Below, in pieces: positions 1 through 41,695 of a stretch of 41,695 nt of DNA. Location of the stretch: the NCBI RefSeq assembly GCF_019683755.1, contig NZ_JADGHT010000005.1, positions 1 through 41,695 of the forward strand, in the 5' to 3' direction. Each line of letters starts with the position of its first letter. The first letter of the stretch is position 1. The stretch is from Thermogemmatispora sp. Lineage in GTDB: Bacteria; Chloroflexota; Ktedonobacteria; Ktedonobacterales; Ktedonobacteraceae. Below the pieces are notes generated by a model, which was not told the DNA's origin, searched no databases, and was given only the letters and a program-made list of their open reading frames with translations. The position numbers and the translations under genes are program-made.

Positions 1-207
1 CTATCAAGTATGCTATACTGGGAGCAATCATGAAGGGCACGCTGCTCTTAGCTCTGTCCCTCTGCAGCGCTGACCTCGTGCTCCTCGTGAGAATGGTTCA
101 TTCATTGCAGCTTTTCTCATCCTTCTATTTTATGCCTGTTACCGACGGCGGGCTGCGTGCGGGCCGCTGCGGGTAGCGGCAGATCTAGATAGGGGCTGGT
201 TTTCTCG

Positions 208-396
208 ATGAGCGAGATCAAGGTGAATCCGGGCGAGCCGTTTGATGTCGCCCTCAAGAAGTTTAACCGCCGCGTGCAGCAGGATGGCATTCTCTCAGAG
301 GCCCGCCGTCGTGCGCGCTATGAGAGTCCACAGGACCGCCGCAAACGAAAGGCGGCTAACCTGCGCCGCAAGCTCCGTCGTTCACGCCGCGGTTAA
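208..396 (+). CDS. rpsU: 30S ribosomal protein S21
   Basis: Small basic protein of the 30S subunit, important for translation initiation on natural mRNAs. The 62-residue length, an N-terminal part resembling the S21 pattern (VNPGEPFDVALKKFNRRVQ), and the Arg/Lys-rich C-terminal helix (RRRARYESPQDRRKRKAANL then a run of R and K) are what the S21 family shows. The ATG is preceded by a weak purine stretch (AGGGG) about 13 bases away, so ribosome binding looks suboptimal. It stands alone on the + strand; the next gene downstream is on the opposite strand. A structured stretch that might be transcribed with it lies about 90 bases after the stop. Confidence 0.93.
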   Translation: MSEIKVNPGEPFDVALKKFNRRVQQDGILSEARRRARYESPQDRRKRKAANLRRKLRRSRRG

Positions 397-488
397 GACG
401 ATTAACAACCCTTGGGCTTAAAACTGCCTGCTTACCATGCTTACTTGCTAAATAGTAGCCTTGCAGTTGCTGATGCTTAGGTGAAGAA

Positions 489-598
489 GGGGAGAGCGAC
501 CTGTTGGCGGAGAGAAGCGCTGAGCGTCTAGCCTGCCACCAACTGGCTAGTGCCCGGTCTCTTCTCCTCTGAGTAGAGGCTTGTCTGTCGCTCTCCTC
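489..598 (+). ncRNA. candidate structured RNA or 3' UTR structure after rpsU
   Basis: GGGGAGAGCGAC (489-500) pairs with GTCGCTCTCCTC (587-598) over 12 bp with one G-U. That wobble is tolerated only in a + strand RNA. Nested inside are GAGAAG/CTTCTC (512-517 with 561-566), CTAGCC/GGCTAG (528-533 with 545-550) and CCTCT-GAGT-AGAGG (566-579), the last sharing C566 with the second stem. The result is a closed, branched structure of about 110 nt. No clear promoter or U-run terminator is visible, so it may be part of the rpsU 3' UTR rather than an independent RNA. I do not recognise it as 6S, SRP or RNase P RNA. Confidence 0.33.
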
Positions 599-643
599 GT
601 TTCATACTAGGTATGCTCCTCCCCTCCTCTCTTTTTCAAGTTT

Positions 644-1693
644 TCAAACGACGCCCTGCTTGTCGTTCTCTCCTCCGGTATGAACGCGGGGGACCACTCC
701 CAAGCCAGGCCTCTCGGGCAAAATTAGCTTGCCTTGAATGACGCGCACGCCGCAGAAGGGATCGTTGTCGATGAGCAGGTTGCCATCGAGATCGGCATAG
801 TCGACGAGCGGTGTCAGGTGGGCGGCTGCCGTGATCGCCAACGAGCTTTCGATCATGCAGCCGAGCATGACTTGCAGATGATGGGCGCGGGCTGTATGGA
901 TCATCTTGAGGGCGTGGCTGATCCCCCCGCATTTCATCAGTTTGATGTTAATGCCATCAACGCAGCCAGCCAGGCGCGGGATGTCCTCCAGAGAGACGCA
1001 GCTCTCATCAACGATGATAGGCACGGGGATCTGTTGACGCAGGAGACGCAGACCCTCCAGGTCGCCGGGGGCAATAGGTTGCTCGACAAACTCGATCCCG
1101 TACTCGGCCAGGGCGTTGATGGTGCGAATGGCTTCTTTGACGCTCCAACCGGCATTGGCATCGACACGTAGCGTGGCCTGAGAGACCGCGCGAATGGCTC
1201 GTACGTTCTCGACGTCATGCCTGGTGCCTACCTTGATCTTGAGAATGGGGTAATCTTGGGCGCGGGCGGCCTTCTCGGCCATGTGCTCGGGAGTGTCGAG
1301 GCCGATCGTGAAAGAGGTAAGGGCGCTGCGCGCTGGGTTGAGGCCGAGCAGCCGGTAAAGCGGCAGATTGAGGAGCTTGCCCACAAGGTCGTAGAGCGCC
1401 ATGTCGATCGCTGCTTTAGCCGCAGGGTTGCGCCCGATGACATGATCGAGGCGCTCAAGGATGTCTGCGATCAGGAAGGGGTCGTCTCCGAGTTCCCGGG
1501 CAAAACGCTCCAGACAGGCGCTGACGGTGGTGGCAGTCTCACCGTAGTAGGCTGAGGGTGCCGCCTCGCCGTAGCCGCTGAGACCGTCGTGACTCAGCGT
1601 CACCAGCAGATTGTCTGCAATTTCTTCAACCCCGCGCGCGATGCGGAACGGGGTGCTCAGCTTCAGCTGCAAAGGCTGAGTCTCTAGCTGCAT
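644..1693 (-). CDS. dipeptide epimerase (L-Ala-D/L-Glu epimerase type), enolase superfamily
   Basis: Enolase-superfamily enzyme of the muconate-lactonizing subgroup that epimerises dipeptides, classically L-Ala-D-Glu released from murein. In the 349-residue product the catalytic set is visible: KIK (K152/K154), three metal ligands at D178 (VDAN), E204 (VEQP) and D229 (VDES), and the opposite base K254 (KLMK). The DLD motif at 301-303 follows the last barrel strands; a D-x-D motif here is characteristic of dipeptide epimerases and binds the substrate amino group. The start at 1693 is chosen because GGGAG lies 9 bases upstream and the N-terminal capping domain begins there; extending to 1909 adds 72 non-conserved residues. 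Exact dipeptide specificity cannot be read from sequence. The oligopeptide transporter at 4.8-8.9 kb is a plausible but unproven partner. Confidence 0.87.
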   Translation of the reverse strand: MQLETQPLQLKLSTPFRIARGVEEIADNLLVTLSHDGLSGYGEAAPSAYYGETATTVSACLERFARELGDDPFLIADILERLDHVIGRNPAAKAAIDMALYDLVGKLLNLPLYRLLGLNPARSALTSFTIGLDTPEHMAEKAARAQDYPILKIKVGTRHDVENVRAIRAVSQATLRVDANAGWSVKEAIRTINALAEYGIEFVEQPIAPGDLEGLRLLRQQIPVPIIVDESCVSLEDIPRLAGCVDGINIKLMKCGGISHALKMIHTARAHHLQVMLGCMIESSLAITAAAHLTPLVDYADLDGNLLIDNDPFCGVRVIQGKLILPERPGLGVVPRVHTGGENDKQGVV

Positions 1694-2150
1694 GATCGCT
1701 CGCTCCCTTGTATTCTGCTCCGGCTTGTGTGCACGGAGATCAACTCCTCCTGGCCTGGGCTGGAGGTGGCTGCGCTTTGTCATCTTCCCTTGCCCCTCAC
1801 CAACCTCGCCCGCTTGATCTGCCTGCTGAACCTGGCACGCTCTCCCTCTGGCGGCTTGCCGTGAAGACACCAATACCAGGCCTGGAGGAGCGTATCTTTT
1901 TCTGAGCATAGCATATGAAGCTCGTGCCTGTCTGCTCTTGAACTTAGTCAGGCCGGCCTTGCAATGGCTCGGTGATGAGCCTGCGACAATTTTGCGATCG
2001 GGCGCTCTGCGAATTGCGACAGGAAGAGGTTATCTTTGCTCCTGGACCGAGTCAGAGCGCCCTCCCTGGGCGGCGCGTCTGACTTGTTGCCGGGACAGGC
2101 TATCGCATGCCTGATTATATCCTCAAATGAAAGAAGAGGCTGTAAATAGA
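1694..2150. other. divergent intergenic region
   Basis: 457 bases between the divergently transcribed epimerase and Nudix genes. It should hold both promoters, but I see no convincing -35/-10 pair and no strong dyad. Open frames here have no ribosome binding site and look non-coding. Confidence 0.5.
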
Positions 2151-2681
2151 ATGCTTATGAACACTGTAAAAACGATGCTTTATGGATGGCTCAAGCACTG
2201 GGTCAGCTTCTGTTTTAATCTGGCGAATCTCGCGCTCGGGGAGAAGTTGCCTCCCTTCGGAAGCGCAGCGGTGGTTGTGGAAGAGCAGGGGCGTTTCCTG
2301 GTGATGCTTCTCCCTGGCGGACGGGCGGTCTTTCCGGGTGGCTTTATGACTTGGCGTGAGCATCCACGTGAGGCGGCAGAGCGCGAGGGACGTGAAGAAA
2401 CCGGGTTGGTGCTGGAAGCCGATGATCTGATCAACTTTTATTCGCTGGCAACCACTAGCTGGGGTGCACTTAGTACGATTAGCTTTGTCTATCATGCACG
2501 CGTGCGCGGTGGACAGCTACGGGCTGGTATGGAGGGCCGCCCGTGTTGGCTCACGGAGGGCGAGCTGCGGCAGCGCATGGACCGCCATTCGCTGCGCGTG
2601 CTTGATGATTATCTGCGCTATCGCCAACAACGGTGTGAGGAGCTGAGTCGCATCAAGACCCTGGTGCCTCTGGTTCGCTGA
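2151..2681 (+). CDS. Nudix hydrolase
   Basis: Hydrolase of nucleoside diphosphates linked to another moiety. The Nudix box G-x5-E-x7-RE-x-x-EE-x-G-x is complete at residues 64-86 (from GFMTWRE to REETGL), with Gly in place of the usual hydrophobic residue after RE. The two adjacent Glu residues that bind magnesium are present. A short hydrophobic N-terminal helix precedes the beta strand before the box. The start at 2151 is preferred because GAAGAGG (2133-2139) lies 11 bases upstream; the in-frame ATG at 2127 has no ribosome binding site. At 176 residues it is a single-domain Nudix protein; the substrate is unknown. Confidence 0.85.
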   Translation: MLMNTVKTMLYGWLKHWVSFCFNLANLALGEKLPPFGSAAVVVEEQGRFLVMLLPGGRAVFPGGFMTWREHPREAAEREGREETGLVLEADDLINFYSLATTSWGALSTISFVYHARVRGGQLRAGMEGRPCWLTEGELRQRMDRHSLRVLDDYLRYRQQRCEELSRIKTLVPLVR

Positions 2682-2784
2682 CTGAGGCTCTGCCTCTGTG
2701 GTGAACTCCCGCTACCTCAGGCTCCTTGCTAACCAGCGCCTGCTTGTGTTTCTCTCTCCTCTCTATAGTAGTAGCGGAACACAG

Positions 2785-2814
2785 GGATATATGCTTATCG
2801 AAAAGCATATATCC
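2785..2814. promoter_or_regulatory. perfect 12-bp inverted repeat, probable operator
   Basis: GGATATATGCTT (2785-2796) and its exact complement AAGCATATATCC (2803-2814) are separated by 6 bases. The element ends 40 bases before the ATG of the ScyD-like gene. It is AT-rich and has no U run, unlike a terminator, so a dimeric repressor site or a 5' UTR hairpin fits better. Confidence 0.5.
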
Positions 2815-2854
2815 AATTTGGCAAAAGAGAATGCTGAAAGCAGAGAGGAGAGTC

Positions 2855-4012
2855 ATGAACAGCACGCGTCTGAGATGCATACTCGTCAGGGTCATTGCTC
2901 TCGGGCTGGTTTTACCGACGTCGCTAGTGATCGTTCCGCCGTGGGCGCGGGCTCAATCTCAGGCCAGGCCCGCGCCGATTGCTAGCATCAGCGTCTTTGC
3001 AACCGGGCTGAATAACCCGCGGGGCCTGCACTTTGGTCCCGATGGGCAACTCTACGTTGCCGAGGGTGGCCTTGGGGGCCGGCAATCAACGGTTGGTCGT
3101 TGTCAGCAAGTGCCACCGCCAATTGGTCCGTACACCGGTGGCTTCAGTGCCCGCATTTCGCGCATTGATCGGCATGGCAAGCGCGTCACTCTGATCGATC
3201 ATCTCCCTTCCAGCCAGACAAGCCCGGCCAGCGAGAGCACGGTGAGCGGTGTCTCGGATCTCGCTTTTATCGGCCATACCCTCTATGGCCTGCTCGCTGG
3301 TGCAGGCTGTTCCCACGGTATACCCCAGGTACCCAATGCTATTTTCCGCTTTGAGCCGGAGCATCATCGCGTGTTCTACATCGCCGATCTCAGCCATTTT
3401 CTGCAGACGCATCCCGTTAAGCATCCTGATCAAGAGGACTTCGAGCCTGACGGGACCTGGTATAGCATGGTGGCGGTCAATGGCAGCCTGTATGCGCTGG
3501 AGCCAAATCATGGCGAGTTGGACCGGATCACGCCACGCTGGCAGCGTGCTCGGCATGCGGGTAGCGAGATCCAACGGGTGGCGGATATCTCCGCCAGCCA
3601 GGGCCACATTGTGCCGACGGCGGTGGTCTTTCATCGTGGTCTCTTCTATGTGGCTAATCTGGGTACCTTCCCTGTGCACGTGGGGACAGAAAAGCTGCTG
3701 GTCATCACACCGCGTGGTCACGTGCGTGTCTTGATGAGCGGATTAACAGCGGTACTTGGGCTGGCTTTCGATCGGCGTGGACGGCTCTATGTCCTGGAGA
3801 CTACGACGGCCAATAATGCTGGCCCAGTGCCAGGCACGGGGGTAATTGTGCGCGTCAGCGAGCGCGGACGCCAGGTACTGATCGCCTCGGGGCTGAGTTT
3901 CCCGACGGCTATGACCTTCGGACCGGATGGCGACCTCTATGTGTCGAACAAGGGGTTCGGCTACGGTCCCGGTCAGGGAGAGATTTTACGTATCCATCTC
4001 GCTGAGCATTAG
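2855..4012 (+). CDS. secreted ScyD/ScyE-family beta-propeller protein
   Basis: Exported protein of 385 residues with a signal peptide: basic start (MNSTRLRC), a hydrophobic core over about residues 10-28, and a cleavage-like ARAQS near residue 35. The body shows repeated NHL/propeller-type strands: GLNNPRGLHFGPDGQLYVAE near the start, GLAFDRRGRLYVLE in the third quarter, and FPTAMTFGPDGDLYVSNKG near the end. This layout is that of the ScyD/ScyE family, named from cyanobacterial scytonemin clusters but widespread as secreted propellers of unknown activity. The ATG at 2855 is preferred over the in-frame 2726 because a strong GAGAGGAGAG sits just upstream and the signal peptide starts there. Two internal Cys residues (in GRCQQ and GAGCS) could form a disulfide. 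Function unknown; no scytonemin genes are nearby. Confidence 0.8.
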   Translation: MNSTRLRCILVRVIALGLVLPTSLVIVPPWARAQSQARPAPIASISVFATGLNNPRGLHFGPDGQLYVAEGGLGGRQSTVGRCQQVPPPIGPYTGGFSARISRIDRHGKRVTLIDHLPSSQTSPASESTVSGVSDLAFIGHTLYGLLAGAGCSHGIPQVPNAIFRFEPEHHRVFYIADLSHFLQTHPVKHPDQEDFEPDGTWYSMVAVNGSLYALEPNHGELDRITPRWQRARHAGSEIQRVADISASQGHIVPTAVVFHRGLFYVANLGTFPVHVGTEKLLVITPRGHVRVLMSGLTAVLGLAFDRRGRLYVLETTTANNAGPVPGTGVIVRVSERGRQVLIASGLSFPTAMTFGPDGDLYVSNKGFGYGPGQGEILRIHLAEH

Positions 4013-4135
4013 CCCTCTCTCTTCTATCCCAACCCCGCGCCGCCAGTTGCGCGAACAGGCTCACTGGCGGGAAAGAAGAACTGGCTTGCTCTCTCCGCAA
4101 AGTAGGCAGGAGCACTGGTCTCCCTCCAGGCGCAC

Positions 4136-4180
4136 CCTGGTGCGCTGGCCGGTCGCTGACCAGGCTCTTGCTGTTTTTTT
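4136..4180 (+). terminator. possible intrinsic terminator of the ScyD-like gene
   Basis: CCTGGT (4136-4141) pairs with ACCAGG (4159-4164), extended inward by GCG/CGC. A run of seven T follows at 4174-4180. The T run is 9 bases from the stem, longer than usual, so termination is plausible but not certain. Confidence 0.42.
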
Positions 4181-4778
4181 ATGCTGTGGACCCGCAGCTT
4201 CTCTCGCGGCTGCCTGGGGCTTGCCGCCCTTGTCGATAGGGGAATTCTTATAGTCTTGATAGGCGAGAGGCCGCGCTGACGATGGCGGAGAGAGGGCGAG
4301 CCCTGCTGACTGTGTGTCCACAAGGCAGGCCTCCTGGCTAGCCAACCAAGAAAAGAGGACAAAGCGCAGAAACGCAAGGGCTTTTAGGGCAAGATGATCG
4401 TCGCTTGAATACAGGAGCAATTCGCATGAGCGCCCCCACTGCGTTAGTGCAGCCTCTTTGACGAGAGACGGCGGATGACCAGAATCGGAGGAGAGAGCTG
4501 GTGAGCGGGGAGAAGTAAGCAGGCGCAGATGGTTGAGAGATTCCTCCCAGAATGGACGTAATATCTATACAGCTCAGCCTGTGACAAGGGGTGAGCCAGG
4601 CGCACGTTTCCCAGACCGAAAGGGGGCAATGAAGCACAGGGAGAAACGCTGTAGCCATCAGAAGCATGCTGAGCGGGAAGTATCTTCTTTCATTCTACCA
4701 GTCGGTGCCGGCTGGTAAAAGCCACTCAGTACCATCTGCTCCGTCCCGACAGGACAGAAGCCAGAAGAGAGGTTACCC
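4181..4778. other. long intergenic leader before the peptide-binding protein
   Basis: About 600 bases without a supported gene. Frames of up to 119 codons on the - strand lack ribosome binding sites and are rich in Ser, Arg and Cys, as non-coding DNA typically is. Near the downstream gene, TACCAG (4696-4701) and CTGGTA (4712-4717) form a small hairpin in what is probably the 5' UTR of the binding-protein gene. I cannot place the promoter. Confidence 0.45.
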
Positions 4779-6488
4779 GTGCGTAAGAGCAGACCATTTC
4801 CCTTTGTCTTGATTCCGGCCTTGCTCTGTCTGATTGCGCTGCTTGTCGCCTGTGGTGGCGGCCAGAGCAGCAGCAGCAGCAGCAGCACGCAAGTTGCGCC
4901 GCTTGATAAGCAGGTGCTGCGCATTCCCATTGGACCCACTGATTTTGGCACACTGGACCCTGCCCTGGTGCAGCTTGCCATTGATGCTAACACCATTGAG
5001 GCCATCTGGACCGGCCTGGTGGAGTGGGACCACAACATTCAGCTCCGCGACCAACTCGCCCAGTCTCACGAGATCTCTGCTGATGGCCTCACCTACACCT
5101 TCCATCTGCGACCCAATCTCAAATTCAGCGACGGTACACCGCTCACCTCGCAGGACGTTATTTACAGCATCGACCGTACCCTGCAGCCGGCCACCAAGTC
5201 ACAGGTTGCCTACTATCTCAACCTGATCAAGGATTACGACAAGATCACCAGCGGCAAGATCCCGACCTTGATTGGCGATAGCCTCTTGGCGCCTGATCCT
5301 AACACGGTGGTCATCAAGATCAGCAAACCCGCGGCCTATTTCCTGCAGGCTCTGACCTATCCCTGTTCGTACGTTGTCGAGAAGAAGCTGATCGACAAGT
5401 ACGGCAGCAAGTGGACTGATCACCTGACCGAGGGCGGTGGCGCCGGACCCTTCAAGGTTCAGAGCTATGACCACACCAAAGGCATCGTCCTGGTGCCCAA
5501 TCCCTACTACTATGGCCCCCAACCCAAGATCCAGAAGCTGGAGTACCTGATCTCTGGCGACCAGGATACTACCTTCCGCGCCTACCAGTCGCATCAGTTT
5601 GACTATACCGGCGTCGTTGGCCTGCCGCCGGCTCAGATCGATTCTGTACGCAACTCGCCGGAGTTTCACGAGTACGTGAACTTCCGCATCAGGTACATCA
5701 CCATGAATTACCTGGTGAAGCCCTTTGACAACATCCATATTCGCCAGGCCTTTGCGCTGGCCATTGACAAGGAGTTGCTGCAGAAGACTGTCTTCAGAAA
5801 CGCCGTCGAAGCCACTAACCACATTGTGCCCAAGGGCATGCCAGGCTATAACCCCAATCTGGTCGGTCCAGCGGGCGTCAGTAGCCTGTCAGGTGATAGG
5901 GTGAAGGCTAAGCAGCTCTTGCAGCAGGGCTTGCGGGAAGAGGGGATGACTTCGCTGCCAACCATCACCTTCAACTACTACACCGATGCCCAGGCCATTG
6001 TGCAGGCCTCACAGGCCATCGCCCAGATGTGGGAGAACGTCCTTGGGGCTAACGTCAAGCTAGTCGGCACCACCTACGAGAAGCTGATTACGCTGGAGAA
6101 CGCTACCGTCAATAACCCCAACGGCCTGCAGGTCTGGATCTCCGGCTGGTTGGCTGACTACCCCGATCCCCAGGACTTCCTGTCGGTCTTCTTTGACAAA
6201 GGCTCTGGCTACAACCAGATGAACTACGGTCAGAATCACTCGACCGATGCGGCGAAGCAGCAACAGGTTCAGAAGCTTCTCGAAGAGGCTGATGTCAACC
6301 TGAATCAGACGGAGCGCATGCAGCAGTACAATCAGGCGGAGCAGCAGATCGTCGATGACGTTGGCTGGATTCCCATCTACCAGAACAAGATCCAGCTCAT
6401 GCAGAGCACCAAGCTGCATGGTATCGTCTACAACGGCCTGTCGATCATTCCGCCTGACGACTGGGCGAACATCTACTTTACCGTCTGA
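4779..6488 (+). CDS. oligopeptide-type ABC transporter substrate-binding lipoprotein (SBP_bac_5)
   Basis: Extracytoplasmic binding protein of a peptide/opine/nickel-type ABC importer. It starts with GTG at 4779, six bases after AGAAGAGAGG. A lipoprotein signal is clear: basic RKSR, hydrophobic stretch, lipobox LVAC with Cys at residue 25. A Gly/poly-Ser linker follows, encoded by an AGC repeat at 4866-4887. The mature protein has family-5 hallmarks: TLDPAL near the N-terminus, a segment YTFHLRPNLKFSDGTPLTSQDVIYS-like in layout around residues 107-131, and RQAFALAIDKELL in the second half. Length (569) is typical. Downstream permeases at 6798 and 7781 complete the membrane part; the 309-base gap to them is highly palindromic and may set the usual excess of binding protein over permeases. 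Confidence 0.92.
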   Translation: MRKSRPFPFVLIPALLCLIALLVACGGGQSSSSSSSTQVAPLDKQVLRIPIGPTDFGTLDPALVQLAIDANTIEAIWTGLVEWDHNIQLRDQLAQSHEISADGLTYTFHLRPNLKFSDGTPLTSQDVIYSIDRTLQPATKSQVAYYLNLIKDYDKITSGKIPTLIGDSLLAPDPNTVVIKISKPAAYFLQALTYPCSYVVEKKLIDKYGSKWTDHLTEGGGAGPFKVQSYDHTKGIVLVPNPYYYGPQPKIQKLEYLISGDQDTTFRAYQSHQFDYTGVVGLPPAQIDSVRNSPEFHEYVNFRIRYITMNYLVKPFDNIHIRQAFALAIDKELLQKTVFRNAVEATNHIVPKGMPGYNPNLVGPAGVSSLSGDRVKAKQLLQQGLREEGMTSLPTITFNYYTDAQAIVQASQAIAQMWENVLGANVKLVGTTYEKLITLENATVNNPNGLQVWISGWLADYPDPQDFLSVFFDKGSGYNQMNYGQNHSTDAAKQQQVQKLLEEADVNLNQTERMQQYNQAEQQIVDDVGWIPIYQNKIQLMQSTKLHGIVYNGLSIIPPDDWANIYFTV

Positions 6489-6497
6489 GGCCTGACG

Positions 6498-6515
6498 CCA
6501 CTAGCCCGCTAGTGG
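6498..6515 (+). terminator. hairpin just after the binding-protein gene
   Basis: CCACTAG-CCCG-CTAGTGG is a perfect 7-bp stem with a tetraloop, 10 bases after the stop codon. No U run follows, so it more likely protects the 3' end of the upstream transcript or attenuates than terminates fully. Confidence 0.45.
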
Positions 6516-6516
6516 G

Positions 6517-6543
6517 TTAGCTAGCTAGCTAGCTAGCTAGTAG
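6517..6543. repeat. CTAG tetranucleotide tandem repeat
   Basis: Five uninterrupted CTAG units run from 6521 to 6540, flanked by TAG on both sides. CTAG is self-complementary and usually the rarest tetramer in bacterial genomes, so a tandem array is unexpected. It is non-coding and sits between a binding-protein gene and its permeases. Confidence 0.85.
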
Positions 6544-6562
6544 CACGCCTCACATAAGCACA

Positions 6563-6660
6563 GCCTGGCATTCTGCCGGCCCGTTTAGGGGGAGGTCCGA
6601 CCTTCAGCCTGGGCGCGGCTGCGAATGCCAGGCTTGCCTATACCATGCCTGGCCAGGCAT
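6563..6660. repeat. cluster of palindromes in the transporter spacer
   Basis: GCCTGGCATT (6563-6572) is exactly complementary to AATGCCAGGC (6624-6633). Immediately after is the perfect 16-bp palindrome ATGCCTGGCCAGGCAT (6645-6660), which reuses the same TGCC-GGC core. The transcript here can form alternative stems, which suits an RNA processing or attenuation element between binding protein and permeases. Confidence 0.6.
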
Positions 6661-6797
6661 ACTCAGAGACAGAGCCTGTCGTAGGGCGAGTGCCTGACCT
6701 GACCTGGCTGGTCCTTCGCCGGCAAGCTCATCCCAGGTAGGGAGAGCCAGGCCTGGTGAGGGGGGCAGAGAAGCAAAGGAGAGAGGGAGTAAAGCAC

Positions 6798-7757
6798 ATG
6801 CTCCAATTCCTGGTGAAGCGCCTGATCGGGCTGATCTTTGTGATTGTGGGCATCACCTTCATCACCTTCATCATGGGCTATCTGGCCCCCGGTGATCCCA
6901 TTCGGGCCCAGATGGGCGACCATTTTGATTACCACACCTGGCAGATGCTGCGTCATGCCTATGGGCTAGACCTCCCCTGGTATCAGCAATACTACAACTA
7001 TCTGGTGCACCTGGCCCATTTTGACCTTGGCATCTCCTTCAAGTACCAGAACCGACCGGTGTGGGATATTCTCAAGGACGGCGTCCCAGTCTCGCTAGAG
7101 CTAGCCTTCTGGGGCCTGGTGGTTGAACTCCTGCTAGGTATTCCTGTGGGCATTCTCTCGGCCATTAAAGCCAACAGTTGGATTGACACGCTCAACATGG
7201 GAGTGGCTCTAATCATCTACGCCCTGCCGCCCTTCGTCATTGCCATCCTGGCCCAGGTGGTTATTGTCTGGATCGATAGCAAGACTGGGGCTAGCTGGCC
7301 ATCCTCATCCTGGGGTGCCCCCTGGCAATATGATTGGACTGATCTGCAGCCGAAGATTGTTCCGATCCTCGTCTATGGAGCGGCGGGCTACGCCTACTTT
7401 GCGCGCCTGGCTCGTACCACAATGCTAGAGGTACTGCGTCAAGACTACGTGCGTACCGCGCGCGCCAAGGGCCTGCACGAGCGCGTCGTCATCTATTGGC
7501 ATGCTTTGCGCAACGCTCTCATTCCGCTGGTGACTGTCCTTGGCGTCGCCATTGGTCTGTTGGTCGCTGGCACTTTCTTCATCGAGCAGATTTTCAACAT
7601 TCCGGGGATTGGGCGCATCTCACTGCAATCGGTGATTGATCTCGATTACCCGGTGATCCAGGCCACAGTAGTCCTGTTGGCGGTCGGCGTTGTGATCGGC
7701 AATCTCATCTCCGATATTCTCTACACTATTGTTGATCCGCGCATCAGGCTCGAATAG
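6798..7757 (+). CDS. peptide-type ABC transporter permease, DppB/OppB-like
   Basis: Inner-membrane permease, first of the pair that forms the channel of a dipeptide/oligopeptide importer. It begins MLQFLVKRLIGLIFVIVGIT, the classic DppB amino-terminal helix, then a loop with GDPIRAQMG, and five further hydrophobic segments. The EAA loop that contacts the ATPase is visible around residues 220-245 (DYVRTARAKGL followed by HALRNALIPLVT). The product ends with the typical YTIVDPRIRLE. The ATG at 6798 is chosen because GGGAG lies 8 bases upstream; a frame extension to 6756 adds only 14 charged residues. Length (319) is normal. It is followed at 23 bases by its partner permease, so the two are co-transcribed. 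Confidence 0.92.
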   Translation: MLQFLVKRLIGLIFVIVGITFITFIMGYLAPGDPIRAQMGDHFDYHTWQMLRHAYGLDLPWYQQYYNYLVHLAHFDLGISFKYQNRPVWDILKDGVPVSLELAFWGLVVELLLGIPVGILSAIKANSWIDTLNMGVALIIYALPPFVIAILAQVVIVWIDSKTGASWPSSSWGAPWQYDWTDLQPKIVPILVYGAAGYAYFARLARTTMLEVLRQDYVRTARAKGLHERVVIYWHALRNALIPLVTVLGVAIGLLVAGTFFIEQIFNIPGIGRISLQSVIDLDYPVIQATVVLLAVGVVIGNLISDILYTIVDPRIRLE

Positions 7758-7780
7758 GGGGAGGAGCAGAGGAGAAACCT

Positions 7781-8908
7781 ATGTCTATGGATGCACACCA
7801 CAAGCCATCTGAGACCGCCGGCGAGAGCTTCGTGAAACCTGATGCCGGGCTACAGCCCCCGCCGGCTGAGCTATTGGAATTAGCCGCCGGCCTGCGCGAA
7901 GCGCCTCCGCTCGGTGCCCCACCCGGCGAAGAAGAAGCAGACCAAGAGCGTCGTGCGGCCTCACCCTGGCGGGAATCGCTGCGTCGGCTGCGCCGTGACA
8001 AGCGTGCAATGGCCAGCCTCGGCCTGATTATCTTCTTCGTGCTGGTCGCCTTCTTTGGTCCCCCTATCTACCAGCATATCGGCGGCGTCTACCAGAGTCC
8101 GCAAAACGGGCCAGTCCCCGCCAGTGTCTACCATAGCTACTATCACGAAGAGCTGATTCGCCAGGATGAAGGTCCCTCGGCTCAGTACTGGCTTGGGACC
8201 GATGATCTGGGACGTGACATTCTGGCCCGGCTGATGCAGGGTATGCTGGTCTCTATCATTGTTGCTGCTCTCGTTGAGGTCGTCGATATTGGGCTGGGCC
8301 TGACTGTGGGAGTGCTGGCCGGCTATTTCGGAGGTTGGATCGACCAGGTCCTGGCTCGCTTCACTGATCTGATGTTTGCCTTCCCGGGCTTACTCTTTGC
8401 CATCATGTTGACCGGCATCATTGGCCCTGGCGCCTCCGATGCCCTGGCCAAACTGCCGATCATCGGCCCGAATGGCAATGGACGCCTGCTACTGGTCTCG
8501 CTGGCCCTGGCGATTACGGTCTGGCCGCTCATGGCGCGCTACGTGCGTGGGCAAACGCTACAGCTCAAGGAGCAGCAATTTATCGAGGCGGCGCGCACCT
8601 CTGGCAGCAGCAACCTGCGCATCATTTTCCGCCATATCATTCCCAATCTCATGAGCATCGTAGTGGTGGCCTCAACGCTCAACATTTCTAACACCATCAT
8701 TGGTGAGGCCGGCATCAGCCTGCTTGGCCTGGGCGTGCAGGCGCCCGGTTCCAGCCTGGGCCTGATGATCTCCGATGCCACGCCCTATATCAATACTCAT
8801 CCCTGGGAGATTCTCGTTCCCACCACCGTGTTGGCCTTGATCGTCTTGGCCTTTTCTTTCCTCGGTGATGGCCTGCGCGACGCCTTTGATCCGCGCTCCA
8901 AAGATTGA
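7781..8908 (+). CDS. peptide-type ABC transporter permease, DppC/OppC-like
   Basis: Second channel subunit. The first 70 residues are a hydrophilic Pro/Glu-rich cytoplasmic extension, longer than in most DppC proteins. Then come WRESLRRLRRDKRAMASL and the first membrane helix, the periplasmic loop with YWLGTDDLGRDILARLMQGM (the DppC signature), several helices, and the EAA loop (QQFIEAARTSGSSNLRIIFR then HIIPN). It ends GDGLRDAFDPRSKD, as usual. GAGGAG lies shortly before the ATG. The stop codon lies inside one arm of a 13-bp inverted repeat. No ATP-binding subunits follow; the next gene is convergent, so the ATPases must be encoded elsewhere or be shared. Confidence 0.92.
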   Translation: MSMDAHHKPSETAGESFVKPDAGLQPPPAELLELAAGLREAPPLGAPPGEEEADQERRAASPWRESLRRLRRDKRAMASLGLIIFFVLVAFFGPPIYQHIGGVYQSPQNGPVPASVYHSYYHEELIRQDEGPSAQYWLGTDDLGRDILARLMQGMLVSIIVAALVEVVDIGLGLTVGVLAGYFGGWIDQVLARFTDLMFAFPGLLFAIMLTGIIGPGASDALAKLPIIGPNGNGRLLLVSLALAITVWPLMARYVRGQTLQLKEQQFIEAARTSGSSNLRIIFRHIIPNLMSIVVVASTLNISNTIIGEAGISLLGLGVQAPGSSLGLMISDATPYINTHPWEILVPTTVLALIVLAFSFLGDGLRDAFDPRSKD

Positions 8909-8949
8909 AGGACCACGCAAGAGCAACAGGTGGCCCTCAATCTTTGGAG
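8896..8949. terminator. 13-bp perfect inverted repeat between convergent genes
   Basis: CTCCAAAGATTGA (8896-8908) is repeated as its exact complement TCAATCTTTGGAG (8937-8949) with a 28-base loop. The first arm includes the last codons and the TGA of the permease gene. It lies between two converging genes and probably folds in both transcripts. There is no U run, so it may act as a stability or Rho-linked element. Confidence 0.5.
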
Positions 8950-9021
8950 GCTGCTACGCAGCGCGTTGGGCAGGCAGAAGGTGAAGCAACACACTTCCCT
9001 TCGCCGGCTCACGCTCTGTAG

Positions 9022-10623
9022 CTAGAGGCGAGCGCTCTCCCAGTTGGCTTCACTGTTGGCAAACATACTGCCAATGGCCGCTATCACCAGGTAAGCGAAA
9101 GTCAGGACGCTGATAATGATAAACCATTGTGTATTGCTGATCAGGTTGGTCCATGAGTAGAAGAGCGTGCCGATGATGGCCAGGAAGCAGGCCACCGATC
9201 CGCAGAGGACACTGCCCCACAGGAGAGGTGCCGGGACAATGCGCCGCTCGCGTAGTAGGGGATGACGCATGCCGTGGAGCCGGATCAGGTTGAAGAAGAG
9301 AAAGCCCGCTGAGAAGGCCCAGACCAGTGTCGAAGAGGCCAGCATGACGTTATAGACCTCAGTCGAGAGATTGGCCGGCGTCGTTATCTGGACCGTGTAG
9401 GGGGCCAGCAGGAAGACAAAGGCCGTGACAACAATAGCTACCGCCGCTTGAAAGATCATGGCGTTGGCCGGGACACGCTGACGATTGAGCCGCGCTACTT
9501 TCACCGGTAAACGCTGGTCGATGCCAGCGACCATCAGCAGACGGGCGTAGGCATAGTTATAGACAACCATAGCCATGATGAAGAAGCTCATCAGACAGAA
9601 GGCCACAACGTTGCCCATAAATTTGCCCAGGGCCAGATCGACTACATGCACCAGTGCGAAAGGCGCAGCCCCGTTCTGCGGACCGGCGATAACGAGCAGG
9701 GCAAAAGTTGCAATGCCGTAGCCGACAATGACCAGCACAGCACCCCAGAAGAGATGGCGGGTAATCACGCGTAAACGAGCGACCTCGCCTCCCATATTGA
9801 GCGGGACTTCGGTCCCCAGGTAAGCCAGCGTAATCAGGCCGAAGAGGTAGAGATTGCCACTATTCTTATCGAAACGAATGCTCCAGTCGGAAAGGTGGCT
9901 GAAACTGGTCGCCGAGGGATGACCACGCAGGAGCCAGACTAGCCCGGCCAATCCAAGTAGCATGACAGCCACTAATGTCAGGCCAGCTACCAGGTTGACC
10001 AGCTTTTGGACAGCGCTGTAACGCTGGATGGCCAGGGTACTGGTCACTGCGATCAGGACGATGATGAAAAGGCCCTGTTGCCACGGCTCGGTGAGCCAGC
10101 CGGGGTTTAGCCCCTGCAAGTAGGAAACGATGACATCACCTGCGCTGATGATGACGAGGACGCCGGGGAACCAGGCGCAGAAGGCCGCGAAGAAGCTCCA
10201 GTAGCCGCCAAAGGCTTTGTGGGTCCAGTTGTAGAGCGAGCCTTCGTGTGGAAAGATCACTCCGAGCTGAGCCGTAGCAATGACGCCTGGGATGAAGAAA
10301 GCCAGGGCGCCAATGGCCCAGTAGGTGAAGGCCGCCGCGCCACCTGCTACCGCGGTGGTGGCGTTCGTGATGAAGAAGACGATCAGTAGGAAGGTGGCCA
10401 CCATGTCCCCTGTACTGAGCAGGCGCGGCATCACCCGCGGTACGTAGCTTTCTGAGGGCAAGGCCGCTTTCCATGCTTCTCGCTCCTCTCCCTCCAGTTC
10501 TTCTGTAGAGTCACTGGACGCCAGAGGGCGAGCGCCCGTCGAAAGCGGTGCGTTGTGGAAGCTGTGGAGGTTTCCCCCGGCTTTGCTGGCTTCAACCCTG
10601 CCTTGCTCCTGTGGCATACGCAT
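9022..10623 (-). CDS. APC-superfamily amino acid permease
   Basis: Polytopic secondary transporter of the amino acid-polyamine-organocation superfamily. After a hydrophilic N-terminus of about 65 residues come roughly twelve hydrophobic segments. The first has the expected unwound-helix region (IVFFITNATTAVAGGAAAF), followed by a loop with PHEGSLYNWTHKAFGGYWSF, which matches the APC helix 2-3 pattern G-S-x-Y. A later segment GTEVPLNMGGEVAR corresponds to the conserved helix-6 region that usually carries a substrate-binding acidic residue. GGAGGAGAAGG lies just before the ATG. Substrate unknown. It is 299 bases downstream of the 361-residue membrane-anchored gene and probably has its own promoter, because a possible terminator lies between them. 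Confidence 0.88.
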   Translation of the reverse strand: MRMPQEQGRVEASKAGGNLHSFHNAPLSTGARPLASSDSTEELEGEEREAWKAALPSESYVPRVMPRLLSTGDMVATFLLIVFFITNATTAVAGGAAAFTYWAIGALAFFIPGVIATAQLGVIFPHEGSLYNWTHKAFGGYWSFFAAFCAWFPGVLVIISAGDVIVSYLQGLNPGWLTEPWQQGLFIIVLIAVTSTLAIQRYSAVQKLVNLVAGLTLVAVMLLGLAGLVWLLRGHPSATSFSHLSDWSIRFDKNSGNLYLFGLITLAYLGTEVPLNMGGEVARLRVITRHLFWGAVLVIVGYGIATFALLVIAGPQNGAAPFALVHVVDLALGKFMGNVVAFCLMSFFIMAMVVYNYAYARLLMVAGIDQRLPVKVARLNRQRVPANAMIFQAAVAIVVTAFVFLLAPYTVQITTPANLSTEVYNVMLASSTLVWAFSAGFLFFNLIRLHGMRHPLLRERRIVPAPLLWGSVLCGSVACFLAIIGTLFYSWTNLISNTQWFIIISVLTFAYLVIAAIGSMFANSEANWESARL

Positions 10624-10888
10624 TGCCCTTCTCCTCCTTCTCTGATGCGGCTACCAGTGGAGCTGCTTTCTCGCCCAGGATTCAGGATGGCATAGCTGGT
10701 ACTCGCACGGCGTAGTAGGTCGTCAAGCAACTCGACCTGTGCTGAGCACCAAGCCCAGCAGCATTGGCTCCACTGGCTCTTTCTGCCCATGATATTACTC
10801 AGTGCGCCCGCGAAGCTGGCGAGAAGGGCGCTGCCTGAGTAGGCTTGAGGAGTGTGCTGCCTTGAGGAGAGGGGGAGAATACGTAGCG

Positions 10889-10920
10889 AAAAAGTACTAG
10901 TTGAGTGACTCGAGAAACTA
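10889..10920 (-). terminator. possible terminator after the 361-residue gene
   Basis: Reading the - strand, TAGTT and AACTA (with an inner GAG/CTC) form a short stem directly after the stop codon, followed by GTAC and five T (10893-10889). The stem is weak and bulged. Confidence 0.38.
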
Positions 10921-10922
10921 AT

Positions 10923-12008
10923 TTACGTATGCCCGCTTCTGCGGGCAGCGGCTGCTGAGCTGGCAAGCGCCAGCTCCTGGAAAGCGCTGATAGTGATAAC
11001 GGTGGCCGGAGCCAGAACCAGACGCAGGCCGCCAAAACCGCTCTGGAAGCTATCGTCGCGTGCACTGACCTGCCATTGAGTTGGCTCGGGCGTTCCCGCC
11101 AGCCACGCTCGGGCTTGCAATTGGTCGCCCTGGATGCGAAAGCGCAGATGGTAAGGACGGTTAGCCTGGGCTGCAAACGGCACGGCAGCTAGACGCGTCT
11201 GCATGCCGCCGCTGCTCTTGAGGAGCACAAGCTGAGAGCCATCGAGATAGGCTTTGTACCAATTATTGGTGTCCATCCAACGCAAGACTGCGCCCAGGTT
11301 AGCCTGCTGGAAGCTATTGATTGCCCCAGTAAAGAAGACCTCGCCGTCGCTGAAGGCTGGGCCTAAGATGGCATTGTAGGCTCCCTGACCGCCAACTAAC
11401 TGGCCCTGCTGATGGCTGATGGAAAAGATGGCGCTCAGCCGAGCATCGCTCTGCCAGAGGTGACCGTCGCTGGCAGCACCCCAGCCGCGTTGATCAGGAC
11501 GATGAAAGGTATCCGTGGCCAGCAGACTCATGCCTCCGGGCAGGGCCGTCGGCGTCGCCCCCTGCTGGCCTGGTGAGACAGACAGCGTACCCCTTTGGCC
11601 TGTGCCTAGAGCGCTAGGCTGACCGGTTGATTGGCTCGACGCAGCACTGTGAGCCGGGAGCTGAAGCGCTGTTTCAATGGAAGGTAGCAGGGTCACGGAA
11701 AAAAGCACTGTGACAATCAGTAGTCCCGCCAGGAGCAGGCTTCCGCTTCCAAGCGGCAACCTGGCTGTGTCTGTGCTTTCGTCGGTGGCCTGCTGACTGC
11801 TAACGGCTGGGGCTGCGCGAGACTCACCGCGCCCCCCCTCGGTCGCTGCCACCCCTTGATAGGAGCGGCTCGCCTTACCAGGCAGCCTCTGACGGCTTAA
11901 ACGCAGCGGCTGCGGCTCTGGCGTCGTCTCGCTAGTAGCGACGGCTCCTTGACGATCATCGCCCGTCCGAGTTGGTATAATTCGCTGCTGATTTTTGCTA
12001 CTGTTCAT
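10923..12008 (-). CDS. membrane-anchored protein with extracellular LamG-like domain
   Basis: Not assignable to a known function. The 361-residue product has a charged, disordered cytoplasmic N-terminus (about 1-84), one membrane helix (about 85-108, LPLGSGSLLLAGLLIVTVLF region), a Ser/Gln/Gly-rich linker (about 115-160), and a C-terminal beta-rich domain. That domain has the layout of LamG/3-keto-disaccharide-hydrolase-like folds (FFTGAINSFQQANLGAVLRW, NNWYKAYLDGSQLVLLKSSG). It shares architecture with the three proteins at 36.0-40.6 kb but lacks the Ala/Thr stalk, the N-terminal cysteines and the paired domain cysteines. The start at 12008 overlaps the upstream gene by 11 bases, so the two are translationally coupled. 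A sugar- or surface-binding role is inference. Confidence 0.7.
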   Translation of the reverse strand: MNSSKNQQRIIPTRTGDDRQGAVATSETTPEPQPLRLSRQRLPGKASRSYQGVAATEGGRGESRAAPAVSSQQATDESTDTARLPLGSGSLLLAGLLIVTVLFSVTLLPSIETALQLPAHSAASSQSTGQPSALGTGQRGTLSVSPGQQGATPTALPGGMSLLATDTFHRPDQRGWGAASDGHLWQSDARLSAIFSISHQQGQLVGGQGAYNAILGPAFSDGEVFFTGAINSFQQANLGAVLRWMDTNNWYKAYLDGSQLVLLKSSGGMQTRLAAVPFAAQANRPYHLRFRIQGDQLQARAWLAGTPEPTQWQVSARDDSFQSGFGGLRLVLAPATVITISAFQELALASSAAAARRSGHT

Positions 12009-13542
12009 AATGACTTTTTCGAAGAAATTGTTCGATCTCCTCTACGAGAGAAGCCTGCTCTTGAGGCGAGACAGACCCTGGTGGAGGGGTCTGACCCGTC
12101 TGATGCCCCAGCCGCTCCCACGGCGTAGGCCGGAAGGCTGCAGGCTGGCTCTCCTCTGCTCTATACCCAGTGAATTGCCGGATTCCAACCAGGCCAACCG
12201 AGAGTACTAGCAGGATCAGCAGTCCACGCCCAGCGAAAATCAGCAAGCCGTCAACGGTCCAGCGCTCGGCAAGCCAGCCGGCTAGGGGAGTCAACAGCAG
12301 CGTGAGCAGCCCCTCAGTGACAAAGAGGAAGCGATTAACATGCTCCTCTTGAGCGCGCTCGTAGGCCAATTGCCCCTGATCAAGGGCCAGGCCCGGTGGC
12401 AGCAGATGGCGCTGGGAGAAGATCACGGTACTGAGGCTGGGCCGCAGACGTGGGAGCAGCATACCCCAGATGGCGGCGGCCAACGTATAGAAGCCCAGGC
12501 TAATGGCCAACCAGGCTGGTGCTTGCAGGTTGGGCAGGCCGAGAGCCAGCAGGCTGATTGCCATCACGAAAGGCTGGCAAAGTGCGATCGCCTGGCACCA
12601 GGGCCGCCAGCGCTCGGGAATCAGACGATCGGGCGGCCCGAGCATGCTGCGCAGGGGAACCTGTAAAGCGAAAACCAAGCTCAGGGCCAGGGTCTGAGCC
12701 AGCAGCAGCCAGAGCAGGATCGGTAGTGTTCCTTGGGCCTGCAGGATCGAGGCAAAGGGCGTTGGCACTGCGTTCCAGATACTACCGAGCACGATCGCCA
12801 GGCCGCTGGCCAGCAGGACCAGCCCGAGCTGTCCGCGGCGTGCCAGATAGCGCCACCAGCCTCCCTGTAGCAGCCAGTCAAGCGTGAGTTGCAAGCGCCA
12901 GCGGCGTGCCCCTTCCGTCAAATCGAACCAGTTATCAACCATGCGCCCAGGCGTTGGGAGGGGGGCACGAGCCTCGGGCCAGTAGTCGAGGATGAGCAGC
13001 GGCAGCAGCCAGAGAATGGTGAGCAGACCCGACCAGGTGGGCAGCAGCCACACCAGACTCAGCCCGAACATGGTCCCCAGAGCGGCGCGCATCAAAGCAA
13101 TCCGTTCCTCGACCGCTGGCCAGGGGCGGCGCTGGAGCAGCCAGGCATTGCCGATCAGGGAAGAAAAGAACGAGAGCAGACCCAGTTCGACAGTCGTCAA
13201 CCACAGCGGTCCCGACAGCGGTCGCATCACAGGCAGCGCCATTTGTGTCAAAGCGCAGAGCAGCAAGCCGCTTCCCCAGTAGCGGGCGCTGTTTCGCCGG
13301 CTTGTGGTGAGCAGCGTGGCGGCCAGCAGCGAGCCAGCTAACCAGGCCGTCGCGATCAAAGCTGTCAGCAGGGCCTCCCGGCCCTGAAACCAGCTCTGTC
13401 CCAGGAGACGCATCTGCAGCACGCTCAAGCCCAGACTGCCGCTCAGCCAGCAAGCATTTAAGAGGCGCCCGCCGATGGCAGCATCCAGTCGCCGCTCAGC
13501 CATCAAAAGAGCATTTGTCGCTTTTCTATGACCTGAGATCAT
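11998..13542 (-). CDS. polytopic membrane protein, MFS-like, unknown function
   Basis: 514 residues with about twelve hydrophobic segments, many rich in Leu and Trp, and a hydrophilic C-terminal tail of about 60 residues (PTPWERLGHQTGQTPPPG then a Glu-rich helix EEIEQFL). The helix count and the two six-helix halves joined by a central loop suggest a major-facilitator fold, but I do not see the canonical G-x-x-x-D-R-x-G motif. There is no clear ribosome binding site before the ATG at 13542, which lies in a small dyad (CTATGA-N7-TCATAG, 13526-13544); the next in-frame ATG at 13502 is equally unsupported. The next gene overlaps its end by 11 bases, so both products may work together at the membrane. 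Confidence 0.68.
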   Translation of the reverse strand: MISGHRKATNALLMAERRLDAAIGGRLLNACWLSGSLGLSVLQMRLLGQSWFQGREALLTALIATAWLAGSLLAATLLTTSRRNSARYWGSGLLLCALTQMALPVMRPLSGPLWLTTVELGLLSFFSSLIGNAWLLQRRPWPAVEERIALMRAALGTMFGLSLVWLLPTWSGLLTILWLLPLLILDYWPEARAPLPTPGRMVDNWFDLTEGARRWRLQLTLDWLLQGGWWRYLARRGQLGLVLLASGLAIVLGSIWNAVPTPFASILQAQGTLPILLWLLLAQTLALSLVFALQVPLRSMLGPPDRLIPERWRPWCQAIALCQPFVMAISLLALGLPNLQAPAWLAISLGFYTLAAAIWGMLLPRLRPSLSTVIFSQRHLLPPGLALDQGQLAYERAQEEHVNRFLFVTEGLLTLLLTPLAGWLAERWTVDGLLIFAGRGLLILLVLSVGLVGIRQFTGYRAEESQPAAFRPTPWERLGHQTGQTPPPGSVSPQEQASLVEEIEQFLRKSHYEQ

Positions 13543-13649
13543 AGCTGATTGAGAGCGAGTTTTTCGCCAATATAATGCTCTTGTAGTTCATCAAAGTCTC
13601 TTTGCCAATACCTACCTATACCGAGGCTAGGTGGCCCTGCGTGCTCACA

Positions 13650-14942
13650 TCAGAGTGGAGGGAAAGTTTCCTCCTCCGGCACTGGCTGCAGACGTGTTCG
13701 CAAGCGCTTGCCGCTACTCTCTGGTGCCGCTGTCTCAGGCTCACTACTGATCGTGGTTGCCAGCAGCGGAGGCTCCTGGCGATAGAGCAGAGCCTGATCG
13801 CACTCGCGCAGCCAGGTGCGGATCTCGGGCAAGAACTGGTCCAGCTCCTCTAGCGGTAAGGAAGCATAGTGATAGCACGCATCCACATGGGCTGCAAACA
13901 GGCTATGGGCCCAGCCCAGATAAACCACCCACTCAGGATGAAACTGCACGGCCAGCCAGAAGCGGCGAGGGTCACTATCCTCGATGGCCTCGATCACTCC
14001 ATCGGGAGCTGTTGCCGCGACGATCTGGCCCGGGGCCAGATAGCCAATCAGCTCACCCTCGGGGGTCACGTAGCCCACAATCTGGTGGTGCATGGATAGC
14101 ACAGCATCGATATAGTTGCGCTGTGGGCCGCGAGCCTCTGGGCCGCGCAGGATGCGAGCCAGGCGGCTGCGCGGGTTGACGGCTATGGGATGCTCGATCC
14201 AGTTGTCGGCAGTGATGCGTCCCCGCGCCCGATGGGGGATTAAGGGCGGCATGGTGCGGGGCCACTGCGAACGGATATCTTGATAGAGGCCGCCGCCGCG
14301 GACTACATTCATCACCTGCATGCCGCGGCAGATCCCTAGCGTCGGAATGCAGAGCAGCCAGGCCAGGAGCGCACAGTAGCGCTCCCAGATGTCGCGCCAT
14401 AATTCGGGCGTCTGAGTCTGCGGATGCATCACATCCCCGTAGAGGCAAGAATAGAAATCACCGCCGCCGGCAAAGACCAAACCATCGACGTTGCGCACGA
14501 TGGGCCAGATAATGCGAAAGACCTCCTCGAAAATATCCTCGTTGCTCAGGATGTCGAAGGGGTCGCAGCTCTGCAGCATGGGCAACGTTGGCAGGACCAG
14601 CGGCTCCCCGCCGCTCTCAAAGACGGCGTTGACGGTGGCGGCGTCACCAGCATAGACGGGCCAGCCGCCGTCACGCAGGCAGCCGCTGGAGGAAAGCACG
14701 CCGATGCGTGGCCGGTAGTAGGACGGGAGCGGGCTTCGCTGTCGGCTACTGACAAAGCGGGCGATGCGCTCGGCCAAGGAGGCGCCGTGACGGATCGGCT
14801 CACTCAGCTCGTCGGTGCGGCGCTGGCTGAGCGCCTTGCTCTGACTCGGCTCCTCGCTCTGGCTCTGCACCTGAGCGAGGGTGCGCGCCTCTCGCACCCC
14901 TCGCGTAATCGTCTGCACATAGTAGTCAGGATCACGCGCCAT
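13650..14942 (-). CDS. peptidase C26 / gamma-glutamyl-GABA hydrolase-like protein
   Basis: Class-I glutamine-amidotransferase-fold hydrolase of the C26 family (PuuD-like), which cleaves gamma-glutamyl bonds. The nucleophile elbow GICRGMQVMN, a loop with GGGLYQDI, and the His-Glu pair in VQFHPEW give the complete triad. Upstream, RIGVLSS and DGLVFAGGGDFYSCLYGD mark the Rossmann-like core. Compared with family members of about 250 residues, this protein (430) has an N-terminal extension of about 80 charged residues and a C-terminal tail of about 60 after the catalytic domain. The ATG at 14942 is chosen for its GAGAGGAGA ribosome site; an extension to 15014 runs up to the preceding gene without one. 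It is 72 bases after the exported 449-residue protein and probably co-transcribed. The real substrate is unknown. Confidence 0.85.
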   Translation of the reverse strand: MARDPDYYVQTITRGVREARTLAQVQSQSEEPSQSKALSQRRTDELSEPIRHGASLAERIARFVSSRQRSPLPSYYRPRIGVLSSSGCLRDGGWPVYAGDAATVNAVFESGGEPLVLPTLPMLQSCDPFDILSNEDIFEEVFRIIWPIVRNVDGLVFAGGGDFYSCLYGDVMHPQTQTPELWRDIWERYCALLAWLLCIPTLGICRGMQVMNVVRGGGLYQDIRSQWPRTMPPLIPHRARGRITADNWIEHPIAVNPRSRLARILRGPEARGPQRNYIDAVLSMHHQIVGYVTPEGELIGYLAPGQIVAATAPDGVIEAIEDSDPRRFWLAVQFHPEWVVYLGWAHSLFAAHVDACYHYASLPLEELDQFLPEIRTWLRECDQALLYRQEPPLLATTISSEPETAAPESSGKRLRTRLQPVPEEETFPPL

Positions 14943-15014
14943 AGACACCTGTCTCCTCTCTTCTACACACTGTGTCTTTGATTGATTCCCTTGCCTTAGC
15001 TTGATGGCTGCCAC

Positions 15015-16364
15015 TCACTGCCCTGCCGATGACGAGTTGAGAGGGGTCACATCCAGGGTAGCTAGCCGTTCGATCGCATAGTGGATCTGGGTGACGCCAT
15101 CCTGCAGCTCGCCCGTCTGAGGATCAAACTGGCCGACAAAGGCGTCCTGAGCCTGCTTGACCAAGGTGTCCAGGAGCGCCAGAGCCTGCGGTTGCCGGAG
15201 CTGGCTATTGCTCATGTGAACAAGCTGTATGGCCTCCTGGCGAATCTGCTGATAGAGGCTCTGAACCTTATTGAGGGCCTCGTTAATCTGTTGAGCCAGC
15301 TCTTCTTGCTCGCGGGTTGAGCCGGGCGATTGGACCACTCCCTCCAGGTGGATGCCGATGTGATGCAGATAGCCAGGCGGCTGCTGATTGGCGGCGAACT
15401 GCAACAGGCCCACGCGACCAATGTGCGGGTCCACCAGTACCGGCGAGCCGGGCGGCACGTCGGTGCCTAGAAACTCGATGCCGTCGAGATAGTCGAGGAT
15501 GCGAATAAACTGGCGATGCATCAAATCGGTACTACCGTGGTTCCAGTCGTCGCGAGCTGCCCCTGCCCATTCAAGGATCTTCTGCCCGTTACGAAAGAGC
15601 CAGATGTCGAGGCCGCCGGGCAGGCCCAGCTTCTGCAAGGTGGGATCGAGTGCTAACAAATGGCGCAGGTGATCCAGTAAGCTATAGTGATGCTCGCTAT
15701 CCTGAGGATCGGGAGTGTTGGGAATGACAGCCAAATAGCGCCAGGTGCTGCGATCAAGCGACGGCACTGTTGGCGTGGTTGAGGCATCCTCCTCAGTCAC
15801 CAAAAAACGGCTGGCGATGCTCAGCAGATTCGTATGCTGCGAATCGCCCTTGTAAAAGAGGTGGGCAGCGCCCTGGCTCAGACTGAGCTTACCTAAAAGG
15901 ATCGACTGGCTTTCGACTGTGTTATCGCTTTGGAGCCAGGCATAATACGCTTTGCCGGGCGCCGGAGGCGGAACCTTGCTAAGATCCACTTGCACCTGAT
16001 CAGCAATGCCTTGACTGGTACTCACATTGACTTGACCGCTGCTCAAGAAGAAGACATGACCAATAATATGGCTGGTGGTGCCAGCCCCTGCTGGCTGAGA
16101 CGCGGAGCCGCTACTGTGCGCGAAGGGGAGGAGATTGAGGCCGCCACTGATCAGCAAAACTATCAGCGAAATCGCCAGGGCCATGCCCACAATGATCGTT
16201 GGGAGCCAGGGCCGGCGCTGGGGCGCACTGCTGCCAAACTGCCCAAGAGGACGAGTCGTCGGCAGCGGTGTCAGCGGTTGCAAGCCCCCGCTGCTATGGC
16301 TACTGTTGCTGTTGCCAGTGGCTGGACCCGAACGCGCTGGCTGTTCAAAACGAAAAGGCTTCAA
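15015..16364 (-). CDS. membrane-anchored protein, weak resemblance to anti-sigma-K (RskA) domain
   Basis: 449 residues starting with TTG at 16364, chosen because a full AGGAGGG (16377-16371) lies 6 bases upstream; an ATG extension to 16502 lacks a ribosome site. A disordered N-terminus (1-52) is followed by one membrane helix (about 53-76, WLPTIIVGMALAISLIVLL) and an extracytoplasmic part. Its first domain carries GKAYYAWLQSD followed by beta strands, which recalls the C-terminal domain of RskA-type anti-sigma factors (G-K-x-Y-x-x-W-L). The last 130 residues are helical (EQEELAQQINEALNKVQSLY). No sigma factor gene is adjacent, so an anti-sigma role is doubtful. It is followed by the C26 hydrolase, likely in one operon. 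Function unknown. Confidence 0.68.
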   Translation of the reverse strand: MKPFRFEQPARSGPATGNSNSSHSSGGLQPLTPLPTTRPLGQFGSSAPQRRPWLPTIIVGMALAISLIVLLISGGLNLLPFAHSSGSASQPAGAGTTSHIIGHVFFLSSGQVNVSTSQGIADQVQVDLSKVPPPAPGKAYYAWLQSDNTVESQSILLGKLSLSQGAAHLFYKGDSQHTNLLSIASRFLVTEEDASTTPTVPSLDRSTWRYLAVIPNTPDPQDSEHHYSLLDHLRHLLALDPTLQKLGLPGGLDIWLFRNGQKILEWAGAARDDWNHGSTDLMHRQFIRILDYLDGIEFLGTDVPPGSPVLVDPHIGRVGLLQFAANQQPPGYLHHIGIHLEGVVQSPGSTREQEELAQQINEALNKVQSLYQQIRQEAIQLVHMSNSQLRQPQALALLDTLVKQAQDAFVGQFDPQTGELQDGVTQIHYAIERLATLDVTPLNSSSAGQ

Positions 16365-16711
16365 GGCAAACCCTCCTGTCTCTCTGGCCGCATGCAATGA
16401 AGAACAGGAAGAGCAGGCAGCGAGCCTAATCCGCTGGCCTTCGCTCGGCTTGCTCGGCTCGCTCGCCTCTGCTGCAAGTGTACGCGTCTCGCAAGCGGCC
16501 AAACGTCGTTTTTGAGAAAGCTTTAAAGGGCAGGCTCCCCGAAAATTTTGGACAAAGCGCCCTACTGGCGGGCCTCAGCGATCACAGTATGCCTCAATTG
16601 CTGTTACACTCAGGAGAGGCTTCGCCCAATCGTGGTAGAGGAGAGGGACAAGCAAGGCAGTGCCTTTGAAGGAGAGAGCGCTGAGGTAGCGTAGCAGTAG
16701 GCTCAAAGAAG

Positions 16712-16738
16712 GGCCTGCCGAGAGGGGATCGGCAGGCC
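16712..16738 (-). terminator. intrinsic terminator of the dihydrolipoyl dehydrogenase gene
   Basis: GGCCTGCCGA (16712-16721) and TCGGCAGGCC (16729-16738) form a perfect 10-bp GC-rich stem with a 7-base loop. Read on the - strand it is followed by CTTCTTT. It lies about 50 bases after the stop codon. Confidence 0.65.
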
Positions 16739-16786
16739 AGTCAGTCTATGAGAGCGGCTGCGGGGAGAAAGCCAGGCGAAGCTGAC

Positions 16787-18223
16787 TCAGCGAGTGCGAG
16801 CGGCGGCCTTAGGGGCTTTAGGCGGGATATGCAGCGGGCGCCCCTCAGCGGCAAGGATAGCCTCGCGCAGGCCCTCGCTCAGCGTAGGATGCGGATGAAT
16901 GGTCTCAATAATTTCATCGCCGGTCAACTCGCCGCGCATCGCCACCGAATACTCGCTGATCAAGTTGGTTGCATCGGGGCCAATAATGTGGGCGCCGAGA
17001 ATCTCGTTATACCTACCCAGAATGACCTTGGTAAAGCCATCGGTCTCCCCGATGGCCACCGCCTTCCCGATGGCACTCCAGGGGAAGCGCTCGACGCGGA
17101 TCTCTTGGCCATACTGTTCGCGGGCCTGGGCCTCAGTCAGGCCGACAAAAGCCACCTCGGGGAAGGTATAGATAGGATTAGGCACGACGCTATAGTCCAT
17201 CTTAGCGGCATGACCGAGAGCATTTTCTGCTGCGACCTCGCCCTCCATCGAGGCCACATGTGCCAGCCCGGCCCCGTGCACCAGGTCGCCGATAGCGTAG
17301 ATGCCGGGCAAATTTGTCTCCATCCGCTCATTGACGCGCACCCTGCCGCGGTCGTGGTCCAGGCCCTGCTCAAACAACTGCTCCAGACCGCTGGTATTGG
17401 GGCGGCGGCTTACTGCCACCAGCACGTAGGCGCCGTGAAAGACCTGCTCGCCCTGCTCGCCGCGGGCGATCACCTTCTTCTGCTCAGCGTCGTCCTCGAT
17501 AGCCTCGACCCTGGCCCCGGTGGCGATCGTGATGCCGCGGCGGCTCAGGATGCGCACCAGCAGGCGGCGTACCTCCTCATCGACAGGGGCCAAAATATCG
17601 GGCAGCATCTCGACAATAGTCACGCGCGAGCCGAGGGCCTGGAACATGCAGGCCAGCTCGACCCCGATCACGCCGCCACCCACACACACCACGCTCTCGG
17701 GCACCTCTGTCAGATTCCAGCACGTATCACTATTGATGACATTACGCCCGTCGATGCCAGGGAACGGCGGCATCAGCGGCAGCGAGCCATTGGCCAGAAT
17801 TACTTTCTCGGCGCTGAACTGCTCGCGGCTGCCATCGCTCTTCGTTACCGTCACTGTGCGATTGGCCTCGACGCTGCCCAGTCCCTCGTAGATTGTCACG
17901 CTGTTGCCCTTCAGCAGCGTGCCCACGCCGTTCGTCATGCGTTTGACTACCTTATCCTTAAAAGCCATAGCGCGGCGCATATCGAAGGTCGGTGGCTGCG
18001 GCAGCGTGATCCCCAGCTCCGCCAGCGAAGCGAGACGGTGCAGGCTCTCTGCGACATGCAGCATGGCCTTAGAGGGAATGCAGCCGACATTCAGGCAGGT
18101 CCCGCCAAGATACTGCTTCTCGACGATGGCCACGCGAGCACCAAGCTGAGCCGCTCGAATGGCTGCCACATACCCGCCTGGACCGGCGCCAATCACAGCT
18201 ACATCATAGTGGCTACTGGTCAT
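16787..18223 (-). CDS. lpdA: dihydrolipoyl dehydrogenase
   Basis: FAD-dependent E3 component that reoxidises dihydrolipoamide in 2-oxoacid dehydrogenase complexes and the glycine cleavage system. All family landmarks are present in the 478 residues: the FAD motif GAGPGGYVAAIRAAQLG near the N-terminus, the redox disulfide GGTCLNVGCIPSKAML, the NAD motif GGGVIGVELA, the second FAD motif YAIGDLVHGAGLAHVA, and the catalytic HPHPTLSE near the C-terminus. The ATG at 18223 has GGAGAG upstream; a frame extension adds only 6 residues. It is alone: no E1 or E2 gene is in the window, so the partner complex is not defined. It follows the pseudokinase gene at 180 bases on the same strand and ends at a good terminator. 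Confidence 0.95.
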   Translation of the reverse strand: MTSSHYDVAVIGAGPGGYVAAIRAAQLGARVAIVEKQYLGGTCLNVGCIPSKAMLHVAESLHRLASLAELGITLPQPPTFDMRRAMAFKDKVVKRMTNGVGTLLKGNSVTIYEGLGSVEANRTVTVTKSDGSREQFSAEKVILANGSLPLMPPFPGIDGRNVINSDTCWNLTEVPESVVCVGGGVIGVELACMFQALGSRVTIVEMLPDILAPVDEEVRRLLVRILSRRGITIATGARVEAIEDDAEQKKVIARGEQGEQVFHGAYVLVAVSRRPNTSGLEQLFEQGLDHDRGRVRVNERMETNLPGIYAIGDLVHGAGLAHVASMEGEVAAENALGHAAKMDYSVVPNPIYTFPEVAFVGLTEAQAREQYGQEIRVERFPWSAIGKAVAIGETDGFTKVILGRYNEILGAHIIGPDATNLISEYSVAMRGELTGDEIIETIHPHPTLSEGLREAILAAEGRPLHIPPKAPKAAARTR

Positions 18224-18402
18224 GGAACTTCTCTCCTGCAACCCATTTGCGTTGTGGGTACCTCAGTCAGTATAGCACGTTCCAGAGAGCGCGACCAGCA
18301 GCCTGCTTTCTTCTGATCACTCTGGCTCAGCCGCACCGCATCGCCGTCCTGTAGCTTGCAGCTCGGCGAGCACGCTACTCCGACTACCCCTCTCTCGGAC
18401 GC

Positions 18403-19524
18403 TCACGGGCGCAGGAGCACCAACAGTACGCCCAGCAGCAAGAGGACGCCGATGGCGGCGAAGACTCCCGCGTTCAGCAGCATATTGCTGCGCGCCTGCT
18501 CGCGAAATTGCTCCGATGGAAGACGCAGCGGGTCGGGGGAGGCGCTCAGCGCGAACTCGTCGTCTTGCTGCTCAAGGTAACGCTCTAGCAGAGCCTCTAG
18601 ATCCCGTTGCATGGCCGTGGGATGGGGATAGCGCTGAGCCCGCGACAGACTAAGCTGACGTACAAGGATCATCTCCATCTGGGGACTGACGGCGGGATTC
18701 AAGCGCCGCGCCGGCGGATGGAAGAAAACCAGGCGTTCATTGGGGTCATAACCGGTGACGGCATGGTGTAGGGTGGCTGCCAGACTGTAGAGGTCGGCAG
18801 AAGGATCAAGCTCGCCGCGGACCTCCTCCGGGGCGTAATAGCCTGCCGCGACCTTGTCTCCTTTCTCCAGAGGGGGATCGGGGGGAAAGAGGGGAATGTG
18901 GATCAGCCAGGCCGTCTGCTGGGCCGTGTTGATGATGATGGTCTCCGGGTTAATGGAGCCGTGCACAATCGGTGGTTGCTGCTCAGCAAGAATGGCCAAC
19001 AGGCCGCAGAGCTGATAGCCATAGTGCACCACTTGAGCCTCGGGCAGGGCTCCCCCCTGACGCTTGAGCAGCGTCCCCAGGGTCTCCCCTTCTGGCTGGC
19101 TCAACACCAAAAAATAGCTGCCACGCTCGCTGAAGCCATCTATGACCTGGGGAAAGCCTTGGTGCTGACCAAGACGCTGCTGGCGCTCCATCACCTGGGC
19201 AATCACCTGGTTCGCGCTCGTGCGTTGCAGTAGTTCCGGTGGCATGAGCACCTCACGAATCAGCACCGGCCGGCGTCCTAATTCCTGATCAATGGCTGAC
19301 CAGGCTCGCCCCTGGCGACGCTGCGTCTCCGGCAGAGGTACCGGCCCCTGTATGCGGTACCGACCCTTCGCTAGGCTGTCACCACGCATGAGTAAATACT
19401 GCTGAGGCTGAGGTAAGCCAAGGAGCGTGCCTGTGGTGGGCGGCGTCATTGCTGACTGGTAGCCACAGCGCGGACAACGACCGTCAAAGAACATTCCCTC
19501 GTATGCGCAACGTGGACACCGCAT
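18403..19524 (-). CDS. zinc-ribbon pseudokinase with C-terminal membrane anchor
   Basis: 373 residues: a zinc ribbon at 3-21 (CPRC-x12-CPRC), a protein-kinase-like domain over about 50-320, and a C-terminal transmembrane tail (about 348-371). The kinase part keeps fold-defining features: YYAPEE (APE motif), DLYSLAATLHHAVTG (the D-x-W-S-x-G position) and a C-lobe typical of PknB-like proteins. The active site has decayed. The catalytic loop reads HGSINPETIII where active kinases have HRDLKPENI, the DFG position reads HIP, the Gly-rich loop is not recognisable, and the VAIK position is VLIR. It is therefore probably a binding or scaffolding protein rather than an enzyme. GGAGAGG precedes the ATG. 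It lies upstream of lpdA. Confidence 0.8.
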   Translation of the reverse strand: MRCPRCAYEGMFFDGRCPRCGYQSAMTPPTTGTLLGLPQPQQYLLMRGDSLAKGRYRIQGPVPLPETQRRQGRAWSAIDQELGRRPVLIREVLMPPELLQRTSANQVIAQVMERQQRLGQHQGFPQVIDGFSERGSYFLVLSQPEGETLGTLLKRQGGALPEAQVVHYGYQLCGLLAILAEQQPPIVHGSINPETIIINTAQQTAWLIHIPLFPPDPPLEKGDKVAAGYYAPEEVRGELDPSADLYSLAATLHHAVTGYDPNERLVFFHPPARRLNPAVSPQMEMILVRQLSLSRAQRYPHPTAMQRDLEALLERYLEQQDDEFALSASPDPLRLPSEQFREQARSNMLLNAGVFAAIGVLLLLGVLLVLLRP

Positions 19525-19827
19525 ACGCTACCTCTCCTTTTCTGGCTTCCGAGCCAGATGAACTGCTAACAACTTCGTTTTTTCTATTCTCGCCTCATAT
19601 ACACCTGGTATGCTAGATAAAGAAGAGTGGTGCAAGGTCTCAGTGTCGATCTCATCAGTTGGACAGAGAGCACGCCTGCTCATCGTTGAGCAATGAGATA
19701 GTTAGATAGAGTGCAACAAAACGAATAAACGAATAGAAGACAGGTAAAACAGAGCCGAGCCAGACAGAGCGAGAGCCGGCGCTGACTGAGGGTCGGCCCT
19801 GCATACAAGTTCATACGGGAAGACCGC
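19525..19827. other. intergenic region between MFS and pseudokinase genes
   Basis: 303 bases with no supported gene. Just before the ribosome site of the pseudokinase gene, TCTGGCT-TCCG-AGCCAGA (19541-19558) forms a perfect 7-bp hairpin that would sit in its 5' UTR. No clear terminator for the MFS gene is seen. Confidence 0.45.
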
Positions 19828-21291
19828 CTAGGGTGAAACCTCATCTAGGCGCTTCTGCCGGGTGGAAGGGCCAAACTGTGCCAGCAGGGCGGCCAGCAGC
19901 AGAAAGCTGCCGATGAGCACAAAGGTACCACCTGGCCCCAGACGCGTCACCAGCGACGTCACATAGCTGACGCCGATGCCACCGCCGACATGGCCAATGC
20001 CGTCAACCAGGGCGAAGCCGCTGGCACGCGCTCGCGTCGGGTAATTCTCCGTCGACCAGGAGTAGACCATTGGCAGCCAGATGTAGCAGCCCATTCCCAG
20101 CACGATGGTTCCGAGAGCCGCCAGTCCAAAGCTGTTGCCACTGAAAGCAACAGTGACCTCTCCCAACATTGTCAGCAAAGCGGCCACCAGCAGCCAGATC
20201 TTGCGTTCGACGTATTCGCCAAGCAAGTAAGCCGAGAGGGCGCAGATCGTACTGCCAATGATACCGCATGAAGTGATCAGACCGGCTTCGGCAACTGGAT
20301 AGTGGAGGGCCACCAACAAGGTCGTCATGCCTGAAATATTCGAATAGACCGTGATATAGGCCAGCAACCAGATGACCAGGAGCAGAATGGTGCGTTTGAA
20401 ATAGAGCGTATTGCTGAAGATCTCCTTGTAGCCAGTGCGCCGATCGTAGATGGGGACCTGGAGCTCCGGCTCCGGCGGCGGCAGCTCGCCACCCAGATGC
20501 TGGCGGGCGTAGTCTTCCATGCGTTCAACAACGCGCTCGGCCTCATAGATACGGCCTTTGGTAATAAGCCAGCGCGGCGATTCAGGGAGCTGGAAGCGCA
20601 GCAGTAGACCGATAAAGGCCAACGAGGCGCCAATAGCATAAACAACGCGCCAGCCGAAGGTAAAATGTGGGCCGGCCAGCGCAATGGGCAATCCGTAGGG
20701 AAACGGTTCTGGCGGCGTCGTCAAATAAAAGCCGAGCCAGACGCCCAAGGAGCCTCCCAGCGAAGACAGGATGAAAGTGAGAGCTGTGTAGCGGGCGCGC
20801 GCCCCGCGCGGGGCCAGCTCATTCACATAGGTATTGACCAGGGCCAGATCGGCCCCGATCCCAACGCCGGTCAACGTGCGCGCCAGCACAAAATGTGTAT
20901 AGTCTCCCACAAAGGCCGTGTAGAGGGAGCCAAGGCCGGTAATGGACATAGTGACTACCATCATGTCGCGGCGTCCGTAGCGGTCTGCCAGCGGACTAAA
21001 GATCAAGGCTCCCACGACATAGCCTAGCAGATTCATAAGAACAGGGAAGCCCAGATACTGGCTGGCTGTAAGCGGGAGGCAGCCAACAATAATTTGGGTG
21101 CAGGTCTGAATGAAGGAGACATTGATGTCGCCGATATCGTAGAACGTGAAGAGCAACCCCAGACCAATCACCAACAGCACAGTTCGCGGTAAGGCCCAGA
21201 TCGGAATACGGTCTTGCCGGGCAATGATCGCCGCCGCAACGCGCGATTTCTTCTGGCCAGGAAAGACAACTCTGCTCGCTTGAGCTGACAT
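19828..21291 (-). CDS. MFS transporter, sugar-porter/organic-acid-porter type
   Basis: Major-facilitator secondary transporter, 487 residues and about twelve membrane helices. Helices 2 and 3 are joined by ADRYGRRD, the MFS motif A. LARTLTGVGIGADLALVNTY is the helix 4 pattern. After helix 6 comes PESPRWLITKGR, shared with sugar porters and related organic-cation/acid carriers, followed by a long charged cytoplasmic loop (RVVERMEDYARQHLGG). ATAGGAG lies before the ATG. Its promoter about 180-225 bases upstream carries the same operator as the acyl-CoA dehydrogenase and liv operon promoters, so it is probably part of that regulon and could import a related compound. Substrate not readable from sequence. 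Confidence 0.88.
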   Translation of the reverse strand: MSAQASRVVFPGQKKSRVAAAIIARQDRIPIWALPRTVLLVIGLGLLFTFYDIGDINVSFIQTCTQIIVGCLPLTASQYLGFPVLMNLLGYVVGALIFSPLADRYGRRDMMVVTMSITGLGSLYTAFVGDYTHFVLARTLTGVGIGADLALVNTYVNELAPRGARARYTALTFILSSLGGSLGVWLGFYLTTPPEPFPYGLPIALAGPHFTFGWRVVYAIGASLAFIGLLLRFQLPESPRWLITKGRIYEAERVVERMEDYARQHLGGELPPPEPELQVPIYDRRTGYKEIFSNTLYFKRTILLLVIWLLAYITVYSNISGMTTLLVALHYPVAEAGLITSCGIIGSTICALSAYLLGEYVERKIWLLVAALLTMLGEVTVAFSGNSFGLAALGTIVLGMGCYIWLPMVYSWSTENYPTRARASGFALVDGIGHVGGGIGVSYVTSLVTRLGPGGTFVLIGSFLLLAALLAQFGPSTRQKRLDEVSP

Positions 21292-21441
21292 ACTGTACTC
21301 CTATTGCTTTTACGTCTGGGAAATCAGCTTCTTTACAAGAAGAGGGCATATTCTTTTCTCTGATCCCTGATGGCCTCCCTGAGCACAAAATCAAGAAACG
21401 CCAGAATGCTTGTCTTCACACGCTTGTTATCCACTCAGGCA

Positions 21442-21464
21442 GCATATGAGAAGGCGACATATGC
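21442..21464. promoter_or_regulatory. 7-bp inverted repeat at the MFS transcription start
   Basis: GCATATG (21442-21448) and CATATGC (21458-21464) are separated by 9 bases. The element begins about where the MFS transcript would start, 6 bases after the TACAAT. It could be a second operator or a 5' mRNA hairpin. Confidence 0.35.
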
Positions 21465-21470
21465 AGAGCC

Positions 21471-21517
21471 ATTGTAGAGAAAAAGTGGCAGGTAGACAAT
21501 GTTTGGCAGGACAAATT
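21471..21517 (-). promoter_or_regulatory. promoter-operator of the MFS gene
   Basis: On the - strand: AATTTGT-N8-ACATTG (21517-21497), in which TTG starts a -35 element TTGTCT. After a 17-base spacer comes TACAAT (21476-21471), then GGCTCTGCA. The operator half sites and spacing equal those before the acyl-CoA dehydrogenase and livF genes. Confidence 0.65.
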
Positions 21518-21667
21518 GCAAAGGAGAAATTGTACTCAGCGACAAGCCTAAGAGTCAGTTAGCCCCGCCCCCTGATCTCCCCTGTGGCGGTGAGGGAGAC
21601 CAGGGCGGCCGGGGCCAACTGCTGGCTCGTGCGGGCTGAGCATGTGGATGGAGAGGGGACAGGCTTC

Positions 21668-21928
21668 TTAGCTCTCTGGAAGGCCATCGAGATGGCGAGC
21701 GATCAGCGTCATGGCCTGCTCACCAACCAAGGCCCGCAACTGCGCGTGAATCTCCCCCATGCGTTCCATGCGCCGCGTGATAAAGCGATGGCGGCTCACT
21801 CCCAGGGCCAGGCCCTGTAAGCCACGTTCAGCCGCCTCATACTCGGCCTGAATCTGGGCGAGCAGGCGGGCCACCTCAGACCTGGACCCGGACCCATCTG
21901 TGCCGGGCTGCTCTTCGGATACGGACAT
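21668..21928 (-). CDS. small helical protein of unknown function
   Basis: 86 residues, not recognised. A Ser/Gly-rich start is followed by two predicted amphipathic helices (EVARLLAQIQAEYEAAERGL and RRMERMGEIHAQLRALVGEQ). TAGGAG lies about 6 bases before the ATG, and the protein has no Cys and no membrane segment. It lies 197 bases after the acyl-CoA dehydrogenase and may be on its transcript. A coding reading is favoured by the ribosome site and composition, but it is short. Confidence 0.6.
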   Translation of the reverse strand: MSVSEEQPGTDGSGSRSEVARLLAQIQAEYEAAERGLQGLALGVSRHRFITRRMERMGEIHAQLRALVGEQAMTLIARHLDGLPES

Positions 21929-22125
21929 AGCCAGCTCCTACGTTCTTCCTTCCAGGGTGAAACCAATGCACAACCGCTCTCCCACCCGTCCCTAGGCGAG
22001 GTCTGGCTGTCCTTGCCAGAGAAGGCCTTTCTTTCTGCCTTCCTTGCCTGCCCGCTCCTGCTGGCGGCGGATCAGGAAACTGACTCTTCAAGGGCGGCGC
22101 GAGCTGGCCCGCAAGCCAGCCAGCT

Positions 22126-23292
22126 TTAGAGTGTCTCACCGACCTTGACGTGACCGCGCAACAGGTTGCGGGCAATGATAAAGCGCTGGATCTCGTCGGT
22201 CCCCTCGAAAATGCGCCAGACACGCATTTCGCGATACCAGCGCTCGATAGGCAGTTCTTTGGTATAACCCATGCCGCCATGAATCTGCAGCACACGATCG
22301 ACGACGCGATTGGCCATATTAGCGCCGTACAGTTTGGCTACCGAGGCGGCATGGCGGTTATCCATCTGCTGCTCTGCCTGCCAGGCGGCGAACAGGGTCA
22401 GCCAGCGGGCAGCCTCGATCTCCACGTAGGAGTCGGCGATCATCCACTGGATGGCCTGGCGCTCGGCAATTGGCTTGCCGAAGGTGACGCGCGTACGAGA
22501 ATACTCGATCGCCATCTCCAGCAAACGCTCGGCGGCCCCGACAGCGCGCGCGGCAATGTGCCAGCGACCGGCGCCGATCCACTTCATGGCGAGCTGGTAG
22601 CCCTGGTTTAAGCCGCCGAGAATATTCTCCTCGGGAACACGCACGTTCTCAAAATAGAGGGCCGCTGGTCCCCAGGAGCCCATTGTGGGAATGTAGCTCG
22701 AGCGCCAGCCCATCTCTCGATCGACCAGGAAGCAGGTCAGGCCCTCGCGTACCCCCTTCTCAGGGTCGGTCAGGGCGAAAACCATAGCAAAGTCGGCCTC
22801 GTTGCCGTTGGTGATAAAGATTTTTTCGCCGTTGAGGACCCACTCATGGCCATCCTTGACGGCCCGCATCTTGAGGTTAGAGACATCGGAACCGGCCCCT
22901 GGCTCGGTCAATGCAAAGCAGGAACGGCGTTCGCCGTTAATGGTTGGGATCAGGTAGCGCTTCTTCTGCTCTTCGTTGCAACTGTAGAGAATGTTGTCGG
23001 CGGAGCCGCCGAAGGTGAAAGGCACAAAGGTGCGGTAGAGTTCAATGGTGATGACCGCGGTCATAATCGGGCCAAGATTAGCCCCGCCGTACTCCTCGGG
23101 CGTATTAATACCCCAAAAGCCCAGTTCTCGAGCCTTCTGCTGCAGCTCGCGGAGCTTGGCGCGGTCCAAGCCGGGGCGTCCCTCTCGCTCGTTGCGCAAG
23201 ACCTCGCCTTCCAGTGGCATCAGCTCCCTCTTGACAAAGGCGCGCACCGTCTCCTGAATCATCTTCTGTTCTTCTGTCAGGCGGAAATCCAA
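22126..23292 (-). CDS. acyl-CoA dehydrogenase
   Basis: FAD enzyme that introduces the alpha-beta double bond in acyl-CoA thioesters, passing electrons to ETF. 388 residues in the standard order: N-terminal helices, middle beta domain with CFALTEPGAGSDVSNL (family signature), FITNGNEADF, and a C-terminal helical domain with QIHGGMGYTKELPIERWYRE. The glutamate in IFEGTDEIQ occupies the position of the catalytic base in medium- and short-chain enzymes. The start is TTG at 23292, with AGGAGG 6 bases upstream. It is preceded by the regulon-type promoter at 23509-23557. With a liv-type importer nearby, a role in branched-chain acyl-CoA oxidation is attractive, but the chain specificity cannot be told. 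Confidence 0.93.
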   Translation of the reverse strand: MDFRLTEEQKMIQETVRAFVKRELMPLEGEVLRNEREGRPGLDRAKLRELQQKARELGFWGINTPEEYGGANLGPIMTAVITIELYRTFVPFTFGGSADNILYSCNEEQKKRYLIPTINGERRSCFALTEPGAGSDVSNLKMRAVKDGHEWVLNGEKIFITNGNEADFAMVFALTDPEKGVREGLTCFLVDREMGWRSSYIPTMGSWGPAALYFENVRVPEENILGGLNQGYQLAMKWIGAGRWHIAARAVGAAERLLEMAIEYSRTRVTFGKPIAERQAIQWMIADSYVEIEAARWLTLFAAWQAEQQMDNRHAASVAKLYGANMANRVVDRVLQIHGGMGYTKELPIERWYREMRVWRIFEGTDEIQRFIIARNLLRGHVKVGETL

Positions 23293-23508
23293 AGTTCTCC
23301 TCCTCGTTGGTTGCTCGCAGCTCGTGCTCTCCCATCAAGCTGGAACTGGGCCGCGCTGCTTCGGCTGACCAGGCTCTATGGTCTGCACTAGCCATCTTTG
23401 GGCCGCAGATTGGATGGCCTCAAGATGTCATCTGGTCAGCCGATCGGTTGGTCAGCCGACAGCCCAGCAGCTAGGGCTGATCAGGACGCCTGGTCCGGGT
23501 ACAGAGCT

Positions 23509-23557
23509 ATTGTATGGGGAGAACAACGGGGGAAGGCAATGTTTTGACTGACAAATT
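23509..23557 (-). promoter_or_regulatory. promoter-operator of the acyl-CoA dehydrogenase gene
   Basis: On the - strand: AATTTGT-N8-ACATTG (23557-23537), a -35-like TTGCCT starting in it, a 19-base spacer, then TACAAT (23514-23509) followed by AGCTCTGTA. The sequence after the -10 also resembles that of the MFS promoter (GGCTCTGCA). Confidence 0.63.
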
Positions 23558-23582
23558 CAAGGCCGCTCCTTTGTCGTAGGAA

Positions 23583-23633
23583 ACAGGGAGTGCCCGCCGT
23601 GTCAGGCCGGGAAAGGCGGACTGCACTCCCTGT
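23583..23633 (-). terminator. probable terminator of the PucR-type regulator gene
   Basis: ACAGGGAGTGC (23583-23593) and GCACTCCCTGT (23623-23633) are perfect 11-bp complements. An inner CCGCC/GGCGG stem (23594-23598 with 23615-23619) continues the helix. Read on the - strand it is followed by TTTCC. It separates the regulator from the promoter of the acyl-CoA dehydrogenase. Confidence 0.58.
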
Positions 23634-23694
23634 CAGGCTGGCCCGCTGAGCTGGTTCGAGCGAAGCGCTGCGCTGGGGACCAGGGCGCGCGCAC

Positions 23695-25836
23695 TCAGCG
23701 GCCTGTGGAGCTGGCTCCTTGTTCCGCGTGGGTGCGCTGCCAGATGAAGGCCGCCAGCGCCATCGCCGTTTGCTCCTTAGGCGTATGCTCATCGCTGCCG
23801 AGCAGGTCCTGGGCGCGGTGCAGACGATAGCGGATCGTATTAACATGGACGCCGAGGCGCTCAGCTACTGCCTGGGCCGAGCCGAGCGTTTGGGCCAGCA
23901 CAAAGGTTTCGGTCAGATGCGAGCCGGTGGCGCGATCGTAGTCGAGCAGGGGCTTAAGCAGTTTGGCAGCGAAGGCCTCCAGGTCCTTGATCAGGCGCGG
24001 ATTCTCGAGCAGGCTATCGAGGCCGAAGGTATAGACGTCAAGCAGGTACTCACCGTAGCCCTCGCGGCGAGCCTTGTGCGCCAGGGCGATAGTGTGGGTC
24101 AGCCCCATCTTCAGGTCTTCCAGCGAGTGGTAGCGTCCGCCGTAGACGATCCACAGGGGCTGAACGCCGCAGTGCTGCAACAAAGCATCGCGCACCTTTG
24201 AGGGTGGCTGAGGCGCCTGGCCCTCCAACAAAACGATGGCAGTATCGTCATCGACAAAGATCAGCGGACTCTTCAGGCAATCCAGGACCACGCTCTCAGC
24301 GATCATGCGCTTGCGAGCCGACTTCATGGCCTGCAGACCCTCTAAGGGCCAGGCCAGCACCCAGAACTGTCCGCGCTCGACTGGCAAACCGAGCCGATAG
24401 CCATCCTGCTCTACGTATTGCAAAGACTGACTCTTGAGCAGCGAGCGAAGCCACTGCTCACGGCGGCGGTCAAGCTGATCCTGCGCCTGCTCCAGGCGCG
24501 TGATGACCAAGTTACAGGCCACTACCAGATCGTAGAGGAAATCCGGCCATTGCGGCGGTGGCAGTGGCACCGCGGGAGAAAGATAGATCGAGCCGGGACG
24601 CTCAAGGCCAGCTAGCGCCAGCGGCACCACCTGCACCTTTTCTGGCTGACGAGCACGCTCGGCACGCAGTTGCTCCAGCTCCTCGCTACGAGCCAGCACA
24701 TAGGGCTTGCCGCTGCCATCGGTCACAATCACCGGTCCCTTGATCAGTTGGCTGGCCCAATTCTCAACGGCCTCTATCCGGTTAGCGTGTAGCAGCAGCT
24801 CATACCAGGCCGTCTTAGCATCGGGTGTACGGGTCAGGCCAGGCCAATGGATCACAGCAGGGCGTTCGGCGGGTGGCAACGGCTCGAGCAAGCGAGTCAA
24901 GCGCTGGCCAAGAAGGAACTCGGCCAGTGAAAAGGGGGCGACGGTGCGGCGCGTTGTATAGAGCACCGCGGCCACATGAGCGCTGCCATCGGAGATCCTC
25001 TGCGAGCGCACCGGCAGAGCCATACCCGAGCGCACCTGTTCGCGATCGACGATGTCGCAGACACTGGGGTCGCGGTAGGGTGAATTGCGGTAATCGCCGC
25101 GCCCCATAGGAGTTCCGTAGGCGGCGACGCGACCGCCGATGCCGCGTCCCAGGCCCAGGGCAAAGCCGAAATTGTGATGGAGGGCACCCAAATGGCCGGC
25201 GATCTCCACCACATCGTTATAGGCGCGGCCCCAGAAGGTGAAATCGGCATGGGTCACAATGCGCGCCAGGCTCAAAATAGCGGCCAGCGCCTGGGTATCG
25301 CCATGAGCCAGGGCCTCAATCAAAGCGCGGTCGTGCACGGGCGAGCTAGGCGAGAAATACTGTTCTTCCTTTTCCTCCACCTCTAGCAGGGCCTCCAGCG
25401 TCTGGCGAACGCGGAGCAATCCTTCGCTTGGAGGGAGAGCGAAAGCGCCGCCCTCGCCTGGTGTGGGCCAAAGAATCCAGAACGCACACCGACCGCTGGC
25501 GGGGGAAGCGAGTTTCAGGAAGAGCGCCGGGGGCATATCGCTCAAGCCGGTGCGTAGATCGCGTTCGAGTGTGCCGGCCACGACCTCGGGGGAAGGATCG
25601 AGGCGCGCTGACAGCCAGCGGTGCATAGCATTGCGTCGGATACCAGCGTAATAGACCCTCCACGGCCCCTTACGCTGTGGAGAGGGCCAGATCAAAGCTG
25701 TGGCTACGGCAGGCATGCGGGGCAGCAACTCCTGGAGAGCGCGCGTGATCGCGTCATCGCGCTGCTCTGGGCAGAGGGCTGCGCTCTTCAGGGCATGAGT
25801 CACGGGGGTCCAGGGATCTGGAGAATGCTCTTGCAT
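23695..25836 (-). CDS. PucR-type transcriptional regulator with GAF-like region and C-terminal HTH
   Basis: 713-residue regulator. The C-terminal 60 residues contain the PucR/CdaR helix-turn-helix (LGSAQAVAERLGVHVNTIRYRLHRAQDLLG). Before it comes a GGDEF-related, CdaR-like middle domain (about 485-610). Residues about 180-330 resemble a GAF sensor (FALGLGRGIGGRVAAYGTP then VRSGMALPVRS). The family typically senses a metabolite and controls an adjacent catabolic or transport gene. The ATG at 25836 is preferred over an in-frame extension to 26037, since GAGGGCG lies upstream and the extension would run through the divergent promoter region. It is transcribed away from livF; its own promoter overlaps the shared operator, suggesting autorepression. 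Confidence 0.85.
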   Translation of the reverse strand: MQEHSPDPWTPVTHALKSAALCPEQRDDAITRALQELLPRMPAVATALIWPSPQRKGPWRVYYAGIRRNAMHRWLSARLDPSPEVVAGTLERDLRTGLSDMPPALFLKLASPASGRCAFWILWPTPGEGGAFALPPSEGLLRVRQTLEALLEVEEKEEQYFSPSSPVHDRALIEALAHGDTQALAAILSLARIVTHADFTFWGRAYNDVVEIAGHLGALHHNFGFALGLGRGIGGRVAAYGTPMGRGDYRNSPYRDPSVCDIVDREQVRSGMALPVRSQRISDGSAHVAAVLYTTRRTVAPFSLAEFLLGQRLTRLLEPLPPAERPAVIHWPGLTRTPDAKTAWYELLLHANRIEAVENWASQLIKGPVIVTDGSGKPYVLARSEELEQLRAERARQPEKVQVVPLALAGLERPGSIYLSPAVPLPPPQWPDFLYDLVVACNLVITRLEQAQDQLDRRREQWLRSLLKSQSLQYVEQDGYRLGLPVERGQFWVLAWPLEGLQAMKSARKRMIAESVVLDCLKSPLIFVDDDTAIVLLEGQAPQPPSKVRDALLQHCGVQPLWIVYGGRYHSLEDLKMGLTHTIALAHKARREGYGEYLLDVYTFGLDSLLENPRLIKDLEAFAAKLLKPLLDYDRATGSHLTETFVLAQTLGSAQAVAERLGVHVNTIRYRLHRAQDLLGSDEHTPKEQTAMALAAFIWQRTHAEQGASSTGR

Positions 25837-25881
25837 AGTGGCGCCCTCGCCATTGTGGAAGCCAACAAATAGCCATCCGCC

Positions 25882-25929
25882 AATTTGTAGATGAAGACAT
25901 TGTATACCATCACGCTGCCTGTTTACAAT
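25882..25929 (+). promoter_or_regulatory. promoter-operator of the liv operon
   Basis: AATTTGT-N8-ACATTG (25882-25902) overlaps the -35 TTGTAT (25900-25905); an 18-base spacer leads to TACAAT (25924-25929), then AGGCTTGCA. Transcription would start near 25936, giving a leader of about 275 nt before livF. The layout matches the two other copies in the window. Confidence 0.65.
25899..25928 (-). promoter_or_regulatory. promoter of the PucR-type regulator, overlapping the liv promoter
   Basis: On the - strand, TTGTAA (25928-25923), an 18-base spacer and TACAAT (25904-25899). The -10 lies within the right half of the shared operator and the start point (about 25892) within its centre, so a bound regulator would block this promoter. 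Confidence 0.5.
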
Positions 25930-26114
25930 AGGCTTGCACGAAACGCCAGAGGCCGCCAGGGTCGCTACCAGCGGTAAGGAGCCAGGCCTGCGGCGATGGA
26001 GGCGAGGAAAGAGAGGGCCAGCCGAACAACCGGGCACTCGCCAGAATGGGCCAGCCTCTCTAAGCGGTGGTAGCCGCCTGGCAGGTGTCGGATAGAAAGC
26101 TGCCTGGGGTGAGC

Positions 26115-26136
26115 GACAGAGCCGCTGCGCTCTGTC
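26115..26136 (+). other. hairpin in the liv leader
   Basis: GACAGAGC-CGCTGC-GCTCTGTC is a perfect 8-bp stem in the roughly 275-nt leader, 75 bases before livF. No U run follows, so it is not a terminator by itself. Confidence 0.45.
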
Positions 26137-26210
26137 TGTGCGGGTAGCCTAAGCAGGGAAGCGGACCGAACGAGAATCAGTCAGCATCGCTGCCGACGGA
26201 GGAAGCGCCT

Positions 26211-27011
26211 ATGCTCGTGCTGCAGGACGTTGCCGTCACTTATCAGAATGTCATCCCTGCGCTGCGGGGAGTCTCGCTGGAGGTCCCTGACAAGGTAGTT
26301 GTTGCCCTGCTGGGAACGAATGGAGCTGGCAAGACAACCCTCCTGCGCGCCATTTCCGGCCTGCTCCCGCTGCATCGAGGCGCGCTGGTTGGCGGTCAAA
26401 TCCTCTTTGAGGGCGAGCGGATCGATCGCCTCTCGCCCACGCGCATTGTCCAGTTAGGTATTGCCCAGGTACTGGAAGGGCGCCGTCTCTTTGAAGACCT
26501 GACAGTAGACGAGAACCTCTACGCTGGGGCCATCACGGTGCGCAATCCCGCGGCTGTACGGCGTGCCTATGATCGTGTCATGAGCCTCTTCCCGAACCTC
26601 GCCGAGCGGCGGACCAGTCGTGCTGGTTACCTCTCGGGGGGAGAACAGCAGATGCTAGCCATTGGGCGTGCGCTCATGGCCTCGCCGCGCCTGTTACTTC
26701 TCGACGAACCTTCTCTAGGATTGGCCCCTTTCATGGTGCAGCGCATTCGCAGCATTATCGCTGAGATCAATGCCGAAGGCACTGCGGTCCTGCTTGTCGA
26801 GCAGAATGCCCAAATGGCTCTCTCCGTCGCCCACTACGGCTACGTCCTCGAAACTGGGCAGGTGGCCCTGGCCGCGCCCGCTGCTCGCCTCTTGCAAGAG
26901 GAAAACATTCGTCAGTTCTACCTGGGGCTGCGTGAAGGAGAACGGCAGCTAGCGCTTGGGCGCCTTCGCCAGCGGCGAGCCCAGACGGCAGAGAGGAGGT
27001 GGCAGGCATGA
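26211..27011 (+). CDS. livF: branched-chain amino acid-type ABC transporter ATPase LivF
   Basis: Cytoplasmic ATPase of a HAAT-family importer. Walker A GTNGAGKTT near residue 34, Q-loop region, ABC signature LSGGEQQML, Walker B LLLLDEPSLGLAP and the switch His replaced in VLLVEQNAQ, the usual LivF pattern in which Gln follows Glu. Length (266) is slightly above the usual 235 because of an Arg-rich C-terminal tail. GGAGG precedes the ATG. Its stop codon overlaps the start of livG (ATGA), so the two ATPases are translationally coupled. Gene order FGHMK is reversed relative to the classic KHMGF operon. The true substrate may be an amino acid, amide or other small acid. Confidence 0.92.
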   Translation: MLVLQDVAVTYQNVIPALRGVSLEVPDKVVVALLGTNGAGKTTLLRAISGLLPLHRGALVGGQILFEGERIDRLSPTRIVQLGIAQVLEGRRLFEDLTVDENLYAGAITVRNPAAVRRAYDRVMSLFPNLAERRTSRAGYLSGGEQQMLAIGRALMASPRLLLLDEPSLGLAPFMVQRIRSIIAEINAEGTAVLLVEQNAQMALSVAHYGYVLETGQVALAAPAARLLQEENIRQFYLGLREGERQLALGRLRQRRAQTAERRWQA

Positions 27012-27880
27012 GCGAGGTTCCTAATCGCCTCAACCTGGCTAGCGACAACCACCAGCCAGGGAAGAATGAGCCACTCTTGCGCGTTGAGCAGCTCTCGGTC
27101 CGCTTTGCCGGAGTACGGGCCCTCAGCGATGTCTCTTTTGAGGTCTGGCCGGGCGAACTCTTTGCTGTCATTGGCCCTAATGGCGCCGGCAAAACCTCCC
27201 TCTTCAATGTGCTCTCGCGCGTCTACCAGCCCGAGACAGGTCATGTTACCTTTGCAGGCCAGGATCTGCTGCGGCTCAAGCCCCATCAAGTGGCCAGGGC
27301 TGGGATCGCGCGTACCTTCCAAAATATGGGCCAGTTCCCCACCATGACTGTTCTGGAGTACCTGCTCCTGGGTCGTCACACACGCATGCGTAGCGGTATC
27401 CTGCGCGCCGGCCTCTTTATCGGCCCGACACGCCGTGAGGAGTGGGAGAACCGGGCCTACTGTCTCCATATCCTCGATCTGCTGAACCTGAAAGAGGTGC
27501 GCGATCGACCTCTGGGCAGCCTGCCCTATGGTTTGCAGAAACGGGCCGACCTGGCGCGCGCGCTGGCAATGGAGCCGCGTCTGCTGCTCCTGGATGAGCC
27601 AGTAGCGGGCATGAGCCTGGAGGAGGTCGAAGAGATCGCCGAGGTCATTCTCGAGATCAAAGAGCAGCTCGGCATTACTCAGATCCTCGTTGAGCACGAT
27701 ATGGCTTTGGTGATGGGCCTGGCCGACCGTATTCTTGTCCTGGACTTTGGCCGCGTCATCGCTGAGGGCAGGCCGGCAGAGATCCAGGCCAATCCGGCAG
27801 TCATCAAGGCCTATCTGGGCGAGGAATCAGAACAACTGCCGGCACCCGTCGATGATCTGCCCGCCGTCTCCGAGAACTAG
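27008..27880 (+). CDS. livG: branched-chain amino acid-type ABC transporter ATPase LivG
   Basis: Second ATPase of the importer, 290 residues. Walker A GPNGAGKTS, the LivG-specific insertion with GIARTFQNMGQFPTMTVLEY, signature LPYGLQKRADLARALA, Walker B LLLLDEPVAGM, and ILVEHDMALVMGLADRILVLDFG with the switch His are all present. The start at 27008 is chosen because AGGAGG lies 8 bases upstream and it forms the ATGA overlap with livF; a GTG at 26999 is in the ribosome site itself. A non-conserved tail of about 20 residues ends the protein. Confidence 0.93.
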   Translation: MSEVPNRLNLASDNHQPGKNEPLLRVEQLSVRFAGVRALSDVSFEVWPGELFAVIGPNGAGKTSLFNVLSRVYQPETGHVTFAGQDLLRLKPHQVARAGIARTFQNMGQFPTMTVLEYLLLGRHTRMRSGILRAGLFIGPTRREEWENRAYCLHILDLLNLKEVRDRPLGSLPYGLQKRADLARALAMEPRLLLLDEPVAGMSLEEVEEIAEVILEIKEQLGITQILVEHDMALVMGLADRILVLDFGRVIAEGRPAEIQANPAVIKAYLGEESEQLPAPVDDLPAVSEN

Positions 27881-28008
27881 GGACAGCCTGGAACTGGTAA
27901 CATACAGCTTGCCTGCTGCAGGCGCCTGTTGCCTTGGCCTACCGTGGAGCAGGTCTTGAGTAGGCTGTTGCGGTTGGCTATCTACTTGTGCAGGAGGAGC
28001 AATGAGCG

Positions 28009-28908
28009 ATGGCCTATTTCCTTCAGTTGGTCTTTGCGGGCATAGCCCAGGGCTGCATCTATGCTCTCATTGGACTGGGCTTTAGCATCATCTTTAAAGC
28101 GAGCCAGGTCATTAATTTCGCCCAGGGTGAGCTGTTGCTTGTCGGAACCTACATTGTAGCAAGCGCTGTCCTCAACTGGCATCTACCCTTTTTGCTGGCT
28201 CTGCCCTTGGGCTTGCTAGTCACCGTGGTCATCGGCCTGCTCTTTGAACGCCTTGTTCTGCGCAGGATGATTGGTCGTCCGCCCTTCACTATCCTCATGA
28301 TTACCATTGGTCTGGACATCATTCTGCGCACGCTGGTCATCGTAGGCTGGGGGTCACGTACCATTCCAGCGGCCACGCCCTTCAGCGTCACCAGCGGCTT
28401 CAATGTGGCTGGGGTACACCTGGGCAGTAGCGACCTCTGGACAATTGCGGTGACGGTAGTCCTCTGCGCCGCCCTTTACTATTTCTTCCGTCACACGCGC
28501 TACGGTCTAGCCATGCGGGCCACAGCCCTCGATCAGGAGGCGGCACTAGCCATTGGCATCGATGTGCGCACTGTCTATGCGCTAGCCTGGGGTCTGGCGG
28601 CGGCCATCACGACGCTCGGGGGCGTGTTGCTGGCCATCGACAGTCTGGCGATTGATCCCAATTTCGGCAATGCGGCCCTGGTCGCCTTTCCGGCCATTAT
28701 TCTGGGTGGTCTCGACTCCATCAGTGGCGCGGTTGTCGGAGGCGTCATCATCGGTCTGACCAGCGTCCTGACCGCTGGTTACGAGAGCCGTTTACCGGCG
28801 GTCATTGGCACTGGTCTGCACGAGGTCACACCTTATTTGCTGATGATCCTCATCCTTCTGATTCGTCCCTACGGTCTCTTCGGCTCAAGAAAGGTAGAGC
28901 GCGTATGA
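28009..28908 (+). CDS. livH: branched-chain amino acid-type ABC transporter permease LivH
   Basis: Membrane permease with about eight hydrophobic segments in 299 residues. The opening YFLQLVFAGIAQGCIYALIG and the following INFAQGELLLVGTYI are the LivH hallmarks (N-F-A-Q-G-E). The cytoplasmic loop MRATALDQEAALAIGIDVR matches the ATPase-contact (EAA-like) region. AGGAGGAG lies 9 bases before the ATG. A 128-base gap with the GC-rich palindrome GCCTGCTGCAGGC separates it from livG. Its stop codon overlaps livM (ATGA). Confidence 0.93.
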   Translation: MAYFLQLVFAGIAQGCIYALIGLGFSIIFKASQVINFAQGELLLVGTYIVASAVLNWHLPFLLALPLGLLVTVVIGLLFERLVLRRMIGRPPFTILMITIGLDIILRTLVIVGWGSRTIPAATPFSVTSGFNVAGVHLGSSDLWTIAVTVVLCAALYYFFRHTRYGLAMRATALDQEAALAIGIDVRTVYALAWGLAAAITTLGGVLLAIDSLAIDPNFGNAALVAFPAIILGGLDSISGAVVGGVIIGLTSVLTAGYESRLPAVIGTGLHEVTPYLLMILILLIRPYGLFGSRKVERV

Positions 28909-30158
28909 TCGCGACACGGGAGCACAGCCATAGCCGTCATCACCGTCAAGAGCTGCCGCGCGAAGCCGAGCCGCCGCGCCTGCTGGGGAGTCCTGGACGC
29001 TGGCTCTGGTTGGGGGTTGGTGTACTGGCGCTGCTTCTCTTCTTCTCGCTGGCCGGCGACGACTGGTTCACCATTGTCAACTACTGCCTGATTGCGGCGA
29101 TCGCCACTCTGGCGCTCAATCTGCTCTCGGGCTACACTGGGCAGATCTCGCTGGGACTGGCCTTCTTCATGGGCCTGGGAGGTTACACGGCGGCGCTCCT
29201 GGGGGGCAATCCGCCTGTAGGGCCGCTTGATCCCTGGGGCCTGGGCCTGCCCGTCTTCGTCTGGCTACCGGCGGCAGGCCTGGTTGCGGCTCTGGTCGGG
29301 GCACTGGTTGGCCCGAGCGCCCTACGTCTGCGCGGTTTCTACCTGGGCATTGTGACCCTGGCGCTGGTCTTCATCGGCAATTATCTATTCCGTAATCTGC
29401 GCTTCATCACTGGGGGGCCACAGGGACGCAATTTCCCGGTGCCAACCTTTGGCAGCGTCTCGCTCGATCAGCAGAATAGCCTCTTGGGCATTGCTCTGAC
29501 TTCAGGGCAGCAGTATTTCTTACTCATGCTGCTGGTTCTCCTGCTCTCGGCACTCTTTGTCTACAATCTCAGCCGATCGCGCGTCGGGCGCGCCATGCGG
29601 GCCGTGCGAGACCATGAGGTGGGCGCTGCCATCATGGGGGTGAACCTCTTTGAGGTCAAGATGGGGGCCTTCGTGGTCTCCTCGTTTCTAGCAGGCGTGG
29701 CCGGCGCGCTCTACGTCTCCTATGCGCGCTATGTGATCCCCGACTATTGGAGCTTGAGCCTCTCGATCCAGTTTGTGGCGGCCATCATCATCGGGGGAAT
29801 CGCCGATGTCTGGGGGTCCATCTTGGGGGCGGCCTTCGTCTTTGCTCTGCCCCAGATCATCGACTACTTCTCACTGCTGCCGCCCAGTACCGGCGGCGGG
29901 GGCCTCAGCAGCGGCGACTTGAATGCCTTGCTTTATGGACTGCTGATCATTGTCTTCCTGCTGTTTGAGCCTGGCGGAGTCATTGGTCTGCTGCGCCGCT
30001 TGCGCCCCACCGCGCGTCGGCTCCGGCCAGTGGGGGCGGGAGTGGGTAAGGCTGCAGTCAATGAAGGGGGTGAAAATATTGAGGTGGTCGATCTGCTGCA
30101 ACACGCACCTGAGAGCGGCGAGGAAGGAAGGGGGCCGCGCGGGGGCCGCACATCTTAA
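28905..30158 (+). CDS. livM: branched-chain amino acid-type ABC transporter permease LivM
   Basis: Second permease, 417 residues. After a His/Arg-rich cytoplasmic start come about ten hydrophobic segments with LALNLLSGYTGQISLGLAFF (LivM hallmark), LRLRGFYLGIVTLAL, and the ATPase-contact loop SRVGRAMRAVRDHEVGAAIMG. The C-terminal 55 residues are charged and Gly/Arg-rich, longer than usual. It starts inside the stop codon of livH, so the membrane subunits are made in a coupled way. Confidence 0.93.
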   Translation: MIATREHSHSRHHRQELPREAEPPRLLGSPGRWLWLGVGVLALLLFFSLAGDDWFTIVNYCLIAAIATLALNLLSGYTGQISLGLAFFMGLGGYTAALLGGNPPVGPLDPWGLGLPVFVWLPAAGLVAALVGALVGPSALRLRGFYLGIVTLALVFIGNYLFRNLRFITGGPQGRNFPVPTFGSVSLDQQNSLLGIALTSGQQYFLLMLLVLLLSALFVYNLSRSRVGRAMRAVRDHEVGAAIMGVNLFEVKMGAFVVSSFLAGVAGALYVSYARYVIPDYWSLSLSIQFVAAIIIGGIADVWGSILGAAFVFALPQIIDYFSLLPPSTGGGGLSSGDLNALLYGLLIIVFLLFEPGGVIGLLRRLRPTARRLRPVGAGVGKAAVNEGGENIEVVDLLQHAPESGEEGRGPRGGRTS

Positions 30159-30332
30159 GCCGAGCCTGGTGCGCCAGGATCAGCTTGCTGTCGTTGCCCC
30201 TGTTCTCCTCTCTCGGCCGCCTTCCAGAGAGGCTCATCTGAGCTTTCCGGCAGTCAAAAAGACCATTAGAAACAAACCAGCCGGTTCTCTGTAGTATTTT
30301 GTGCCTTTGGCTCGATAAGGGGGTAATCGCTC

Positions 30333-31595
30333 ATGGTCACCAAACGCTTCTTGTTTACCTGTATACTCATCCTCCTGGCCGGTCTACCGATTCTTGCGGG
30401 CTGCGCGGGCAGCAGCACCGGCAGCACTACGGGTGGACTGAAGGCGGGGCCTGGCGTCGATCTTAACAAGAAGACGATTACGCTGGGCATTCTCTCGCCC
30501 TACTCGGGACCGGTGGCCGGGCCGGTTGGCATCCCGATTGCTAATGGCGTCAAAGCCTTCTTCTACCACGTCAATGATCACGGCGGGATTAACGGTTTCA
30601 AAGTTCAGTTTATTGAACAGGATACGCAGTACAGCCCGCAGCTAGAAGTACAGAAATATAATCAGATCCGCAACCAGGTGCTGATGATCGCCGACAGCCT
30701 TGGAACGCAGCCAACCTTTGCCATCAAGGACCTGGCGGCAGCCGATCACATGCTGGTCTCGGCGGCTACCCTCTCATCGGCGCTGGCGCGTGAGAAGTAC
30801 CTGATTCTAGTCGGCACGCCTTACCGTCTGCAGGTTGAGAACGCCTTTGACTACATTGTCAACAAGCTTGGGGTCAAGAATCCGGACACGGCCATCATCT
30901 ACCAGAACGATGACTATGGCCAGGACGGCCTGACAGGCTACCGCGAAGCGGTCAGCGTCTATCATCTGCACGACGTGGCTCAGGTCTCCTTCGCGGTCAA
31001 TGACACCGACTTCACGGCTCAGGTGGCGCAGCTAAAGGCTTCTGGGGCGAAGTATGTCTTTATGACAACGCTACCAACGGCAACGGCGACCATTATCGCC
31101 ACGGCCTACAAGCTGGGCTACAATCCGCAGTGGATTCTGCAAAGCCCGGCTTTCTCGATTCAACTGTTGGCGGTACCGGCCCTGAAGCCACTGATCAGCC
31201 GGGCCTGGGTGGTCTCTCAGGGGGCGGCCTGGGGCGATACCAGCGTGCCGGGCATGAAGCAGATGTTAGAGGATCAGGCCAAGTACTTCCCGAAGCAGCA
31301 GCCCGATGGCTACTTTGAGTTTGGCTATGCCGAGTCCTATGTGACCTACGCCATTCTCAAAAAGGCGATGGAGAACGGCGACCTGACGCGCGATGGCCTC
31401 TTCCGCGCCTTTGAGTCGCTGCAGTCAGTGGATATGGGCGGTCTCCTGCCACCGGCGCACTATGGCTCGACTCCCGATCAGCGCGTGCCGACCCGCGATT
31501 CGGTGATCTATCAGGTAGATGCTACCCAGCCCGCCGGTGTCAAGCCGATCTCGCCCGATTTCACTGGAGTGGCTGCCAGCCAGTCTCATTTCTAA
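30333..31595 (+). CDS. livK: branched-chain amino acid-type ABC transporter substrate-binding lipoprotein
   Basis: Extracytoplasmic receptor of the importer (Leu/Ile/Val-binding family, periplasmic-binding fold type I). Lipoprotein signal: KRFLFTCILILLAGLPILAG with lipobox LAGC and Cys at residue 23, then a Gly/Ser/Thr linker. The mature protein begins KTITLGILSPYSGP, the usual first strand, and has GGINGFKVQFIEQDTQYSP and AIIYQNDDYGQDGL, both family motifs. AAGGGGG precedes the ATG. It is last in the operon, 174 bases after livM. Ligand unknown: family members also bind urea, amides and aromatic acids. Confidence 0.92.
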   Translation: MVTKRFLFTCILILLAGLPILAGCAGSSTGSTTGGLKAGPGVDLNKKTITLGILSPYSGPVAGPVGIPIANGVKAFFYHVNDHGGINGFKVQFIEQDTQYSPQLEVQKYNQIRNQVLMIADSLGTQPTFAIKDLAAADHMLVSAATLSSALAREKYLILVGTPYRLQVENAFDYIVNKLGVKNPDTAIIYQNDDYGQDGLTGYREAVSVYHLHDVAQVSFAVNDTDFTAQVAQLKASGAKYVFMTTLPTATATIIATAYKLGYNPQWILQSPAFSIQLLAVPALKPLISRAWVVSQGAAWGDTSVPGMKQMLEDQAKYFPKQQPDGYFEFGYAESYVTYAILKKAMENGDLTRDGLFRAFESLQSVDMGGLLPPAHYGSTPDQRVPTRDSVIYQVDATQPAGVKPISPDFTGVAASQSHF

Positions 31596-32239
31596 GCCAG
31601 GCTCACTAGCTCGCTCCTTTTCTTCCCTGTCTGCCCTGGTGCGTGGTTGCTCATGACGACCGGCTGCCCTCGCTCTGCTGTCCTGCAGGCTGCAGGGCAG
31701 CCGGTGAGCTTGGAGAGCGCCTGATCAGCCCCTGAGAGGCGCCTGACCGGACTGGCAGAAGCTGCCCGAACTGTCAGCCGCTCCATTTCGCTTCCTCTCT
31801 GGTCTTGCTCTTGCTCTGCATCCCTCTCGCCTGCTCTTGCCTTGGCGCCTGTCCTTGCTCGCTTGCCTGACCCAACTGGTCTATTCGCTTGCACTGCCAG
31901 CGATGAAAGCCAACTAGGACGCGTATATATAAATGGAAGCTATCTGGCTGGCTTCCAGCTCGCGACCAGCGCCGACTCTCTGGCCGAGCGCAGAGAAAAA
32001 GGCCCTGGCTAGCCGGCCCCTCGCTGGCGGTGGCCTTGCTGCTCGCAGTGAGCGGGGTAAGGTCAAGCAGAGCCTGGTTTTATTGCTTAATTATTGAAAT
32101 TTATTGATTGGAGTGCATTATCAAGCATTTCCCGGATGCAACATGTGTGTTCTCTCTGTTGCGGCGGGAGTATGCCACTCGTGCGGGCTCTCTGCGTCCC
32201 GGGGCTGAGTGTCCTGCGAGAGAAGAGGGATCACTGAGC
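31596..32239. other. long non-coding stretch after the liv operon
   Basis: 644 bases. The first 300 are pyrimidine-rich and contain the short palindrome CCTGCAGGCTGCAGG (31682-31696). TGGAAGC/GCTTCCA (31934-31957) could form a hairpin. The AT-rich segment at 32080-32115 is probably the promoter region of the small gene at 32240, but I cannot assign -35 and -10. A 100-codon - strand frame at 31592-31894 lacks a ribosome site and looks non-coding. Confidence 0.45.
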
Positions 32240-32443
32240 ATGGCGACTACGAGTGAACTGAAAGAAATTATGCGTGAGCTTGAGCTGGTCGATATCGGCG
32301 ATGCTGCCAGTTACCTTGGAGAGGAAGCGATGCCGCTGCAGGAGCTGCCCCGTACCGAGCAACCGCAGTCGCTCCTTGAGCATGCTCCTGGCCATCCACC
32401 GACCTGTACCTGCATCTTCTGTCAATTATTACATGTCTTATAG
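32240..32443 (+). CDS. small Cys-rich peptide, unknown function
   Basis: 67 residues with a helical, acidic N-terminal half (SELKEIMRELELVDIGDAAS) and a C-terminal PTCTCIFCQLLHVL containing C-x-C-x2-C. The pattern is reminiscent of small precursor peptides or metal-binding tails, but the similarity is superficial. The ATG at 32240 follows AGAGGG; a longer frame from 32108 has no ribosome site and an unconvincing composition. It is monocistronic and followed by a strong terminator-like hairpin 36 bases after the stop. No modification enzyme gene is adjacent. Confidence 0.58.
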   Translation: MATTSELKEIMRELELVDIGDAASYLGEEAMPLQELPRTEQPQSLLEHAPGHPPTCTCIFCQLLHVL

Positions 32444-32479
32444 AGCACGATAGCTGCTCCGCTTCAGCGCTTCACTGAG

Positions 32480-32531
32480 ACAACGGGGCGTAGGCTATGG
32501 CGACTCCCCAGCACGGCCTACGCCCCGTTGT
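32480..32531. terminator. bidirectional terminator hairpin
   Basis: ACAACGGGGCGTAGGC (32480-32495) and GCCTACGCCCCGTTGT (32516-32531) are perfect 16-bp complements around a 20-base loop. The element lies between the + strand small gene and the - strand phosphoesterase gene and could serve both. The U run is minimal. Confidence 0.65.
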
Positions 32532-32572
32532 TCTGCCTCAGGCGATGAGGGGGGCAGCAGCGCGCAGGGACC

Positions 32573-33289
32573 TCAGTAGTGGGCTTCGCGCAGAATCTTG
32601 ATGCGCCGCTCGGGGTAGGGCATGCCACTAGCACGGATCTGGGCGATCACCGCCTCCAGATCGTAAGGGACGCGACGAATCTCGCCCTCCCAGTCGCTGC
32701 CCTGCCAACTAAGGATACCGTAAGCGGCGCGCTGGTCCCCATCGCGAGGCAGGCCACAGCTAGCCACATCCAGTAGCAGCAGGTGTCGCCAGCGGCGCCG
32801 ATAAGCGATGTGCAAGTGGCCGAAGGCCAAAGCCCCGATCCCCTCATCTAAACCCGCAAGCAGGCGCTCCAACTCCTGATCGGAGGCATTGGGAGCGATG
32901 GCCTCCTCCAAATTATGGGGGTTGGCGTGGACGATCAGGGCATCACTGCCGCCAGGGTTCGTTACGCGATACGAGAAAGGCAGCTCGCGCAAGTAAGCGA
33001 TGCCCGCCGGGCCGATCTGCTCGCGTGTCCAGGCCACGGTACTCTGTTTCTTGCGCCCCTTCTCAGGGGCGGCGGTGACCACTTCCTCATCAACATTGCC
33101 CTTGATAACCGGACAGCCGAGCTGCTGAACAATGTTGAGTACCTCGCGCGGGCGGGGACCATTCAGGCAGAGATCGCCGGCAATGACGATCTGGTCGATC
33201 GCTGGCTGGCGCCCCAGATCTTCGAGCACGGCCTCCAGGGCCACCTGATTTCCATGAATATCGGAGATAATGGCAATGCGCATAGTCAA
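32573..33289 (-). CDS. calcineurin-like metallophosphoesterase
   Basis: Predicted metal-dependent phosphoesterase, 238 residues. The five signature blocks are in order: SDIHGN (D-x-H), GDLCLNGPRP (G-D), KGNVDEE (G-N), IVHANPH and GHLHIAY (G-H-x-H). The start is TTG at 33289 because AGGAGAGG sits 8 bases before it; the ATG at 33283 would be 14 bases away. It is divergent from another phosphoesterase gene (33536). Substrate unknown; relatives include nucleotide phosphodiesterases and diadenosine tetraphosphatases. Confidence 0.87.
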   Translation of the reverse strand: MTMRIAIISDIHGNQVALEAVLEDLGRQPAIDQIVIAGDLCLNGPRPREVLNIVQQLGCPVIKGNVDEEVVTAAPEKGRKKQSTVAWTREQIGPAGIAYLRELPFSYRVTNPGGSDALIVHANPHNLEEAIAPNASDQELERLLAGLDEGIGALAFGHLHIAYRRRWRHLLLLDVASCGLPRDGDQRAAYGILSWQGSDWEGEIRRVPYDLEAVIAQIRASGMPYPERRIKILREAHY

Positions 33290-33535
33290 TCTGCTATCCT
33301 CTCCTTAGAAGAGCAAGCGATAGAGAAGGAAGGACAGGCGGTTGGCCTTACCAGGCGGGCAGAGAAGACGACCAGAGGCGAGCTGGCTGCAGTGCCTCGA
33401 TCGCCCTGGAAAAGCGCCGGCTCTGGTCAGCGAGAGCCCCGCCCGCGCGCCCGGGCTTACGCTGAGCCTGATCCAGATCGCATCATCCGCAAGCGAGAAG
33501 CAAGCGTCTGACTGCAGCAACGGAGGTGAGAGCCG

Positions 33536-34054
33536 ATGGAGCACATCATCGGCGTCCTATCGGATACCCATATTCCGCGCTTCAAAGCCCTACCCGAGGC
33601 CCTCTGGCACCATTTTGCCAATGTCGAGCTGATCATTCACGCTGGCGACCTCTCGGTGCTGGCGGTTATCAACGAGCTAGAGACCATTGCTCCTGTGGTA
33701 GCTGTGCAAGGCAACGTTGAGAGCGACGAAGTGCGGCGCAAGCTGCCCCTCAAGCGCGAGCTGGTGATTGGCGGCTGCCGTATCGGGATCGTTCACATTC
33801 TCAGTCCTGACAGCGCACCTCGGAGGCGCACCGAAGATGAAGCGCGCCTGCAGGCGGCTCGCCGCGAGTTCCCGCAAGCGCGCTGCGTGATTTTCGGCCA
33901 TACGCATGTTCCCTATCTGCGTCAGCAAGACGGCCTGCTCCTCTTCAATCCCGGCAGCGCCACCGATCGCCGCAGCCAGCCAACTTGTACGATTGGTCGC
34001 CTCTACATTGAAGACGCCAGCGGCGACCCCCGTGGGGAAATCATCCCCCTGTAG
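33536..34054 (+). CDS. YfcE/MJ0936-type phosphodiesterase
   Basis: Small metallophosphoesterase, 172 residues, the usual size for the YfcE family. Motifs: SDTHIPRF, IIHAGDLSVL, VQGNVESDE, GIVHILS, FGHTHVPYL and FNPGSATDRR (the family-specific N-P-G-S). GGAGG precedes the ATG. It shares a 246-base divergent region with the other phosphoesterase, suggesting joint regulation, though the two are clearly different subfamilies. Confidence 0.9.
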   Translation: MEHIIGVLSDTHIPRFKALPEALWHHFANVELIIHAGDLSVLAVINELETIAPVVAVQGNVESDEVRRKLPLKRELVIGGCRIGIVHILSPDSAPRRRTEDEARLQAARREFPQARCVIFGHTHVPYLRQQDGLLLFNPGSATDRRSQPTCTIGRLYIEDASGDPRGEIIPL

Positions 34055-34095
34055 CCTCTCTGCTGCTTCCGGCTCATCCTGGCCGAAGAAGCAAG

Positions 34096-35379
34096 CTAGG
34101 AGTGGCGCGGGCGTAGGACCTCCTGCCCGCCCAGATAGGGGCGCAGGGCTTCTGGAATGCGGACAGAGCCGTCGGGCTGCTGATGATTCTCTAGCAGCGG
34201 GATCAAGATCCGGGGCGAGGCAATCGCGGTATTATTCAAGGTGTGGACGAACTTCACTTTGCCATCGCGGTCGCGATAGCGGATGTTCACGCGTCGCGCC
34301 TGCCAGTCATGGAAGTATGAGCAGGAATGCGTTTCGCGATAGCGGCCCTCGCTGGGTACCCAACATTCCAGGTCGTACATGCCAACCTTGCCATCGCCCA
34401 TGTCGCCCGTACAGACGTTGACCACGCGATAGGGAATCTCCAACGCCTGAACCAGCTCCTCAGCGTTGCGAATCAGCTGTTCATGCCAGCGAACCGACTC
34501 TTCATGTGAGGCTTCGCAGATCACATATTGCTCGACTTTGTTGAACTGATGGACGCGGAAGACGCCGCGCGTATCCTTGCCATAGGTGCCGGCCTCCTTA
34601 CGGAAGCATGGGCAGAAGCCAACGAAGGTCAGGGGCAGTTCCTCGTAGCTGAGGATCTCATCCTTGAACATGCCTGTGATCGAGACCTCGGCGGTGCCTA
34701 CGAGGAAGGTATCCTCTCCTTCCAGTGCATAGACCTGGTCGCGTCCGCGTGGAAACTGGCCGTTACCGATAAAGCAGAACTCGCGCGCCATTGCCGGCAC
34801 GATCAGCGGCGTGAAGCCCTTGGCAGCGATGCGGTCGAAAGCAAAGTGCAACAGGGCCATTTCGAGGCGGGCAGCATCGCCTTTGAGCACATAGCTGCGC
34901 GAGCCGGCAATTTTGGCGGCGCGCTCCATGTCAACCAGGTCCAGTTTTTGCATGAGGGTGTAGTGATCCAGCAGTGGAAAGTCAAACTGCGGCTTCTCTC
35001 CCCAATAGCGCACCGGAACATTATCTTCCTCACCCGCGCCGACTGGGGCCGAGGGGTCAGGGATCTGTGGGACCAGGTAAAGGAGCTGTTGACGCTGCTC
35101 GGTCAGTGCCTCGAGCTGTGGCTCTAGCTCCTTCAGGCGCGCTGCCAGTTGCTTGCCCTGGGCGATGAGCGACTCGCGCAGCTCCTTGTCCTTGCCGGCC
35201 TGCCCAATACGTTTTGAAAGCTGGTTCTGCTCTGCACGCAGAGCTTCAACCTGATGCTGTAACTCCAACACCTGGCGGTCAAGGGCGAGAAACTGATCAA
35301 CATCAAAGTCGCTCTGCTTGAGACGCACGGCCTCCTTGACAAGCTCGGGATGCGTACGAATAAAACCGAGATCGAGCAT
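34096..35379 (-). CDS. serS: seryl-tRNA synthetase
   Basis: Class II aminoacyl-tRNA synthetase that charges tRNA-Ser. The N-terminal 100 residues form the antiparallel coiled-coil arm that contacts the long variable arm (LELQHQVEALRAEQNQLSKR). The catalytic core has motif 2 (FCPCFRKEAGTYGKDTRGVF then RVHQFNKVEQ) and motif 3 (NTAIASPRILIPLLENHQ). Length 427 is standard. GGAGG lies before the ATG. It is preceded by a serine-type T-box leader whose terminator ends about 170 bases before the start, so expression rises when tRNA-Ser is uncharged. It converges on the phosphodiesterase gene. Confidence 0.97.
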   Translation of the reverse strand: MLDLGFIRTHPELVKEAVRLKQSDFDVDQFLALDRQVLELQHQVEALRAEQNQLSKRIGQAGKDKELRESLIAQGKQLAARLKELEPQLEALTEQRQQLLYLVPQIPDPSAPVGAGEEDNVPVRYWGEKPQFDFPLLDHYTLMQKLDLVDMERAAKIAGSRSYVLKGDAARLEMALLHFAFDRIAAKGFTPLIVPAMAREFCFIGNGQFPRGRDQVYALEGEDTFLVGTAEVSITGMFKDEILSYEELPLTFVGFCPCFRKEAGTYGKDTRGVFRVHQFNKVEQYVICEASHEESVRWHEQLIRNAEELVQALEIPYRVVNVCTGDMGDGKVGMYDLECWVPSEGRYRETHSCSYFHDWQARRVNIRYRDRDGKVKFVHTLNNTAIASPRILIPLLENHQQPDGSVRIPEALRPYLGGQEVLRPRHS

Positions 35380-35547
35380 GAAAAATCCTCCACTTGCTCC
35401 GCTTAGTGTATGCTCCTATGCTTCTTGACAAGAGATATCTCCCTCTGTTAGCCCAGCCGCTGAGCATTGACTAGCTGGTTGACGGCGGCGTCGCTGCTCT
35501 CTCCCCTCTCCCTCTGCCTCTTGTCTGGTTTGGCTGTCTCATACAAT

Positions 35548-35589
35548 AAAAAAAGCGTTATCGTCCATTATGCGTAAGGACGACAACGC
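35548..35589 (-). terminator. T-box regulated intrinsic terminator
   Basis: GCGTTGTCGTCC and GGACGATAACGC (read on the - strand, 35589-35578 and 35566-35555) form a 12-bp stem with one G-U pair and an 11-base loop, followed at once by seven T (35554-35548). Confidence 0.9.
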
Positions 35590-35890
35590 TGATCAACAGC
35601 GTAGGCCGTGGTGCCACCTTCGTTCAGGCGCTCTGCTCCTCGCATGTCTAGTCGGCTGACATGGCAAGCGCCAGGCCGCGACCTGACGGCTTGGGCAGAG
35701 CAGCCCCTCATTGGCCCGTTAACGGGGGCAACCGCAGACGCTCATCGCGTGGGCTCCCAGGTGGATTCCCTCATGTCCGACACTGCGTTGCACCGGCCCG
35801 CAGCTCTCTGGCGTCTGGCCCATGAGGTACTGATCCTGTTCTTCGCCTTTGCTGAATTGGGGCGTTGTTGCGCCTTTCTCCTTCGCTCCT
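35548..35890 (-). ncRNA. T-box riboswitch, serine type, controlling serS
   Basis: Read on the - strand. The stem I distal region CAGAGAGCTGCGGGCCGGTG (starting at 35810) has the T-box AGAGAG-type motif. The specifier region GGGAATCCAC (35770-35761) places UCC, a serine codon, after GAA. The T-box sequence AAGGTGGCACCACGG (35620-35606) contains UGGC, which would pair with the GCCA end of tRNA-Ser, whose discriminator is G. The terminator follows directly, and its CGUCCUU arm is the usual antiterminator partner. Confidence 0.88.
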
Positions 35891-35896
35891 AGCGAT

Positions 35897-35926
35897 AGGA
35901 TAGCAGACGCGGGCGCGCTCTGTCAA
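35897..35926 (-). promoter_or_regulatory. promoter of the serS T-box transcript
   Basis: On the - strand, TTGACA (35926-35921), an 18-base spacer, and TATCCT (35902-35897). This puts the start point near 35890, just before the leader. Confidence 0.62.
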
Positions 35927-36008
35927 TCACACGGGGCTGGCTGTCACAGTCCCAGCGACCGCTTTCGCTGGGCGCGAGCGACGTGGGGCAGCCCGTGCGC
36001 TCGTTGCT

Positions 36009-37091
36009 TCACTGAGGCAATAGCCAGACGTGAGCATTGCTGAATTGAGCCACGCAGGGTAACTGATCATCGATAGCGGCGACGCCGATCGCGCCTGACG
36101 AGAGCGAGTGATCATGAAGGCTGCCCACGGCCTGCTCATTCACATAGAGCACAATGGTGTCCTGTGTAGCCAGGACACTCAGAATATTAGTTTGGGTCAG
36201 GCCGCTGCTGATCGCCGGACTGAACCCCGTCAGCAGGGTTTGGGCCGAAGTACCCTCATAGAGATCGAGGGCGAAGGAGCCAGTGACGCTCATACGAAAG
36301 AGATAGTAACGCTGACCGTCGGTGCTGGCGCGGAAGAGCAGACCAGCCTCCTCACCGTGGATAATCGTTAGCTGCACCTCGTAGACAAACTGGCTAAAGT
36401 GCGTGCTATGGGCCAAACAGGGCTGAAGCAACCCAGGATGACCTGCGCGCGCCTCATAGGCGCCGTTGTTAAAGAAACAACCGGTACCGGCATCGCTAAA
36501 GCCCTGGTCCCAGCCGTGGGTTGCGTCGGGAGAGCTGAGATCATCACTGAAAGCTGGTTGGCCCTGCGTAATCTGACTCAGGCGCTCATCATAGGCGGTT
36601 GCGGTTGCAGTGAGCTGGCTATGCTGCGCTGTTGCCAGGCTCTGGGCTGTGGCGGTGGCATAGATAGCGGCCTGCTGAGTAGACAGAGCCTGGGCCGTGC
36701 CGGCGGCCTGGGCGCTTGCGCTGGAGAGGACATTGCGTGTAGCCTGGGTGCGAGCTGTGGCCTGGGCCTGGAGCACCGCCGTAGCCTGGCCGGTAGTCAG
36801 CGTCACCAAGAGGGCTGTGCTCGCTAACAGCAGCAGGGCGGCAAGTGTCCCGGCAAGCCACCACTGCCCGCGAGAGAGTCCAGCGCGCCTGCGCCGAAAA
36901 GGGGCAGGCGCAACCACAGGCGCCTGAACGAGCGCGGTTGTCTTCGTCTGCTCCTCCGCCTCGGTCGGTTTGGCCAGGGACTCCTCGTGTTCCCCTGGAG
37001 TCATCGGCTCCCTCCCATAGACTGGCAGCCGCTCCGGCTCAGACTGGCTATCCTTCGCCGGCGGGCGGCCTGCTTGCTGCTTCCCTGGCAT
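36009..37091 (-). CDS. membrane-anchored protein with Ala/Thr stalk and LamG-like domain
   Basis: 360 residues, function unknown. A charged cytoplasmic N-terminus (1-75) with no Cys is followed by one membrane helix (about 77-100, WWLAGTLAALLLLASTALLV). Then comes a stalk of about 70 residues rich in Ala, Thr and Gln (TATAQSLATAQHSQLTATAT) and a beta-rich domain of about 180 residues. The domain begins FSDDLSSPDATHGWDQ, has two Cys (GCFFNNG and LQPC) likely to form a disulfide, and contains IVLYVNEQAVGSLHDHSLSS, typical of LamG/concanavalin-like folds. It belongs to the same family as the next two genes upstream. GAGGG precedes the ATG. Confidence 0.72.
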   Translation of the reverse strand: MPGKQQAGRPPAKDSQSEPERLPVYGREPMTPGEHEESLAKPTEAEEQTKTTALVQAPVVAPAPFRRRRAGLSRGQWWLAGTLAALLLLASTALLVTLTTGQATAVLQAQATARTQATRNVLSSASAQAAGTAQALSTQQAAIYATATAQSLATAQHSQLTATATAYDERLSQITQGQPAFSDDLSSPDATHGWDQGFSDAGTGCFFNNGAYEARAGHPGLLQPCLAHSTHFSQFVYEVQLTIIHGEEAGLLFRASTDGQRYYLFRMSVTGSFALDLYEGTSAQTLLTGFSPAISSGLTQTNILSVLATQDTIVLYVNEQAVGSLHDHSLSSGAIGVAAIDDQLPCVAQFSNAHVWLLPQ

Positions 37092-37428
37092 ACGTGGCGT
37101 TCCCTCGCTTGACAGTAGCCTTTTCCCTTTCTGCTCGCTTCTCTCTGCTACTATAGCATGAGCGCTGCTAGTAAGGCTAGCCCTGAATCATTTTGGCAAA
37201 GCGCCGACGAGCCGGAGCTCAAGCTCAAAGGCAACAAACAATCGAGGGCGCGCGAGAAGAGCAAGGAGAAAAGGGCTGGCAGTCTCGGGGAAGTCCAGGC
37301 GTCTGGACCGCTAGTTCCCGTGATCATAGCCAGCATTCCTGCCCTTGAACCATGCGAGGCAGCGCTTTCCGTCTAACGCACATGCTTCCATGCTTCTCGT
37401 GCGCAGGCAGAAAGGCTTAGCTCTTTCG
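37092..37428. other. intergenic region between two paralogous anchored proteins
   Basis: 337 bases. Close to the downstream gene the - strand reads TATAGT, a possible -10, but no matching -35 is clear. Otherwise I see nothing. Confidence 0.4.
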
Positions 37429-39132
37429 CTAGAGCCGCCAGATTTTCATGTTCTGGAAAGCGACATCAACGGGCGTTTTGCTAGTATCCAGGGCGATTAG
37501 ACCAATCTGCCCGCTTGACAGGTTGCTGTCATGAACCGTGGCAAGATAGTGCTGGTTCACAAACACCATGAGTATATTCTCCTGGGCGATGACGGTGAGC
37601 GTATTGCTCTGGCCCAGATTCGTGTTAATGGCGTTGCTGACTCCCTCGGAGAGGGCGGTAAAGTCCTCGTTGGAGAACTTGCTCAGCAGATAGGCGCCAC
37701 CGGGACTGATCAAAAGGCTATAGAAGCTGCGTGTCCCCTCATTGAAACGGAAGACCATGCCTCCCAGCGTCTGGAGGCCATTCTTATTACCCTTCATGAT
37801 CTTCATGTCGACCTGAAAGGCCAGATTCTGATACGTGAGAGCATTGGCGATGCAGGCCCAAAGTGGTGTCTCTGCCGTTGTCAGGACATGTAGCGCGCCA
37901 TTGTTAAACTGGCAACCGCTCCCGTCGCTATTGAGCGTATCGTCCCAATTGCTGGCACTCTGACCGCTCAACCCATCATTCACCTGGGGGGACTGAGAAA
38001 TGATATAGTTGTAGAACGCCTGAGGATCGTTCTGCAGCGCAGTTATGGTTGCCGTGGCGTTGGCGCGGGCGATGGCCGTCGCCGTCTGATGGCTGCGAGC
38101 CAGAGCGGTGGCACTCTGGGCTGTAGCTGTGGCCGCGGCGTGCTCCTGGCCGGGGCGAATGACGCCAAGGTAGACAACAGTTCCCAGCAGGACCATGAGA
38201 CAGATGAGCAGAACGGCCAGAATAAAGACTATCACCGACCTGCCTCCCCTGGCTGCTCCTGGGGCGGCGGGCGTAGGAGCAACGGGGGGGAAGCCAGTGC
38301 CGGGCCCGGGCGTTCCTAGAGGAGCCGGCTGTGGCTGAGGCGGCCAACCGACTTGTCCCTGCTGAGGCAGCCCTGCGCCGGCCTCTCTGCTTGCCCCCAC
38401 AGCAGGAAGCTGACCAGTGGTCAAGGCAGAAGGCGGCGGAGGATAGCCGGGGTAGAAGGAGCCAGAAAAGCTGGTTGGCGCTGGTGGCTGAGCCGCAGAA
38501 GGCTGCTGATAGCCTGGTGACGTTGCCCAGCTTCCACTTTGGCTGAGCTGGCCGGAAGGCTGCGGTAGCTGGCCTGTTGCTGGCGTCTGGGCCGACGGCG
38601 CCGGATAAGCACCAGGCGGGCCAGCATAAGAAGGGGTAGCAGGCCCAGAAGGCGCCGGTGGCCAGCTATAGCTCGTCGCGATGTCGCGTGGCGGAGGCAC
38701 TGGCGTCGCACTGCTGGGAGCAGAGGCCGCCGAGCCGCTAGAAGCGGGTGAAGCCGCTGCTCCTGCCTCGGCACTGGTCTGCTGAGGCGCGCGCTCAGGT
38801 TCGGAGGGAGTTGTCTGAGCTGTCCCCGCCTGAGCAATGGCCTCAGCCTGCCCGCTGGGGGATTGGGACTGCTGCCAGCGTGAAGGTGCGCGTACCGTCG
38901 GCTCGCTATATGGGGCGCGCAAGGTACGCTCACTATCCTCAACGGTGGTCGACTGTGACTGCTCGCTGGTTTCGGAGCGGCGCTTAATCAGCGTAGCGTC
39001 CGGGCTGGCGGGCGAGGACGAGGGAGCCTGAGAAGGCGCAGGCTCCAATACATTGTAAGGGGTAGGAGCGCCGCAGGCGGGGCAGATGCGCGCCCCCGCG
39101 GGTAGCTCGGCCTGGCAGATCTGGCATTGCAT
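37429..39132 (-). CDS. zinc-ribbon, membrane-anchored protein with LamG-like domain
   Basis: 567 residues, function unknown. The N-terminus is a zinc ribbon (CQIC-x12-CPAC, residues 3-21), followed by about 275 disordered residues rich in Pro, Ser, Gln and Ala. Then come a membrane helix (about 300-325, VIVFILAVLLICLMVLLGTV), an Ala/Thr stalk (ATATAQSATALARSHQTATA), and the beta domain. The domain has the paired cysteines (GCQFNNGALHV and LWAC) and ILMVFVNQHYLATVHDSNLS. The domain order implies cytoplasmic ribbon, one crossing and external lectin-like domain. CGAGGAGG lies before the ATG. It is the longest of the three paralogues because of its linker. Confidence 0.75.
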   Translation of the reverse strand: MQCQICQAELPAGARICPACGAPTPYNVLEPAPSQAPSSSPASPDATLIKRRSETSEQSQSTTVEDSERTLRAPYSEPTVRAPSRWQQSQSPSGQAEAIAQAGTAQTTPSEPERAPQQTSAEAGAAASPASSGSAASAPSSATPVPPPRDIATSYSWPPAPSGPATPSYAGPPGAYPAPSAQTPATGQLPQPSGQLSQSGSWATSPGYQQPSAAQPPAPTSFSGSFYPGYPPPPSALTTGQLPAVGASREAGAGLPQQGQVGWPPQPQPAPLGTPGPGTGFPPVAPTPAAPGAARGGRSVIVFILAVLLICLMVLLGTVVYLGVIRPGQEHAAATATAQSATALARSHQTATAIARANATATITALQNDPQAFYNYIISQSPQVNDGLSGQSASNWDDTLNSDGSGCQFNNGALHVLTTAETPLWACIANALTYQNLAFQVDMKIMKGNKNGLQTLGGMVFRFNEGTRSFYSLLISPGGAYLLSKFSNEDFTALSEGVSNAINTNLGQSNTLTVIAQENILMVFVNQHYLATVHDSNLSSGQIGLIALDTSKTPVDVAFQNMKIWRL

Positions 39133-39186
39133 CGCTAAGAAAATCCTCCTCGAAGACTGGACAGAAAGACTCCCTAAAGCATCATC

Positions 39187-39215
39187 AGCATAACATGCTT
39201 TTCAATCTATGCCAA
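39187..39215 (-). promoter_or_regulatory. promoter of the 567-residue protein gene
   Basis: On the - strand, TTGGCA (39215-39210), a 17-base spacer and TATGCT (39192-39187), about 55 bases before the start codon. Confidence 0.5.
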
Positions 39216-39390
39216 GCGATCTCAGTGTAGGCAACTGGCTAGCGTAGGGCCAGCCACCAGTAATGGCCCTTCCACCTTGGAAAATGTCTTGCTTTGCTTA
39301 TTGGCATTCCGTTCCCTACTCTTAGTTCCCTGTCCTGATCAGCAACAAGGATGACTGTGGGAGAAATAGGCGCAGGCGGCAGGAGGATCG

Positions 39391-40575
39391 TTAACGTGAC
39401 CAGACCTCAAGTTGGGAGAAAGAGGCATCGGTCACATGGCCCAAGTCAATAGCGAACACGCCGATCTGCCCTGTACTAAAGTTGGCATCCTGAGCGCTAC
39501 CAACATACTGCTTGTTCACGTAGAGCAGAATCGAGGAACCGCGGGCGATCACTGTCAGCAGGTTATCCTGGCCTGTTGCCGTGTGAATGGCGCTTGTCGG
39601 ACCGCCCACCAGGGCATTGGCCTGCGTCCCGTCAGAGAGCATAAGGCTATAGTTTCCGTCGCTACCCACGAAAAAGAGATAGCCCGTGCCGTTATCTGCA
39701 TTGGCGCGGAAGACCAGGCCGCCACCATCGCCTTGGGTCAGCCGCATATGAACCTGCAGCGTAAAGTTCGCAAAGTTGGTGGCCACAGCCAGACAGGGAA
39801 GAAAGACATGATCGCTGGCGACCAACGAATGCAGGCTGGACCCGGAGAAGAAACAGCCCTCGCGCCGATTGTTATCCAATGTCCACTGATTCCCATTCTG
39901 TCCGGTCAAAGGGTCGGACAGCGTGGGATTCCCTTGCGTTGCTTCCTCGTAGGTGGCCTGCTGAGCGGTAGCGGTAGCGACAGCGATTGACGTGGCCTGC
40001 GCGGCAGCCGTCGCCGTGGCCTGGGTCCGAGCGATGGCCGTCGCCGTCGCATGAGCACGCGCCTGCGCTGTCCCCTGAGTAAGGGCCGTCAGGGCGGCGC
40101 TGACCGTCGCCGTGGCTCCCGCTCGCAACCGGGCTGGATGGTACAGGCCTCCATAGATCACTAAACCGATTCCCGCCATAAACAGCAAGAGCATCAAGAC
40201 AAAGCCCATTTGCAGCGAGCGTGAGAGCGCAGGGCGCTGTTCAGCCTTGAACTCGCTACGATGAAAATGGGCCAGGCGCCGCGGTGTAGTCACGGCGCCG
40301 ATAGGTGCTGCATCATAGGCCCCCGGTGGGCGAGGAGAACCAGTCTCCGTGCTGGAGCTGCCTCCTGCTCCTGTGCCGCTCTCGCTCCCGGCTGTAGCGC
40401 CGCTGGCCTCGGGAGCGACTGGGGTAGCCTGCGAGACGATCGCAGAGGAAGCGTCATCCGCGTGCTGGCTGGGCTGAGCCGGACCCCGGCCGCCCCCCAG
40501 CGCCGCCCCGCAGACAGGGCATGTGGTGTAGCTCTCGGGCACCGCTGCGTAGCAAAACTCACAGTGCCTGATCAT
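39391..40575 (-). CDS. zinc-ribbon, membrane-anchored protein with LamG-like domain
   Basis: 394 residues, third paralogue. Zinc ribbon at 5-22 (CEFC-x11-CPVC), a Gly/Ser/Ala-rich linker to about 105, a membrane helix (about 122-147, GFVLMLLLFMAGIGLVIYGG), and the longest Ala/Thr stalk of the three (about 65 residues, ATATAIARTQATATAAAQAT). The beta domain again has the Cys pair (GCFFSGSSLHS and FLPC), GGLVFRANADNGTGYLFF, and ILLYVNKQYVGSAQDANFST. AGGAGG lies 13 bases before the ATG. Upstream are three direct repeats that may bind a regulator. Together the three paralogues look like a surface sensing or adhesion set; that role is inference. Confidence 0.75.
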   Translation of the reverse strand: MIRHCEFCYAAVPESYTTCPVCGAALGGGRGPAQPSQHADDASSAIVSQATPVAPEASGATAGSESGTGAGGSSSTETGSPRPPGAYDAAPIGAVTTPRRLAHFHRSEFKAEQRPALSRSLQMGFVLMLLLFMAGIGLVIYGGLYHPARLRAGATATVSAALTALTQGTAQARAHATATAIARTQATATAAAQATSIAVATATAQQATYEEATQGNPTLSDPLTGQNGNQWTLDNNRREGCFFSGSSLHSLVASDHVFLPCLAVATNFANFTLQVHMRLTQGDGGGLVFRANADNGTGYLFFVGSDGNYSLMLSDGTQANALVGGPTSAIHTATGQDNLLTVIARGSSILLYVNKQYVGSAQDANFSTGQIGVFAIDLGHVTDASFSQLEVWSR

Positions 40576-40668
40576 GAGATCTCTTCAACCTCCTGCTCTC
40601 AGTGGGCCGCACATCGGCCTCCTCGTTGCTGTAGCTATCAGCGTCTCCGCTTGCTTCTCTGAGACAAA

Positions 40669-40740
40669 AGCTCCTTGCTCTTCGTCTGCTGAATATCTAG
40701 CTCCTTTGCTATCCTTATATCGATATTGTTAGCTCCTTGC
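40669..40740. repeat. three phased direct repeats of AGCTCCTTGC
   Basis: AGCTCCTTGC at 40669-40678, AGCTCCTTTGC at 40699-40709, AGCTCCTTGC at 40731-40740. The spacing is 30 and 32 bases, three helical turns, so all lie on the same face of DNA. They are 94 to 165 bases upstream of the 394-residue gene; a palindrome ATATCGATAT (40717-40726) lies between the last two. Confidence 0.55.
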
Positions 40741-41052
40741 CTCTCTAGGATTCTTTCGCTTTCAGCAAGCTGTTTTCGGAAAACTCAGGACCAATGCTCC
40801 CCCCATCGCAGGCTGCCAGCTCTTTGACTCAGCCGGTAGGTTTGATGTCTCCAGGGTGTTCTTTCTGCGCCTGCTCTTCCTGCCTTGTCTCTAGATCGAG
40901 ACTGGTGTGACTGGACAGATCGTAGAAGAAAAAAGGCTAGAGGTATTGCTCCCTGCGAGAAGGATGCTTCTTCCCCATCCATTCATATCATGAAGATAAA
41001 TGTATTGATTGATAGCACTCAGTATAACACACTGCTTTGTCGAAGGGAAGAG

Positions 41053-41159
41053 TAAAAAGAGAAAAAAATAACACGTGACAGACCACAGCCGGCAGGTAGC
41101 GGACCACCATCGCTGCGAAAAGCGAACAGAAGCTCCTAAGCGCCAGTGGGGTCGTCACG
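41053..41159 (-). ncRNA. candidate small RNA with its own promoter and U-rich end
   Basis: On the - strand, CACGTGAC (41161-41154) pairs with GTCACGTG (41079-41072). Inner pairings CCAC/GTGG and CTGGC/GCCGG extend the helix, and AGCG/CGCT forms a side hairpin. The 3' arm is followed by TTATTTTTTTCTCTTTTT. A -35/-10 pair lies directly upstream. I do not recognise SRP, 6S, tmRNA or a known riboswitch. The predicted start may fall two to four bases inside the outer stem, a weakness of the model. Confidence 0.35.
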
Positions 41160-41163
41160 TGCT

Positions 41164-41193
41164 AGGATAGGCCTTGTGGCAAGAGAGATACAA
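41164..41193 (-). promoter_or_regulatory. promoter before the candidate small RNA
   Basis: On the - strand, TTGTAT (41193-41188), an 18-base spacer and TATCCT (41169-41164). The -10 and the spacer length equal those of the serS T-box promoter. Confidence 0.4.
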
Positions 41194-41262
41194 AGGAGAG
41201 CCAGGCGAGTCCCTGGAAGAGAAGGGCTGAGCCGAGCGCGAGGCGTGCCAGACCAGACCTAC

Positions 41263-41574
41263 CTAGATCAGGCCCAGCTCCCACTTAGCGTCTTCGGTCA
41301 TGCGATCGGGAGTCCAGGGTGGATCGAAAGTCATCTCCACGTCGCATGACTTCACATTCTCGACCTGGCTAACGCGCATCTCGACCTCAGACATCACATC
41401 GCCGACCAACGGGCAGCCCATTGAGGTCAGCGTCATCTTAATATGCACATGGCCGGTTTCCTGATTGATATCGATCCCATAGACCAGGCCGAGATCATAG
41501 ATATTGACAGGAATCTCTGGATCATAGCATTCCCGTAAGGCCTCGATCACATCGGCCTCATTGATCTGGGGCAT
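41263..41574 (-). CDS. DUF59/MIP18-family iron-sulfur assembly protein (SufT/PaaD-like)
   Basis: 103-residue protein of the DUF59 family, which helps mature iron-sulfur proteins and is often linked to suf genes. The family features are present: DVIEALRECYDPEIPVNIYD with the conserved D-P-E-I, LGLVYGIDI, and the TSMGCPLVGDV loop with the conserved Cys. FDPPWTPDRMTEDAKWELGL near the end is also typical. GGAG precedes the ATG. No suf genes are within the window. A perfect 8-bp dyad lies 56 bases upstream of the start. Confidence 0.92.
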   Translation of the reverse strand: MPQINEADVIEALRECYDPEIPVNIYDLGLVYGIDINQETGHVHIKMTLTSMGCPLVGDVMSEVEMRVSQVENVKSCDVEMTFDPPWTPDRMTEDAKWELGLI

Positions 41575-41629
41575 AGTCTGCTGCTCCTTCCCTGCTGATA
41601 TCCCGAAAGTTCCCCATATTCTTTGTCCT

Positions 41630-41652
41630 CTATGTTATCCCAAGTAACATAG
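41630..41652. promoter_or_regulatory. perfect dyad upstream of the DUF59 gene, probable operator
   Basis: CTATGTTA (41630-41637) and TAACATAG (41645-41652) are exact complements with a 7-base spacer. The site lies in the expected promoter position of the - strand gene and suits a dimeric regulator. Confidence 0.5.
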
Positions 41653-41695
41653 TAGGGATTACTCCACATAAATATAGCGCAAGGCCTAGACCTTG

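Follow-up and report, generated by a model that had tools for sequence, protein, structure and literature searches.

Thermogemmatispora is a soil-dwelling, heat-loving bacterial genus, and in the stretch of its DNA analysed here (41,695 nucleotides, hereafter the window), one sequence, AATTTGT-N8-ACATTG, stands before three transcription units: an MFS transporter gene, an acyl-CoA dehydrogenase (ACAD) gene, and a liv operon. The initial annotation took it for the operator of a regulon controlled by the PucR-type protein encoded among these genes, which raises the question of what exactly the repeated element is, which protein would bind it, and to what effect. The reading that we hold to be probable is that each repeat is the promoter-proximal member of an operator pair, and that the three pairs define a local PucR-type regulon in which a pair of dimers activates the target genes and autorepresses pucR. 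The genes concerned are as follows:

19828..21291, minus strand: MFS transporter gene (Sugar_tr/MFS_1).
21668..21928, minus strand: 86-aa ORF in the interval that separates the ACAD gene from the MFS promoter, 87-89% identical in congeners, of no known family.
22126..23292, minus strand: ACAD gene, 388 aa.
23695..25836, minus strand: PucR-type regulator gene (pucR), 713 aa, with a GGDEF-like domain and a C-terminal PucR helix-turn-helix (HTH).
26211..31595, plus strand: livFGHMK.
26211-27011 and 26999-27880, plus strand: the two liv ABC ATPases.
28009-28908 and 28905-30158, plus strand: the two liv permeases.
30333-31595, plus strand: liv substrate-binding protein (LivK), branched-chain-type, nearest PDB entry 4n03.

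All three copies have the exact letters proposed, at 21517-21497 and 23557-23537 on the minus strand and 25882-25902 on the plus strand, and TACAAT follows each after 20 (MFS), 22 (ACAD), and 21 (liv) bases. A search of the window at up to 3 mismatches found 12 matches against 3.6 expected, a number that 0 shuffles reached. The elements at the three promoters are:

21497..21517, minus strand: MFS proximal operator, AATTTGT-CCTGCCAA-ACATTG, exact match, arms invariant in six genomes.
21471..21499, minus strand: MFS promoter, -35 TTGTCT, 17 bp, -10 TACAAT, from consensus scan and sequence, conserved.
23537..23557, minus strand: ACAD proximal operator, AATTTGT-CAGTCAAA-ACATTG, exact match, conserved.
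23509..23514, minus strand: ACAD -10 TACAAT, 22 bp past the operator, with TTGCCT as a weak -35 where the proximal operator ends.
25882..25902, plus strand: liv proximal operator, AATTTGT-AGATGAAG-ACATTG, spanning the -10 and start of the divergent pucR promoter.
25924..25929, plus strand: liv -10 TACAAT, 21 bp past the proximal operator, the same gap as in a second genus.
25899..25928, minus strand: pucR promoter, TTGTAA, 18 bp, TACAAT, an independent consensus match conserved in six genomes.

Two further parts of the original description need qualification. Each copy had been said to overlap a -35, and the terminal TTG of ACATTG does open one, but the resulting hexamers are weak and the overlap is loose (TTGTCT or TTGCCT for MFS, TTGCCT for ACAD, TTGTAT for liv); the -35/-10 spacers are 17, 18, and 19 bp, the longest being that of ACAD, and the consensus scan scores the MFS promoter as a 9/12 sigma-70 match. 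Likeness had also been reported in the bases after the -10, and it is present in all six genomes of the genus (TACAATGGCTCTGCA, TACAATAGCNCTGTA, TACAATAGGCTTGCA) but missing from the liv promoter of the second genus (TACAATAAATTC), so we do not count it as a defining part and dropped it as a component of the operator.

The motif had been expected to be rare across the genome and conserved upstream of orthologues, and it proves to be both. The whole assembly (4,892,384 bases in 537 contigs) holds 3 exact matches and 2 at one mismatch, and each of five congeners has precisely 3 exact copies, all at the liv, ACAD, and MFS promoters, with invariant arms around N8 letters that vary between congeners. 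The order MFS, small ORF, ACAD, pucR, livFGHMK is kept in the genus, one genome being split over contigs. Beyond the genus, exact copies number 0-2 per genome, which is about chance level.

The functional unit is a pair of operators, an array that the initial annotation had missed. A scan within 150 bp found one further TGT-N8-ACA for each motif copy in 18 of 18 promoters in the six genomes, where the background density of this pattern is 0.07 per 300 bp, as measured from the whole window with the array sites counted in. These distal sites are centred upstream of the proximal ones, by 32 bp at liv and ACAD and by 31 bp at MFS:

21527..21548, minus strand: MFS distal operator, GGCTTGT-CGCTGAGT-ACAATTT, core conserved in six genomes.
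23568..23589, minus strand: ACAD distal operator, TCCCTGT-TTCCTACG-ACAAAGG.
25850..25871, plus strand: liv distal operator, CCATTGT-GGAAGCCA-ACAAATA, which is also a minus-strand match of the first motif at two mismatches.

Tandem TGT-N8-ACA at a spacing of 31/32 occurs genome-wide at these three promoters only, in six of six genomes, and a reversed-control tandem at the same spacing gave 0 matches there. Between species, the arms and distal cores are invariant in 57 of 57 columns and the spacers and linkers in 54 of 80 (Fisher p = 1.7e-7); for the distal cores alone against spacers and linkers, the value (Fisher p = 0.003) is descriptive only, since the pattern was recognised post hoc in the same alignment. 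The independent tests of the distal pattern are its genome-wide exclusivity and the second genus described below. Although proximal copies were gathered through their exact arms, a one-mismatch search showed that no promoter had been omitted on that account. A promoter-like match, CTGACT-18-TACAAT at 21529-21558 on the minus strand, crosses the distal MFS operator and has its -10 within the conserved ACAATTT arm.

A wider regulon was considered and rejected: searches with the motif at two mismatches and with the 32-bp tandem at one mismatch returned scattered, near-control matches, the extra tandem matches being at control level, and a one-mismatch match in L004 falls within an open frame. Tandem matches in some other members of the family are mostly repeat families or long hairpins. 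In G026 and G024 (L104, L105) and G027 (L092), hairpins and repeat families match TGT-N8-ACA tandems in many copies (e.g., TGTGGAAGGCTACACC...TGCCCACA); these are probably mobile or repetitive elements.

The pucR promoter, likewise overlooked before, is nested among the liv operators. The pucR -35 shares bases with the liv -10, the pucR -10 shares bases with both the liv -35 and the proximal operator, and the distal liv operator falls within the pucR 5' leader, about 15 bases before the ATG. The gene is divergent from livF in six of six Thermogemmatispora genomes. Its product matches PF13556, the C-terminal PucR helix-turn-helix (E 4e-11, over the gathering score), a match present in 7 of 7 orthologues, and six of the seven match PF17853 (E 3.6e-7 in the window protein), a GGDEF-like domain found in many, although not all, PucR family members. 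PF07905, the N-terminal PucR domain, has no match in the window protein even at E 0.5, so we name it a PucR-type HTH regulator whose sensor part is of another kind, rather than a full PF07905 member. The N-terminal 470 residues have no Pfam assignment; a GAF-like appearance of residues 170-320 was a by-eye impression that found no Pfam support and was set aside. An AlphaFold model built on a shallow alignment (mean pLDDT 40) is usable in the HTH only.

An orthologue of this regulator is present in 7 of 400 Chloroflexota genomes, the six Thermogemmatispora and G013, a member of another genus of the same family. The G013 protein is 55% identical and its gene adjoins livK, convergently; apart from this, the liv operon matches livFGHMK and spans two contigs, both broken within livK. 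The G013 livF promoter reads CATTGT-TCTCGCAA-ATAAAT, a linker, CTTGT-TACTGAAA-ACATAG, 21 bases, and TACAAT, an array with 1/12 mismatches, a centre spacing of 31, and a gap to the -10 equal to the 21 bp of Thermogemmatispora. Dinucleotide shuffles produced the array in 1 of 2000 cases and the array with the -10 in 0 of 2000. At the -35 position stands TAGCCA, no recognisable -35. In G015, where a liv operon 62-75% identical occurs without such a PucR, 700 bp contain no array even at 2 mismatches, and in family members without such a PucR, array matches are dispersed, of background frequency, or part of long repeats. This tracking of PucR by the array across two genera, with one positive and one negative lineage, is the strongest evidence that the sites belong to PucR. 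The motif is supported as a locus-specific operator that is best assigned to the PucR-type regulator among the genes, with independent support from the second genus.

The other two targets behave differently outside Thermogemmatispora. The ACAD and MFS orthologues of G013 and G015 (the G013 ACAD being 77% identical) are unlinked and without the array, and no linkage of ACAD or MFS to the array was found outside Thermogemmatispora in the two genomes read for both orthologues. Ancestral membership of ACAD and MFS in the regulon is thus not supported in these two genomes; membership beyond liv is genus-specific because the G013 orthologues of both lack the array. Upstream of their MFS genes, G015 and G013 (loci L126 and L127) share another dyad, about AGAACAA-N-TYGTTCA, just past the likely -10, which suggests another regulator, in repressor position, for the MFS gene in those genera.

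If the PucR-type protein is indeed the binder, as we infer, then a dimer would recognise TGT-N8-ACA through half-sites of about ACAAWK, whose centres lie 11 bp, or about one helical turn, apart. Two dimers would sit 31-32 bp, or about three turns, from each other and would therefore lie on one face of the helix. The proximal dimer, centred at about -42 to -44, would touch the weak -35, and the distal dimer would be centred at about -74 (both positions assume that transcription starts 7 bases past the -10). When an effector is sensed, the dimer pair would activate sigma-A transcription of MFS, of ACAD with the small ORF, and of livFGHMK. The same occupancy would cover the -10, start, and leader of pucR and amount to negative autoregulation: judging from the overlapping promoters, occupancy that favours liv should hinder pucR. 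Dependence on an activator fits the weakness of the -35s, their spacers of 17, 18, and 19 bp, and the lack of a recognisable -35 in G013.

A site that overlaps a -35 could serve repression too, and the same protein on the same sites might act as a repressor, or in a mixed manner, the occupied proximal operator keeping the -35 blocked until an effector lifts the block. The contact with the -35 and the fair sigma-70 match of the MFS promoter would suit such an arrangement, and B. subtilis PucR is reported to be both activator and repressor (PMC7652997). Nonetheless, we consider this rather unlikely, because sites centred near -42 and -74 stand where activators classically bind, because the -35s are weak, the ACAD spacer measures 19 bp, and the G013 liv promoter has no recognisable -35, and because characterised PucR-type regulators are mostly activators (PMC7652997).

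That a different protein encoded elsewhere in the genome, for example of LysR or TetR type, owns the sites and PucR is a mere neighbour retains a small probability, which we put low. Dyad pairs at about -42/-74 would suit LysR-type regulators also, but the 41.7-kb window holds no recognisable DNA-binding regulator besides PucR, the array follows PucR in two genera and is missing at the G015 liv promoter, matches in family members without PucR are of the scattered, background, or long-repeat kind, and the array encloses the pucR promoter. A recent duplication of one promoter segment, with the repeat being no functional operator, is very improbable: the likeness does reach TACAAT and a few bases past it, but the N8, the linkers, and the operator-to--10 gaps (20, 21, and 22 bp) differ, with arms and centre spacing preserved, and between species the arms are invariant where N8 and linkers change.

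Paired operators of PucR-type activation have a precedent in GabR of Corynebacterium glutamicum, a divergently encoded PucR-type activator of gabTDP that binds two 21-bp inverted repeats just 5' of the -35, with strong binding needing both (PMC7652997). The likeness extends to the PucR-type HTH, the regulator gene divergent from a target operon, the two inverted repeats, each about 21 bp, directly 5' of the -35 (in 18 of 18 genus promoters and the G013 liv promoter), the local regulon of transport and catabolic genes, and the sites overlapping the regulator's own promoter. GabR, however, belongs to another phylum, has other target genes, lacks a GGDEF-like domain, and serves one target promoter, whereas the Thermogemmatispora regulator has the domain and three paired promoters. 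GabR is a close working precedent, and the Thermogemmatispora circuit would be new yet conventional in kind. AdeR and PutR of Bacillus subtilis, as cited in PMC7652997, are activators that bind 24- and 17-bp inverted repeats; they share the PucR-type architecture with a GGDEF-like domain and inverted repeats 5' of catabolic genes and differ in repeat length and substrate (alanine, proline), a comparison by published description. MabR (Rv2242; PDB 9f80) of Mycobacterium tuberculosis is reported to form dimers and tetramers and to have recognition helices one helical turn apart (PMC11617747), a spacing that suits the 11 bp between half-sites here. Similarity to its C-terminal HTH is detectable, but MabR has a globin-like N-terminal domain and a regulon for mycolic acid synthesis.

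What substrate would unite the three units? The best NCBIfam profile of the MFS protein is TIGR00895 (aromatic acid:H+ symport family), with a score under the cut-off. The ACAD, whose gene is probably cotranscribed with the 86-aa ORF downstream, is of a generic short/medium-chain-like type. The three regulated units contain no CoA ligase or other downstream pathway enzyme. A carboxylic acid, imported and then oxidised as its CoA ester, would be a reasonable common substrate. The ligand of the LivK relative 4n03 is presumably a fatty acid; we set aside reading the regulon's substrate off this entry, since no confirmation of this ligand was found.

We lean towards the view that this is a Chloroflexota PucR-type regulon in which a regulator ancestrally tied to a liv importer captured, in Thermogemmatispora, an ACAD and an aromatic-acid-type MFS through the same phased paired operator at each promoter (TGT-N8-ACA, 31/32-bp centres), with autorepression through the embedded divergent promoter. 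To our knowledge, operators have been mapped for few PucR-type regulators, and the literature that we searched contains no PucR-type regulon in Chloroflexota. The array offers a compact operator consensus and spacing rule for one such regulator, supported across genera, and delineates a complete regulon of three promoters that is open to direct testing; it also suggests how a regulon may grow, with liv as the ancestral target and two genes apparently recruited later.

The predicted leaders of all three units are long, about 180, 210, and 280 bases (21292-21470, 23293-23508, and 25930-26210). The start of the ACAD transcript, CTGTACCCGGACCAGGCGTCCTGATCAG (23477-23504, minus strand), is near-invariant in the six genomes while the remaining leader diverges; it contains GGAC-N5-GTCC and is possibly a second control element.
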